Source: a virus
Direction: 5' to 3' (one strand)
Virus record (IMG/VR): IMGVR_UViG_3300023184_000004
Span: 1-39,633 of that record
Length of the DNA stretch: 39,633 bases
Both the position numbers and the translations under genes were made by a program. Under the pieces are notes generated by a model. The model worked only from the letters and a program-made list of their open reading frames with translations. It was not told the DNA's origin and did not search any database. Below are positions 1 through 39,633 of this stretch, piece after piece (position 1 is the first letter of the stretch; every line of letters begins with the position of its first letter).

Positions 1-127
1 TGTTGATGTATGATCCGTCTAAACCTCATTCGTTTTTACGTGGGCAACATCGTGCGCTATATACGATGTGGGAAACATCAGTGTTGCCCCCAAAGTATTA
101 TCGGCTTTTAGGTGGCTACGATCAGGT
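1..127. repeat. Terminal direct repeat, left copy (circular overlap)
   Basis: These 127 bases are identical to bases 39507-39633. A perfect 127-base end overlap is what a de Bruijn assembler with k=127 leaves on a circular sequence, so this is best read as an assembly overlap on a circular or circularly permuted genome. It falls inside a gene whose frame is continuous across the joint, which supports circularity. A true short terminal repeat is the less likely alternative. Confidence 0.95.
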
Positions 128-1004
128 TATTGTTCCGTGTGAACATAACCGTGAACTGTTTGCACCGTACGCAAAAAATATTTCTGTTGTACCGCTAGGG
201 GTGGATATAAAGTTTTGGAAACCAACACCTCGACCTGCAAACAAACGGTTCAGGTTTCATGCCGGCGGGTCTATGTGGTTGCGTAAAGGTTTAGATGTCG
301 TTGTTGAAGCGTTTGAGAAGGCTGGTATTGACGCTGAACTACATATCAAGGTGCCGTTGGAACGGCTTGTACCTAAACGCAGTTGGCCGTCAAACATTGT
401 TTTGCATACAGGGTGGATGAGCAAATGGGATCAGTTTGAGTGGTACAACAAAGCCGACTGTTTTATTGGGGCGAGCCGTGGCGAAGGGTTCGGGTTGATG
501 CCTTTGCAGGCTATGGCTTTAGGTATACCGACGATTATTACTGCAACTTCAGGTCAGGCACAGTACGCGCATCTTGCATCTGCTGTTATCCCTACCACGC
601 CCAAGAGATGCGATGTGCATGAGATAACAAACTTTTCTGGCTTTTGGGATGAACCTGATCTTGACGCGCTTGTAGAGGCTCTCAGGAAGGTATGCGCGGG
701 TTCTGATGTGTACAGGTACAAGGCAATGTTTCACGTGAAACATGTGGCTGAATACAGTTGGGCGAAGTCATGCAAGAAACTGTTGGCTGTCCTACCTGAA
801 GGCGACATCATCAAGAACCCTATTCAAGAACCATTTGTTTGCCATCTAAAAATTCGGGTTAAACGTAAATGCGAAGCAGGGATAAACAACGACCATTGGG
901 ATTTTAAGCCAGGGATTGACTACATTGTCAACCATGTTGTCTATGATATATTGGCTAGAGCAAACTATATTGAGTCTTTCGAGATTCTGGAACGGAGCAA
1001 ATAA
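3..1004 (+). CDS. Glycosyltransferase, GT4-like (3' part; gene starts at 39386)
   Basis: Joining 39386-39506 to 1-1004 gives one 374-residue open frame, so this is the C-terminal 334 residues of an intact gene cut by the window edge. The GT-B signature is clear: a GG-x-RKG-like nucleotide-sugar loop (GGSMWLRKGLDVVVEAF), then GEGFGLMPLQAMALGIPTI, the C-terminal donor-binding segment of GT4 enzymes. In the usual E-x7-E motif the second Glu is replaced: E202 is kept but Q210 takes the other place (numbering of the whole protein). It would transfer a sugar from a nucleotide donor; the acceptor is unknown. It follows a second glycosyltransferase-like gene (38715) and precedes tail genes, so virion or surface-glycan modification is plausible. 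Confidence 0.85.
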   Translation: MMYDPSKPHSFLRGQHRALYTMWETSVLPPKYYRLLGGYDQVIVPCEHNRELFAPYAKNISVVPLGVDIKFWKPTPRPANKRFRFHAGGSMWLRKGLDVVVEAFEKAGIDAELHIKVPLERLVPKRSWPSNIVLHTGWMSKWDQFEWYNKADCFIGASRGEGFGLMPLQAMALGIPTIITATSGQAQYAHLASAVIPTTPKRCDVHEITNFSGFWDEPDLDALVEALRKVCAGSDVYRYKAMFHVKHVAEYSWAKSCKKLLAVLPEGDIIKNPIQEPFVCHLKIRVKRKCEAGINNDHWDFKPGIDYIVNHVVYDILARANYIESFEILERSK

Positions 1005-1005
1005 G

Positions 1006-1131
1006 ATGTCAGCAAAAGGTGAAAAGTATGCCTCTAAAGGTGCAATGAAGAAGCACGAAAAAGGCGAAAGCAAGAAAGATAAGATGATGGAATACGGCAA
1101 GCCTAAAATGAAGGGCATGAAAAAGAAGTAG
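1006..1131 (+). CDS. Tiny lysine-rich basic protein
   Basis: The product is 41 residues and very rich in Lys, Gly and Met, ending in a KMKGMKKK tail, with no hydrophobic core. The start is the ATG two bases after the preceding stop, with GGAG nine bases upstream. The stop abuts the ATG of the next gene (1132), so all three are probably co-translated. Small Lys-rich proteins in phage structural modules can be DNA-binding or minor virion components, but nothing here proves a function. It resembles in composition the basic protein at 9919. Confidence 0.7.
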   Translation: MSAKGEKYASKGAMKKHEKGESKKDKMMEYGKPKMKGMKKK

Positions 1132-2016
1132 ATGTCAACAGCTGGCGCACTCATTACGAGAGCCAGTCGTCAATTATTGTCGGGGACCGTTGAAGAACGG
1201 AACAAGTTAGCGACGACGGTTACTTCGGCGGATGGTCAAATAGTAATGACCTACGACCTTAACGGGTTTCGTGAAGGCTCAGTAATTGAAATAGATTCAG
1301 AGTTGATGTATGTATGGAGTTCGGTTCCGTCTACTAAAACTTTAGTTGTTGAACGCGGATACGATGGCACTACAGCAGCAGCCCACACATCTGGAGCTGT
1401 TTCTATAGTTAACCCTCGTTTCCCGCGTCAACAAATGTTGGATGCTTTGAACGCCGATCTTGACGATCTCAGTTCAACAATGAATGGTTTGTTTCGTGTC
1501 GTTGCACAAGACATCAGTTACAACGGATCTGATCGCCAAATAAATCTTACTTCGGCTTCTGGGATTATTGATTTGTTAGATGTGCGGTTACGTTACTTGG
1601 CTTCGGATTATCCAATGATCCGTAAAGTCAGGTTGCAACGCGATCTTCCTACAGCAGATTTTGCTTCTGGTATTGCAATAGTTTTTGACGAACCAGTGAT
1701 GGCTGGTACTTTGCGCGTTGTGACCAAACGAGAGTTTACTCGTGTTACGGCCGAGGCAAACAATATGCAAACTGTTGCGTTCCTGCCCTTAACTTGCGAG
1801 GACATTGTAGAGATGGGTGTCATTTTGCGGATGATGAATGGTCGTGAAATTAAACGTAACTTCATTGAATCGCAGGGCGACACTCGAAGATCCGATGAAG
1901 TACCACCAGGTTCTATACGGGATTCGTTAACCAATATCCAAAGGTTACGTCGTGAACGTATCACCGCAGAATCGGCAAGATTGAAGCAGCAGTACCCACT
2001 CGTCTTTAGGAAGTAA
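1132..2016 (+). CDS. Putative tail-tube/adaptor (neck) protein
   Basis: This 294-residue protein lies just before a large nozzle-like protein, the order of tail tubular A and B in short-tailed phages. Residues about 20-95 form a beta-rich domain ending in ERGYDGTTAAAHTSGA. A closely similar motif (RGQDDTTATTHTSGA) occurs in the 3872 gene product. The rest is a mixed domain with a C-terminal charged helix (IQRLRRERITAESARLKQQYP-like). The ATG directly follows the stop of the Lys-rich gene. The tail-tube assignment comes from position and overall character, not a decisive motif; head-tail adaptor is the main alternative. Confidence 0.55.
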   Translation: MSTAGALITRASRQLLSGTVEERNKLATTVTSADGQIVMTYDLNGFREGSVIEIDSELMYVWSSVPSTKTLVVERGYDGTTAAAHTSGAVSIVNPRFPRQQMLDALNADLDDLSSTMNGLFRVVAQDISYNGSDRQINLTSASGIIDLLDVRLRYLASDYPMIRKVRLQRDLPTADFASGIAIVFDEPVMAGTLRVVTKREFTRVTAEANNMQTVAFLPLTCEDIVEMGVILRMMNGREIKRNFIESQGDTRRSDEVPPGSIRDSLTNIQRLRRERITAESARLKQQYPLVFRK

Positions 2017-2017
2017 C

Positions 2018-3853
2018 GTGGGAACGCTCGTAGACTTTAGGAGTCCGTTTCGACCAGCCGCAGGATTCTTTACTGGCACCGGTGCAACAAATCTTGTTCC
2101 TAACGTTTATCCAGTTGCGTTGAATGGCAGACCGTATGTGATTGATTTGAAAGCTAATGCTTTTCAACGGCAGTATGATGCGCGTGTTCGTGATTCGGTT
2201 GACCAATCTGCTGAACCTGGTGAGGCGGCTATTAACTCTCAGGGTTTGTGGCGTAGATCGCAGTCGTCTTGGCATTATGGTGCTGGTCAAAAGTTTTCTG
2301 ATTCTGCTGACGCTGAGGCGTTTAGGTTTAATACTTCTAAAGGTATAGATGTTTGGGAGAAAGGTGAAGCATCTTTGTTGAAGGATGTGACACAGGTGTT
2401 GGCGGATAGTGCTGCTACTTTGCGGGCGTTAACTGTTGGCACACGACTTTATGTGGGTACTGGTGGTGATATTAAGTTCACAACCGATTTGTCAACGTTT
2501 ACTAATTGCACTGCTGAACCTGGTGGCAATGTTGGCGGGATGGCTACTGACGGGTTTAATATCTTTGTTGCGTTCGCAGGTCATGGTATCCACAATGCGA
2601 CTACGAGCAGCAATGCGTTTAGTTCGTACGTGACAGGTACAGATACGTTCACTAATTTAAGTTATGTTAAAGGCCGTTTGATGGCTTCGCTTAACAACGC
2701 TGTATACAACTTCACTTCTGGTGGCGGTCCAGGTTCGGCGTTGTTCACACATTTGAATACAGGGTTCCGTTGGGTTGGTTTTGCTGGCGGTCAGAACCAT
2801 ATCTATATGGGCGGGTTTGCTGGCAACCAATCGTTGATCTATCGAACAACTATTAAAGCTGATGCAACAACTTTGGATACACCTATTGTCGCGTTGGAGT
2901 TACCTGCCGGTGAAACCATTTCAGGTTTAGGTTCATATCTTGGTTACATTCTGATCGGAACAACTAATGGTATCCGTGTTGCTTCATCTGATGTTGACGG
3001 CAATCTTGTTGTAGGCCCGCTGATCGAGACTGGTAATGCTGTTAATTCGTTTAATGGTTATGACAGGTTTGTTTGGTTTAACTGGACTAACTTTGATGCA
3101 ACATCTACAGGCTTGGGTCGGCTCGATTTAGGTGTGTTCATTTCATCTAACCAACCTGCTTTTGCTTCGGATCTTATGGTGACAGCGCAAGGCGTTGTCG
3201 GTTCAGTAAACACGTTTAATGGGCGACCAGTGTTCGTGGTTACTGGTACAGGTATCTATGTTGAACATGCAACAGATAGGGTGTCTACAGGATATTTTGA
3301 GTCAGGCATATATCGTTGGGGTGTCCCTGATGCGAAGTTTATTCCTAAATGGGATTTACGTGTCAGGCCGTTGAATGGTTCCGTAACGTTGGCGGTGAAA
3401 TCTGATGGCGGTGCGTATCATACGTTTGCTGCATACACCCTGCCGTTAGGTAAAGAAAAAACGTTGTCAGGGTTAGAGGACAGGGTGTTTGAGGCTGAGG
3501 TTAAGATCACCATTAACCGTTCATCTACAGATAACACGGCATCCCCGGAGTTGACTAGGTGGATGGGTCGTGCTTATGCTGCCCCGTTGCGTTCACAAAT
3601 CTTCTCTATCCCTTTGCTGATGCACCACAAGCTGAATATCCGTGGTCGAGAGTATTATCAGGAAGTTGAAACAGAGTTAAAGTTTTTGCGTGACCTTGTA
3701 GAAACTGCCCGTATTGTCCAATACCAGGAAAACGAGGATGCGTTCTCGGTGATCGTGGAAGATGTCAGGTTTGATGTAACTGACGATTCTTCGTCAAATA
3801 CCGCATGGGATTGGGAAGGCACAGCAACCATTATTATGCGTTCCGTAGCTTAG
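2018..3853 (+). CDS. Putative tail nozzle / tail tubular B-like protein
   Basis: The 611-residue product starts at a GTG one base after the previous stop; GGAAG-like sequence upstream supports this start. It is beta-rich, with repeated short strands (for example LRALTVGTRLYVGTGGDIKF and the following repeats), as expected of a beta-propeller. The size, the N-terminal segment naming the virion body (FRPAAGFFTGTGATNLVPN) and the position after the tube candidate resemble the large distal tail protein of podovirus-type phages. It probably forms or closes the tail tip. A siphovirus minor tail protein cannot be excluded. Confidence 0.55.
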   Translation: MGTLVDFRSPFRPAAGFFTGTGATNLVPNVYPVALNGRPYVIDLKANAFQRQYDARVRDSVDQSAEPGEAAINSQGLWRRSQSSWHYGAGQKFSDSADAEAFRFNTSKGIDVWEKGEASLLKDVTQVLADSAATLRALTVGTRLYVGTGGDIKFTTDLSTFTNCTAEPGGNVGGMATDGFNIFVAFAGHGIHNATTSSNAFSSYVTGTDTFTNLSYVKGRLMASLNNAVYNFTSGGGPGSALFTHLNTGFRWVGFAGGQNHIYMGGFAGNQSLIYRTTIKADATTLDTPIVALELPAGETISGLGSYLGYILIGTTNGIRVASSDVDGNLVVGPLIETGNAVNSFNGYDRFVWFNWTNFDATSTGLGRLDLGVFISSNQPAFASDLMVTAQGVVGSVNTFNGRPVFVVTGTGIYVEHATDRVSTGYFESGIYRWGVPDAKFIPKWDLRVRPLNGSVTLAVKSDGGAYHTFAAYTLPLGKEKTLSGLEDRVFEAEVKITINRSSTDNTASPELTRWMGRAYAAPLRSQIFSIPLLMHHKLNIRGREYYQEVETELKFLRDLVETARIVQYQENEDAFSVIVEDVRFDVTDDSSSNTAWDWEGTATIIMRSVA

Positions 3854-3871
3854 TGATAACATAGGAGACTT

Positions 3872-4483
3872 ATGGCAGCAGTAACTCGACGACAATACAA
3901 AGGTGCGGCGGTACAGACGACGACGACTAATGCTTTGTCTACCGTTGAAACGTCTTGTGGTATCACTTCTTCTACGGGTTGGCCTAGCACTGCGTCTGTC
4001 CCGTATTATGTGGTTATTGATCCTGGTACTTCGTCTGAGGAGAAATGTTTGGCGACTATTTCGGGGTTGACGTTGACGTTGACTCGCGGGCAGGATGATA
4101 CGACTGCTACTACGCATACTTCTGGTGCGACTATTTATCCTATTTTTAGTGCTGATGAAGCTGATGAAGCGAACTTGTTTACTTCGACGATGACTACTCG
4201 TGGCGATTTGTTGACTATGGGTGCTGGTCCTACGGTTGCCAGGCTTGCTGTTGGTGGTGCTGGTGCGCTGTTAAAGTCGAATGGTACTGATCCTGCTTAT
4301 CTTGCTTTGGGTGGTGCTGGTGCGCTTCTTAAATCTAGTGGTAGTGATGCTGCTTGGCTTGCTTTAGGTAGTAATGGCTTTGTGCTAACATCCAATGGAT
4401 CGGATGCTGTATGGGCTGCTGCGGCAGCAACTATTACTTCGTCTGATGCAGATTTAGTTATAGCAATGCAAGTATTCGGATAA
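3872..4483 (+). CDS. Virion protein with DGTTA-type domain and tail-fibre repeats
   Basis: The 203-residue product has two parts. Residues about 30-95 carry the RGQDDTTATTHTSGA motif also present in the 1132 product, a domain seen in phage structural proteins. Residues about 110-190 contain three imperfect repeats of a GGAGALLKSNGTDPAYLAL type, which recur in tail-fibre and virion-associated proteins. The start has a good ribosome site, ATAGGAGA four bases before ATG. It is likely a short fibre or tail appendage; the receptor, if any, is unknown. Confidence 0.65.
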   Translation: MAAVTRRQYKGAAVQTTTTNALSTVETSCGITSSTGWPSTASVPYYVVIDPGTSSEEKCLATISGLTLTLTRGQDDTTATTHTSGATIYPIFSADEADEANLFTSTMTTRGDLLTMGAGPTVARLAVGGAGALLKSNGTDPAYLALGGAGALLKSSGSDAAWLALGSNGFVLTSNGSDAVWAAAAATITSSDADLVIAMQVFG

Positions 4484-4493
4484 TAGGAGATAT

Positions 4494-4844
4494 ATGGCAG
4501 CGACATTCAGTAAGTTAGTTCTTTCAGGTAGCACAAACGGTAAAGGCGTTAAGGTTGTTCAGACCGCTACGGCTGGTACAACGATCCATACAGCGCACGC
4601 TACAGCTCTTGATGAGATTTGGTTGTATGCAGTGAACTCATCTGCTTCGTCAGTGAAATTGACTTTGGAATGGGGTGAGGCTACTGCACCTGATGGCAAC
4701 ATCGAGTTGACTGTCACGGCTGAGTCGGGTCTTGTTTTAGTTTGTGCAGGTTTGCTTTTAACTAACTCGCTTGTTGTTAAGGCTTTTGCTGGTACTGCGA
4801 ACGTGGTTATGTTACACGGGTATGTAAACCGAATTACTCCGTAG
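4494..4844 (+). CDS. Small beta-rich virion protein
   Basis: The 116-residue product is almost all predicted beta strand and carries the pattern LSGSTNGKGVKVV ... HTAHATALDEIWLYAVN ... GYVNRITP. I recognise this type from structural modules of aquatic phages, where it has no established role. The start is preceded by GGAGATATATG, the same ribosome-site layout as its upstream neighbour. It lies between a fibre-like protein and the Kelch-like proteins, so a tail-fibre accessory or head-decoration role is likely. Confidence 0.6.
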   Translation: MAATFSKLVLSGSTNGKGVKVVQTATAGTTIHTAHATALDEIWLYAVNSSASSVKLTLEWGEATAPDGNIELTVTAESGLVLVCAGLLLTNSLVVKAFAGTANVVMLHGYVNRITP

Positions 4845-4850
4845 GTTTTT

Positions 4851-5807
4851 GTGCCAAGACCGCACGCACCTCGTACTAGGGTTTCAACATATCTAAGCGA
4901 CTGGATGCCGTTAGGTGACGAGCCTTATGCACGAGCAGGATATTATGCTGGTGGCTATAACGCTGGATATTTAACAGGAGTAGATAAAATTGCATTCCCT
5001 GTAGATACTAAAACTGTTTCAAGCGCAGTTCTAAGCCCTGCTCGTGCCAATGCAGGTGGATTTGCTAACTCAGGTGTCGCTGGTTATGTTGCTGGTGGTA
5101 ACAGCCCTGATTTTTCTTCAATACAAAAAATTACTTTTCCTGCCGATAGCACAAGCATTATTAGTGCAACTTTAACTACAGCGAAAAATGCTTGTTTCGC
5201 AATGGCTAACTCAGGTGTCGCTGGTTATGTTGCTGGTGGATACGATTCAAATTACTCCGCCACAGTTGACAAAATTACTTTTCCTGCCGATACTAAAACA
5301 ACTCTTGGCACTGGTTTGACTACTGCTACTATTAACGCTTCGCCATTTGCCGATTCAGGAGTGGCTGGATATTTTGCTGGTGGAGATGCCAGTGGTACAG
5401 TGACTAGTTCAATTACTAAATATACTTTTTCTGCTGATACTAGGTCAACTCTCAGCGCAACTTTGAGTGCGGCTAAATTGAATTTGGCAGGTTACGCTAA
5501 CTCTGGTGTTGCTGGTTATATATCGGGTGGTGGTAATCCGAGAGTTGATACGACTGACAAAATTGCGTTTCCTGCTGATACTAAAACTACTTTGAGTGCA
5601 GTTTTGACAGAAGCAGTAAGTGAGTGCAAAGGTATGGCTGATACAGGTGTTGCAGGATATATCGGTGCTGGCACTAATACTGCGACTGCCAACCTAGATA
5701 GGGTAGATAAAATTACTTTTCCTTCGGATACCAAAAGCACTTTGAGCGCAACCTTAACTGTTAGTGGTGGGTCTAAATCTGCTTTTGCTGATTGTGGGGT
5801 GTTCTGA
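4851..5807 (+). CDS. Kelch-like repeat virion protein, copy 1
   Basis: The 318-residue protein starts at a GTG. After an N-terminal STYLSDWMPLGD segment it consists of about six 45-50-residue repeats built on GVAGYVAGG ... DKITFPADTKTTLSATL ... GFANSG. This Kelch-like pattern predicts a beta-propeller. A 35-bp stretch is identical at 5064-5098 and 5205-5239, so repeats could expand or contract by recombination. The next gene is a paralogue, and its ATG overlaps this stop. Beta-propellers in phage tail loci often bind glycans, so a receptor-binding role is a reasonable inference. No signal peptide or enzyme motif was seen. Confidence 0.75.
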   Translation: MPRPHAPRTRVSTYLSDWMPLGDEPYARAGYYAGGYNAGYLTGVDKIAFPVDTKTVSSAVLSPARANAGGFANSGVAGYVAGGNSPDFSSIQKITFPADSTSIISATLTTAKNACFAMANSGVAGYVAGGYDSNYSATVDKITFPADTKTTLGTGLTTATINASPFADSGVAGYFAGGDASGTVTSSITKYTFSADTRSTLSATLSAAKLNLAGYANSGVAGYISGGGNPRVDTTDKIAFPADTKTTLSAVLTEAVSECKGMADTGVAGYIGAGTNTATANLDRVDKITFPSDTKSTLSATLTVSGGSKSAFADCGVF

Positions 5808-6757
5808 TGCGTTTTGATTCTAGAGGTTTAGTCTCAACCTACATATCGCAGTGGATGCCGTTAGGTGATACAACTCGTCAAAGTGTTGCAGGATATTATG
5901 CTGGTGGCGATACAACAGCGGTAGTTCTTGCCACCATAGATAAAATTACTTTTGCTACTGAAGTAAAATCTACATTGGCAACAGGAATGACTAGCGGTAA
6001 ATATGGTCCTATGGGTTTTGCAAACTCTGGTACTGCTGGCTATGTTGCTGGCGGTGCTGGTGGTGGGGTAGTTACAAGAATAGACAAAGTTGCTTTCCCT
6101 GACGATACTAAATCTACTTTGACTGCAACTTTAACTGTTGCTCGTCACTCTGGTGCTGGTTTTTCTAACGCTGGAGTTGCTGGATATATTGCTGGCAGTT
6201 ATACAGATGTTGGTCAAGGTGCTACTACAGACAAAGTTACTTTTGCAACTGAAACTGTTGCTACAACAACATCAAGTGGTTTTAGAGCCTATTATGGTGC
6301 GTTTGCAAATAACGGTGTTGCTGGATACTATGCTGGTGGTAATGATGGTTCTCTTACAAATAGCATCGGCAAATATACTTTCCCTGCCGATACAGTGACT
6401 ACTCTGTCGGCAACTTTAACTTCTGCTAAAAGTTATCCTGCTGGTTTTGCTAGTAGCGGTACGGCTGGTTATGTTGCTGGTGGATATGACACTAACTTCG
6501 TGTCGGCTATTGATAAAATTACTTTTTCTGCAGATACAAAATCTACTTTGTCCGCAACTTTAACAACTGCTCGTTCTGCGGCATCAGGTATGGGGAATAC
6601 TGGCGTTGCTGGTTATGTTGCTGGTGGAAATGATTCAGGTATGCTTGCGGCTATTGATAAAGTTACTTTTCCTGCAGATACGAAATCTACTTTGTCGGCT
6701 ACTTTAAGTACCGCTAACTATACTGGTACTGCTTTTAGTAATGAAGGAACTTTCTGA
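5807..6757 (+). CDS. Kelch-like repeat virion protein, copy 2
   Basis: The 316-residue protein starts at the ATG overlapping the upstream stop (TGATG). An in-frame GTG at 5792 gives a longer product but lies inside the previous gene. It shares with copy 1 an N-terminus of the form VSTYISQWMPLGD and about six repeats with GYVAGG, DKITF and DTKSTLSATLTTAR motifs. The two are tandem paralogues with diverged surface positions. They likely form propellers at the tail tip, as one hetero-complex or as alternative receptor binders. No reverse transcriptase or template repeat was seen, so diversification would have to be by recombination or point mutation. Confidence 0.75.
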   Translation: MRFDSRGLVSTYISQWMPLGDTTRQSVAGYYAGGDTTAVVLATIDKITFATEVKSTLATGMTSGKYGPMGFANSGTAGYVAGGAGGGVVTRIDKVAFPDDTKSTLTATLTVARHSGAGFSNAGVAGYIAGSYTDVGQGATTDKVTFATETVATTTSSGFRAYYGAFANNGVAGYYAGGNDGSLTNSIGKYTFPADTVTTLSATLTSAKSYPAGFASSGTAGYVAGGYDTNFVSAIDKITFSADTKSTLSATLTTARSAASGMGNTGVAGYVAGGNDSGMLAAIDKVTFPADTKSTLSATLSTANYTGTAFSNEGTF

Positions 6758-7278
6758 TGCGTGAAGATATCCAACTCAGTTTCATTGAATGTCAAATGCC
6801 ACGCACCCCATACCAGTTGGAACGCTTCGTGGTCGGGCAACACGACACACCAGAGATGCAATTTGTTCAAGTGTGCAGAGAACTAGAAGCCCTGTACTAC
6901 ACGATAAAAGAAGTCGGTATGGCAAACAAGAAAACTGAACTAGAAATAGCGAAACTTCGTGCAACAGGTGATGAGATTGATGCGATAGATGCCGACATCA
7001 AAGAACTAGGACTAGAACGGACACGACTTGTCGCCATTGGCGCACGCCGAGAACTAGATGAGTTAATCAAAATGTATGATGCGATGCCTCACTTCACACG
7101 CCAACAAATAGACGAGTCGCAACCTGACTATTGGCAGGCACGACTCGGCAGGCAAGCCAATCTACAGATGATGGCTGGCGGTGCAGGTTGGGCGCACCTA
7201 GAAGCCCTAGACCAAATCGGAGTATTACAACCAATGATTCAAGCACAACAAGCACAAGCAAAGGAGTTACAGAAATGA
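6757..7278 (+). CDS. Coiled-coil protein of the tail module
   Basis: The 173-residue product is mostly helical and charged. Residues about 40-115 have heptad-like spacing (EIAKLRATGDEIDAIDADIK and onward), predicting a coiled coil, and the C-terminus is Gln/Ala-rich. The start ATG overlaps the stop of the Kelch-like copy 2 and the stop region overlaps the next gene. Position suggests a chaperone or linker for the tail appendage, but no family was recognised. Confidence 0.55.
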   Translation: MREDIQLSFIECQMPRTPYQLERFVVGQHDTPEMQFVQVCRELEALYYTIKEVGMANKKTELEIAKLRATGDEIDAIDADIKELGLERTRLVAIGARRELDELIKMYDAMPHFTRQQIDESQPDYWQARLGRQANLQMMAGGAGWAHLEALDQIGVLQPMIQAQQAQAKELQK

Positions 7279-7547
7279 AATACGCACAATGGACAATCAG
7301 CCGACCAGAAGGTTCTACGCCTGAACCTTTGATTCGTAGTCGTGGCGGTCAAGCATCAGGTGGTTTTATGAAAGACTCAGAAACAGTTGTTGGCTATGTG
7401 TGGTCAGATTGTGATCTAACAGGTTTAGATAAATGGAAGTTCTCAACGATGACGAACACGCAGGCGATGACGATTGCAAAGGGTTTGAATTCTGAGTGTT
7501 TCTTTGGTGATGATGGCACGATCCAAGCACCACAAGTTGCGGTATAA
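7275..7547 (+). CDS. Hypothetical protein, last gene of tail operon
   Basis: The start is ATG 7275, with AAGGAG eight bases upstream; the frame is open further upstream but that part lies within the previous gene. The 90-residue product is mixed alpha/beta, with the pattern GYVWSDCDLTGLDKWKFSTMT and an acidic C-terminal half. I do not recognise the family. It is followed by the hairpin-rich non-coding stretch 7548-7840, so it probably ends the tail transcription unit. Confidence 0.6.
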   Translation: MKYAQWTISRPEGSTPEPLIRSRGGQASGGFMKDSETVVGYVWSDCDLTGLDKWKFSTMTNTQAMTIAKGLNSECFFGDDGTIQAPQVAV

Positions 7548-7740
7548 ATGCTGCCTGATTAGCGGTATTGTACCCCTAAACGAGGTTTAAGGCTTACCAA
7601 AATGTCTCCGTTCGGATACAATTATTTTCTACCCTAGATGCTTCGGTGTTTAGGTTCAGACCTGTCTCGATCACGGGTCTTTGTATTATCAGTTAAGGCT
7701 CTAACTGACAGTATGGTTTCTAGTATTACTAGATGCAGTT
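7548..7740 (+). ncRNA. Candidate structured RNA: six consecutive hairpins
   Basis: Six stem-loops follow one another: 7575-7592 (7 bp with one bulge), 7604-7619, 7633-7654, 7659-7679, 7689-7708 (perfect 7 bp) and 7719-7733 (perfect 6 bp). The third is a 9-pair stem with four G-U wobbles closed by C(UUCG)G, the most stable RNA tetraloop, so it favours RNA over DNA function. There is no open frame. It may be a stable non-coding RNA or a stacked terminator/processing region between the tail and lysis units. No known RNA family was recognised. Confidence 0.45.
7659..7687 (+). terminator. Possible intrinsic terminator after the tail operon
   Basis: A 7-bp stem (GACCTGT with ACGGGTC, one G-U pair) closes a 7-base loop and is followed by TTTGTATT. 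It lies 110 bp after the stop of the 7275 gene and before the promoter at 7749. It is one of a row of hairpins, so it may be part of a larger structure. AGGT just upstream could also pair with ACCT of the stem, an alternative fold. Confidence 0.45.
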
Positions 7741-7748
7741 ATGCAAAG

Positions 7749-7777
7749 TTGACTTAGTATTTAACTATGGGTACAAA
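7749..7777 (+). promoter_or_regulatory. Promoter TTGACT-17-TACAAA
   Basis: TTGACT (7749-7754) and TACAAA (7772-7777) are exactly 17 bp apart. Transcription would start near 7784 and read the zinc-ribbon gene at 7841 and possibly the lysis module. The TACA-type -10 recurs at 12981, 16322 and 22704. Confidence 0.6.
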
Positions 7778-7840
7778 TAGGTGTAGATTTCTAATCACGA
7801 GCCTGTTTTGTTTCTAAGTCCGAGGGGCGAAAGGTAGCGT

Positions 7841-7999
7841 ATGGGTCAGACAAATAGCACAGTAGTAAACAAAGAGCCAGTGTTATCAAAGATGGCTAAA
7901 TGTACCGTTGAAGGTTGCTGGTATGGGATCATCGAGAACGACGATAAAACTGTCGGTTTATGCCCTGAATGTTGTGCTACAGGTGTAGCACATTCCTAA
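7841..7999 (+). CDS. Small zinc-ribbon-like protein
   Basis: The 52-residue product has the Cys pattern C-x4-C (CTVEGC) followed by C-x2-CC (CPECC), enough for one zinc site. AAAGG seven bases before the ATG is a good ribosome site, and the promoter at 7749 lies about 60 bp upstream. A second in-frame ATG at codon 18 would keep all the cysteines. The function is unknown; such knuckles in phages often bind nucleic acid or host proteins. This gene was too short for a routine open-frame list. Confidence 0.65.
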   Translation: MGQTNSTVVNKEPVLSKMAKCTVEGCWYGIIENDDKTVGLCPECCATGVAHS

Positions 8000-8030
8000 T
8001 ACGAGAACCTGTCGTGCGCTCAAAATGATG

Positions 8031-8076
8031 TTTAACGCCATTATGGTTACACTAGTATTCCGTACATGGAACAGAA
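8031..8076 (+). promoter_or_regulatory. Possible promoter and 4-codon upstream frame
   Basis: TTTAAC (8031-8036) and TAGTAT (8053-8058), 16 bp apart, could place a start at about 8065. That coincides with ATG 8066, which opens a frame of only four codons (M-E-Q-K) whose ATGA stop overlaps the start of the PA14 gene. It could be a leaderless coupling mini-frame or chance. Confidence 0.3.
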
Positions 8077-9519
8077 ATGAAACGCTATAGCCGCTGGCTT
8101 ATCCCTCTACCAGCAATCCTATACAGTTTCTACCCACTACCAGCCCGCGCCGAACCAACCCCAGGACTAACCGCCATCGGGTACACAATCCCTAGCAGCA
8201 TACCCATCAAATCTGACACCCAATACCAGTCATGCGGAACCGAAACAGAAAACAACATCAACCGCAACTTCGACCGCGAACCATTCCAACAATGCCCTAA
8301 CGACTGGTTCATGATCCACTACACAGGATACATAAACATTCCAGAGAACGAGTCAATAAGTTTTATGATTGCATCCGATGATGGTGGCACAATGCAGATT
8401 GGTGAAACCGCAAAGTTCGGCACATGGAACCTGAAAGGATGCCAATGGTCAACACCGACATTGTTCGTGTTACCAGAAGGACAGTACCCTTTAGACGGCT
8501 GGTTTTTCGAAGGTGGCGGTTACGCCTGCTACATGTTGGCTTGGAGTATCAACGGCGCAAATTTCGTGATTGTACCGAATAGCGCGTTTACTACTCAGGT
8601 AGCACCTACTACTACGACTACATCTTCTACGACTACAACCTCATCCAGTACAACTACGACTTCATCCACCTCGACAACGACCACAACAGTAGAGCCAAGT
8701 ACAACAACGACATTGCCTGCAACAACATCTATCCCAACGACAACTTCGACAATAGAACCACCCACAACCACAAGGCCGACAGAAACAACAACAGTTTATA
8801 TCGCACCGATCACCACTCCCGTCGTTCTACCCGTACAAGAACCCGTCGTAGCAGTACCCACGGGGACAATAGCGCAACCAATAGAAGTGCGACCCATCGA
8901 AACGACCAGTCCACCAACAACAGTAGAACTAAAGCCAAAAATTGATGTACCTCTGACAACAGATACCCGACCACATGCAACAGTGCCACCACCAATTGAA
9001 ACAACTGCACCACCAACATCTATAGCCGTTCCTTTCGTGCCTCGTCCCAGTACGACTGCCCCAACTCTGACTGTCCCTCAGACAACTGTTTCCGTCGAAA
9101 CAACGCTGCCAATACCACCAACAACGCTACAAGTGGATACACCAGGAACAGGATCACAAGCACCACCGATTTCATTACCAGCAACTATACCCGCCGAAAT
9201 CAGCAACGAGCAAATAACCCAACTCGTATCCAACCCCGAAACCCTCAAAGCTTTAACCGTAGACCAAGCTGAACAACTGTTTGAAAAACTAGATGTAACC
9301 GAATTAGATAACACCGAACTAGAAGCCTTCACCGAAGCCATCCAACAAGCACCCGTAGAAGTTCGTAAAGCGTTCGAAAAGAAAATTGACATCTTCGGCT
9401 CACAGTTCGAGGACTATGTGCCAGCAGGATCAAACATCCCTGTACACACACGCAGAAGCCTTGTAGCGGCGGGGGCTTTAATTGCTACAGGCACATCTAC
9501 TAGGATGAAACGCAAATGA
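8077..9519 (+). CDS. Secreted PA14-like protein with Thr/Ser-rich stalk
   Basis: The 480-residue product has a signal peptide: basic start, hydrophobic stretch, and an A-R-A site giving likely cleavage after residue 25. Residues about 28-165 look like a PA14 domain (IHYTGYINIPENESISFMIA then SDDGGTMQIG, with paired cysteines). PA14 domains bind carbohydrate or sit beside glycan-active modules. Residues about 170-345 are a Thr/Ser/Pro stalk, and about 375-455 a conserved-looking helical domain (SNEQITQLVSNPETLKALTV). The end has a short hydrophobic patch and basic tail (RRSLVAAGALIATG... RMKRK). This looks like an actinobacterial cell-surface protein. It heads the lysis cassette, so roles in envelope binding, lysis or superinfection exclusion are all possible. 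Confidence 0.7.
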   Translation: MKRYSRWLIPLPAILYSFYPLPARAEPTPGLTAIGYTIPSSIPIKSDTQYQSCGTETENNINRNFDREPFQQCPNDWFMIHYTGYINIPENESISFMIASDDGGTMQIGETAKFGTWNLKGCQWSTPTLFVLPEGQYPLDGWFFEGGGYACYMLAWSINGANFVIVPNSAFTTQVAPTTTTTSSTTTTSSSTTTTSSTSTTTTTVEPSTTTTLPATTSIPTTTSTIEPPTTTRPTETTTVYIAPITTPVVLPVQEPVVAVPTGTIAQPIEVRPIETTSPPTTVELKPKIDVPLTTDTRPHATVPPPIETTAPPTSIAVPFVPRPSTTAPTLTVPQTTVSVETTLPIPPTTLQVDTPGTGSQAPPISLPATIPAEISNEQITQLVSNPETLKALTVDQAEQLFEKLDVTELDNTELEAFTEAIQQAPVEVRKAFEKKIDIFGSQFEDYVPAGSNIPVHTRRSLVAAGALIATGTSTRMKRK

Positions 9520-9683
9520 AACGCATCCTCAACTACCTAGCAGAAAACACTTGGACATGGGTTGGAACAGGCATGGTGCTAATCACCCTGTCAGGCCCGA
9601 CATTACGCCAAGCATTGCTACTAACAGGGTTCGGCATTTTGCTACACTCAGTTATATCCCTTACACAGAAAGATCCAGAATGA
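9516..9683 (+). CDS. Holin-like small membrane protein 1
   Basis: The ATG overlaps the end of the PA14 gene (AAATGA). The 55-residue product has two predicted membrane segments, about residues 14-27 (WVGTGMVLITLSG) and 33-48 (ALLLTGFGILLHSVIS), with charged ends. Position between a secreted protein and a second membrane protein, just before an endopeptidase, suits a holin or antiholin. Its stop overlaps the ATG of the next gene. It was too short for a routine list. Confidence 0.65.
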   Translation: MKRILNYLAENTWTWVGTGMVLITLSGPTLRQALLLTGFGILLHSVISLTQKDPE

Positions 9684-9919
9684 ACTCAATGATTGCAAAA
9701 ACTTTAGACCTCTGCCAACGACTCGTATCATTGTTTATTGCGAGCGCATTACCTATCATTACTGGTGGTGCAATCCTCGGTGTCGACATCGTAAAATCTG
9801 CTGGCGTTGCCGGCTTGACCGCATTGTTCGGTGTCATCCAAAAGCTTGCTGCCGCATCTGTTGACGGTGAACTTAGCGCAGAAGAAATCCAAGCAGCTTT
9901 CGGATCTGCTAAAAAGTGA
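9680..9919 (+). CDS. Holin-like membrane protein 2
   Basis: ATG 9680 overlaps the upstream stop and is preferred to the longer upstream frame. The 79-residue product has two hydrophobic segments, about 14-34 (LVSLFIASALPIITGGAILG) and 38-56, then an acidic tail with VDGELSAEEIQ. This layout is common among actinobacteriophage holins, which make timed holes in the cytoplasmic membrane so that the endolysin reaches the wall. With the neighbouring 55-residue protein it may form a holin/antiholin pair. Confidence 0.7.
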   Translation: MNSMIAKTLDLCQRLVSLFIASALPIITGGAILGVDIVKSAGVAGLTALFGVIQKLAAASVDGELSAEEIQAAFGSAKK

Positions 9920-10200
9920 TGAAGAAAGAAGTTTGGGATACAAAAAACCCGAACAAAAAATCTAAGAAACTTTCACCGGCAAAGAAGTCGGCGGCTAAAG
10001 CATCAGCAAAGAAAGCTGGTCGCCCCTACCCTAACCTGATTGACAACATGAACGCAGCAAAGAAAACTCAAAAAGTTATGCACGAATATAAAGCAGGCAC
10101 TTTGCATACTGGGTCCAAGAAAGGTCCTGTAGTGACCAGCCGTAAACAGGCTATTGCTATTGCTTTATCTGAAGCAGGAAAATCGAAAAAGAAAAAGTAA
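9919..10200 (+). CDS. Basic DUF6496-like protein
   Basis: The start is the ATG in GTGATG overlapping the upstream stop. The 93-residue product has a very basic Lys/Ala N-terminus, then VMHEYKAGTLHTGSKKGPVV and SRKQAIAIALSEAGK, the signature I associate with DUF6496. The C-terminus ends in KKKK. Proteins of this type recur in phages and giant viruses without known function; the charge suggests nucleic-acid binding. It is coupled (TAATG) to the DUF6321-like gene. Confidence 0.7.
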   Translation: MKKEVWDTKNPNKKSKKLSPAKKSAAKASAKKAGRPYPNLIDNMNAAKKTQKVMHEYKAGTLHTGSKKGPVVTSRKQAIAIALSEAGKSKKKK

Positions 10201-10463
10201 TGGCTAAGACTGCTGCATGGCAACGCAAAGAAGGCAAGAATCCTTCAGGCGGGCTTAATGCGGCTGGTCGTGCATCATACAAACGCGAGACTGGCGGAAC
10301 ATTAAAACCACCAGTGTCAGCAAAACAAGCAGCGAAGTCACCCAAGTCTGCGGCAAGACGTAAATCGTTTTGTGCAAGAATGGGTGGCATGCCAGGACCT
10401 ATGAAAAAACCTAATGGGGAACCAACACGTAAAGCTTTGGCTTTAAGAAAGTGGGACTGCTAA
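10200..10463 (+). CDS. DUF6321-like basic protein
   Basis: The 87-residue product matches the DUF6321 pattern: AWQRKEGKNPSGGLNAAGR near the start, LKPPV, then RRKSFCARMGGMPGPMKKP and a C-terminal RKALALRKWDC. The fixed Cys, Trp and Arg positions suggest a small metal- or nucleic-acid-binding fold, but the function is unknown. It overlaps the genes on both sides by TAATG-type junctions, so it is part of the lysis transcription unit. Confidence 0.75.
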   Translation: MAKTAAWQRKEGKNPSGGLNAAGRASYKRETGGTLKPPVSAKQAAKSPKSAARRKSFCARMGGMPGPMKKPNGEPTRKALALRKWDC

Positions 10464-10981
10464 TGGCACTACCAATCAAACCTGTAGTTCTCTGTTCACA
10501 TCTCAAAGATGCTGTACCAGGGAAACTTAAAGAAACAAACCTACGCGCACTTAAAGCAGGTGGCAAACTACATCATTGCGCTGCCGACGCATGGGAGTCA
10601 ATGGTTGCCGCAGCTTTGGTTGATGGTATCAAACTGAGACCAACATCGTTAGGTGATCTGTACCGCACCTATGAGGGCCAGCTCGCAGGGTTCAAAGCCC
10701 GCTACGTGACAACACCTATTGAAGGGCAGTCGACACGCACGTTTGAAGGCATCAAATGGTATCTAAAAAAGAACATGGCACCAATGGCTGCACCTGGTAC
10801 ATCAAAACATAACCTCGGTATCGCAGTCGATGTGGCTAACGCTAACGGTAAATGTTTGGAATGGTTAGAGAAGAACGCACCAGAGTTCGGGTTCAGTTGG
10901 GAAGTTGTGCCTCAAGAACCGTGGCATATCCGTTATGTTGCTGGTGATAAAACTCCTGCCCGTGTAGTTAAGCCAACATAA
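10463..10981 (+). CDS. Endolysin: M15-type peptidoglycan peptidase (D-Ala-D-Ala carboxypeptidase/endopeptidase)
   Basis: The start is ATG 10463 overlapping the previous stop. The 172-residue product carries the M15/VanY zinc motif SKHNLGIAVDV (H116, D123) and the second half of the site, EPWHIRY (H155). These zinc ligands cleave peptide stems of peptidoglycan. It has no signal peptide, so release through the adjacent holins is expected. The lysis cassette position supports an endolysin. A separate transglycosylase at 15335 would cut the glycan strand. Confidence 0.88.
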   Translation: MALPIKPVVLCSHLKDAVPGKLKETNLRALKAGGKLHHCAADAWESMVAAALVDGIKLRPTSLGDLYRTYEGQLAGFKARYVTTPIEGQSTRTFEGIKWYLKKNMAPMAAPGTSKHNLGIAVDVANANGKCLEWLEKNAPEFGFSWEVVPQEPWHIRYVAGDKTPARVVKPT

Positions 10982-10982
10982 T

Positions 10983-11249
10983 ATGGATGGCGGTTGGGCG
11001 TTAGTATTATCGGCTGTAGTCACATCGGTTGGCGGGATCATTGTTGTGTTGCTTGCCCAGTTCCGTAAAGAGAACCGCGACGACCACGACAACGTGATGG
11101 GTGTGCTACGGATCATGCACAAAGGTATTGGCCGTGTCGAGACTAAAGTGGATAAGGTTGACAGTAGAGTGACCGATCACTTAGTATCTCATTCTAGCGA
11201 AGGGCGAAACAATGGAGTTGACAAAGACAGAGCTGAAGGCTATTCGTAG
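10983..11249 (+). CDS. Membrane-anchored coiled-coil protein
   Basis: The 88-residue product has an N-terminal membrane segment (about residues 5-26, ALVLSAVVTSVGGIIVVLLA) and then a charged helix with RVETKVDKVDSRV heptads. Similar proteins follow endolysins in actinobacteriophages and may help lysis or act as a spanin-like factor, though the family role is not established. The start is one base after the endolysin stop. Confidence 0.65.
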   Translation: MDGGWALVLSAVVTSVGGIIVVLLAQFRKENRDDHDNVMGVLRIMHKGIGRVETKVDKVDSRVTDHLVSHSSEGRNNGVDKDRAEGYS

Positions 11250-11358
11250 TTACTTGAAGAAAGTTTATCCAGGAGTTTCTGAACAAGATAATTTATGGAA
11301 TCTTATAACCAAACTCGACGAAATGATTGAGGGGAAAAAACATGGGAGAATTTCTTGA
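11212..11358 (+). CDS. Small charged helical protein
   Basis: The 48-residue product (start MELTKTELKAIRSYL) overlaps the end of the membrane protein gene and the start of the next gene, both in other frames. AAGGG seven bases before the ATG is a good ribosome site. It looks like an amphipathic helical domain; no family was recognised. Both overlaps are short and typical of this genome. Confidence 0.55.
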   Translation: MELTKTELKAIRSYLKKVYPGVSEQDNLWNLITKLDEMIEGKKHGRIS

Positions 11359-11566
11359 AGAAGTCAAAGCGCAGAAGGTAGACAGAACAAGTCTCGGCAA
11401 AATTAAGGCACAGTTAAGCGAAGAAGATTTCTTTGATCTGATGATCGCGTTGGGTGATCCGAGGATTACAGCACCAGCGATCCTTCGTGCGCTGGCAACA
11501 CGGAACATCAAAGTAGCGAACAGTACGATTACGATGATACGTCGAGGGTTAAATGAAGCTAAGTGA
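11342..11566 (+). CDS. Small helix-turn-helix-like protein
   Basis: ATG 11342 has AGGGG seven bases upstream, better than the in-frame TTG 15 bases earlier. The 74-residue helical product contains ITAPAILRALATRNIKVANSTITMIR, which looks like a helix-turn-helix with a recognition helix near the end. Its stop overlaps the metallophosphoesterase start by about 14 bases. Small HTH proteins next to a phosphoesterase are common in actinophages; a DNA-binding accessory or regulatory role is inferred. Confidence 0.6.
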   Translation: MGEFLEEVKAQKVDRTSLGKIKAQLSEEDFFDLMIALGDPRITAPAILRALATRNIKVANSTITMIRRGLNEAK

Positions 11567-12539
11567 ACAAGCCCGACTTGAACAAGAGGTCATAGATTTA
11601 CGCAAAGCGTTACTTAACAGCCAACGTTCTGAAGGTAGAGCGAAAGCGAAAACATCTGATCTGATTGACGCAGTGCATGAAGCTGCACGGTTATCTTTGT
11701 TGGCTACACCGAGAACAAAATTACAGCCACCACTAAAAGACATACGAAAAGGAAAAGCGGAAGTAGCACTTGTCCATCTTACAGATTGGCAGGCAGGCAA
11801 ACAAACCGTCTCCTACGACATCGGCACATTATCTGCCCGCATAGAGCAGATGATAGACAAAGTGGTACAGCTCACCGTCATTCAACGCGCACACCATCCG
11901 GTCAAAGATTGTGTAGTAATGTTGGGTGGTGACATGGTTGAAGGTTTAGGTATCTTCCCAGGTCAGGTGTACGAAGTTGGGGCGCACCTGTTTGAACAGA
12001 TGTTTGAAGTGGTACGCATCATCGAGCAAGCCATCCGTACCCTTGCTGTCAACTTTGAGAACGTGACAGTGGTATGCGAGTTCGGTAATCATGGTCGTCT
12101 GGGGCGTAAAGGTGACATGCCTTCGGGTGACAACATTGATCGTATGGCGTACAGGATTGCTGCGATGAACTGTAAAGATGTGAAGCATGTGAAATGGCAG
12201 ATGTCTGACGACTGGTACCAAATTTTTGCTATCGGTAACTACAAGGTTTTGTTGGTGCATGGTGACGAGATCGGTTCGTTCGGTGGCATCTTGCGTAAAG
12301 TATCTGCATGGTCTACAGGTGTGGTCGAACCGTTTGATGACTGCTACATGGGTCATTTCCATACGCCGACATCGTTGACGATGGCTAACGGTGGCCGTGT
12401 GTTTGTGACAGGTTCACCGGAGTCTCATAACGAGTATGCGCGTACGTTTATTGCTGCTGTTGGTAAACCTTCGCAGCGTGTCCATTTTGTTGATCCGGTT
12501 AAGGGTCGTGTGACGGCAGAGTATGTATGCTGGTTATGA
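11553..12539 (+). CDS. Calcineurin-like metallophosphoesterase (SbcD/MRE11-type fold)
   Basis: The 328-residue product shows the five metal-binding motifs of the family in order: a D-x-Q motif (LTDWQAG, D78), GGDMVEG (D127), GNHGR (N179, H180), VHGDE (H236) and GHFHTP (H268, H270). Residues 1-60 add a charged helical segment. Such phage enzymes are usually nucleases or phosphodiesterases acting on DNA. Neighbours with recombination functions (13015-15298) point to DNA processing. The substrate cannot be read from sequence. Confidence 0.88.
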   Translation: MKLSEQARLEQEVIDLRKALLNSQRSEGRAKAKTSDLIDAVHEAARLSLLATPRTKLQPPLKDIRKGKAEVALVHLTDWQAGKQTVSYDIGTLSARIEQMIDKVVQLTVIQRAHHPVKDCVVMLGGDMVEGLGIFPGQVYEVGAHLFEQMFEVVRIIEQAIRTLAVNFENVTVVCEFGNHGRLGRKGDMPSGDNIDRMAYRIAAMNCKDVKHVKWQMSDDWYQIFAIGNYKVLLVHGDEIGSFGGILRKVSAWSTGVVEPFDDCYMGHFHTPTSLTMANGGRVFVTGSPESHNEYARTFIAAVGKPSQRVHFVDPVKGRVTAEYVCWL

Positions 12540-12691
12540 AACTTAGATGCGAGCATTGTCTTGCTGTTGTTTCGCCCGATGAGAAGCGCATAATTGGTTG
12601 CCAATGTGATCCTGATGCACCAACATGGATAGCAATAATGCCAGACGGTAGAATTATCTCAGGTAGTTACGGAGCATACGAAACCTTATGA
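12536..12691 (+). CDS. Small zinc-ribbon protein
   Basis: The ATGA overlap with the phosphoesterase stop sets the start. The 51-residue product has C-x2-C (CEHC) and C-x-C (CQC) spaced about 14 residues apart, then DPDAPTWIAIMPDGRI, a beta-rich half. The layout resembles short phage zinc ribbons; I cannot name a family with confidence. Its stop overlaps the ATG of the next gene, so the two are likely co-translated. It is absent from a 60-residue-minimum open-frame list. Confidence 0.65.
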   Translation: MKLRCEHCLAVVSPDEKRIIGCQCDPDAPTWIAIMPDGRIISGSYGAYETL

Positions 12692-12990
12692 CCTGTCCGT
12701 GGGCGTTAGTGGCAGTGCATTGGGTAGATGCCTTTGATTCAAGTAACGGCTGGATCGAACTAGACGATTACAAGCCTCAAGTTTGCAACGTGGTCACAAT
12801 AGGATTCTTGTACCCTGATTGTCTGCCAGGATATATTACGGTTACTGCATCATATTTTCCTGACGAAGTACCAAACCTTAAAACTGTTGGTATGCTTACA
12901 CACATCCCTTCGGGGATGGTACAAAAGATACGGGTTTTGGAGCAACCAAATTTTGACTTGACTGTACAACACGTGTCACCTACAATGTAA
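12688..12990 (+). CDS. Hypothetical phage protein
   Basis: The 100-residue product begins MTCPWALVAVHWVDAFDSSN and is beta-rich with several conserved-looking aromatics. It overlaps the zinc-ribbon gene by ATGA. I recall similar proteins near recombination genes in actinophages, but no function. The promoter for the exonuclease unit lies inside its last 30 bases. Confidence 0.6.
   Translation: MTCPWALVAVHWVDAFDSSNGWIELDDYKPQVCNVVTIGFLYPDCLPGYITVTASYFPDEVPNLKTVGMLTHIPSGMVQKIRVLEQPNFDLTVQHVSPTM
12958..12986 (+). promoter_or_regulatory. Promoter TTGACT-17-TACAAT for the recombination genes
   Basis: TTGACT (12958-12963), 17 bp, then TACAAT (12981-12986) form a near-consensus housekeeping-sigma promoter. 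A second overlapping TTGACT begins at 12953. Transcription would start near 12993, 22 bases before the exonuclease ATG. This is the best promoter in the window. Confidence 0.75.
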
Positions 12991-13014
12991 TTAAACCAAA
13001 CCAAAGGGGAATAT

Positions 13015-13974
13015 ATGAAAAAGTTATATACACGCAACAAACCGGAACATGGCACAGCCGAATGGCTTGAAGCTAGATGGAAGAATAAGGCAGGCGAAAC
13101 ACAGATCACTGCGTCAGTCGCAGCTGTAGTACACGGAGAACATCCGTTCAAAACAGCAGCAGATTTGGCTACAGAACTGCTGTCACCAACACCGCCACAA
13201 CCTACAGAACCTAACGAAGCAATGGATCGTGGCAACCGTCTTGAACCGACACTCATCAAATGGGTTGGGGATCGAGAGAACCTGGTGCTTACGTCACCTG
13301 AAGTGTTGTACTGCTACGAAGAAGAAGGTGTCCGACTGTTGGCCACCCTTGACGCGATCAGTTTGGCTGAACCTGGCTACCAGCGTGTGTTCGAGATTAA
13401 GACTTCACGTAAGCAGTGGAAAGGTCAACTACCTGGCTACTGGTATTGGCAGGGTGTACATCAGGCGATCTGCGCGAACGTGACATCTATTAGTTGGGCG
13501 ATCTTTGATTCCGATTTGTCGTTGCATCAGTATGAGCAGAAGGTTTCTTCTGATGAGAAACAGGTACACATTGATGCTTGCCGAAAGTTTTTGGCTGCAA
13601 TAGATTTGGGGATGCTACCCGACGGTGCAGAGTACGCTTTCCGTCACATACAGGCGCAGTATCCTGAAGGCAAAAATGTTTCTGTCGAACTGCCATCAAG
13701 TATGAAAGAAAAGATAAACGAACTCAACATCATTAAGCGCGGTATCAAAGACGCTGAAGCTGCCGAGGATCGTATCAAAGCAGAGTTAACAGCGTTGATG
13801 GGTGAAGCAGAGTACGCGACGATAGGTGGCAATCTTGCTTTGACTTGGAAAAATTCGGTGCGTAACAGCTTAGATCAGAAGCAGTTAGAAGCGGCGCATC
13901 CTGCGCTGGTGGAGAAGTTTAAGAAACAAACCAATGTTCGCACGTTCCGTGTGGCAACTAAAGGAGACAAGTAA
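13015..13974 (+). CDS. YqaJ-like viral exonuclease (lambda exonuclease type)
   Basis: The 319-residue product has the family order: an N-terminal HGTAEWLEARW segment, a serine/alanine helix (ITASVAAVV), RGNRLEPTLIKW with its Glu, then ATLDA (D113) and FEIKTS (E127, K129), the PD-(D/E)XK core. It degrades one strand of double-stranded DNA ends to expose a 3' tail for annealing. A strong AAAGGGGA site lies seven bases before ATG. The next gene is the matching annealing protein, with the usual exonuclease-annealase order. C-terminal helices after residue 215 may dock the partner. Confidence 0.85.
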   Translation: MKKLYTRNKPEHGTAEWLEARWKNKAGETQITASVAAVVHGEHPFKTAADLATELLSPTPPQPTEPNEAMDRGNRLEPTLIKWVGDRENLVLTSPEVLYCYEEEGVRLLATLDAISLAEPGYQRVFEIKTSRKQWKGQLPGYWYWQGVHQAICANVTSISWAIFDSDLSLHQYEQKVSSDEKQVHIDACRKFLAAIDLGMLPDGAEYAFRHIQAQYPEGKNVSVELPSSMKEKINELNIIKRGIKDAEAAEDRIKAELTALMGEAEYATIGGNLALTWKNSVRNSLDQKQLEAAHPALVEKFKKQTNVRTFRVATKGDK

Positions 13975-14846
13975 TGAAACTTGAAGATATCATCACCAAA
14001 TACGGTGTACCAGACCCGTCAATCGTAGGCAAACTACCGCGAGGTGGCATCACGCTTGATTTCGTAGGTCATGCCGAGATCACCCGCATACTCATAGACA
14101 TTGACCCGCTATGGAACTGGTCGCCTGTCGAAGTAGTGAACGGCAGACCAGTAATCAACGAAACAAACGGCATGGCAACCATGTGGGCATACCTCACCAT
14201 TCACGGCAAGACAATGATCGGTGTTGGCTCAGTACGGGCAGACAAACCTGACCTTGATAAAGAACTCATCGGAGACTTCCTACGCAACGCATCCATGCGG
14301 TTCGGTATCTGTCTCAGCTTGTGGTCTAAAACAGAATGGGAAGAACATCCCGCGCCGGCACAACCTAAAGTTGACGGCGTTGTATCGGAACAAAACATTG
14401 AACGATTCAAAGCAGCATGTGTCGAAGCGAAACTTGACCCGAACAAAGTCGCACAAAAAGCAGGTCTGCTACTTGTCGGCTTGAAAGACTCCGAGATGGG
14501 GTTGCTACGCGACACGTTCAAGGCCATGAAGAACGCACCACCAGCAGAACCAACCGACAAACCCATAACTAACCCTAAAGAGTTAGAGAAAGCCATGCTC
14601 AAAACGTTTGGCGGAACCGTTGTCGAACCTGTACACACACCGAACGTGCCACCGAAAGAACCCAACGCCAAAGCATCAACAGCGCAGCTAGGAAAACTTA
14701 AAGCGTTGATGATGGCTAAAGGTTTCAGCACACCAGCAGGCAAACTTGAGTTAGCCACCGATGCCTGCAAGCGTACGATCACTGACCTATCACAAATGAA
14801 AGCGGGCGAGGTCGCAGAACTCATTGATGTCCTCGACCCACAATGA
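13974..14846 (+). CDS. Single-strand annealing protein, Sak/Rad52-like
   Basis: The 290-residue product starts at an ATG overlapping the exonuclease stop. Residues about 20-125 carry LPRGGITLDFVGHAEITRI, DPLWNWSPVE, the GVGSVRADK turn and GDFLRNASMRFGICLSLWSK. That set is typical of actinophage Rad52/Sak-type annealases. After a linker, the C-terminal 60 residues form a small helical domain (AQLGKLKALMMAKGF). It pairs complementary single strands made by the exonuclease, giving recombination and repair independent of RecA. RecT/Erf relatives are possible alternatives. Confidence 0.75.
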   Translation: MKLEDIITKYGVPDPSIVGKLPRGGITLDFVGHAEITRILIDIDPLWNWSPVEVVNGRPVINETNGMATMWAYLTIHGKTMIGVGSVRADKPDLDKELIGDFLRNASMRFGICLSLWSKTEWEEHPAPAQPKVDGVVSEQNIERFKAACVEAKLDPNKVAQKAGLLLVGLKDSEMGLLRDTFKAMKNAPPAEPTDKPITNPKELEKAMLKTFGGTVVEPVHTPNVPPKEPNAKASTAQLGKLKALMMAKGFSTPAGKLELATDACKRTITDLSQMKAGEVAELIDVLDPQ

Positions 14847-15298
14847 CCGATGAACGCAAAGGCGAATGCCAGGGAGATAAAGACAAGTGCAACCTACCTG
14901 AATGTCCGAAGTACGGGCTGTTGGGGCGTGCATCGCGTGACGGTAAGCGACGGGTACGTGGGTGTAACGATCCTGCGGCTAGGGGGAAACGGAATCGAAC
15001 TAAAGGTGATGCTAAAGCCCGACATGCCCGACGTAAACTGGGATTATCTGCGACAGGTAATGCTGGTTCAAGGCATGAAGAACATTGGGGCGGTTTTTTT
15101 CGCGTTGAAGTTAAAGCCGGTTTACAGGTCGGCCCGCTCGCGACAAGGTTCTATGATGCGAAAACGCAATCGGATGCTTCTAAAGCGTTGGGAGATATCA
15201 GACCATTTGCAATGATCGCCATGCCCGAAGGCCGATCTGACGGGATAGTGTTAATGACGTTAGAGGAGTTCGCAGAACTTATTACCCTTATAAAATAA
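14843..15298 (+). CDS. Holliday-junction-resolvase-like / PD-(D/E)XK-type protein
   Basis: The 151-residue product has an N-terminal Cys-rich knuckle (CQGDKDKCNLPEC), a basic segment RGKRNRTKGDAKARHARRK, then EEHWGGFFRVEVKAG, a likely nuclease core with E-x-K, and RPFAMIAMPEGRSDGIVLMT. I know this pattern from actinophage proteins often labelled resolvase-like. It would resolve branched recombination intermediates made by the two preceding genes. The assignment is inferred from motif order and neighbours; another small nuclease is possible. Confidence 0.6.
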   Translation: MTDERKGECQGDKDKCNLPECPKYGLLGRASRDGKRRVRGCNDPAARGKRNRTKGDAKARHARRKLGLSATGNAGSRHEEHWGGFFRVEVKAGLQVGPLATRFYDAKTQSDASKALGDIRPFAMIAMPEGRSDGIVLMTLEEFAELITLIK

Positions 15299-15301
15299 GG
15301 G
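15285..15301 (+). terminator. Hairpin over the stop codon, possible terminator
   Basis: CCCTTAT-AAA-ATAAGGG is a perfect 7-bp stem with a 3-base loop, and the TAA of the resolvase-like gene is in its second arm. It has no T-run, so it could stop transcription only weakly or act as an mRNA end stabiliser. Confidence 0.45.
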
Positions 15302-15334
15302 CTACACAAAATCAACTAGGATAGGGGAACACTA

Positions 15335-15850
15335 ATGGATGCCATAATAAAACTGTTTGCCATACTTACGGTCACATTTACTGTCAGTGGAGCTAAAGCA
15401 TTAAACGCTAACGCACCTGCCGAAAGTAGCCTGCCGGCTGCAACCACCGCTCACAAGCCTTTACAACGCTTGTGGCGCGATGTCACACCGCTAGCCAAAC
15501 CTGGTGCCTTATGCCCACAATGGTGGGATGTGGCAATCGAAGCCGGTTGGACTGTCAAACAACTACCAACCCTTGACTACATCATGTACCGCGAATCCAG
15601 GTGCCGGCGCATAGCGCACAACACCACCCTTAACCGTGACGGCTCCGAAGATTATGGGTTAACTCAAATCAACGACTGGTCGTGGTGTCTGCCAACTAAA
15701 TGGCAACCTAAAGGCTGGCTTCAATCAATAAAAGTGATACAATCATGCGAGGATTTATTTGACCCGTACCTAAACCTTCGGGCAGCAAAGGCGATCTATG
15801 ACTACTCCGAAGATAGCTCCGGCAACGGCTTCCAGCCGTGGGGTAAGTGA
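15335..15850 (+). CDS. Secreted lytic transglycosylase (SLT/lysozyme-like fold)
   Basis: The 171-residue product has an N-terminal signal-like segment (about residues 1-22, LFAILTVTFTVSGAKA). Its domain carries YIMYRESRC (catalytic Glu E87), YGLTQIN, and D-x-N-x-AA-x-IYD ... PWG, the order expected of SLT lysozymes. It would cut glycan strands outside the membrane. GGGG eight bases upstream is the ribosome site. It is separated from the lysis cassette by the DNA genes and sits beside WhiB, so it may act at another time, or help DNA entry or exit. Confidence 0.8.
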   Translation: MDAIIKLFAILTVTFTVSGAKALNANAPAESSLPAATTAHKPLQRLWRDVTPLAKPGALCPQWWDVAIEAGWTVKQLPTLDYIMYRESRCRRIAHNTTLNRDGSEDYGLTQINDWSWCLPTKWQPKGWLQSIKVIQSCEDLFDPYLNLRAAKAIYDYSEDSSGNGFQPWGK

Positions 15851-15857
15851 AGCTGTC

Positions 15858-16118
15858 ATGGAATTAAACGATGCGTTCAGACTCATTGACAAAGATGATT
15901 ACTGGATGGAGTCAGCGAAATGCCGAACCAAAAACGATGTTGTCTGGTTTCCGGCGCAAGGCAAATACCATGAGATTGCTATAGCCAAAAAGTTTTGTGA
16001 CGGTTGTTGTGTGAAGAAACGATGCTTACAGTATGCGGTTACGAACAACATCATGCACGGCGTTTGGGGTGGCATGTCAGCTAGAGATCGTAGACTTATG
16101 GAAGTGGGAACAAAATGA
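15858..16118 (+). CDS. WhiB-family iron-sulphur protein
   Basis: The product (86 residues from ATG 15858; an in-frame ATG at 15798 with AAAGG upstream would add 20) has the complete WhiB signature: C22, C47-DG-C50 and C56, which hold a [4Fe-4S] cluster, and GVWGG (68-72). WhiB proteins bind sigma factor region 4 and redirect host RNA polymerase. Phage copies can repress or activate host genes. This is the main basis for an actinobacterial host. It could regulate the early promoters of this genome, but the sequence does not show that. Confidence 0.85.
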   Translation: MELNDAFRLIDKDDYWMESAKCRTKNDVVWFPAQGKYHEIAIAKKFCDGCCVKKRCLQYAVTNNIMHGVWGGMSARDRRLMEVGTK

Positions 16119-16309
16119 CCGAAGCACAAGAAACCGAACTCGCATTCTGGCAAGCCCGCTGCGACGACATGCAAGTAGCATTAGACACAGTACGCGAACA
16201 TCGAGACGAACTACAAAAAGAAAACCTGATATTAAAAGACGGACTCAAAATGTATTCCAGCATGGTAGACCGCATGAAAATAGCAATGAGCCAGGGGGTT
16301 GAACTATAG
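16115..16309 (+). CDS. Short coiled-coil protein
   Basis: The 64-residue product is a single charged helix (LAFWQARCDDMQVALDTVRE, then heptad-like spacing) and overlaps the WhiB stop by ATGA. It would dimerise through a coiled coil. No family was recognised, and nothing shows its partner. Confidence 0.55.
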   Translation: MTEAQETELAFWQARCDDMQVALDTVREHRDELQKENLILKDGLKMYSSMVDRMKIAMSQGVEL

Positions 16310-16354
16310 TACAAAGATCAATACAGAACCTAATATCCAACTCACTATCCAACT
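16299..16354 (+). promoter_or_regulatory. Possible promoter plus 12-bp-period tandem repeat
   Basis: TTGAAC (16299-16304), 17 bp and TACAGA (16322-16327) match the local TTGNNN-17-TACA pattern, with a start near 16334. From exactly that base, TATCCAACT occurs twice, 16334-16342 and 16346-16354, with a 12-bp period. That may be an operator; a chance repeat is possible. The next gene starts at 16375. Confidence 0.4.
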
Positions 16355-16374
16355 ACGTTAAAGGCGGAACATTT

Positions 16375-16620
16375 ATGACAGCATCATTCTACAAACTTAA
16401 AGACGAAACATGGGGCGTACGCATCAAAGACTTCGCAGGCGAAGCAAACATGGAAGTCGAAGTCACTACCAAAGCCGGCGATTCCAAGACAGTGATCCTC
16501 GGCAACCGTGTCGCCAAGTTTGACGACGCAGAACTATGGTCGCTCGCAGCTAAAGGCACCGTTAACGTCAGCAAAGTAAAGGTAGCGCAACCCGTACAAC
16601 CCGACGAAGAACCGTTCTAA
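16375..16620 (+). CDS. Small beta-rich protein with SSB-like acidic tail
   Basis: The 81-residue product is mostly beta strand (WGVRIKDFAGEANMEVEVTT then KAGDSKTVILGNRV), ending in QPDEEPF. An acidic tail finishing in P-F resembles the SSB C-terminal tip (D-D-I-P-F type) that recruits repair proteins. The body is shorter than an OB fold of SSB, so this is a similarity of the tail only. AAAGGCGGA upstream is the ribosome site. It lies between WhiB and the methyltransferase. Confidence 0.6.
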   Translation: MTASFYKLKDETWGVRIKDFAGEANMEVEVTTKAGDSKTVILGNRVAKFDDAELWSLAAKGTVNVSKVKVAQPVQPDEEPF

Positions 16621-16641
16621 ACAACTAATCAAAGGGGCAAC

Positions 16642-18504
16642 ATGAAAGTATTATCTTTATTTAGCGGTGTCGGCGGCTTCGACATGGGCTTAGAGAACGC
16701 CGGCATGGAAACAGTATTCCAATGCGAATGGGATAAACACGCCAATACCATCCTGCATAGGCATTGGTCTGCTGTACCGAAATGGGAAGATGTATCCACT
16801 TTGACAGGTAAACACATCCTCGCCAACGCACCCGTCATAGATGTCGTCGCGTGGGGTTCACCATGCCAAGACCTATCGGTCGCAGGTAAACGAGCAGGAC
16901 TAGAAGGTGGCAGATCCAATCTGTTCCACGAAGGCATACGCATCATCAAAGAACTACGAGAGGAAACTAATGGACAATATCCAAGAATCTCTATTTGGGA
17001 AAACGTCGTCGGCGCACTCAACTCCAACCGAGGCGCTGACTTCGGGATCATCATCGACGAAATGGCTGAAGCAGGCGCAATGGTCATCGAATGGGCAGTG
17101 CTGGATGCACAATACTTCGGAGTACCCCAACGACGAAGGCGCGTGTTCGTCATCGCTATCTTTGATCCTGTCCTCGCCAACAACTGTCCCGACCCGCTAT
17201 TACCTGTCGCCGAAAGCCTGCCAAGGCATCTTGCGAAGGGCAAACCGAAGAGGCAAAGTGCTGCCCGAACGCTTACAGAAGGCACTGGAACAGATGGTGC
17301 AATCGTCAACGCCATCGGAGCCAGTCTCTACCACCACGGAACAGTAGTGAACCAAGATGCAAACTCTGGTCACATGATTGTGGAACAGGAAGTTGTCGGA
17401 ACTTTGACTGTTTCTGACTTGGTGAAACAGGTCAATAATGAAATCATTAACAAAGGCCTATTGCAAGTTGTTGAAAATAGACAACCATTTACTTCATCAT
17501 CTTTTGCTGGTTATGAAGAAGGTGTTGGTACTCTGCGATCTAACGGTGGCGATCTTGGTGGCGGTAGCGAAACATTAGTGACTGAACCTGTTGCCTATCA
17601 CTTTGATTCATTGTCATCAAACAGCATGAAATCATCAAACCCTGATAGCGGTGTCAACCAAGTTGACCAAGCCCGAACTTTAGATACTTGGCGACCAGAT
17701 CCATCATTGAACCAAGGCGGATTAGCAATAGTTGAACCGATGCTGATAGATGGAACTCGCGTTGACGATGTCCGAGTATATGAACCACCAGTTCAAACCT
17801 TGAAAGAACGCATGGGAACAGGTGGCAACAATGTCCCGATGCTCGCCTTTGACACCCAGTTCGGAAGCAACGCAAACGTGACAGAGAATGTCGCACCGAC
17901 ACTGAAATCTTCGCAAGCACCACCATCAGTTGCATACGGTATTACAGGTAATGCGATTGGGCGGCAAGATCACAACGGTCCGAACGGGCCGTCACATACA
18001 CCTGAAGGCGGCCCGATGTTTACACTCACCAGCACCGATATCCATGCTGTCGTACAAGAAGAACCAACAGTGTTTCAACCTGGCACAATGGTCCGACTCA
18101 ACGGCGGTGTATGGGAAGGAATAGTGCCGACGCTTCGAGCAGAATCTAAACGTGGAGACAACGAACCTCACATTTTGGTCAACGAAAATATAACAAGCCC
18201 AACTTTGACGGCATACAACATGGATTCACGCTCACCACAATCAGAAGAACAACAACGCATTGTCAACGCTGTATTTGAAACAACGATGGCAGTACGCCGG
18301 CTTACACCGTTAGAGTGTGAACGGCTCATGGGATGGCCCGATGACCACACCCGCTACAAAGCCGACGGCACCGAACAGGCAGACACACACCGGTACAAAC
18401 AATGCGGGAACGGTGTTGCCTCACCAGTCGCACAATGGATCGGCAAACACCTAATCAAACTAGAACAACAATCACTACCGCTACCGACACCACCAATAAC
18501 ATGA
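16642..18504 (+). CDS. DNA cytosine-C5 methyltransferase with very long target-recognition region
   Basis: The 620-residue product is unmistakable: motif I FSGVGGFDMGLENAG, motif IV GSPCQDLSVAGKRAG (catalytic C75), motif VI ENV (E120), motif VIII QRRRRVF (Q163), and C-terminal motif IX/X (RRLTPLECERLMGWPDDHTR and CGNGVASPVAQWIG). Between residues about 185 and 545 the target-recognition region is roughly 360 residues. It contains repeated short modules of a TL-x(5-8) type with Gly/Asn-rich loops. Usual enzymes are 330-450 residues. It transfers methyl from S-adenosylmethionine to cytosine and probably shields phage DNA from host restriction. AAAGGGG is the ribosome site. Confidence 0.92.
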   Translation: MKVLSLFSGVGGFDMGLENAGMETVFQCEWDKHANTILHRHWSAVPKWEDVSTLTGKHILANAPVIDVVAWGSPCQDLSVAGKRAGLEGGRSNLFHEGIRIIKELREETNGQYPRISIWENVVGALNSNRGADFGIIIDEMAEAGAMVIEWAVLDAQYFGVPQRRRRVFVIAIFDPVLANNCPDPLLPVAESLPRHLAKGKPKRQSAARTLTEGTGTDGAIVNAIGASLYHHGTVVNQDANSGHMIVEQEVVGTLTVSDLVKQVNNEIINKGLLQVVENRQPFTSSSFAGYEEGVGTLRSNGGDLGGGSETLVTEPVAYHFDSLSSNSMKSSNPDSGVNQVDQARTLDTWRPDPSLNQGGLAIVEPMLIDGTRVDDVRVYEPPVQTLKERMGTGGNNVPMLAFDTQFGSNANVTENVAPTLKSSQAPPSVAYGITGNAIGRQDHNGPNGPSHTPEGGPMFTLTSTDIHAVVQEEPTVFQPGTMVRLNGGVWEGIVPTLRAESKRGDNEPHILVNENITSPTLTAYNMDSRSPQSEEQQRIVNAVFETTMAVRRLTPLECERLMGWPDDHTRYKADGTEQADTHRYKQCGNGVASPVAQWIGKHLIKLEQQSLPLPTPPIT

Positions 18505-18546
18505 CCGCCACCGATACCACCAACTGCTGAAACCGCAAAACATTTT

Positions 18547-18672
18547 ATGGACTACCAGCCTTCACTGTTCGACTGGATCACCGACCCGTACCGTACTGGC
18601 GACACACCATTGGCCGAATACACTGATCTACAACTTGCGGCGTTAATTGACGAATGGAAAAAAGTTACCTAA
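18547..18672 (+). CDS. Very small acidic protein, possible
   Basis: A 41-residue frame (start MDYQPSLFDWITDPYRTGDT) ends within the tandem-repeat element of the next leader. It has no clear ribosome site (CATTTT before ATG), and composition is protein-like with an amphipathic helix. The only other frame here is a nine-codon stub from 18501. Support is modest. Confidence 0.4.
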   Translation: MDYQPSLFDWITDPYRTGDTPLAEYTDLQLAALIDEWKKVT

Positions 18673-18762
18673 AAGTTACACAACGGTAGTTGCTATTGGC
18701 CGGCGCATACCCCATACTGTTAGTACCCCTACAAGATAGGGCAACTAGATGGGAGTCTAGAT
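18658..18762 (+). promoter_or_regulatory. Regulated promoter and RNA leader, copy A
   Basis: In order: tandem AAAAGTTAC half-sites with an 11-bp period (18658-18683), about 31 bp, the -10-like TACTGT (18715-18720), and a predicted start near 18727. Hairpin 1 (CCCTA-caaga-TAGGG, 18727-18741) begins exactly there. Hairpin 2 (CTAGA-tgggag-TCTAG, 18745-18760) has the GGGAG ribosome site in its loop. ATG follows at 18763. The same arrangement precedes the ardA-like gene. No good -35 is present, so an activator at the repeats is likely. A TTGGCC at 18696 is not correctly spaced. Confidence 0.6.
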
Positions 18763-19362
18763 ATGAAAGATATAACCGTTACTCGGCAAGTGTTCGCACT
18801 TGACGAGTTAAGTCCGGCAGCGCGTAACGTTGCGATAGAAAAATTACGAAACGACAACTACGAAAACATACCGTCAGACATGATCTCAGAAGGATTATGC
18901 GGCAAACTTGTCGCGCTAATCACTGGCGATGATCGTGGCGATGTTAGCGCAAAAAACCTTGAAAAATTAACTGGCCTAACTTTAGAGTGGAGCTTAAGTT
19001 ACTGTCAGGGCGACGGCGTAGCGATCTACGGCGAAATATATAACGATTACGCAACCCAATTAACTTGGGGCAACGCAGTGTGGGCAAAACTGACGCGCAA
19101 TAGTCACGGCTACCATTACTCGCATCGTAACTGTTTCACTGTAGAACTGTTCGACGGCGACGGCGACACCATCGACGACAATGGCGTTATGGCCAACGAG
19201 CTAGGCGATATGTGTACCACACTTGAACGGTACGGTTACGCCGAGATCGAACATTACACAAGCGAGCCATACGTGATCGAGCTATTAAACAATAACGATA
19301 CGCCGCGCATATTTAACGCCGATGGCACACTCGCACCGTCACAATTTTGGGCGGCCTTATGA
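18763..19362 (+). CDS. Early phage protein, unknown function
   Basis: The 199-residue product begins with a helical ALDELSPAARNVAIEKL segment and contains LEWSLSYCQGDGVAIYGEIYN. This pair (a helix of the L-S-x-A-R type and a SQGDG-like turn) recurs in phage proteins of no known role, sometimes listed as antitoxin-like. The remainder is mixed. It shares the duplicated leader with ardA, so it may be an early anti-defence or host-takeover gene. That is inference. Confidence 0.65.
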   Translation: MKDITVTRQVFALDELSPAARNVAIEKLRNDNYENIPSDMISEGLCGKLVALITGDDRGDVSAKNLEKLTGLTLEWSLSYCQGDGVAIYGEIYNDYATQLTWGNAVWAKLTRNSHGYHYSHRNCFTVELFDGDGDTIDDNGVMANELGDMCTTLERYGYAEIEHYTSEPYVIELLNNNDTPRIFNADGTLAPSQFWAAL

Positions 19363-19520
19363 TATTCCAATACGAGTACAACCATAACGGTATCTGTATC
19401 TATTCGACTACTAATGCCGGTTATCTCATTAAACGTCAGTACGCCTTTTACAGCAAGCGTGACGCGATGAGATTGTTTCGACAAGAACTAAAACAAATAA
19501 ATAAAGGAGACAAACAATGA
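19359..19520 (+). CDS. Hypothetical 53-aa protein
   Basis: The start overlaps the previous stop (ATGA). The product (MIFQYEYNHNGICIYSTTNA...) is a small beta-then-helix protein with a basic end. Its stop overlaps the next ATG at 19517, and its own 3' end supplies that gene's AAAGGAGA ribosome site. The tight coupling supports it being translated. No family was recognised. Confidence 0.6.
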   Translation: MIFQYEYNHNGICIYSTTNAGYLIKRQYAFYSKRDAMRLFRQELKQINKGDKQ

Positions 19521-19660
19521 ATTGTAAAAACTGTAAGCAGGAACTTACAGCAGTCGCAGAGATGGATGAATACGAACTATGTCACCATTGTTACTGCGAA
19601 ATAATGGACACAACTAAAACAAGGGAGACAACAAATGAACATCAAAGAACGGTTAAATGA
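19517..19660 (+). CDS. Small zinc-finger-like protein
   Basis: The 47-residue product has C-x2-C (CKNC) near its start and CHHCYC around residue 22, enough for one zinc ion. AAAGGAGA seven bases upstream is a strong ribosome site. The last 26 bases overlap the next gene in another frame; these also encode a charged tail. Confidence 0.6.
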   Translation: MNCKNCKQELTAVAEMDEYELCHHCYCEIMDTTKTRETTNEHQRTVK

Positions 19661-19769
19661 GATTAACTTTATTGCGCACGTAGCCGCAAAAACCGATGTC
19701 GATAGAAACGAACTATTAAAACTATTAAAACAAATAAAAAAACTTACACAAACAAGGATCAACCAATGA
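19635..19769 (+). CDS. Small basic helical protein
   Basis: The 44-residue product (MNIKERLNEINFIAHVAAK...) is an all-helix, Lys/Leu-rich segment. AAGGGAGA before the ATG is a strong ribosome site, and the stop overlaps the next start (ATGA). It overlaps the previous gene by 26 bases. A DNA-binding or antitoxin-like role is conceivable but not shown. Confidence 0.55.
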   Translation: MNIKERLNEINFIAHVAAKTDVDRNELLKLLKQIKKLTQTRINQ

Positions 19770-19969
19770 AACAAACACCAATAACAATAAACGACGAACA
19801 AAAACTAGACACCTACACCGTGAACTTTACCGGCGACTACGCCACCGTTACCGTTACAGTCAATGCCATTGACGACAACGACGCGCAAACATTAGCCGAA
19901 AACCTAATAACCGATTACTACGGGTGGGATCTCACAAAATGGGGCGTAGAAACGAACAAACATCAATGA
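19766..19969 (+). CDS. Hypothetical 67-aa protein
   Basis: The product alternates beta strands and a C-terminal helix (YTVNFTGDYATVTVTVNAID then DAQTLAENLITDYYG). It overlaps its neighbours by ATGA on both sides, so it belongs to the small-gene operon. AAGGATC is a weak ribosome site. No family was recognised. Confidence 0.6.
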   Translation: MKQTPITINDEQKLDTYTVNFTGDYATVTVTVNAIDDNDAQTLAENLITDYYGWDLTKWGVETNKHQ

Positions 19970-20133
19970 TCCGCACCACCACCACCGACGCAATAGCAAC
20001 CACCGTAATAATCCTATTCATGCTCGCACTCGCCGGTAGCCCTACCGATAGCAGCATTGATTGGATCGTACGAACTTTATGCGTCTACCCGTTCACTCAC
20101 CTATTTTGGCGGCATCACCACCGCCACCGATAG
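19966..20133 (+). CDS. Small single-span membrane protein
   Basis: ATG 19966 overlaps the previous stop and is preferred to a longer upstream frame. The 55-residue product has a membrane segment at about residues 8-26 (DAIATTVIILFMLALAG) and an HHHRHR basic end. Small early membrane proteins can be superinfection-exclusion or host-inhibitor factors; nothing specific is shown here. Confidence 0.55.
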   Translation: MIRTTTTDAIATTVIILFMLALAGSPTDSSIDWIVRTLCVYPFTHLFWRHHHRHR

Positions 20134-20193
20134 CAGCGACGACTACGCAGCACGAAAAAATAGTTGGCCGGTCGGGCTTCATGTTTTCACAAA

Positions 20194-20223
20194 TTGTTTA
20201 CATAATCCGGCCGGACATACCTT
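20194..20223 (+). promoter_or_regulatory. Possible promoter, near-leaderless
   Basis: TTGTTT (20194-20199), 18 bp and TACCTT (20218-20223) would start transcription near 20230, three bases before the ATG at 20233. A 6-bp inverted repeat, GGCCGG and CCGGCC, flanks the -35. Weak match. Confidence 0.3.
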
Positions 20224-20232
20224 AATAAAGAT

Positions 20233-20430
20233 ATGAAAACAAAATACACCGCAACAATACGCACGGCCGCCGGCGAACTATGTATAGGAATATTCGACAC
20301 ACTCGAAGCCGCCGCCGATCATCTCGCCGGCACTCGTGGACATATCACCCCGATATTCTTGACAGACACCCCGCTGGCCGATCTCGTACAAATGACAGTG
20401 CCGCAACTTATCGAAATATTCAACGCCTAA
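20233..20430 (+). CDS. Hypothetical 65-aa protein
   Basis: The product (MKTKYTATIRTAAGELCIGI...) has a beta hairpin then FDTLEAAADHLAGTRGHI helix and a C-terminal helix. No family was recognised. The tandem-repeat element of the next leader begins at its stop codon. It stands apart from the upstream operon by a 100-bp gap with a possible promoter. Confidence 0.6.
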   Translation: MKTKYTATIRTAAGELCIGIFDTLEAAADHLAGTRGHITPIFLTDTPLADLVQMTVPQLIEIFNA

Positions 20431-20539
20431 AAAAGTTACACAAAAGTTACACAATAAAACGCACGGCCACACACAAAATGAGATATAATCTAAACAGATC
20501 GAACAACCAACGATCTAAGCCTATGGGAGTAGGCCAAAC
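20429..20539 (+). promoter_or_regulatory. Regulated promoter and RNA leader, copy B
   Basis: Tandem AAAAGTTAC half-sites (20429-20454) match copy A at 24 of 26 positions. Thirty bases on is a perfect -10, TATAAT (20484-20489), with a predicted start near 20496. Hairpin 1 (AGATCG/CGATCT, 20496-20516) begins exactly there, and hairpin 2 (GCCTA-tgggag-TAGGC, 20519-20534) again shows TGGGAG in its loop. ATG is at 20540. The stems differ from copy A but pair perfectly, which suggests structural selection. No -35 is evident. Confidence 0.65.
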
Positions 20540-21112
20540 ATGGAAACTAAACAAATAACCGCACTAGACGAGCCAGCTATTTGGCTCGGCTGCCTATCGT
20601 GCTACAACAACGGCCGGTTAAATGGCAAATGGATCAGCGCAGAAATGGCAACAGAACCCGAAGCCGCCGAAACATTAAACGGCCTAGCCAAGCTTGTCGA
20701 ACTTGGCGACCGCACCGAAAACCGTTGCCGTAAATGTTATGGTGACGAGTTCGAAGTCATGGATTATCAACTAATCCCGAAATCATGCGCAAACGCTAAA
20801 ACGTTTTATGAAAACGCCGAACAACTAAACGAACTACACAACACCGACCAGCTAGCTCTAATCGTATTACTCGCCGAAAACATCGACACCGGTGGCCGTA
20901 TGGATCTAGACGAACTTATTAGATACCATGAAGCTAACTACGCCGGAGAACATGATAGTGCTAAAGAGTTTGGCGAGGATTACGCCGAACAAGTAGGAGA
21001 CCTAGACGCAGTACCCGAACATATGCGAAATTATATCGACTGGGAACACTACGCCACCGAGCTACTTTATGATTACTGGAAAACATCAGGCCATTATTGG
21101 CGGTCAGTATGA
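20540..21112 (+). CDS. ardA: ArdA-like antirestriction protein
   Basis: The 190-residue product fits ArdA: an N-terminal PAIWLGCLSCYNNGRLNGKW segment, acidic helices, a middle EFEVMDYQ strand, and a C-terminal EEFGEDYAEQ ... MRNYIDWEHYATELLYDY. ArdA mimics bent DNA and blocks type I restriction enzymes in the cytoplasm. Unusual here are two Cys pairs, C18-x2-C21 and C63-RK-C66, which could bind zinc. The protein is very acidic, as expected. The regulated leader at 20429 fits an early, timed anti-restriction gene. Confidence 0.78.
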   Translation: METKQITALDEPAIWLGCLSCYNNGRLNGKWISAEMATEPEAAETLNGLAKLVELGDRTENRCRKCYGDEFEVMDYQLIPKSCANAKTFYENAEQLNELHNTDQLALIVLLAENIDTGGRMDLDELIRYHEANYAGEHDSAKEFGEDYAEQVGDLDAVPEHMRNYIDWEHYATELLYDYWKTSGHYWRSV

Positions 21113-21231
21113 CCCCGCTACACATCGAACTATTAAACGTCACTGCCCCATATCTAATAATGGCGGGCTTAATCCTAATACTAGAACTAATAAAAAAACA
21201 TATACACAACCCGAAACGGAGAAACAACTAA
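21109..21231 (+). CDS. Tiny single-span membrane protein
   Basis: The 40-residue product (start MTPLHIELLNVTAPYLIMAG) has one hydrophobic segment of about 16 residues and a basic end (HNPKRRNN). It overlaps the ardA stop by ATGA and the next start by TAATG. That strict coupling supports expression. Role unknown. Confidence 0.6.
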   Translation: MTPLHIELLNVTAPYLIMAGLILILELIKKHIHNPKRRNN

Positions 21232-21860
21232 TGGAAACCGAAACAACCCAAACCACAACGACGGGACTAACCGCCCTAACCGAAATAATCGCCGGCCTAG
21301 CCTTACACGCCAGCACCGACCCAATGCGGGGAGCATTACAAACGATCCAAATAACCCCGCAACACTTAACTGCTACAGATAGTTATTCAATGGCACAATG
21401 GCAACCAGTAGAACCGATCACAACCGGCCAGCCGGCACTAATAAACGCCAAAGAACTAACAACAGCACTAAACAACTTAACCAAAGCCGGAAAACAATAC
21501 CGAGCCGCACAAGCACGTTTAACCGTCAACGGCCAAACATGGAAACTAACCGCACTAACCACAGATGAAGAATACGCCCAAGAAATCGGATCATATACAG
21601 GCACAACATATCCAGCAGAATACCCAAACACCGAACCACTATTAAAGCTAGAGACTTGCGGCCAATTCGAACCGACCGGCTTTAACCCCGACTATCTCGA
21701 ACGCATAACCAAAACCAGCAAAAAAATAGCCCGACTAACACCGCTAGCCATGACCCAATGGCAAACACCACAAAAACCAGTGCTATGGATCACCGAAACC
21801 CAAACCGGAAAACTAGTACAGTTACTAATGCCAACACGACTAACACCAATAACCAACTAA
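21231..21860 (+). CDS. Sliding-clamp-like protein (DnaN-type)
   Basis: ATG 21231 is set by TAATG coupling and gives 209 residues. The product reads like part of a beta clamp: ALQTIQITPQHLTATDSYSM, then INAKELTTALNNL, FNPDYLERIT and a closing LVQLLMPTRL, the usual MPxRL end. Bacterial clamps have three domains and about 360 residues, so this is a shortened or two-domain form. Clamps tether polymerase to DNA. No polymerase is encoded, so it may recruit the host enzyme or serve another factor. Possible decoy or inhibitor. Confidence 0.65.
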   Translation: METETTQTTTTGLTALTEIIAGLALHASTDPMRGALQTIQITPQHLTATDSYSMAQWQPVEPITTGQPALINAKELTTALNNLTKAGKQYRAAQARLTVNGQTWKLTALTTDEEYAQEIGSYTGTTYPAEYPNTEPLLKLETCGQFEPTGFNPDYLERITKTSKKIARLTPLAMTQWQTPQKPVLWITETQTGKLVQLLMPTRLTPITN

Positions 21861-21890
21861 ACCCCAGCGCAACAAAGCGCACCCCAAACC

Positions 21891-21923
21891 TAAGGCCACT
21901 AGCAACCCCAGCTAGTGGCCTTA
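21891..21923 (+). terminator. Perfect 13-bp stem-loop after the clamp gene
   Basis: TAAGGCCACTAGC and GCTAGTGGCCTTA flank a 7-base loop (AACCCCA). It lies 30 bp after the clamp gene stop. No T-run follows, but actinobacterial terminators often lack one. It is an inverted repeat on both strands, so it could end transcription from either side or be a protein-binding site. Confidence 0.6.
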
Positions 21924-22680
21924 GTGCTATACCGGCACACATCGAAAAACACCACACACCACCACATAGGCGACACGCCACAATGAATACAAAACCGGTG
22001 CTAACCGGCCGCAACCGTTGACAACCTCCGGCAAACGATCCGCAACACTCGCCAACGTTGCCGGAGCACCACACTGTTAAACACGTACCCCACAAACTAG
22101 GCACACTCGCAACACGGCCACACGTTTAGCGGCCACACCGAACAGCACCCACACTCGCAGAACATACACACGCACACACCCACCCACCCATCGGGGCTAT
22201 GCCTAGCCAACGCCCCCCTAAGGTATATATAGGTGTGTTTCTTGGTGTGTTGTTTTGTGTTTTGCTACCGCCCTCGCTGCGCGTCGGTTGGTGGCGTTTG
22301 TGTCGAGGCGAGTGGGTTGTGGCTTGTTTCTTTTGTGCTAAGAAAAAACGGCAAAAAAAGAGGCGTGTCGGCTGCAGGTTTGTTTTTGCTGGTGGACAAG
22401 CGAGCCGTATGGCGAGTGCGTCAGGTCAAACGTATGTGCGACAGGCATTGCCCCCACGCTTCACTCTTTGTGAGAGTTGGTGGCCGTGACTGTTTTAGCC
22501 GACACCATGTTTTTACTTTTTGCCGTTAGTTCGCTGCTCGATCTATTCGATGATAGATCGTCTACCCCAGTTCCCTGGTGTTAATGCCCCGCACCTTGCA
22601 ACAGGTGTACAGCCGTGGGTGTTCTTTCGTTTGTCGTCATCCCGACGAGTGTGTGAAAAGTATGGCACATGTTTCGGTGT

Positions 22681-22709
22681 TTGTCAATTGTATACAAGTT
22701 GCATACAAG
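22681..22709 (+). promoter_or_regulatory. Candidate late promoter TTGTCA-17-TACAAG with tandem repeats
   Basis: TTGTCA (22681-22686) and TACAAG (22704-22709) are 17 bp apart. Between and over them ATACAAGT occurs twice with an 11-bp period (22692-22699 and 22703-22710), and TTGTATACAA (22688-22697) is palindromic. A start near 22716 falls at the 12-bp inverted repeat 22710-22774, which would form a leader hairpin before the 22796 gene. Confidence 0.5.
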
Positions 22710-22795
22710 TGTTGGCGGATAGGGAGTCCGGAGCTGACTACCGAGAAAGAGTTGCTCAACGGTATCCGCCAACAGGTGTTAGTGTATCATCTGTT

Positions 22796-23674
22796 ATGGC
22801 TAAAAGCAATCCTAAGAACAAACCTAAAGGTATTGATGATCAGATCATTGGCGGTATTCGTGCGATCATGTCTCCGTGGCTTGGTACACCGCCAGGTGAG
22901 TTACCTGTCATTACTCGAACTAAAGAACTTGAACGTCAAACAGCGATTATGTTGGATCAAAACATTACTGGCGGGATGATTGGGGCTGGTGTTAAAGGTG
23001 ATAAAGCTTTAGCGAAACAAGCTGCGATCAATGCTGCTGCATTAGGGGCTGGTTATATTGCTGGCAAAGCGATGCAAAAAGTTTTACCTATTGTGGAAGC
23101 AAAGTTGGGTAACGAAATTGGTGTGCATTTATCAAATACCGATGGATTAAAAAAAATTACATATTCGCCTGAACACGTAATGGGTATTGGGCCTGGTAGA
23201 ACTAATGTGCCTCAACCAGAAACAACTTTTAAGTTTTCTCCATACCGTAATGTAAAAAATGGTGTTCCTATTGGCCCTATTTCAAACAACGATTTGGCTT
23301 ACAAAGTTGCGGATTTTAATTTAGATGTAAGCCAAAAATTAGAGAGAAATCCTCAAATATATGCGTATGTAACTAAAAGCAAAGTTGGAGTGCGCGATCC
23401 TAATGTTAGACCAAATATCCCAGCGTATATGGTGCCAAATCAACGTGTTATAGGCCAAGCAAAATTAGACGATTCTGGGTTTTTAGAATTTGGCAATCCA
23501 CGGCAAGAAACACATCTTACGCAAAACACACAATCAATTTTGAAGGCTTTACTTCGTGCAAAACAAGTTACGCAATCTAACGCGCAAACAACTTTGAACG
23601 CTGTTCGCGGTGTAGCGGGTGTAGTCACACAAAAAACTGGTACTAAATTAAACAATAAAAATAAGCGTCGTTAA
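22796..23674 (+). CDS. Unknown protein in the small-terminase position
   Basis: ATG 22796 is chosen because the longer upstream frame runs through the promoter and is not protein-like. No good ribosome site is seen (AGGTG is 17 bases away, inside the hairpin arm). The 292-residue product has a basic start, a Gly/Ala-rich helical stretch about 50-100 (AAINAAALGAGYIAGKAMQK), then a beta-rich half and basic end (NNKNKRR). It precedes terminase, where a small terminase is expected, but it has no DNA-recognition domain I recognise. A virion or packaging protein is the best guess. Confidence 0.55.
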   Translation: MAKSNPKNKPKGIDDQIIGGIRAIMSPWLGTPPGELPVITRTKELERQTAIMLDQNITGGMIGAGVKGDKALAKQAAINAAALGAGYIAGKAMQKVLPIVEAKLGNEIGVHLSNTDGLKKITYSPEHVMGIGPGRTNVPQPETTFKFSPYRNVKNGVPIGPISNNDLAYKVADFNLDVSQKLERNPQIYAYVTKSKVGVRDPNVRPNIPAYMVPNQRVIGQAKLDDSGFLEFGNPRQETHLTQNTQSILKALLRAKQVTQSNAQTTLNAVRGVAGVVTQKTGTKLNNKNKRR

Positions 23675-25656
23675 TGCCTGCTGGTCGTTCGGGGCGGCGA
23701 CAAGTACCGCCACAAGACGTGGCAAGATACTGGCAATCCCGTGCATCAGGGATGTCCATAAAAGAAGCAGCAAAGATAGCTGCTATCCATTACAACACAG
23801 CACAAAAATGGGATGCTAAACGCCGTGTAGCACAAGCCGACCTGGAGTTGGCTCGAATAGATACAGGCAAAGTACGTAAACGTGAAGGCGGTGTACAAGC
23901 CGATCAGTGGAAACAGGTTATGGATGTTGCCGATCTGCCACCTGTTATACCGTTTGATCGTCTATGCCCTGAAGCGCAACGTGCTTTAGATGATTTTGAT
24001 TATTTTCGTAAACGCTATTTGGGGCGTGTCCCTTCGCCGTGGCAGGTTGATGCCGCATACAAGATTGTTGCATGGTTGGAGTCCCCTGAGAAAGAGTTTG
24101 TTTGCTTAAACGTTCCGCCAGGTGCCGGCAAGTCAACCTTGTTTCATGATTGTGCTGTTTGGATGATTGTTCGTAACCGTAAAATCCGTGTGCTGATCGG
24201 TTCGGTGACACAAACATTGGCTAAACAGTATTCTCGTCGTATCCGCGAAACTTTGGAACGGCCTTTCCCTTTGGAACCTGACGCGATCCTTGTCGAGAAA
24301 GGATTAGCGGTAAACGCTGAAGCTTGTCTGTCTATTGACTATGGCAGGTTTAAGCCGCAGTCGTCTGGTGCGTTGTGGCGGGCAGAAGAATTCGTGGTTG
24401 AACAAGAATCGTTGGGTGGTTTAGACAACAAAGAACCAACCGTGTCGGCTTACGGTATAGATTCCGAATTCATTGGTCATCGAGCTGATCTATGTTTGTT
24501 TGACGACGTTGCATCCTCAGAGAACTCTAAAGAATCAGTTGCGCGAGACAAACTGTTGGAACGGTGGGATACGATGGCTGAAGCACGATGCGACCCAGGT
24601 GGGTTGCTGGCCGTCATCGGGCAACGTCTTGGTTCCGGTGACTTGTATGCCCACTGTTTGAGTAAAATCACTTACGAAGATTTGGAAGATGACTACGACG
24701 GGTCCGACACCACCAACCAAACGATCAGTGTCGAGCCGGCAAAAAAATCTAAGTACCATCATCTAGTATATAAAGCATATTACGAAGATTTGGATACCGG
24801 TAAAGCATCTAAACGCACTACTGCACCAGCATGGCCTAACGGTCCGATGCTTGACCCGTACCGTTTGTCGTGGAAAGATTTATCGTACATCCGCTATAGC
24901 AGTCCACAAAAGTTTGAGGTCGTGTATCAGCAACAAGATTTAGCTGAAGGCACATATCTGATTGAAAGGGTGTGGGCTACCGGCGGGATGGGACCTGACG
25001 GTGTGGTGTATCCAGGGTGTATAGACCAAGATCGCAGACCAGGGTACATTCCACATGATCTACGCCCACCTATCATTTCGATTGCGTCAGTTGACCCGTC
25101 ACCAACAATGTTTTGGGCTATCCAATGGTGGCTCTACCAGCCTGAAACCAATCTTAGGTATCTTGTCGATGTTGAACGATGCAAACTTACCGCAGAAGAA
25201 CTGTTGGGCTATGACACGGGGAACCGTACCTATTCGGGGATCATGGAAGAATGGCAGAACCGATCATTTGACATGGGGTATCCGATCTCTCATTGGATTG
25301 TGGAAGTAAACGCAGCGCAACGCTTCCTGCTGGCACACGACTTTGTACGCAAATGGCAGTCATTACAGGGCGTGAATGTTGTACCGCACACCACTAGCCG
25401 TAACAAACTGGATGAAAATTTGGGTGTTGAAGCTTTGTTGCCACCGTTGTGGCGCACCGGTCAGGTCAGGTTGCCGTCTATGCGGGAGAATTGGAAAACG
25501 TTGGCGTTCGTCGAGGAGATGTCGTCGTGGACTCGTAACAAAAAGAACGGCACCGACCTTGTGATGGCACACTGGTTCGCAGAGCTACATGTACCGCAAC
25601 TACGCCCAGTGGTCGCACCACCACGCCAATGGCGGCCTTCATGGTTTGTGGCGTGA
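23674..25656 (+). CDS. Terminase large subunit with N-terminal helix-turn-helix
   Basis: The 660-residue packaging motor has Walker A VPPGAGKST (147-155), Walker B LCLFDDV (D277, D278) and a nuclease half with SVDPSP and acidic residues beyond residue 460. It cuts concatemeric DNA and drives it into the head by ATP hydrolysis. Residues about 10-55 (YWQSRASGMSIKEAAKIAAI then HYNTAQKWD) look like a helix-turn-helix, normally found in the small subunit. That would make it a fused recognition domain. ATG overlaps the upstream stop (TAATG). Confidence 0.88.
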   Translation: MPAGRSGRRQVPPQDVARYWQSRASGMSIKEAAKIAAIHYNTAQKWDAKRRVAQADLELARIDTGKVRKREGGVQADQWKQVMDVADLPPVIPFDRLCPEAQRALDDFDYFRKRYLGRVPSPWQVDAAYKIVAWLESPEKEFVCLNVPPGAGKSTLFHDCAVWMIVRNRKIRVLIGSVTQTLAKQYSRRIRETLERPFPLEPDAILVEKGLAVNAEACLSIDYGRFKPQSSGALWRAEEFVVEQESLGGLDNKEPTVSAYGIDSEFIGHRADLCLFDDVASSENSKESVARDKLLERWDTMAEARCDPGGLLAVIGQRLGSGDLYAHCLSKITYEDLEDDYDGSDTTNQTISVEPAKKSKYHHLVYKAYYEDLDTGKASKRTTAPAWPNGPMLDPYRLSWKDLSYIRYSSPQKFEVVYQQQDLAEGTYLIERVWATGGMGPDGVVYPGCIDQDRRPGYIPHDLRPPIISIASVDPSPTMFWAIQWWLYQPETNLRYLVDVERCKLTAEELLGYDTGNRTYSGIMEEWQNRSFDMGYPISHWIVEVNAAQRFLLAHDFVRKWQSLQGVNVVPHTTSRNKLDENLGVEALLPPLWRTGQVRLPSMRENWKTLAFVEEMSSWTRNKKNGTDLVMAHWFAELHVPQLRPVVAPPRQWRPSWFVA

Positions 25657-25692
25657 TACTATAACGGATACTTTGATTTGTATTGGAGATAT

Positions 25693-27453
25693 GTGCGTAG
25701 TGTAGAAGAAATTGTTGAACTCTATAACCAAAGGCGCATAGCCGCAGGTCCCGTACATAACCAGATGCGGCGCGTACGCGAACTAGCCAACGGCGATGTA
25801 ATCGTACCTTTGAACGAGTTAGACAAAAACGCTAAAGCATCCGTAGCCAACCTGCTAGTACAAGGGTTGGATCAGATGTCTATGCGTGTTTCTAGCACCA
25901 TGCCAACACCGTACTTCCCGCCAATCAAAGAAGGATCAGAACGATCCAAGTCATCTGCCCGTCAACGCAAAAAAGCGATGATGGCTATATGGGATGAAAA
26001 CAAAATGCAAATGAAACTACGCCGACGCGCCCGACACCTGTTGGGATACTCGCAGTCAGCTGTAGTTCTTAAACCAAACTTCCGCACCCTGAACCCACAA
26101 TGGACTGTACGCAACCCGTTAGACACATTTGCTGCACCAGTAGACGACCCTGACGACATGCTCCCAGATGACTGCATCTTTACATTCCGTGCATCCGCAT
26201 CATACCTTCTTGCCAACTACGGTCAAGAACTTGCAGACAAACTTCGTATGGGTCGCGTGGATTCTGACAGCCGATACACAATGCTCGAATACGTTGACGC
26301 AGAATCATTACAGTTAATAGTTTTAGGAGCAGAGGACAACCCATCGCTTAACACTTCCGAACGCGCAGGGTTTAACGCACTAGGTTTAGAAAACATCCCC
26401 AACCGAACCGGTATGCCTTTAGCAGTAGTAGCCAATCGGATAACGTTAGATAAACCGCGTGGACAATTTGACGGCGTTATGGGCATGTACTACACACGCG
26501 CACGACTACAAGCTTTAACAGAGATCGCTATTGAGCGCGGTATTTTCCCTGAAGAATACCTTGTTGCAAGACAAGGTGAAAACCCAGAGATATTGCAAGT
26601 AGCAGACGGCAAAAACGGTGTCCTCGGAGTAGTCAAAGGTGGCGACATCCAACAACTACAACTCAACCCAGGCTACAAAACCGATACAGCGTTAGACAGA
26701 CTTGAACGACAAGAACGACTTGAAGGTGCAATACCAGCAGAGTTCGGTGGCGAATCAGGATCAAACATTCGTACAGGCCGTCGAGGAGACTCGGTGCTGT
26801 CAGCAACAGTTGATTACCGTGTACAAGAAGCGCAATCAACTTTTGAAGCATCAATGTTTGAAGAAGATAAAGTCGCTATCGCTATCGAGAAAGCCTATTG
26901 GGGTGACTACCCTAAAACATTTTTTATCCCATCACGTTCATCTATCGGACAAGAAACCTACATCCCGAACAAGATATGGCAAACCGACTTCCATTATGTC
27001 GCATACTCGGCAGCAGGATCAGATGTCAACTCGCTAATCATCGGACTCGGACAACGACTCGGTACAGGGCTGATGTCAAAAGAATCCGCAAGAGAAGCCG
27101 ACCCGCTAATCACAGACCCAGAACTAGAACACGACAGACTCATCGCAGAAGGTGTCGAAGCAGCGTTACTGTCATCCATCCAGCAGCAAGCAATAAATCC
27201 ACAAGGCCCATACCAGCCAGACGATCTCGCCTATTTGACACGTCTAGTTGTGGAACAAGATGTTACATTGTTTGAAGCAGTGAAACGAACAGATCAACGC
27301 GCCCGTGACCGTCAAGCACAAGCAATGCCACAAGGCGCACCAGAAACAATGCCTGGACTAGCAAACCCTGGGATGGGAGCAGAAGCACCCGTACAAGGAC
27401 CAGCTGGCGCACCACCGTTAGAAGCATTACTCGCACAACTAGGGGGAAGATAA
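25693..27453 (+). CDS. Portal protein
   Basis: The start is GTG 25693, four bases after GGAG, exactly the spacing at 3872 and 4494; an earlier in-frame TTG at 25678 would place the GGAG inside the gene. The 586-residue product fits portal size and position after terminase. It has a helical, charged middle with a GYSQSAVVLKPNFR strand and a Gln/Pro/Ala-rich C-terminus. Twelve subunits would form the ring for DNA entry and exit. There is no single signature motif, so the call rests on order, size and general pattern. Confidence 0.78.
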   Translation: MRSVEEIVELYNQRRIAAGPVHNQMRRVRELANGDVIVPLNELDKNAKASVANLLVQGLDQMSMRVSSTMPTPYFPPIKEGSERSKSSARQRKKAMMAIWDENKMQMKLRRRARHLLGYSQSAVVLKPNFRTLNPQWTVRNPLDTFAAPVDDPDDMLPDDCIFTFRASASYLLANYGQELADKLRMGRVDSDSRYTMLEYVDAESLQLIVLGAEDNPSLNTSERAGFNALGLENIPNRTGMPLAVVANRITLDKPRGQFDGVMGMYYTRARLQALTEIAIERGIFPEEYLVARQGENPEILQVADGKNGVLGVVKGGDIQQLQLNPGYKTDTALDRLERQERLEGAIPAEFGGESGSNIRTGRRGDSVLSATVDYRVQEAQSTFEASMFEEDKVAIAIEKAYWGDYPKTFFIPSRSSIGQETYIPNKIWQTDFHYVAYSAAGSDVNSLIIGLGQRLGTGLMSKESAREADPLITDPELEHDRLIAEGVEAALLSSIQQQAINPQGPYQPDDLAYLTRLVVEQDVTLFEAVKRTDQRARDRQAQAMPQGAPETMPGLANPGMGAEAPVQGPAGAPPLEALLAQLGGR

Positions 27454-27816
27454 ATGGCTGAAGCAAAACTGCCTGTAACAACAGCAACAAACCAACAGTA
27501 CGGTATGGCGTTAGCGCAACAAAAATCGCAACAAGCTGTACCTATGGGGCAGTCACCTGTATCGGCACCACAACAACCAGCGACAACTAAAGTGAAGCCA
27601 GGTTCGTTGACCCCGTTGACAGCACCAACAAATCGACCTAACGAACCGATCACAGCTGGCGCAAACTTCGGTCCAGGACCTAACGCTATGGGTGCAGGTA
27701 TTCCTATGATGCCGTCGCAAGGAATGATGGCAGCACAAGAGTTACGTCAGATAGCACAAATGTTCCCCACCGATGACCTATTAGATTTGTTGGACACCTA
27801 CGGAAACGAACTCTAA
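27454..27816 (+). CDS. Low-complexity linker protein of head module
   Basis: The 120-residue product is rich in Gln, Pro, Ala and Thr and has no obvious fold until a short C-terminal helix (LRQIAQMFPTDDLLDLLDTY). It starts one base after the portal stop and overlaps the next ATG. It may be a portal-associated or scaffold-type factor. The family is not recognised. Confidence 0.55.
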   Translation: MAEAKLPVTTATNQQYGMALAQQKSQQAVPMGQSPVSAPQQPATTKVKPGSLTPLTAPTNRPNEPITAGANFGPGPNAMGAGIPMMPSQGMMAAQELRQIAQMFPTDDLLDLLDTYGNEL

Positions 27817-30800
27817 TGTCATGGGATACAACCGTTGATGCCGCAACAAAGAAAGCTTTGTTTGAAAAAAAAGTTGCTACACCGCAACCGACCCTTGACC
27901 CAAATGTTGCAACAAATTTAAGTAATGTCAAACAACGGGCATCTTGGGTTCCTGTTGAAACACAAGTTGCTTTAGCGAAAGCTGGTGCATCAAATCAGGC
28001 GATAGATGCTGTTGGAAAAATGGCAGCACAAAAAACTATAGACGTGCAAGGAACACCCGAATCGTCAAATTGGTTTGATCGAAACATATATTCTAAAGCT
28101 AAAGCTGCTTCACGTTGGTTGACAGCCGGTTTAGATTTTGTTCCAGAATTTGCACAAGGAGCAATTGCACAAGGCTTTGATGATAACAGTTCTATTGACG
28201 GTTGGTTTATTTCAACCAAACTTGGTTCAATGGTTAAATCAGCACAAGGCGACATTGACCCAAACACAGGTCTGGCTGTAACCGCCGGCGAAGGCTGGTT
28301 TGTTGGCGAAGATTTACTGAAACGACAAGCCGAACGTGCAAGACGTTATCGTGGCACGATTAACGGTTCAGCGTTCACTGTTGGTCGAGCAGCAGCTAAC
28401 ACCGTATTCAAAGCCAACACTGTTCCGTACAATATTTTTTCTGGGATAATTGACGGTTTAATAATGATTAAAACCGATCCAACCGGCCCAATCACACACG
28501 CAATTAAAGAATATAAAGACGTTACAACTCTTGTTCCAAGATTAACGCAACTACAAGTAGCCGATCTTAGAGCAGCATTGTTTGATGGTGCCGGAATAAT
28601 TCCAGGGTTAGCTGATGTCGGCTTAAATGAAACCAAATATGCACAGTTCATGGAACGTAATGGTCGCGCTCGACAACTTGTATCCAATTTACGGGAAGAA
28701 ACTGATGCAGTAAAAATCATGGATCAATTTGACCAGAACCCAAATATTTCTAACGAGATGTTGGATTTGCTTGCTAAAGCTAAAACTGATGACGAAGTTA
28801 AATCAATATTAGGTGTCGCATTTTCGTTGACTAATGGAGCGTTAACAGATGAGATTCGTACTTTACAAGCAGGCAAAATATCTAGTGGTTTACGCAGCAT
28901 CGGCGGGAACCTTATTGAACGTACCCCGTTGGCTGGAAGTAAGTTGCTTAAAAAAGGCAGCCAACTTGTTGCACGGTATTTAACTGAAAAACCTGAACGG
29001 GCTTTAATTATTAGTGGCGATCAACGACAAAACTCTAATGCTGTTAAATCAATTATTAACTATCTTCGCACCGTTGGCGCATCCGACGAAACTGTTTCTG
29101 CTATAGGAGCTAAAGCAATTAAAGCATTTACGGCAAACGGAACACGTGCAGATCAAAAAGCAACTTTGAATATTTTTGATGAAACTATCCGAGAAACATT
29201 ACGGATGAACAAAATTGCTCCAGAAATTATTGATGAAGTTATGACCAGAGGCAAAACAGGTGTAAGTAATTTGCGAGCGTACATGTTGGATCGTTTAGGT
29301 TTTGCCACCGATAACGGGTTTGGTAAAGTGTTGCTAAACAAATCTAGAGATTATTTGCCAGCCGAAGAAATAGATAGCATCTTGTCAACTATAGGCAAAG
29401 GTGGAAATGCTGAAATCATTTCACCATTGCACATATCCGAATTGTTGCAACGGACACAAGTATTACCAGATCCAAGAGAACTGCGGCGTTTAACATCAAA
29501 TCGTTTTTTTGGGATAGGTGAAAAAGTAGGCTCTATTGCCGGTAACACTACGAGCCGTTTAGTTACAACAATAACTGATGAAAAAACATACGATTTACTT
29601 TCAGAACAAGTAGCAGCATTAAAAAAACAAATAGTTAGCACAACACTCAAGGGCGAAAATGAAGCGATATACGCAGAAATAAAAAAGTTAAATGCAGAGA
29701 AAGAAGCATTGAAAGTAAACGTGCTTAGGCGTGTTCGCACAGGCGAGCAACGTGGTGCTGTTGCAGCAATGGATTTGTTACAAAACGAAATTTGGAAACC
29801 GTTAAGTTTGATGACCGGTGGATACGTTGTCCGTAACTCGATTGATGCTCAAGTGCGTATGGCTTTTTCAAATTTGCCTTCAGTGTTTGTTCACCCAGGC
29901 GAATACATACAATTGGTTCTAGGGACAACTAAACGGTCAACATTAAAAGGCGAGTTGCTAACAGATTTACCTTTAGAAGAATATGTTAAAGACGTTAGAG
30001 AAGCAATGACATTTGGGTTGCGAGCAGCAGGGATGACAGAAAAAGATGCTTTTGACCATCTAGTTCACACAAATGATTGGTCTGTAGTTAGCCGTGAGAA
30101 ACCTAACGGCCTTCAATTGCATACCGATGCGGTGTCACAAAATGGGGCGCAAATACATTCAGATCCGTTAATGAAAATTGCTGCACAAACATTTATTGAT
30201 TTTGGTGGTGTTACTAATGAATCACGGAAAGTTGCTGCATCACGCATGAGAGCCGCAATTAAAGATGACCCTGAACTGTATAACCAAATTAAAAGAAACT
30301 TTGCTAACGGCGTAGAAATGGGTGACGTTAAAATGCAAAACGTAGGGACCGAAGTTACAAGCCCAATATTGTTTGACAATTTACAGCAAGATGAAGTCGA
30401 TCATTTGTTAGATCAATACATATACAGAGTCAATATTGACCATGTGCAAATGATGACAGGTGGGGTTTACGATGTTGAATTTGCGTATGCTTTCAACCGG
30501 ATACCGTTACGCGACGCAGAAGGCAATCTTTCTCGGCCAATCAACATGGTTATGTCCGATGTGGAACCAATGGGTAAAGAACAGTCAATACGTGCAGGTT
30601 CGACTGTAATAACAAACGCTGACCCTAACAAACCTACGTTTGGGGTAATAACTAAACTAGAAAACCCAGACACTTTAGAGCGTTATACAGGCAATGTAAA
30701 ACAAAACCCAGATGATTTTGTGGCAACAATACAACCGGTAGTCCATGAAACAGTTAAAGATGGACAAAATTTTGTTACCGCATTTGGTGACAACGGTTTA

Positions 30801-32726
30801 GGTTCAAGGCAGTTTCGTAAAATAGTTATCAATACACCAAACTGGGATGGCAAAACAGGTTTACCATTTGCGCTGAAACGTGAAAGATTGGCTGTAGAAC
30901 GCAACACAAAAGGTTGGCGCAAGTCAATGGATGTTGTAACAAACAAATTTTTTGGTGATCTATACGGTTCGGTAACACGCAAACTTGAACGTTCACCGGT
31001 GTTCAGAAATTTCTATTACAAAGAAGTCGGCAAATATGCAGACGAACTTTCGCCTGAAGGCGCACAAGAAGCATTGGATTTGATAACTGCCGCTGCTAAA
31101 GAAGCCGAAATGTCTGTTGAAAAATATGTTGGCAACAAAAAAATCTTGACAGATTTAGATAAAGCTCTTAAAGGCAAAGGTACAGCATCACTGGAAGAAC
31201 TTGACTCGTATGCGAAACATGCTTCATTGGAGCAAACTAAAGGATTGCTATATGACGCAAGTGCTAAATCAAACTTGGAAGATGCTATGCGTATCATTGC
31301 GCCATTTGCTTCAGCTTGGAAAGAAATTATTGGAACCTACGCCCATGTTTTCGCAGAGAATCCGTTAGGTGCGTACAGGAATACAACAAGGATTTATAAC
31401 GGTTTAGCAGAAGCAGATCCAGATAACGATGGTCGAGGTTTCTTTTTCAATGATCCGGTAACAAACGTTATGTCGTTTATGTTCCCAGGCTCCGGAACTT
31501 TGGCTCAAGCAGTAACAGGGTTAAACGCACCATTGAAAGCACCAGTTTCAAGACTGTCTCAAGGGTTGCAAGTTTATCCTGCATTGGGGCCGTTTATGCA
31601 ATTGGCAGCATCTACGTTAATTCCCGATACACCTAAAACAGATAAAATTGTTTCGTTACTTTTGCCGTACGGCAAAAAAGATATTATGGGTACTGTCGGT
31701 GCTGTTGTTCCTGGTTATTTACAAAAAACGATTCAAGCACTTACGAGGAATGAAGGCAAAATGGATACCGTGTACGCCAACACTTATGTTGAAACGTTGC
31801 GTGCATTGTCGGATTCTGGTGATTATGATTTGAAAGATCCTGATTCTGTAAAAAAACTACAATCAGACGCTAAAGGTAAAGCACAATGGTTAACAGGCTT
31901 TCGAGCTTTGTCACAATTCATTGGGCCGACTGCTGGTTCGACAGAATTCAAAGTGCCAACAAAACAAGGCGATATTTTTGTTAGCGAATTGATTAAAGAA
32001 TTTTATGCTTTGCAAACAAAAGATTATGACAGTGCCGTGTCTACATTTTTGGATCAATTTGGAGACCAAGTTTCACTATATATTTCATCTAAATCAAAGT
32101 CATCTGTACAAGGTTTAGAAGCAACGGAACAGTTTGGTGATTGGGAACGCAGCAATAAAGGGTTGTTAAAAGATTTCCCTGACGTGTCAGCGTATCTTGC
32201 TCCTGGCGGGGATGATTTTTCTTTTACTGTATGGGAACGTCAAATTCGTCAAGGCAAACGCATACGGCTATCAGATAAAGAAATTATTGATTTGGCGCAA
32301 CAACGCATCGGTGCATCAAAGTATCGTTGGGCAAGACAGCAAGTAGGCCCATATCCTAACGAAAGTAATCGCAGTCTGTTGAAACAATATCGAGCTGTTC
32401 TGCATAACCAATATCCTGGTTTTCCGTTGGTGGCTGAATTCAAGGTCGGTGAATACGAGAATCAGGTTGAGCAGATGCGTAACCTAGTTAATGATTCACG
32501 GGTTGCTGATAACGTAACGGCTAACAGTATCAAGACTTATTTGGAGTTACGAGATTACGCTAAAAAGGCTGCTTTGGCACAATTTGGTTCAGACAATATT
32601 AAGCAATCTAAACAAACTCAACCCCTCAGAGACAAGTTGGCTAGTATGGGCGAGATGCTAATACAACAGAACCCTGAATTTGCCCGCGTGTGGCAACGTT
32701 TCCTATCGTACGAAGTTGAGGACTAA
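27816..32726 (+). CDS. Very large virion protein, probable internal/ejection protein
   Basis: At 1636 residues this is by far the largest product. It starts with ATG overlapping the upstream stop. Long helical and acidic stretches alternate with beta segments; near residues 655-720 there is a hydrophobic patch (PLSLMTGGYVVRNSIDAQVR) that could contact membrane. I saw no lysozyme or protease motif. Position between portal and scaffold, and size, match the large ejected internal proteins of short-tailed phages. A tape measure of a siphovirus is the alternative but would lie after tail genes. Confidence 0.6.
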   Translation: MSWDTTVDAATKKALFEKKVATPQPTLDPNVATNLSNVKQRASWVPVETQVALAKAGASNQAIDAVGKMAAQKTIDVQGTPESSNWFDRNIYSKAKAASRWLTAGLDFVPEFAQGAIAQGFDDNSSIDGWFISTKLGSMVKSAQGDIDPNTGLAVTAGEGWFVGEDLLKRQAERARRYRGTINGSAFTVGRAAANTVFKANTVPYNIFSGIIDGLIMIKTDPTGPITHAIKEYKDVTTLVPRLTQLQVADLRAALFDGAGIIPGLADVGLNETKYAQFMERNGRARQLVSNLREETDAVKIMDQFDQNPNISNEMLDLLAKAKTDDEVKSILGVAFSLTNGALTDEIRTLQAGKISSGLRSIGGNLIERTPLAGSKLLKKGSQLVARYLTEKPERALIISGDQRQNSNAVKSIINYLRTVGASDETVSAIGAKAIKAFTANGTRADQKATLNIFDETIRETLRMNKIAPEIIDEVMTRGKTGVSNLRAYMLDRLGFATDNGFGKVLLNKSRDYLPAEEIDSILSTIGKGGNAEIISPLHISELLQRTQVLPDPRELRRLTSNRFFGIGEKVGSIAGNTTSRLVTTITDEKTYDLLSEQVAALKKQIVSTTLKGENEAIYAEIKKLNAEKEALKVNVLRRVRTGEQRGAVAAMDLLQNEIWKPLSLMTGGYVVRNSIDAQVRMAFSNLPSVFVHPGEYIQLVLGTTKRSTLKGELLTDLPLEEYVKDVREAMTFGLRAAGMTEKDAFDHLVHTNDWSVVSREKPNGLQLHTDAVSQNGAQIHSDPLMKIAAQTFIDFGGVTNESRKVAASRMRAAIKDDPELYNQIKRNFANGVEMGDVKMQNVGTEVTSPILFDNLQQDEVDHLLDQYIYRVNIDHVQMMTGGVYDVEFAYAFNRIPLRDAEGNLSRPINMVMSDVEPMGKEQSIRAGSTVITNADPNKPTFGVITKLENPDTLERYTGNVKQNPDDFVATIQPVVHETVKDGQNFVTAFGDNGLGSRQFRKIVINTPNWDGKTGLPFALKRERLAVERNTKGWRKSMDVVTNKFFGDLYGSVTRKLERSPVFRNFYYKEVGKYADELSPEGAQEALDLITAAAKEAEMSVEKYVGNKKILTDLDKALKGKGTASLEELDSYAKHASLEQTKGLLYDASAKSNLEDAMRIIAPFASAWKEIIGTYAHVFAENPLGAYRNTTRIYNGLAEADPDNDGRGFFFNDPVTNVMSFMFPGSGTLAQAVTGLNAPLKAPVSRLSQGLQVYPALGPFMQLAASTLIPDTPKTDKIVSLLLPYGKKDIMGTVGAVVPGYLQKTIQALTRNEGKMDTVYANTYVETLRALSDSGDYDLKDPDSVKKLQSDAKGKAQWLTGFRALSQFIGPTAGSTEFKVPTKQGDIFVSELIKEFYALQTKDYDSAVSTFLDQFGDQVSLYISSKSKSSVQGLEATEQFGDWERSNKGLLKDFPDVSAYLAPGGDDFSFTVWERQIRQGKRIRLSDKEIIDLAQQRIGASKYRWARQQVGPYPNESNRSLLKQYRAVLHNQYPGFPLVAEFKVGEYENQVEQMRNLVNDSRVADNVTANSIKTYLELRDYAKKAALAQFGSDNIKQSKQTQPLRDKLASMGEMLIQQNPEFARVWQRFLSYEVED

Positions 32727-33547
32727 TGGCTGGCAACGATCCTGTTAAACCTGCTGCGGGTTCTTTGGAACAACAATTTTTAGATATGGTCGCTGCTTCC
32801 GGCGGTGCGTCAACAGGCCAATATTTGTCAGGTTATGGTTATCCAGCGCGGACAGTAACCAATGTAGACCCAACAGTTGTGGTCAACGATGCAGATTACA
32901 AAAAAATACCTGCTCTCGGTGGGATTAAACGTTCGTATACGGGAGACAAACTTGTTGACCAATATCAGACTATTCGACGAAACCAATATGATTTGAGTCC
33001 GAACACGGATGCGAATACAATCTTGTTGGATTTAGCAAAAAACCCTGTTGCGTTAAAAGAAGTTAATAACTTGTTAGCAAGCCGTGGGTTTTATGGTGGC
33101 TCAAAACCATCACGACTTGGGTATGATTCAGTAGATCGTAGTGCTATGGCAGAGTTTTTGAATTTTGCTAACTCGCAAGGTGTAACTTTTGAAGTGGCGA
33201 AAAGAATCGCTGAAACAATACCGGCGGTTCAGGGTGGCACAAAAGCACCGTCGGTTCGTTTAACTTCTAAAGATGATTTGGATGTTGTGTTCCGTAAAAC
33301 GGCACAAGATTTGTTGGGTTACGAATTGCCACCAGATGTGGCTAAAAGGTTTGCTCAATCGTATAACCAGTTGGAAATACAATCCGGACAACAAGCTGCT
33401 GCTGGTGGCGCGTATCAGGCTGCTGCTGCTCCAGGTACGGTTGCTGAACAGCAGATCCGTAAACAGTTTGCACCTGAAGCACAAAGTTTTGCTGCAGGTA
33501 ATTATGCTGAGATCATGGATCGACGCATTAAAGAGTTGGGTGCATAA
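32726..33547 (+). CDS. Putative virion protein
   Basis: The 273-residue product begins MAGNDPVKPAAGSLEQQF and has helices rich in Ala, Gln and Tyr, ending in a Gly/Ala-rich then helical part (AAAGGAYQAAAAPGTVAEQQ). ATG overlaps the 1636-residue stop. It probably accompanies the large internal protein; no family was recognised. Confidence 0.55.
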   Translation: MAGNDPVKPAAGSLEQQFLDMVAASGGASTGQYLSGYGYPARTVTNVDPTVVVNDADYKKIPALGGIKRSYTGDKLVDQYQTIRRNQYDLSPNTDANTILLDLAKNPVALKEVNNLLASRGFYGGSKPSRLGYDSVDRSAMAEFLNFANSQGVTFEVAKRIAETIPAVQGGTKAPSVRLTSKDDLDVVFRKTAQDLLGYELPPDVAKRFAQSYNQLEIQSGQQAAAGGAYQAAAAPGTVAEQQIRKQFAPEAQSFAAGNYAEIMDRRIKELGA

Positions 33548-34962
33548 TGGCTATCGCTGACGATTTCAAAATACTTGATGAAGCGGTCAAAGCAGGTAAA
33601 CGGTCTGTAACGCTTCCTGATGGTAGAACGTTTACTTTAACTGAAGCACGTACCGAACGTGACCGTTTGGGTGAGGAAATTAAGCAAACAAAAATTGCCA
33701 AAACGTCTGAAGAATCATCAAAAGAATTAGAAATAAAAAACGCAGAAAAATTAGTTCAACTTTCAAAAGATGCACTTGCTCAAAATTTAAGAGCTTTTAA
33801 TAAGGGTAATACTAGTGAGTCAATAGTGGTTCAATCTCAACAAGAACTACAAACTAGGCAAGAAGGTTTGGCTCGTTTAACAAGCGCAACAGCTGTTACA
33901 GCACCCGCTACTGCTGCAACTACAACAGCCACAACTAAGCCTGCCGAAATGGGGCCATTACTAAGTGATGTTCAAGGCGGGTTCAAATACCCTGCTACAA
34001 CCGGCACAGGCTCAGGTGGCGGCACAGGTGGTGCTGGCGTTGGCGCAGTTACACCTGGTAAACCTGGTAAACCTAGTAAACCTGGTAAACCTGGCAAAGA
34101 TACCAAACCTGTTGACACCAGTTGGGAGCCGTTGTTCAAACAGAAGTATCCGCAATACAACTGGATGTTCACCGACTTGGATCGCACTAAATATGCTGAC
34201 GTGTTTGATTTGTTCAAACGCGCCCAACAAAATGAGATGCTCCCCGCAGAATTTGATCGACAATATGTTGGTACTTCGTTTTATCGTGAACTTCAATCCA
34301 GCAAGAAAGGTCGAGAGTTATCGGCTGCTGTTGGTAACTTTACTTGGGGTTCAGGCAACTTAGCAAAGTTTCTAACAAAGGCCACCCAGTACGGCTATGA
34401 AGGTGAGAACCTTAAACAGCAGGCGTACAAAGAGTTGTTTACTAAAGTTGATGGCAAATATGTGAACGATTTAGCTGTTGGCGAAGTTAGAGCATCAACG
34501 CCTTATTTGGGGATAAAAGATATTGGTAAACAATACTTTCTGGATATTGCTGATTCGCAGATTGAACAAGTGTTGTCGGGTGTACCAAACTTTGATGGTG
34601 TTGCTTTGACCCGTGACGATTTAATCCGTAAAGCTCGTCTTGCTGCCAAAGCAACCTACGGGCATTTGTCTGAACAGATTGATGCGGGTTTAACGTTGGA
34701 AGAATTGTCTGCTAGTTACAAAGAAAAAGCTGCAAAAGTTTTAGAACTAGATCCGAACACAATGAATTTTGGTGTAGACTTTAGTGATGCGTTGAATTAC
34801 AGGCCAGCAGGTGCTAGCACGGGTCGTGTGCTGTCAATGTCTGAGTGGGAGACTGAGTTGCGTACTAACGATAAGTACAAGTATTCGTTTACTAAGCAAG
34901 CTAATCAGGATGCTACGAATATTGGTTTGTCGATTGCGCGTGCTTTCGGAAAGGTCGGATAA
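33547..34962 (+). CDS. Putative virion protein with collagen-like linker
   Basis: The 471-residue product has a coiled N-terminus (about residues 30-100), a Thr/Ala and Gly stretch, then collagen-like GKPGKPSKPGKPGK at about residues 171-184, and a larger mixed domain (about 190-471). The linker joins a helical arm to a globular body. DNA repeats of 9 bp (34054-34098) encode the linker. It overlaps both neighbours by TAATG. An ejected or head-internal protein is likely. Confidence 0.55.
   Translation: MAIADDFKILDEAVKAGKRSVTLPDGRTFTLTEARTERDRLGEEIKQTKIAKTSEESSKELEIKNAEKLVQLSKDALAQNLRAFNKGNTSESIVVQSQQELQTRQEGLARLTSATAVTAPATAATTTATTKPAEMGPLLSDVQGGFKYPATTGTGSGGGTGGAGVGAVTPGKPGKPSKPGKPGKDTKPVDTSWEPLFKQKYPQYNWMFTDLDRTKYADVFDLFKRAQQNEMLPAEFDRQYVGTSFYRELQSSKKGRELSAAVGNFTWGSGNLAKFLTKATQYGYEGENLKQQAYKELFTKVDGKYVNDLAVGEVRASTPYLGIKDIGKQYFLDIADSQIEQVLSGVPNFDGVALTRDDLIRKARLAAKATYGHLSEQIDAGLTLEELSASYKEKAAKVLELDPNTMNFGVDFSDALNYRPAGASTGRVLSMSEWETELRTNDKYKYSFTKQANQDATNIGLSIARAFGKVG
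34054..34098 (+). repeat. 9-bp tandem repeat (collagen-like linker)
   Basis: Five near-copies of CCTGGTAAA, with one CCTAGTAAA and one ending GGCAAA variant, encode Pro-Gly-Lys units. Copy number could change by slippage without shifting the frame. Confidence 0.75.
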
Positions 34963-36173
34963 TGCCTATTACCCCTGAAGAACTACAGACGTTAAACGCT
35001 CGACGTGGTTATACACCACCACCTGCCCCTGTTGCAGAAACTACGCCTGGGAAAACTCCAGAACAACTTGCGGTTGAAGCAGGTCGTATTACTGCGGAAC
35101 AAGCACAAGCGTTAGAAGCTAGGCGTGGTGCTGCTGTACCTGCGCCTGTGCCTGTTGCGCCTGCAACTTCTACTGACACGTCTATTGGAACCACAACTGG
35201 AACCACAACTGTCACCCCTGTTATCCCTGTTACTCCCGTTGATCCCGCAAAAGTAGTTGATCCCGCAAAAGTAGTTGATCCCGCAAAAGTAGTTGACCCC
35301 GCAAAAGTAGTTGATCCTGTATTTGGCGGTACACGCGCAGATGCTAAAAATACAATTAAAGCTGTTCTAGCAACTTACGGTTTAGGTGGCTTATCAGAAA
35401 AATTGTACAAACTTTACGCCGAAGGTACAATAGATATCAACAACCCTGACGCAATAATTTTTGCTATCCGCGGAGAAAAAGAATATCAAACAAGATTTGC
35501 CGGCAACAAAGCACGCGCCGACAAAGGTTTATCAGAACTAGACCCAGGATCATACATAGCGTTAGAAGATAACTACCGCCGGCTCATGCAATCAAACGGT
35601 TTACCATCAGGGTTCTACGACCAGACCGACGACTTCACCAAACTCATCGAAGGCGACGTATCGGCACAAGAGTTACAAGACCGTGTACAAAACGGTTTTC
35701 GTGCAGTACAAGATGCTGACCCTGAAGTGAAACGGCAAATGCAAGAACTGTATGGCGTAAACGAAGCAGGGCTAGCAGCCTACTTTCTTGACCCAACCAA
35801 AGCCGCACCGATCCTCACCCGTCAAGCCGAAGCAGCAAAAATATCTGCCCGTGCTAAAGGTTTAGCCAACGTACAGTTAACAGCTTTGACCGCTGAAGAA
35901 CTAGCTGCACGAGGTATCACTCAGGCTGAAGCCGAAGCAGGGTTCACTAAGCTCGGTTTGCAACAAGGTCTATACACCGAAATGGCTGGCGAACAAACTT
36001 TGACTCAGCAACAAAAAGTTGGTGCAGCGTTAGGTACCGACATTAACGCCCAAACAATTTTGGAACAGCGCAAAAGCACACGTAAAAGCCCGTTCATGGG
36101 TGGCGGTAAGTTCACTTCGACTACTGGCCAAACGTCTGGCACAACGGAATCTGGGTTGAACGTAGCACAATAA
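34962..36173 (+). CDS. Putative virion protein with VDPAKV repeats
   Basis: The 403-residue product has two ARRG-ended helical motifs (TPEELQTLNARRG and TAEQAQALEARRG), a Pro/Thr-rich linker with four 6-residue VDPAKV units, and a helical, charged body from about residue 120. Base composition appears to shift from G/T-rich to A/C-rich on the + strand near 35.35 kb, where the body begins, which hints at a join of two pieces. It is the last gene before the capsid promoter. Confidence 0.55.
   Translation: MPITPEELQTLNARRGYTPPPAPVAETTPGKTPEQLAVEAGRITAEQAQALEARRGAAVPAPVPVAPATSTDTSIGTTTGTTTVTPVIPVTPVDPAKVVDPAKVVDPAKVVDPAKVVDPVFGGTRADAKNTIKAVLATYGLGGLSEKLYKLYAEGTIDINNPDAIIFAIRGEKEYQTRFAGNKARADKGLSELDPGSYIALEDNYRRLMQSNGLPSGFYDQTDDFTKLIEGDVSAQELQDRVQNGFRAVQDADPEVKRQMQELYGVNEAGLAAYFLDPTKAAPILTRQAEAAKISARAKGLANVQLTALTAEELAARGITQAEAEAGFTKLGLQQGLYTEMAGEQTLTQQQKVGAALGTDINAQTILEQRKSTRKSPFMGGGKFTSTTGQTSGTTESGLNVAQ
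35238..35309 (+). repeat. 18-bp tandem repeat, four units
   Basis: Units GTTGATCCCGCAAAAGTA occupy 35238-35255, 35256-35273, 35274-35291 and 35292-35309; the fourth differs by one base. Each encodes V-D-P-A-K-V. The near-identity at DNA level implies recent expansion. Confidence 0.85.
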
Positions 36174-36182
36174 TTGATACCC

Positions 36183-36327
36183 TTGACAACTACCCTAAGT
36201 GATGGTATCGTCACATCTATCCCATAAGGGATAACCGTCGGACCCCCCGATTTCGACGTGTAATACACGGGTGAGATTGCAGCCATTTTGATCCCTCAGG
36301 TCAAAGTGTGGGCAGAAGGAGTGGGTC
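36183..36327 (+). promoter_or_regulatory. Capsid-operon promoter with hairpin-rich leader
   Basis: TTGACA (36183-36188), 17 bp and TATCGT (36206-36211) place a start near 36218. There TATCCC-ATAA-GGGATA (36218-36233) forms a perfect hairpin, followed by CGTCG/CGACG (36236-36258) and CGTGT/ACACG (36257-36269). These compete slightly. The leader of about 110 bases ends with AAGGAG before the scaffold ATG. The structure may protect this abundant mRNA. Confidence 0.7.
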
Positions 36328-36783
36328 ATGTCAGATGCGAACTACGAGTTTGAGGATGATGTTAAAGACCAGGTAGAACGGAATCCAGTACGCGCACAGC
36401 TTCGCAATCTTGAAGCTAAGAACAAAGAACTGGAAGCCAAACTGTCAGAAGCTACAGAAGCACAACGCAAGTTAGCATTTGTTGAAGCCGGAGTTGATAT
36501 TACTTCGCCTGCTTCACGCTACTTTGTGAAAGGCTACGATGGCGAAATGACGGCAGACGCTATCCGCCAAGCCGCTCAGGAAACGAATCTCATTGGTGCT
36601 ATGCAAACGAAACCCGAAGTACAAGCAGAACAACAAGCTTGGAATAGGGTGTCGAAAGCTAAAAGTCTTGGTGAGAACAGTGAACCAGAGATGGATTGGA
36701 ATACCAAAATCCGTAACGCCACATCTCAAGACGAAGTGATGCAGTTGTTGGCCCAAGCAAGTCAGGCATCCCAAAACATCTAG
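36328..36783 (+). CDS. Capsid scaffolding protein
   Basis: The 151-residue acidic product has a central coiled coil (about residues 20-50, LRNLEAKNKELEAKLSEATE), a helical rest and Gln-rich C-terminus. This is the usual scaffold pattern, and it lies directly before the capsid gene. It guides procapsid assembly and is then released. AAGGAG is seven bases before ATG. Confidence 0.78.
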   Translation: MSDANYEFEDDVKDQVERNPVRAQLRNLEAKNKELEAKLSEATEAQRKLAFVEAGVDITSPASRYFVKGYDGEMTADAIRQAAQETNLIGAMQTKPEVQAEQQAWNRVSKAKSLGENSEPEMDWNTKIRNATSQDEVMQLLAQASQASQNI

Positions 36784-36815
36784 CCCCTTAAACGGGGAGA
36801 AAGACCCCAAAGGTC
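36784..36815 (+). promoter_or_regulatory. Hairpins around the capsid ribosome site
   Basis: CCCC (36784-36787) can pair with GGGG (36794-36797) of the GGGGAG ribosome site. GACC-ccaaa-GGTC (36803-36815) abuts the ATG at 36816. The linear gap from GGGGAG to ATG is 16 bases, too long. Folding the second hairpin would bring it close, so translation may depend on structure. Confidence 0.45.
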
Positions 36816-37766
36816 ATGGCATATACACAGCAAAGTTCACTATCAGTAGACCAGGCGGCATTTGACCAGATTGCGTATTTCGCACTCCGTTCAGAAATGC
36901 TTTTTGACGCAGCAGCAGACGTACAGCCTGTCGCCCAGTCAATGCCTGGAACATCAGTCTCGTTCACGATTTTCTCGGAACTTGCTGACGCAATAACCCC
37001 GCTTACAGAAACAGTTGATGTCACCGCGGTAGCAATGGCAGACAGTCAAGTATCTGTCACCCTCACTGAATACGGTAATGCGATCAACACAACTGCAAAG
37101 TTGCGTGGAACTTCGTTCCTTGACGTTGATACTGTTGCAGCTAACTTGATTGGTTACAACGCAGGTTCTTCGATGGACACTGTTGTTGCTAACGTTCTCA
37201 AAGCAGCAACGAACGTGATTTACGGTGGCGGCGGTGCAACAACCCCAACATCAAATGCGACAGTTGAAAGCAGCGACATCCTTGAAGCAAACGATATCCG
37301 TATTGCTACAGCACAGTTGCGTAAATCAAATGCACAAACCTTCAACGGAATGTACATGGCTTTCATTCACCCAGACGTTTCGTACGATCTTCGCCGTGAA
37401 ACCGGTGCAGCTTCGTGGCGTGACCCGCATGTATACAGCAACATTGGACCAATCTACAGTGGTGAAATTGGAGCTTTCGAAGCCGTGCGTTTCGTTGAGA
37501 CTCCACGCGCACCATTGGATTTGACTGGTGGTTCAGCTTCAACAGTTGACCTTTACCAAACAATCATCATGGGTCGCCAATCATTGGCTAAGGCACACTC
37601 AATTGTTGACGGCAACGGAGCATACCCTTCGGTTCGTCGTGGTCCAGTAATTGACTCTTTGTCACGATTCAATCCAATTGGTTGGTACTGGTTGGGTGGC
37701 TACGGAATTTTCCGTCAAGCTGCTATCCGTCTAATCAACTCATCTTCTTCACTCGGCGGCGCATAA
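36816..37766 (+). CDS. Major capsid protein, N4-gp56-like
   Basis: The 316-residue product follows the scaffold and precedes a strong terminator. It has features of the N4-gp56 family: an N-terminal helix, GTSVSFTIFSELADAITPLT, LTEYGNAINTTAKLR, and a C-terminal GEIGAFEAVRFVETPRAPL. It should adopt the HK97-type fold and form the head shell. It has cleaner, optimised codons and a dedicated promoter upstream, as expected for the most abundant virion protein. Confidence 0.85.
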   Translation: MAYTQQSSLSVDQAAFDQIAYFALRSEMLFDAAADVQPVAQSMPGTSVSFTIFSELADAITPLTETVDVTAVAMADSQVSVTLTEYGNAINTTAKLRGTSFLDVDTVAANLIGYNAGSSMDTVVANVLKAATNVIYGGGGATTPTSNATVESSDILEANDIRIATAQLRKSNAQTFNGMYMAFIHPDVSYDLRRETGAASWRDPHVYSNIGPIYSGEIGAFEAVRFVETPRAPLDLTGGSASTVDLYQTIIMGRQSLAKAHSIVDGNGAYPSVRRGPVIDSLSRFNPIGWYWLGGYGIFRQAAIRLINSSSSLGGA

Positions 37767-37795
37767 GCCTTCCCAGTCGAAGTAAGTTAATAAAT

Positions 37796-37835
37796 GTAGG
37801 GTCAGGCAGTTCCCCTTCTGCTTGGCCCTACTTTT
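37796..37835 (+). terminator. Intrinsic terminator after capsid gene
   Basis: GTAGGGTCAGGCAG pairs imperfectly with CTGCTTGGCCCTAC around an 8-base loop and is followed by TTTT. It lies 30 bp after the capsid stop. It should cut off most capsid mRNA before the tail genes. Confidence 0.85.
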
Positions 37836-37836
37836 A

Positions 37837-37851
37837 TGTTATGATTGTTTT
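37837..37851 (+). promoter_or_regulatory. Extended -10 promoter giving leaderless mRNA
   Basis: TG-T-TATGAT (37837-37845) is an extended -10. A start seven bases on falls at the ATG of 37852. No ribosome site precedes that ATG, so leaderless translation is plausible, as is common in Actinobacteria. It restarts transcription right after the terminator. Confidence 0.5.
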
Positions 37852-38118
37852 ATGGCAACGTTTACCCCACCTACAGACGAACTAGTTGTTTGGGCAAATC
37901 CTTTTGACAGAAGGATTGATCATCGGTTGTTTAGATTTTTGCATCCTGGTGCGCGAGGTCGTAACGTGTTTAAGTTGACTGATAATAGTTATACCGAGAA
38001 TGAGCCTGGCGATAGAAGCACAGTTAAGGTCACTTACTATGGTGGCCATTCGCATCCAGTATCCGCCGCTGAAGCGGCATTGCTTACCGCTGCTGGTTAT
38101 GGTAGTAATCTGACATGA
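37852..38118 (+). CDS. Small head-proximal protein
   Basis: ATG 37852 is favoured by the promoter layout over the in-frame start at 37822, which lies in the terminator. The 88-residue product is beta-rich (LVVWANPFDRRIDHRLFRFL at the start), ending in Ala/Gly-rich AAEAALLTAAGYG. It sits where completion or decoration proteins are usual. The stop overlaps the next ATG. Confidence 0.6.
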   Translation: MATFTPPTDELVVWANPFDRRIDHRLFRFLHPGARGRNVFKLTDNSYTENEPGDRSTVKVTYYGGHSHPVSAAEAALLTAAGYGSNLT

Positions 38119-38417
38119 GTTTTCAAAGAGAACTAAATCGACTTGCTGGTACTGATGGGTTGGAAGCGCAACGTGTTGCAAATCTTTTGGCTGGCACCGA
38201 AGGCAAAGAGTTACTGTACGCACTAAATGTTCTTGCTGGTACTGACGGTAAAGAGTTTAATTTTGTTGTAAAACTAATTGATGAAACCGCTGGCGGTGGT
38301 GGTACGCAGGATGCTAATATTGCGTTCGACGATCTTGACACGCTTAGTGGTTTAGATTTGTTGTGGCTTGAAGTGTTTGGTTTTTATACTACAGAACAAG
38401 AAGTTCTTTACGACTAA
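38115..38417 (+). CDS. LAGT-repeat protein
   Basis: The 100-residue product has three repeats of a 16-residue pattern, LAGTDGLEAQRVANL, LAGTEGKELLYALNV and LAGTDGKEFNFVVKL. The repeats look like short helical hairpins; an acidic beta tail follows. It overlaps the upstream gene by ATGA. No family name is certain; a connector-side virion role fits its position. Confidence 0.6.
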   Translation: MSFQRELNRLAGTDGLEAQRVANLLAGTEGKELLYALNVLAGTDGKEFNFVVKLIDETAGGGGTQDANIAFDDLDTLSGLDLLWLEVFGFYTTEQEVLYD

Positions 38418-38427
38418 TTAGGGGTTT

Positions 38428-38715
38428 ATGATTCATCAAGAAACACATCCAGGGCTAGATGTTGAAGGCTGCTGGAAATGCAAGATCGCCCATGTGCGGG
38501 TATCTGCCGAGGCTATGCCTACACGTAAAGCAGAGTCAGCCAATATTATTGCTAAAGAAAAAGTGCTTCACAAAGATTTAGACGCTTACCACAGGTTGCG
38601 TCAAGATGGTCAGCAACCTAAACATATTGATGGTGCTGCGATTGTCGAGAAACGTGCCGAAGAAAACTGGCAGGTTGCTACAGGTATTTTGCCTGACAAA
38701 TCAAACATTGTTTGA
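38428..38715 (+). CDS. Actinophage head-module protein with CxxC
   Basis: The 95-residue product begins with HPGLDVEGCWKCKIAHVRVS and contains AMPTRKAE. I recognise this N-terminus from phages of Actinobacteria near capsid genes, role unknown. C-x2-C could bind zinc. AGGGG six bases before ATG is the ribosome site. The stop overlaps the next ATG. Confidence 0.65.
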   Translation: MIHQETHPGLDVEGCWKCKIAHVRVSAEAMPTRKAESANIIAKEKVLHKDLDAYHRLRQDGQQPKHIDGAAIVEKRAEENWQVATGILPDKSNIV

Positions 38716-39389
38716 TGCAACCGTTAACCGATCTTACTTGTGTTGTGGTTTCGTGGGGTTCATGGTTTGATAAATATAGGGAATCTTTTGTTGCGAATGT
38801 TATTGCTGTTGATCCACAACCTACAGAGTTTCTTTTTTTAACAGACAAACTTCAAGAAGGTTTACCAGATAACTTTCGACAAGTGTTGGTGCCTGACATT
38901 GATATTCATAATCGTTGGCGGTATGCGTTGGAACATACGAGAACTGGTTGGTGGTGTTGTTTAGGGTTGGATGATTTGATGCCAGCTGACGGTTATAGAG
39001 ATTTGGTATTTGATGGTGACATTGTTATTTCAGCGTGGATGGACAGTAACGGTATTGTGCATACACCAACAAAGGAACGTTACGATGCGATGTTTGAACA
39101 GCGCACATATCAGATGCAAGGTTGGTGGATGGCGCGTGTTGGTTTAGATAAACGGATACCTAAACGACCTATTGTGTGGGAAGATTGGGTTCAATGGTTT
39201 GAGTTTAAGATGCACGATGTTGATGTCAGGTTTGATTTGAAGATACGACAGTTTTATAGGGTGCATCGTGAACAGTTTTCAAATGTTGGTAACAGTCAGA
39301 ACGCTATGGCAAGAATCAATTTGATGCGTGAACTCGCGCAACAAGGCAACGTTAAACCTGGTGCAGTATGGCCACCTGAGTTGTTATGA
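38715..39389 (+). CDS. Putative glycosyltransferase, GT2/GT-A-like
   Basis: ATG 38715 overlaps the preceding stop (TGATG). The 224-residue product begins with a Rossmann-like LTDLTCVVVSWGSWFDKY and has GWWCCLGLDDLMPADGYRDL, whose LDD may be the metal-binding D-x-D-type site. Later W-rich segments are typical of the acceptor half. It is followed at once by a GT4-like gene (39386). Together they may glycosylate a virion protein. The assignment is weaker than for the GT4 gene. Confidence 0.55.
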   Translation: MQPLTDLTCVVVSWGSWFDKYRESFVANVIAVDPQPTEFLFLTDKLQEGLPDNFRQVLVPDIDIHNRWRYALEHTRTGWWCCLGLDDLMPADGYRDLVFDGDIVISAWMDSNGIVHTPTKERYDAMFEQRTYQMQGWWMARVGLDKRIPKRPIVWEDWVQWFEFKMHDVDVRFDLKIRQFYRVHREQFSNVGNSQNAMARINLMRELAQQGNVKPGAVWPPELL

Positions 39390-39633
39390 ACTACCAGTAT
39401 TGGTTTGGTACTGAAGCATCACATTATGGGTATGGTGCCATGTTGGAAGGTTTCAGGTCGGGTTTGCCTGCTGGTGTGCAGTTCCACGATCAGGCTTCTG
39501 TTGCGGTGTTGATGTATGATCCGTCTAAACCTCATTCGTTTTTACGTGGGCAACATCGTGCGCTATATACGATGTGGGAAACATCAGTGTTGCCCCCAAA
39601 GTATTATCGGCTTTTAGGTGGCTACGATCAGGT
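39386..39633 (+). CDS. Glycosyltransferase, GT4-like (5' part)
   Basis: The ATG overlaps the previous stop by four bases (ATGA). This is the first 41 unique codons plus the terminal repeat; the gene continues at position 1 to 1004. The N-terminus (NYQYWFGTEASHYGYGAMLE) suits a GT-B acceptor domain. See the entry at 3-1004. Confidence 0.85.
   Translation, partial: MNYQYWFGTEASHYGYGAMLEGFRSGLPAGVQFHDQASVAVLMYDPSKPHSFLRGQHRALYTMWETSVLPPKYYRLLGGYDQ
39507..39633. repeat. Terminal direct repeat, right copy (circular overlap)
   Basis: Identical to bases 1-127. See that entry: the sequence closes into a 39,506-bp circle here. Confidence 0.95.

What the first reader, a model, noticed from the sequence alone, without database searches (positions are those of the whole stretch)
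18658..20542. Duplicated promoter-leader with covarying hairpins presenting the ribosome site
Two leaders, at 18658-18762 and 20429-20539, share tandem AAAAGTTAC half-sites (11-bp period, 24/26 identical), about 30 bp, a -10 (TACTGT or TATAAT), then a hairpin beginning exactly at the predicted start, and a second hairpin with loop TGGGAG. The second stems are CTAGA/TCTAG and GCCTA/TAGGC: different sequence, same pairing. That is compensatory change, which argues for selected RNA structure. The GGGAG in the loop would be the ribosome site for the 18763 gene and ardA. This suggests a small phage regulon with an activator or repressor at the repeats and translation control by structure.
Basis: partly seen in the sequence, partly recalled or inferred. 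Interest (0 to 1): 0.75.

Follow-up and report, generated by a model that had tools for sequence, protein, structure and literature searches.

The report
Phage leader hairpins displaying the ribosome-binding site
In a group of uncultured actinobacterial phages, the first gene of certain transcripts starts behind a small RNA hairpin that holds the ribosome-binding site in its loop; the stem letters change freely as long as they still pair, while the genes behind it are swapped, so it looks like a standard socket for expressing exchangeable phage genes.

Summary
Both leaders are where stated. Folded from the predicted transcript start, both hairpins form (pair probabilities about 0.9-1.0) and GGGA is exposed. 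Relatives turn a two-copy hint into a strong case: about 35 related viral contigs carry more than 55 distinct leaders with the same element, a 5-bp stem and loop UGGGAG just upstream of AUG, with at least 17 stem sequences. In 35 distinct examples 96% of cells pair (shuffles 51%), all five pairs change on both sides and the loop is invariant. Those examples were picked for pairing, but an unselected count also holds: 35 of 126 UGGGAG sites before ATG are flanked by 4 or more pairs, against about 0.5% for other hexamers.

At least 15 unrelated gene families follow the element; leaders stay 83-99% identical in most pairs compared while the genes behind them differ. Distant orthologs have a linear AAGGAG instead. 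I read it as an insulated ribosome-loading element. The AGTTAC repeats occur only here and in one close relative, so the proposed regulon is weakly supported. Closest known: Cluster K mycobacteriophage SAS/ESAS (role unknown). No Rfam match. Function is untested.

The parts
18660..18679 (+). tandem AAAAGTTAC repeats of leader 1 (11-bp period), about -65 to -46 from the predicted start; the first copy overlaps the last codons of a small upstream frame
   Evidence: present in L031 with changes only in the spacer between the AGTTAC cores
18690..18718 (+). predicted SigA-type promoter of leader 1: TTGCTA (18690-18695), 17 bp, CATACT (18713-18718)
   Evidence: inference from alignment with relatives that have TTGACA-17-TAtaCT at this place; not flagged by the consensus scanner
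18727..18741 (+). hairpin 1 of leader 1 (CCCTA-CAAGA-TAGGG), at the predicted 5' end of the transcript
   Evidence: stems CCCTA/TAGGG, CTCTA/TAGAG, CCCCG/CGGGG, CCCTG/CGGGG at this place in relatives
18745..18760 (+). hairpin 2 of leader 1: 5-bp stem CTAGA/TCTAG, loop TGGGAG carrying the Shine-Dalgarno core GGAG
18763..19362 (+). gene behind leader 1; 199-aa protein, PHROG 5162 (unknown function)
   Evidence: no significant fold match in the PDB
20431..20450 (+). tandem AAAAGTTAC repeats of leader 2
20484..20489 (+). TATAAT, predicted -10 of leader 2; no recognisable -35
   Evidence: inference
20496..20516 (+). hairpin 1 of leader 2 (AGATCG-AACAACCAA-CGATCT)
   Evidence: L031 has AGCTTG/CAAGCT, two compensatory double changes
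20519..20534 (+). hairpin 2 of leader 2: stem GCCTA/TAGGC, loop TGGGAG
20540..21112 (+). ardA, antirestriction gene behind leader 2
   Evidence: Pfam PF07275, E 2e-22

Best explanation
Each leader is a ready-made expression socket: a host-type (SigA) promoter, a hairpin at the very 5' end of the transcript, then a short hairpin whose loop displays the Shine-Dalgarno core GGAG a few bases before the start codon. The second hairpin keeps the ribosome site unpaired whatever sequence follows, so an exchangeable accessory gene (ArdA, the PHROG 5162 protein and others) can be placed behind it and still be translated well. The 5' hairpin probably shields the transcript's 5' end from decay. Shown: the structures' covariation, the invariant loop, the position, and the conservation of leaders while the genes behind them change. 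Inferred: promoter use, transcript start, ribosome loading at the loop, and the insulating and protective roles.
For: Five-pair stem with at least 17 sequences, every pair changing on both sides, pairing ending sharply at pair 5. Unselected control: UGGGAG before ATG is bimodal, 91 sites with 0-2 pairs, none with 3, 35 with 4-6; other hexamers 186 of about 34,800 with 4 or more. Folding from the predicted start gives stem pair probabilities of 0.89-1.0 and GGGA unpaired 0.94-1.0. Loop variants keep GGAG while positions 1-2 change (TTGGAG in L085 and L176, ATGGAG in L171), as expected for a ribosome site. At least 15 gene families follow the element. In most pairs compared, leaders are 83-99% identical where the coding sequences behind them align at only 50-57%. 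Distant orthologs keep a promoter and 5' hairpin but use linear AAGGAG (L075, L101, L059). Later genes of the same operon in the window use linear GGAG/GGGAG sites. No trans-acting partner gene tracks the element.
Against: No expression data. A plain A/C-rich unstructured leader, as in the relatives without the element, would also expose the site, so a hairpin is not required for exposure alone. UGGGAG dominates so strongly (50 cases against 2 TTGGAG and 2 CGGGAG) that recognition of the whole loop by some factor is possible. The predicted U-G closing pair may partly hide the last G.
Confidence: 0.6

Rival explanations
1. Hairpin 2 is an RNA operator: a phage or host RNA-binding protein of the CsrA kind, or an unknown one, binds (G)GGA in the loop and blocks or helps the ribosome, so that the genes behind it are regulated together.
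For: CsrA binds (G)GGA in the loop of a short hairpin, often at the ribosome site (PMC11633198); stem length and loop position fit; UGGGAG is nearly invariant although the stem varies; the element recurs before 15 gene families.
Against: No CsrA homologue in the window or 21 related records. No window gene tracks the element. The final G of GGAG, needed for a ribosome site but to my knowledge not part of the CsrA core, is kept in every accepted variant. Each transcript has one such hairpin, whereas CsrA targets commonly carry more than one GGA site.
Confidence: 0.2
2. The pair of hairpins mainly acts on the transcript (5'-end protection against decay, or put-like antitermination as in phage HK022), and the ribosome site in the loop is incidental.
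For: Hairpin 1 starts at the predicted transcript start in both leaders and larger three-way junctions replace it in some relatives.
Against: The invariant part is the ribosome site, not hairpin 1, whose form and letters vary widely. The similarity to put is recalled, not tested.
Confidence: 0.12
3. The hairpin loop is a target for a RegB-like phage endoribonuclease that cuts GGAG and shuts early genes off.
For: T4 RegB cuts in GGAG ribosome sites of early genes (PMC3014915).
Against: No RegB family match in the window or 21 related records.
Confidence: 0.04
4. The inverted repeats are DNA operators for a transcription factor, not RNA structures.
For: Inverted repeats near promoters are common operators.
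Against: Stem letters change completely between copies while pairing is kept, and the loop is the conserved part; a DNA-binding protein would be expected to conserve the arms.
Confidence: 0.02

Closest known systems
Start Associated Sequences and extended SAS of Cluster K mycobacteriophages (GGGATAGGAGCCC; PMC3203893, PMC11373665, PMC12699233) and of Cluster EF Microbacterium phages (GGGAAAGGACCCC; PMC7302621)
   Same: Conserved element at the ribosome site of many unrelated non-structural genes; ribosome core flanked by complementary arms (GGG/CCC); about half lie just behind an extended element that holds a SigA-like promoter.
   Different: SAS is a fixed 13-bp sequence with 3-bp arms, 11-19 copies per genome; here the loop is fixed, the 5-bp stem varies, and 1-3 copies per contig were found. 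The passages I read do not describe SAS as a hairpin; its authors argue that the ESAS inverted repeats do not pair as RNA. In six Cluster K genomes all three sites changed at both outer positions still pair, but many are changed on one arm only: suggestive, not proof.
CsrA/RsmA binding hairpins
   Same: GGA in the loop of a short hairpin over the ribosome site.
   Different: No CsrA in these phages; no regulator known here.
Phage T4 RNA structures at translation starts (genes 38 and 25; gene 43 operator)
   Same: RNA structure near the translation start that affects initiation.
   Different: In T4 genes 38 and 25 the structure lies between ribosome site and start codon and shortens the spacing; the gene 43 hairpin lies upstream and binds its own product (PMC3014915).

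Membership tests
Cluster K SAS | 13-bp consensus GGGATAGGAGCCC with at most 2 mismatches | tested here: not met
   Both window sites read CTAGATGGGAGTCTAG and GCCTATGGGAGTAGGC; conversely model R1 has no hit in Cluster K stretches L157-L162
Cluster K SAS | position at the ribosome site, a few bases before start codons of several unrelated genes | tested here: met
Cluster K ESAS | promoter element with imperfect 15-17-bp inverted repeats upstream of the SAS | tested here: not met
   Hairpin 1 lies downstream of the -10 with 4-7-bp arms; the window has direct repeats, not inverted ones, upstream
CsrA-regulated leader | CsrA present in phage or host | tested here: inconclusive
   Absent from 22 phage records; the host is unknown (searches found none)
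CsrA-regulated leader | (G)GGA in a hairpin loop at the ribosome site | tested here: met
RegB target | RegB-type endoribonuclease encoded | tested here: not met
known Rfam RNA family | match at the gathering score | tested here: not met
   window 18500-20700, E up to 5, nothing near its gathering score; six related loci, none
HK022 put-type antiterminator | cis suppression of transcription termination | not testable with these tools
   needs an expression assay

The most novel reading that the evidence does not exclude
A conserved class of ribosome-displaying hairpins serves as a universal translation socket for exchangeable early genes in actinobacterial phages, either as an insulating part that makes translation independent of the gene behind it or as the shared target of an unknown phage regulator; Cluster K SAS would be a sequence-frozen member of the same functional class.
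Probability: 0.35. Interest if true: 0.75.

Novelty: new variant of a known kind. Interest (0 to 1): 0.55.

Why it matters
The role of start-associated sequences in actinobacterial phages has been open since 2011. Here the stem has varied while pairing and loop were kept, which gives the covariation evidence that the near-invariant SAS lacks and makes a hairpin model directly testable. If the insulating role is right, the element is also a naturally evolved, gene-independent ribosome site, and it marks the slots in which these phages exchange accessory genes such as antirestriction genes.

Tried and rejected
Kissing small RNA: the only CUCCCA-loop hairpins with a stem of 5 or more in the window are the complements of the elements themselves. 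A dedicated regulator gene: no window gene separates phages with and without the element (only genes of the window were tested). CsrA and RegB families: absent. Rfam: none. Host identification with the terminase and the WhiB protein in genome contigs: no relative. Repeats as a general feature: of 33 stretches with the repeat pattern, only the one close relative shows the SD hairpin in the 120 bases downstream. DNA search of the phage collection: no match. Structure of the 18763 protein (mean pLDDT 81): no significant PDB match, one significant viral match of unknown function. Literature searches for a described ribosome-site-in-loop phage element returned none among the papers listed. Sites set aside as chance or unclear: GCGCTA/TGGCGC (L042, L043), the GTGT/ATAT group, L047, L101, L109.

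Full report
What is there. The window is a virus record of 39,633 bases. It encodes a WhiB protein (PF02467), which points to an actinobacterial host, but no host could be identified. Two leaders, before the 18763 gene and before ardA (PF07275), share tandem AAAAGTTAC repeats, a promoter region, a hairpin at the predicted transcript start and a second hairpin with loop TGGGAG just before the start codon. The repeats match at 24 of 26 bases between leaders and occur nowhere else in the window. Scanning the window for GGGAG, AGGAG, GGAGG or GGAGA in a hairpin loop gives few sites, and only these two share the loop TGGGAG.

Relatives. The closest relative, contig IMGVR_UViG_3300043416_000135, has both genes and both leaders. 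Hairpin 2 is unchanged there, while hairpin 1 of the ardA leader reads AGCTTG/CAAGCT instead of AGATCG/CGATCT: two positions changed on both sides with pairing kept. A terminase search gave 80 more loci, and searches with alignments of three downstream protein families gave others. In them TGGGAG hairpins stand before start codons again and again.

Is it more than chance. The fair test does not select on pairing. Among 126 distinct TGGGAG sites shortly before an ATG, 91 have 0-2 flanking pairs, none has 3 and 35 have 4-6; for all other GGA- or GAG-containing hexamers 186 of about 34,800 have 4 or more. In a broad scan of hairpins holding GGAG, AGGA or GAGG in loops of 4-9 bases, TGGGAG gave 37 cases and no other loop more than 3. 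For 35 distinct hairpins 96.0% of cells pair against 50.9% in shuffles, the covariation score is 1.14 against 0.26, and slid structures fall to 27-45% paired. These were collected with a pairing threshold, so those figures describe them and the unselected count is the proof. Pairing stops sharply after the fifth pair. A covariance model of the hairpin finds the two window sites at E 1e-4 and 2e-4 with the next at 1.9; in 27 control stretches without the element it finds four weak hits, and the three best of them were inspected and do not lie just before an ATG.

What the loop is. The folding program pairs the first U with the last G, leaving a GGGA tetraloop, so UGGGAG could be a GNRA loop closed by U-G that overlaps the ribosome core GGAG. 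Rare variants argue that GGAG itself is what is kept: TTGGAG in L085 and L176 and ATGGAG in L171 keep GGAG but lose the GNRA form. CGGGAG with a paired stem occurs in L080 and L093, and L041, L096 and L125 have ACGGGAGA.

What it does. Three observations favour ribosome loading. First, orthologs of the 18763 protein split cleanly: in those at about 45% identity or more the element (or one of the loop variants) is present, L096 with a shorter match as well, and in more distant ones the same place has a linear AAGGAG or similar, in L075, L101 and L059 still behind a promoter and a 5' hairpin. Second, later genes of the same operon in the window use linear sites such as AAAGGAGA and AAGGGAGA, so the hairpin marks the first gene of the transcript. 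Third, the leaders are kept while genes change: leaders of L037 and L040, L060 and L065, and L041 and L096 are 88-99% identical before genes that align at only 50-57%. At least 15 gene families follow the element. I conclude that it is a standard expression socket whose ribosome site is displayed independently of the gene behind it. That it insulates, and that hairpin 1 protects the 5' end, are inferences.

Promoters and repeats. In many relatives the hairpins follow a clear TTGACA-17-TAtaCT promoter with an A-rich stretch upstream. In the window the first promoter is weaker and the second lacks a -35; both have the AGTTAC repeats at about -65 to -46. Between the window and its close relative the repeats are kept at 23/26 and 25/26 while the promoter region is kept at 31/38 and 31/40. 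A binding protein is plausible but none is identified, and the repeats are not part of the general element. An automatic promoter scan does not flag either promoter.

Comparison with known systems. The nearest described elements are the Cluster K SAS and ESAS and their Cluster EF counterparts. They too sit at the ribosome site of many unrelated genes, and their arms GGG and CCC could pair around the ribosome core. Their role is stated to be unknown. In six Cluster K genomes the few sites changed at both outer positions still pair (3 of 3), but single-arm changes are common, so a hairpin there is suggested only. The window element is not an SAS by sequence. CsrA sites resemble it closely in form, but no CsrA is encoded in 22 phage records; a host CsrA cannot be excluded. 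RegB is absent. Rfam holds no match.

Limits. Everything is prediction from sequence. Transcript starts, expression effects and the host are unknown. Many related contigs are fragments, so copies per genome are lower bounds. The library searched for papers is partial, so an earlier description of such a phage element elsewhere cannot be ruled out.

Noticed in passing
L038 7726 and 6576, L039 7321 and 6644, L042 7361, L045 8129, L084 5627 and 4829, L086 6804 and 6096, L088 6806, L092 7232 (all minus strand): In these relatives the small 5' hairpin is replaced by a larger structured leader that folds as a three-way junction followed by a hairpin and then the TGGGAG hairpin; no Rfam match in the six loci searched, pairing partly kept through double changes.
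   Followed up: partly
L021, L022, L023, L024, L026, L028: The tandem AAAAGTTACAC repeat occurs in other viral contigs without the hairpins; it may be a binding site of a widespread phage regulator.
   Followed up: no
L039 5902, L042 5940, L045 6535 (minus strand): A long GC-rich inverted repeat (GCCCGTCGTCGTCGATACCGGCGGCGGCGGGC) lies just upstream of the leader promoter, possibly a terminator that isolates the slot.
   Followed up: no
window 18763-19362: The 199-aa protein (PHROG 5162) belongs to a phage family of unknown function with an invariant QGDGVAIYG stretch in the aligned relatives; the predicted structure has no significant match in the PDB.
   Followed up: partly
L157, L162, L158: Cluster K SAS sites changed at both outer positions (Kratio T..A, Pixie C..G, TM4 T..A) all remain complementary, a hint that SAS is also a hairpin.
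   Followed up: partly
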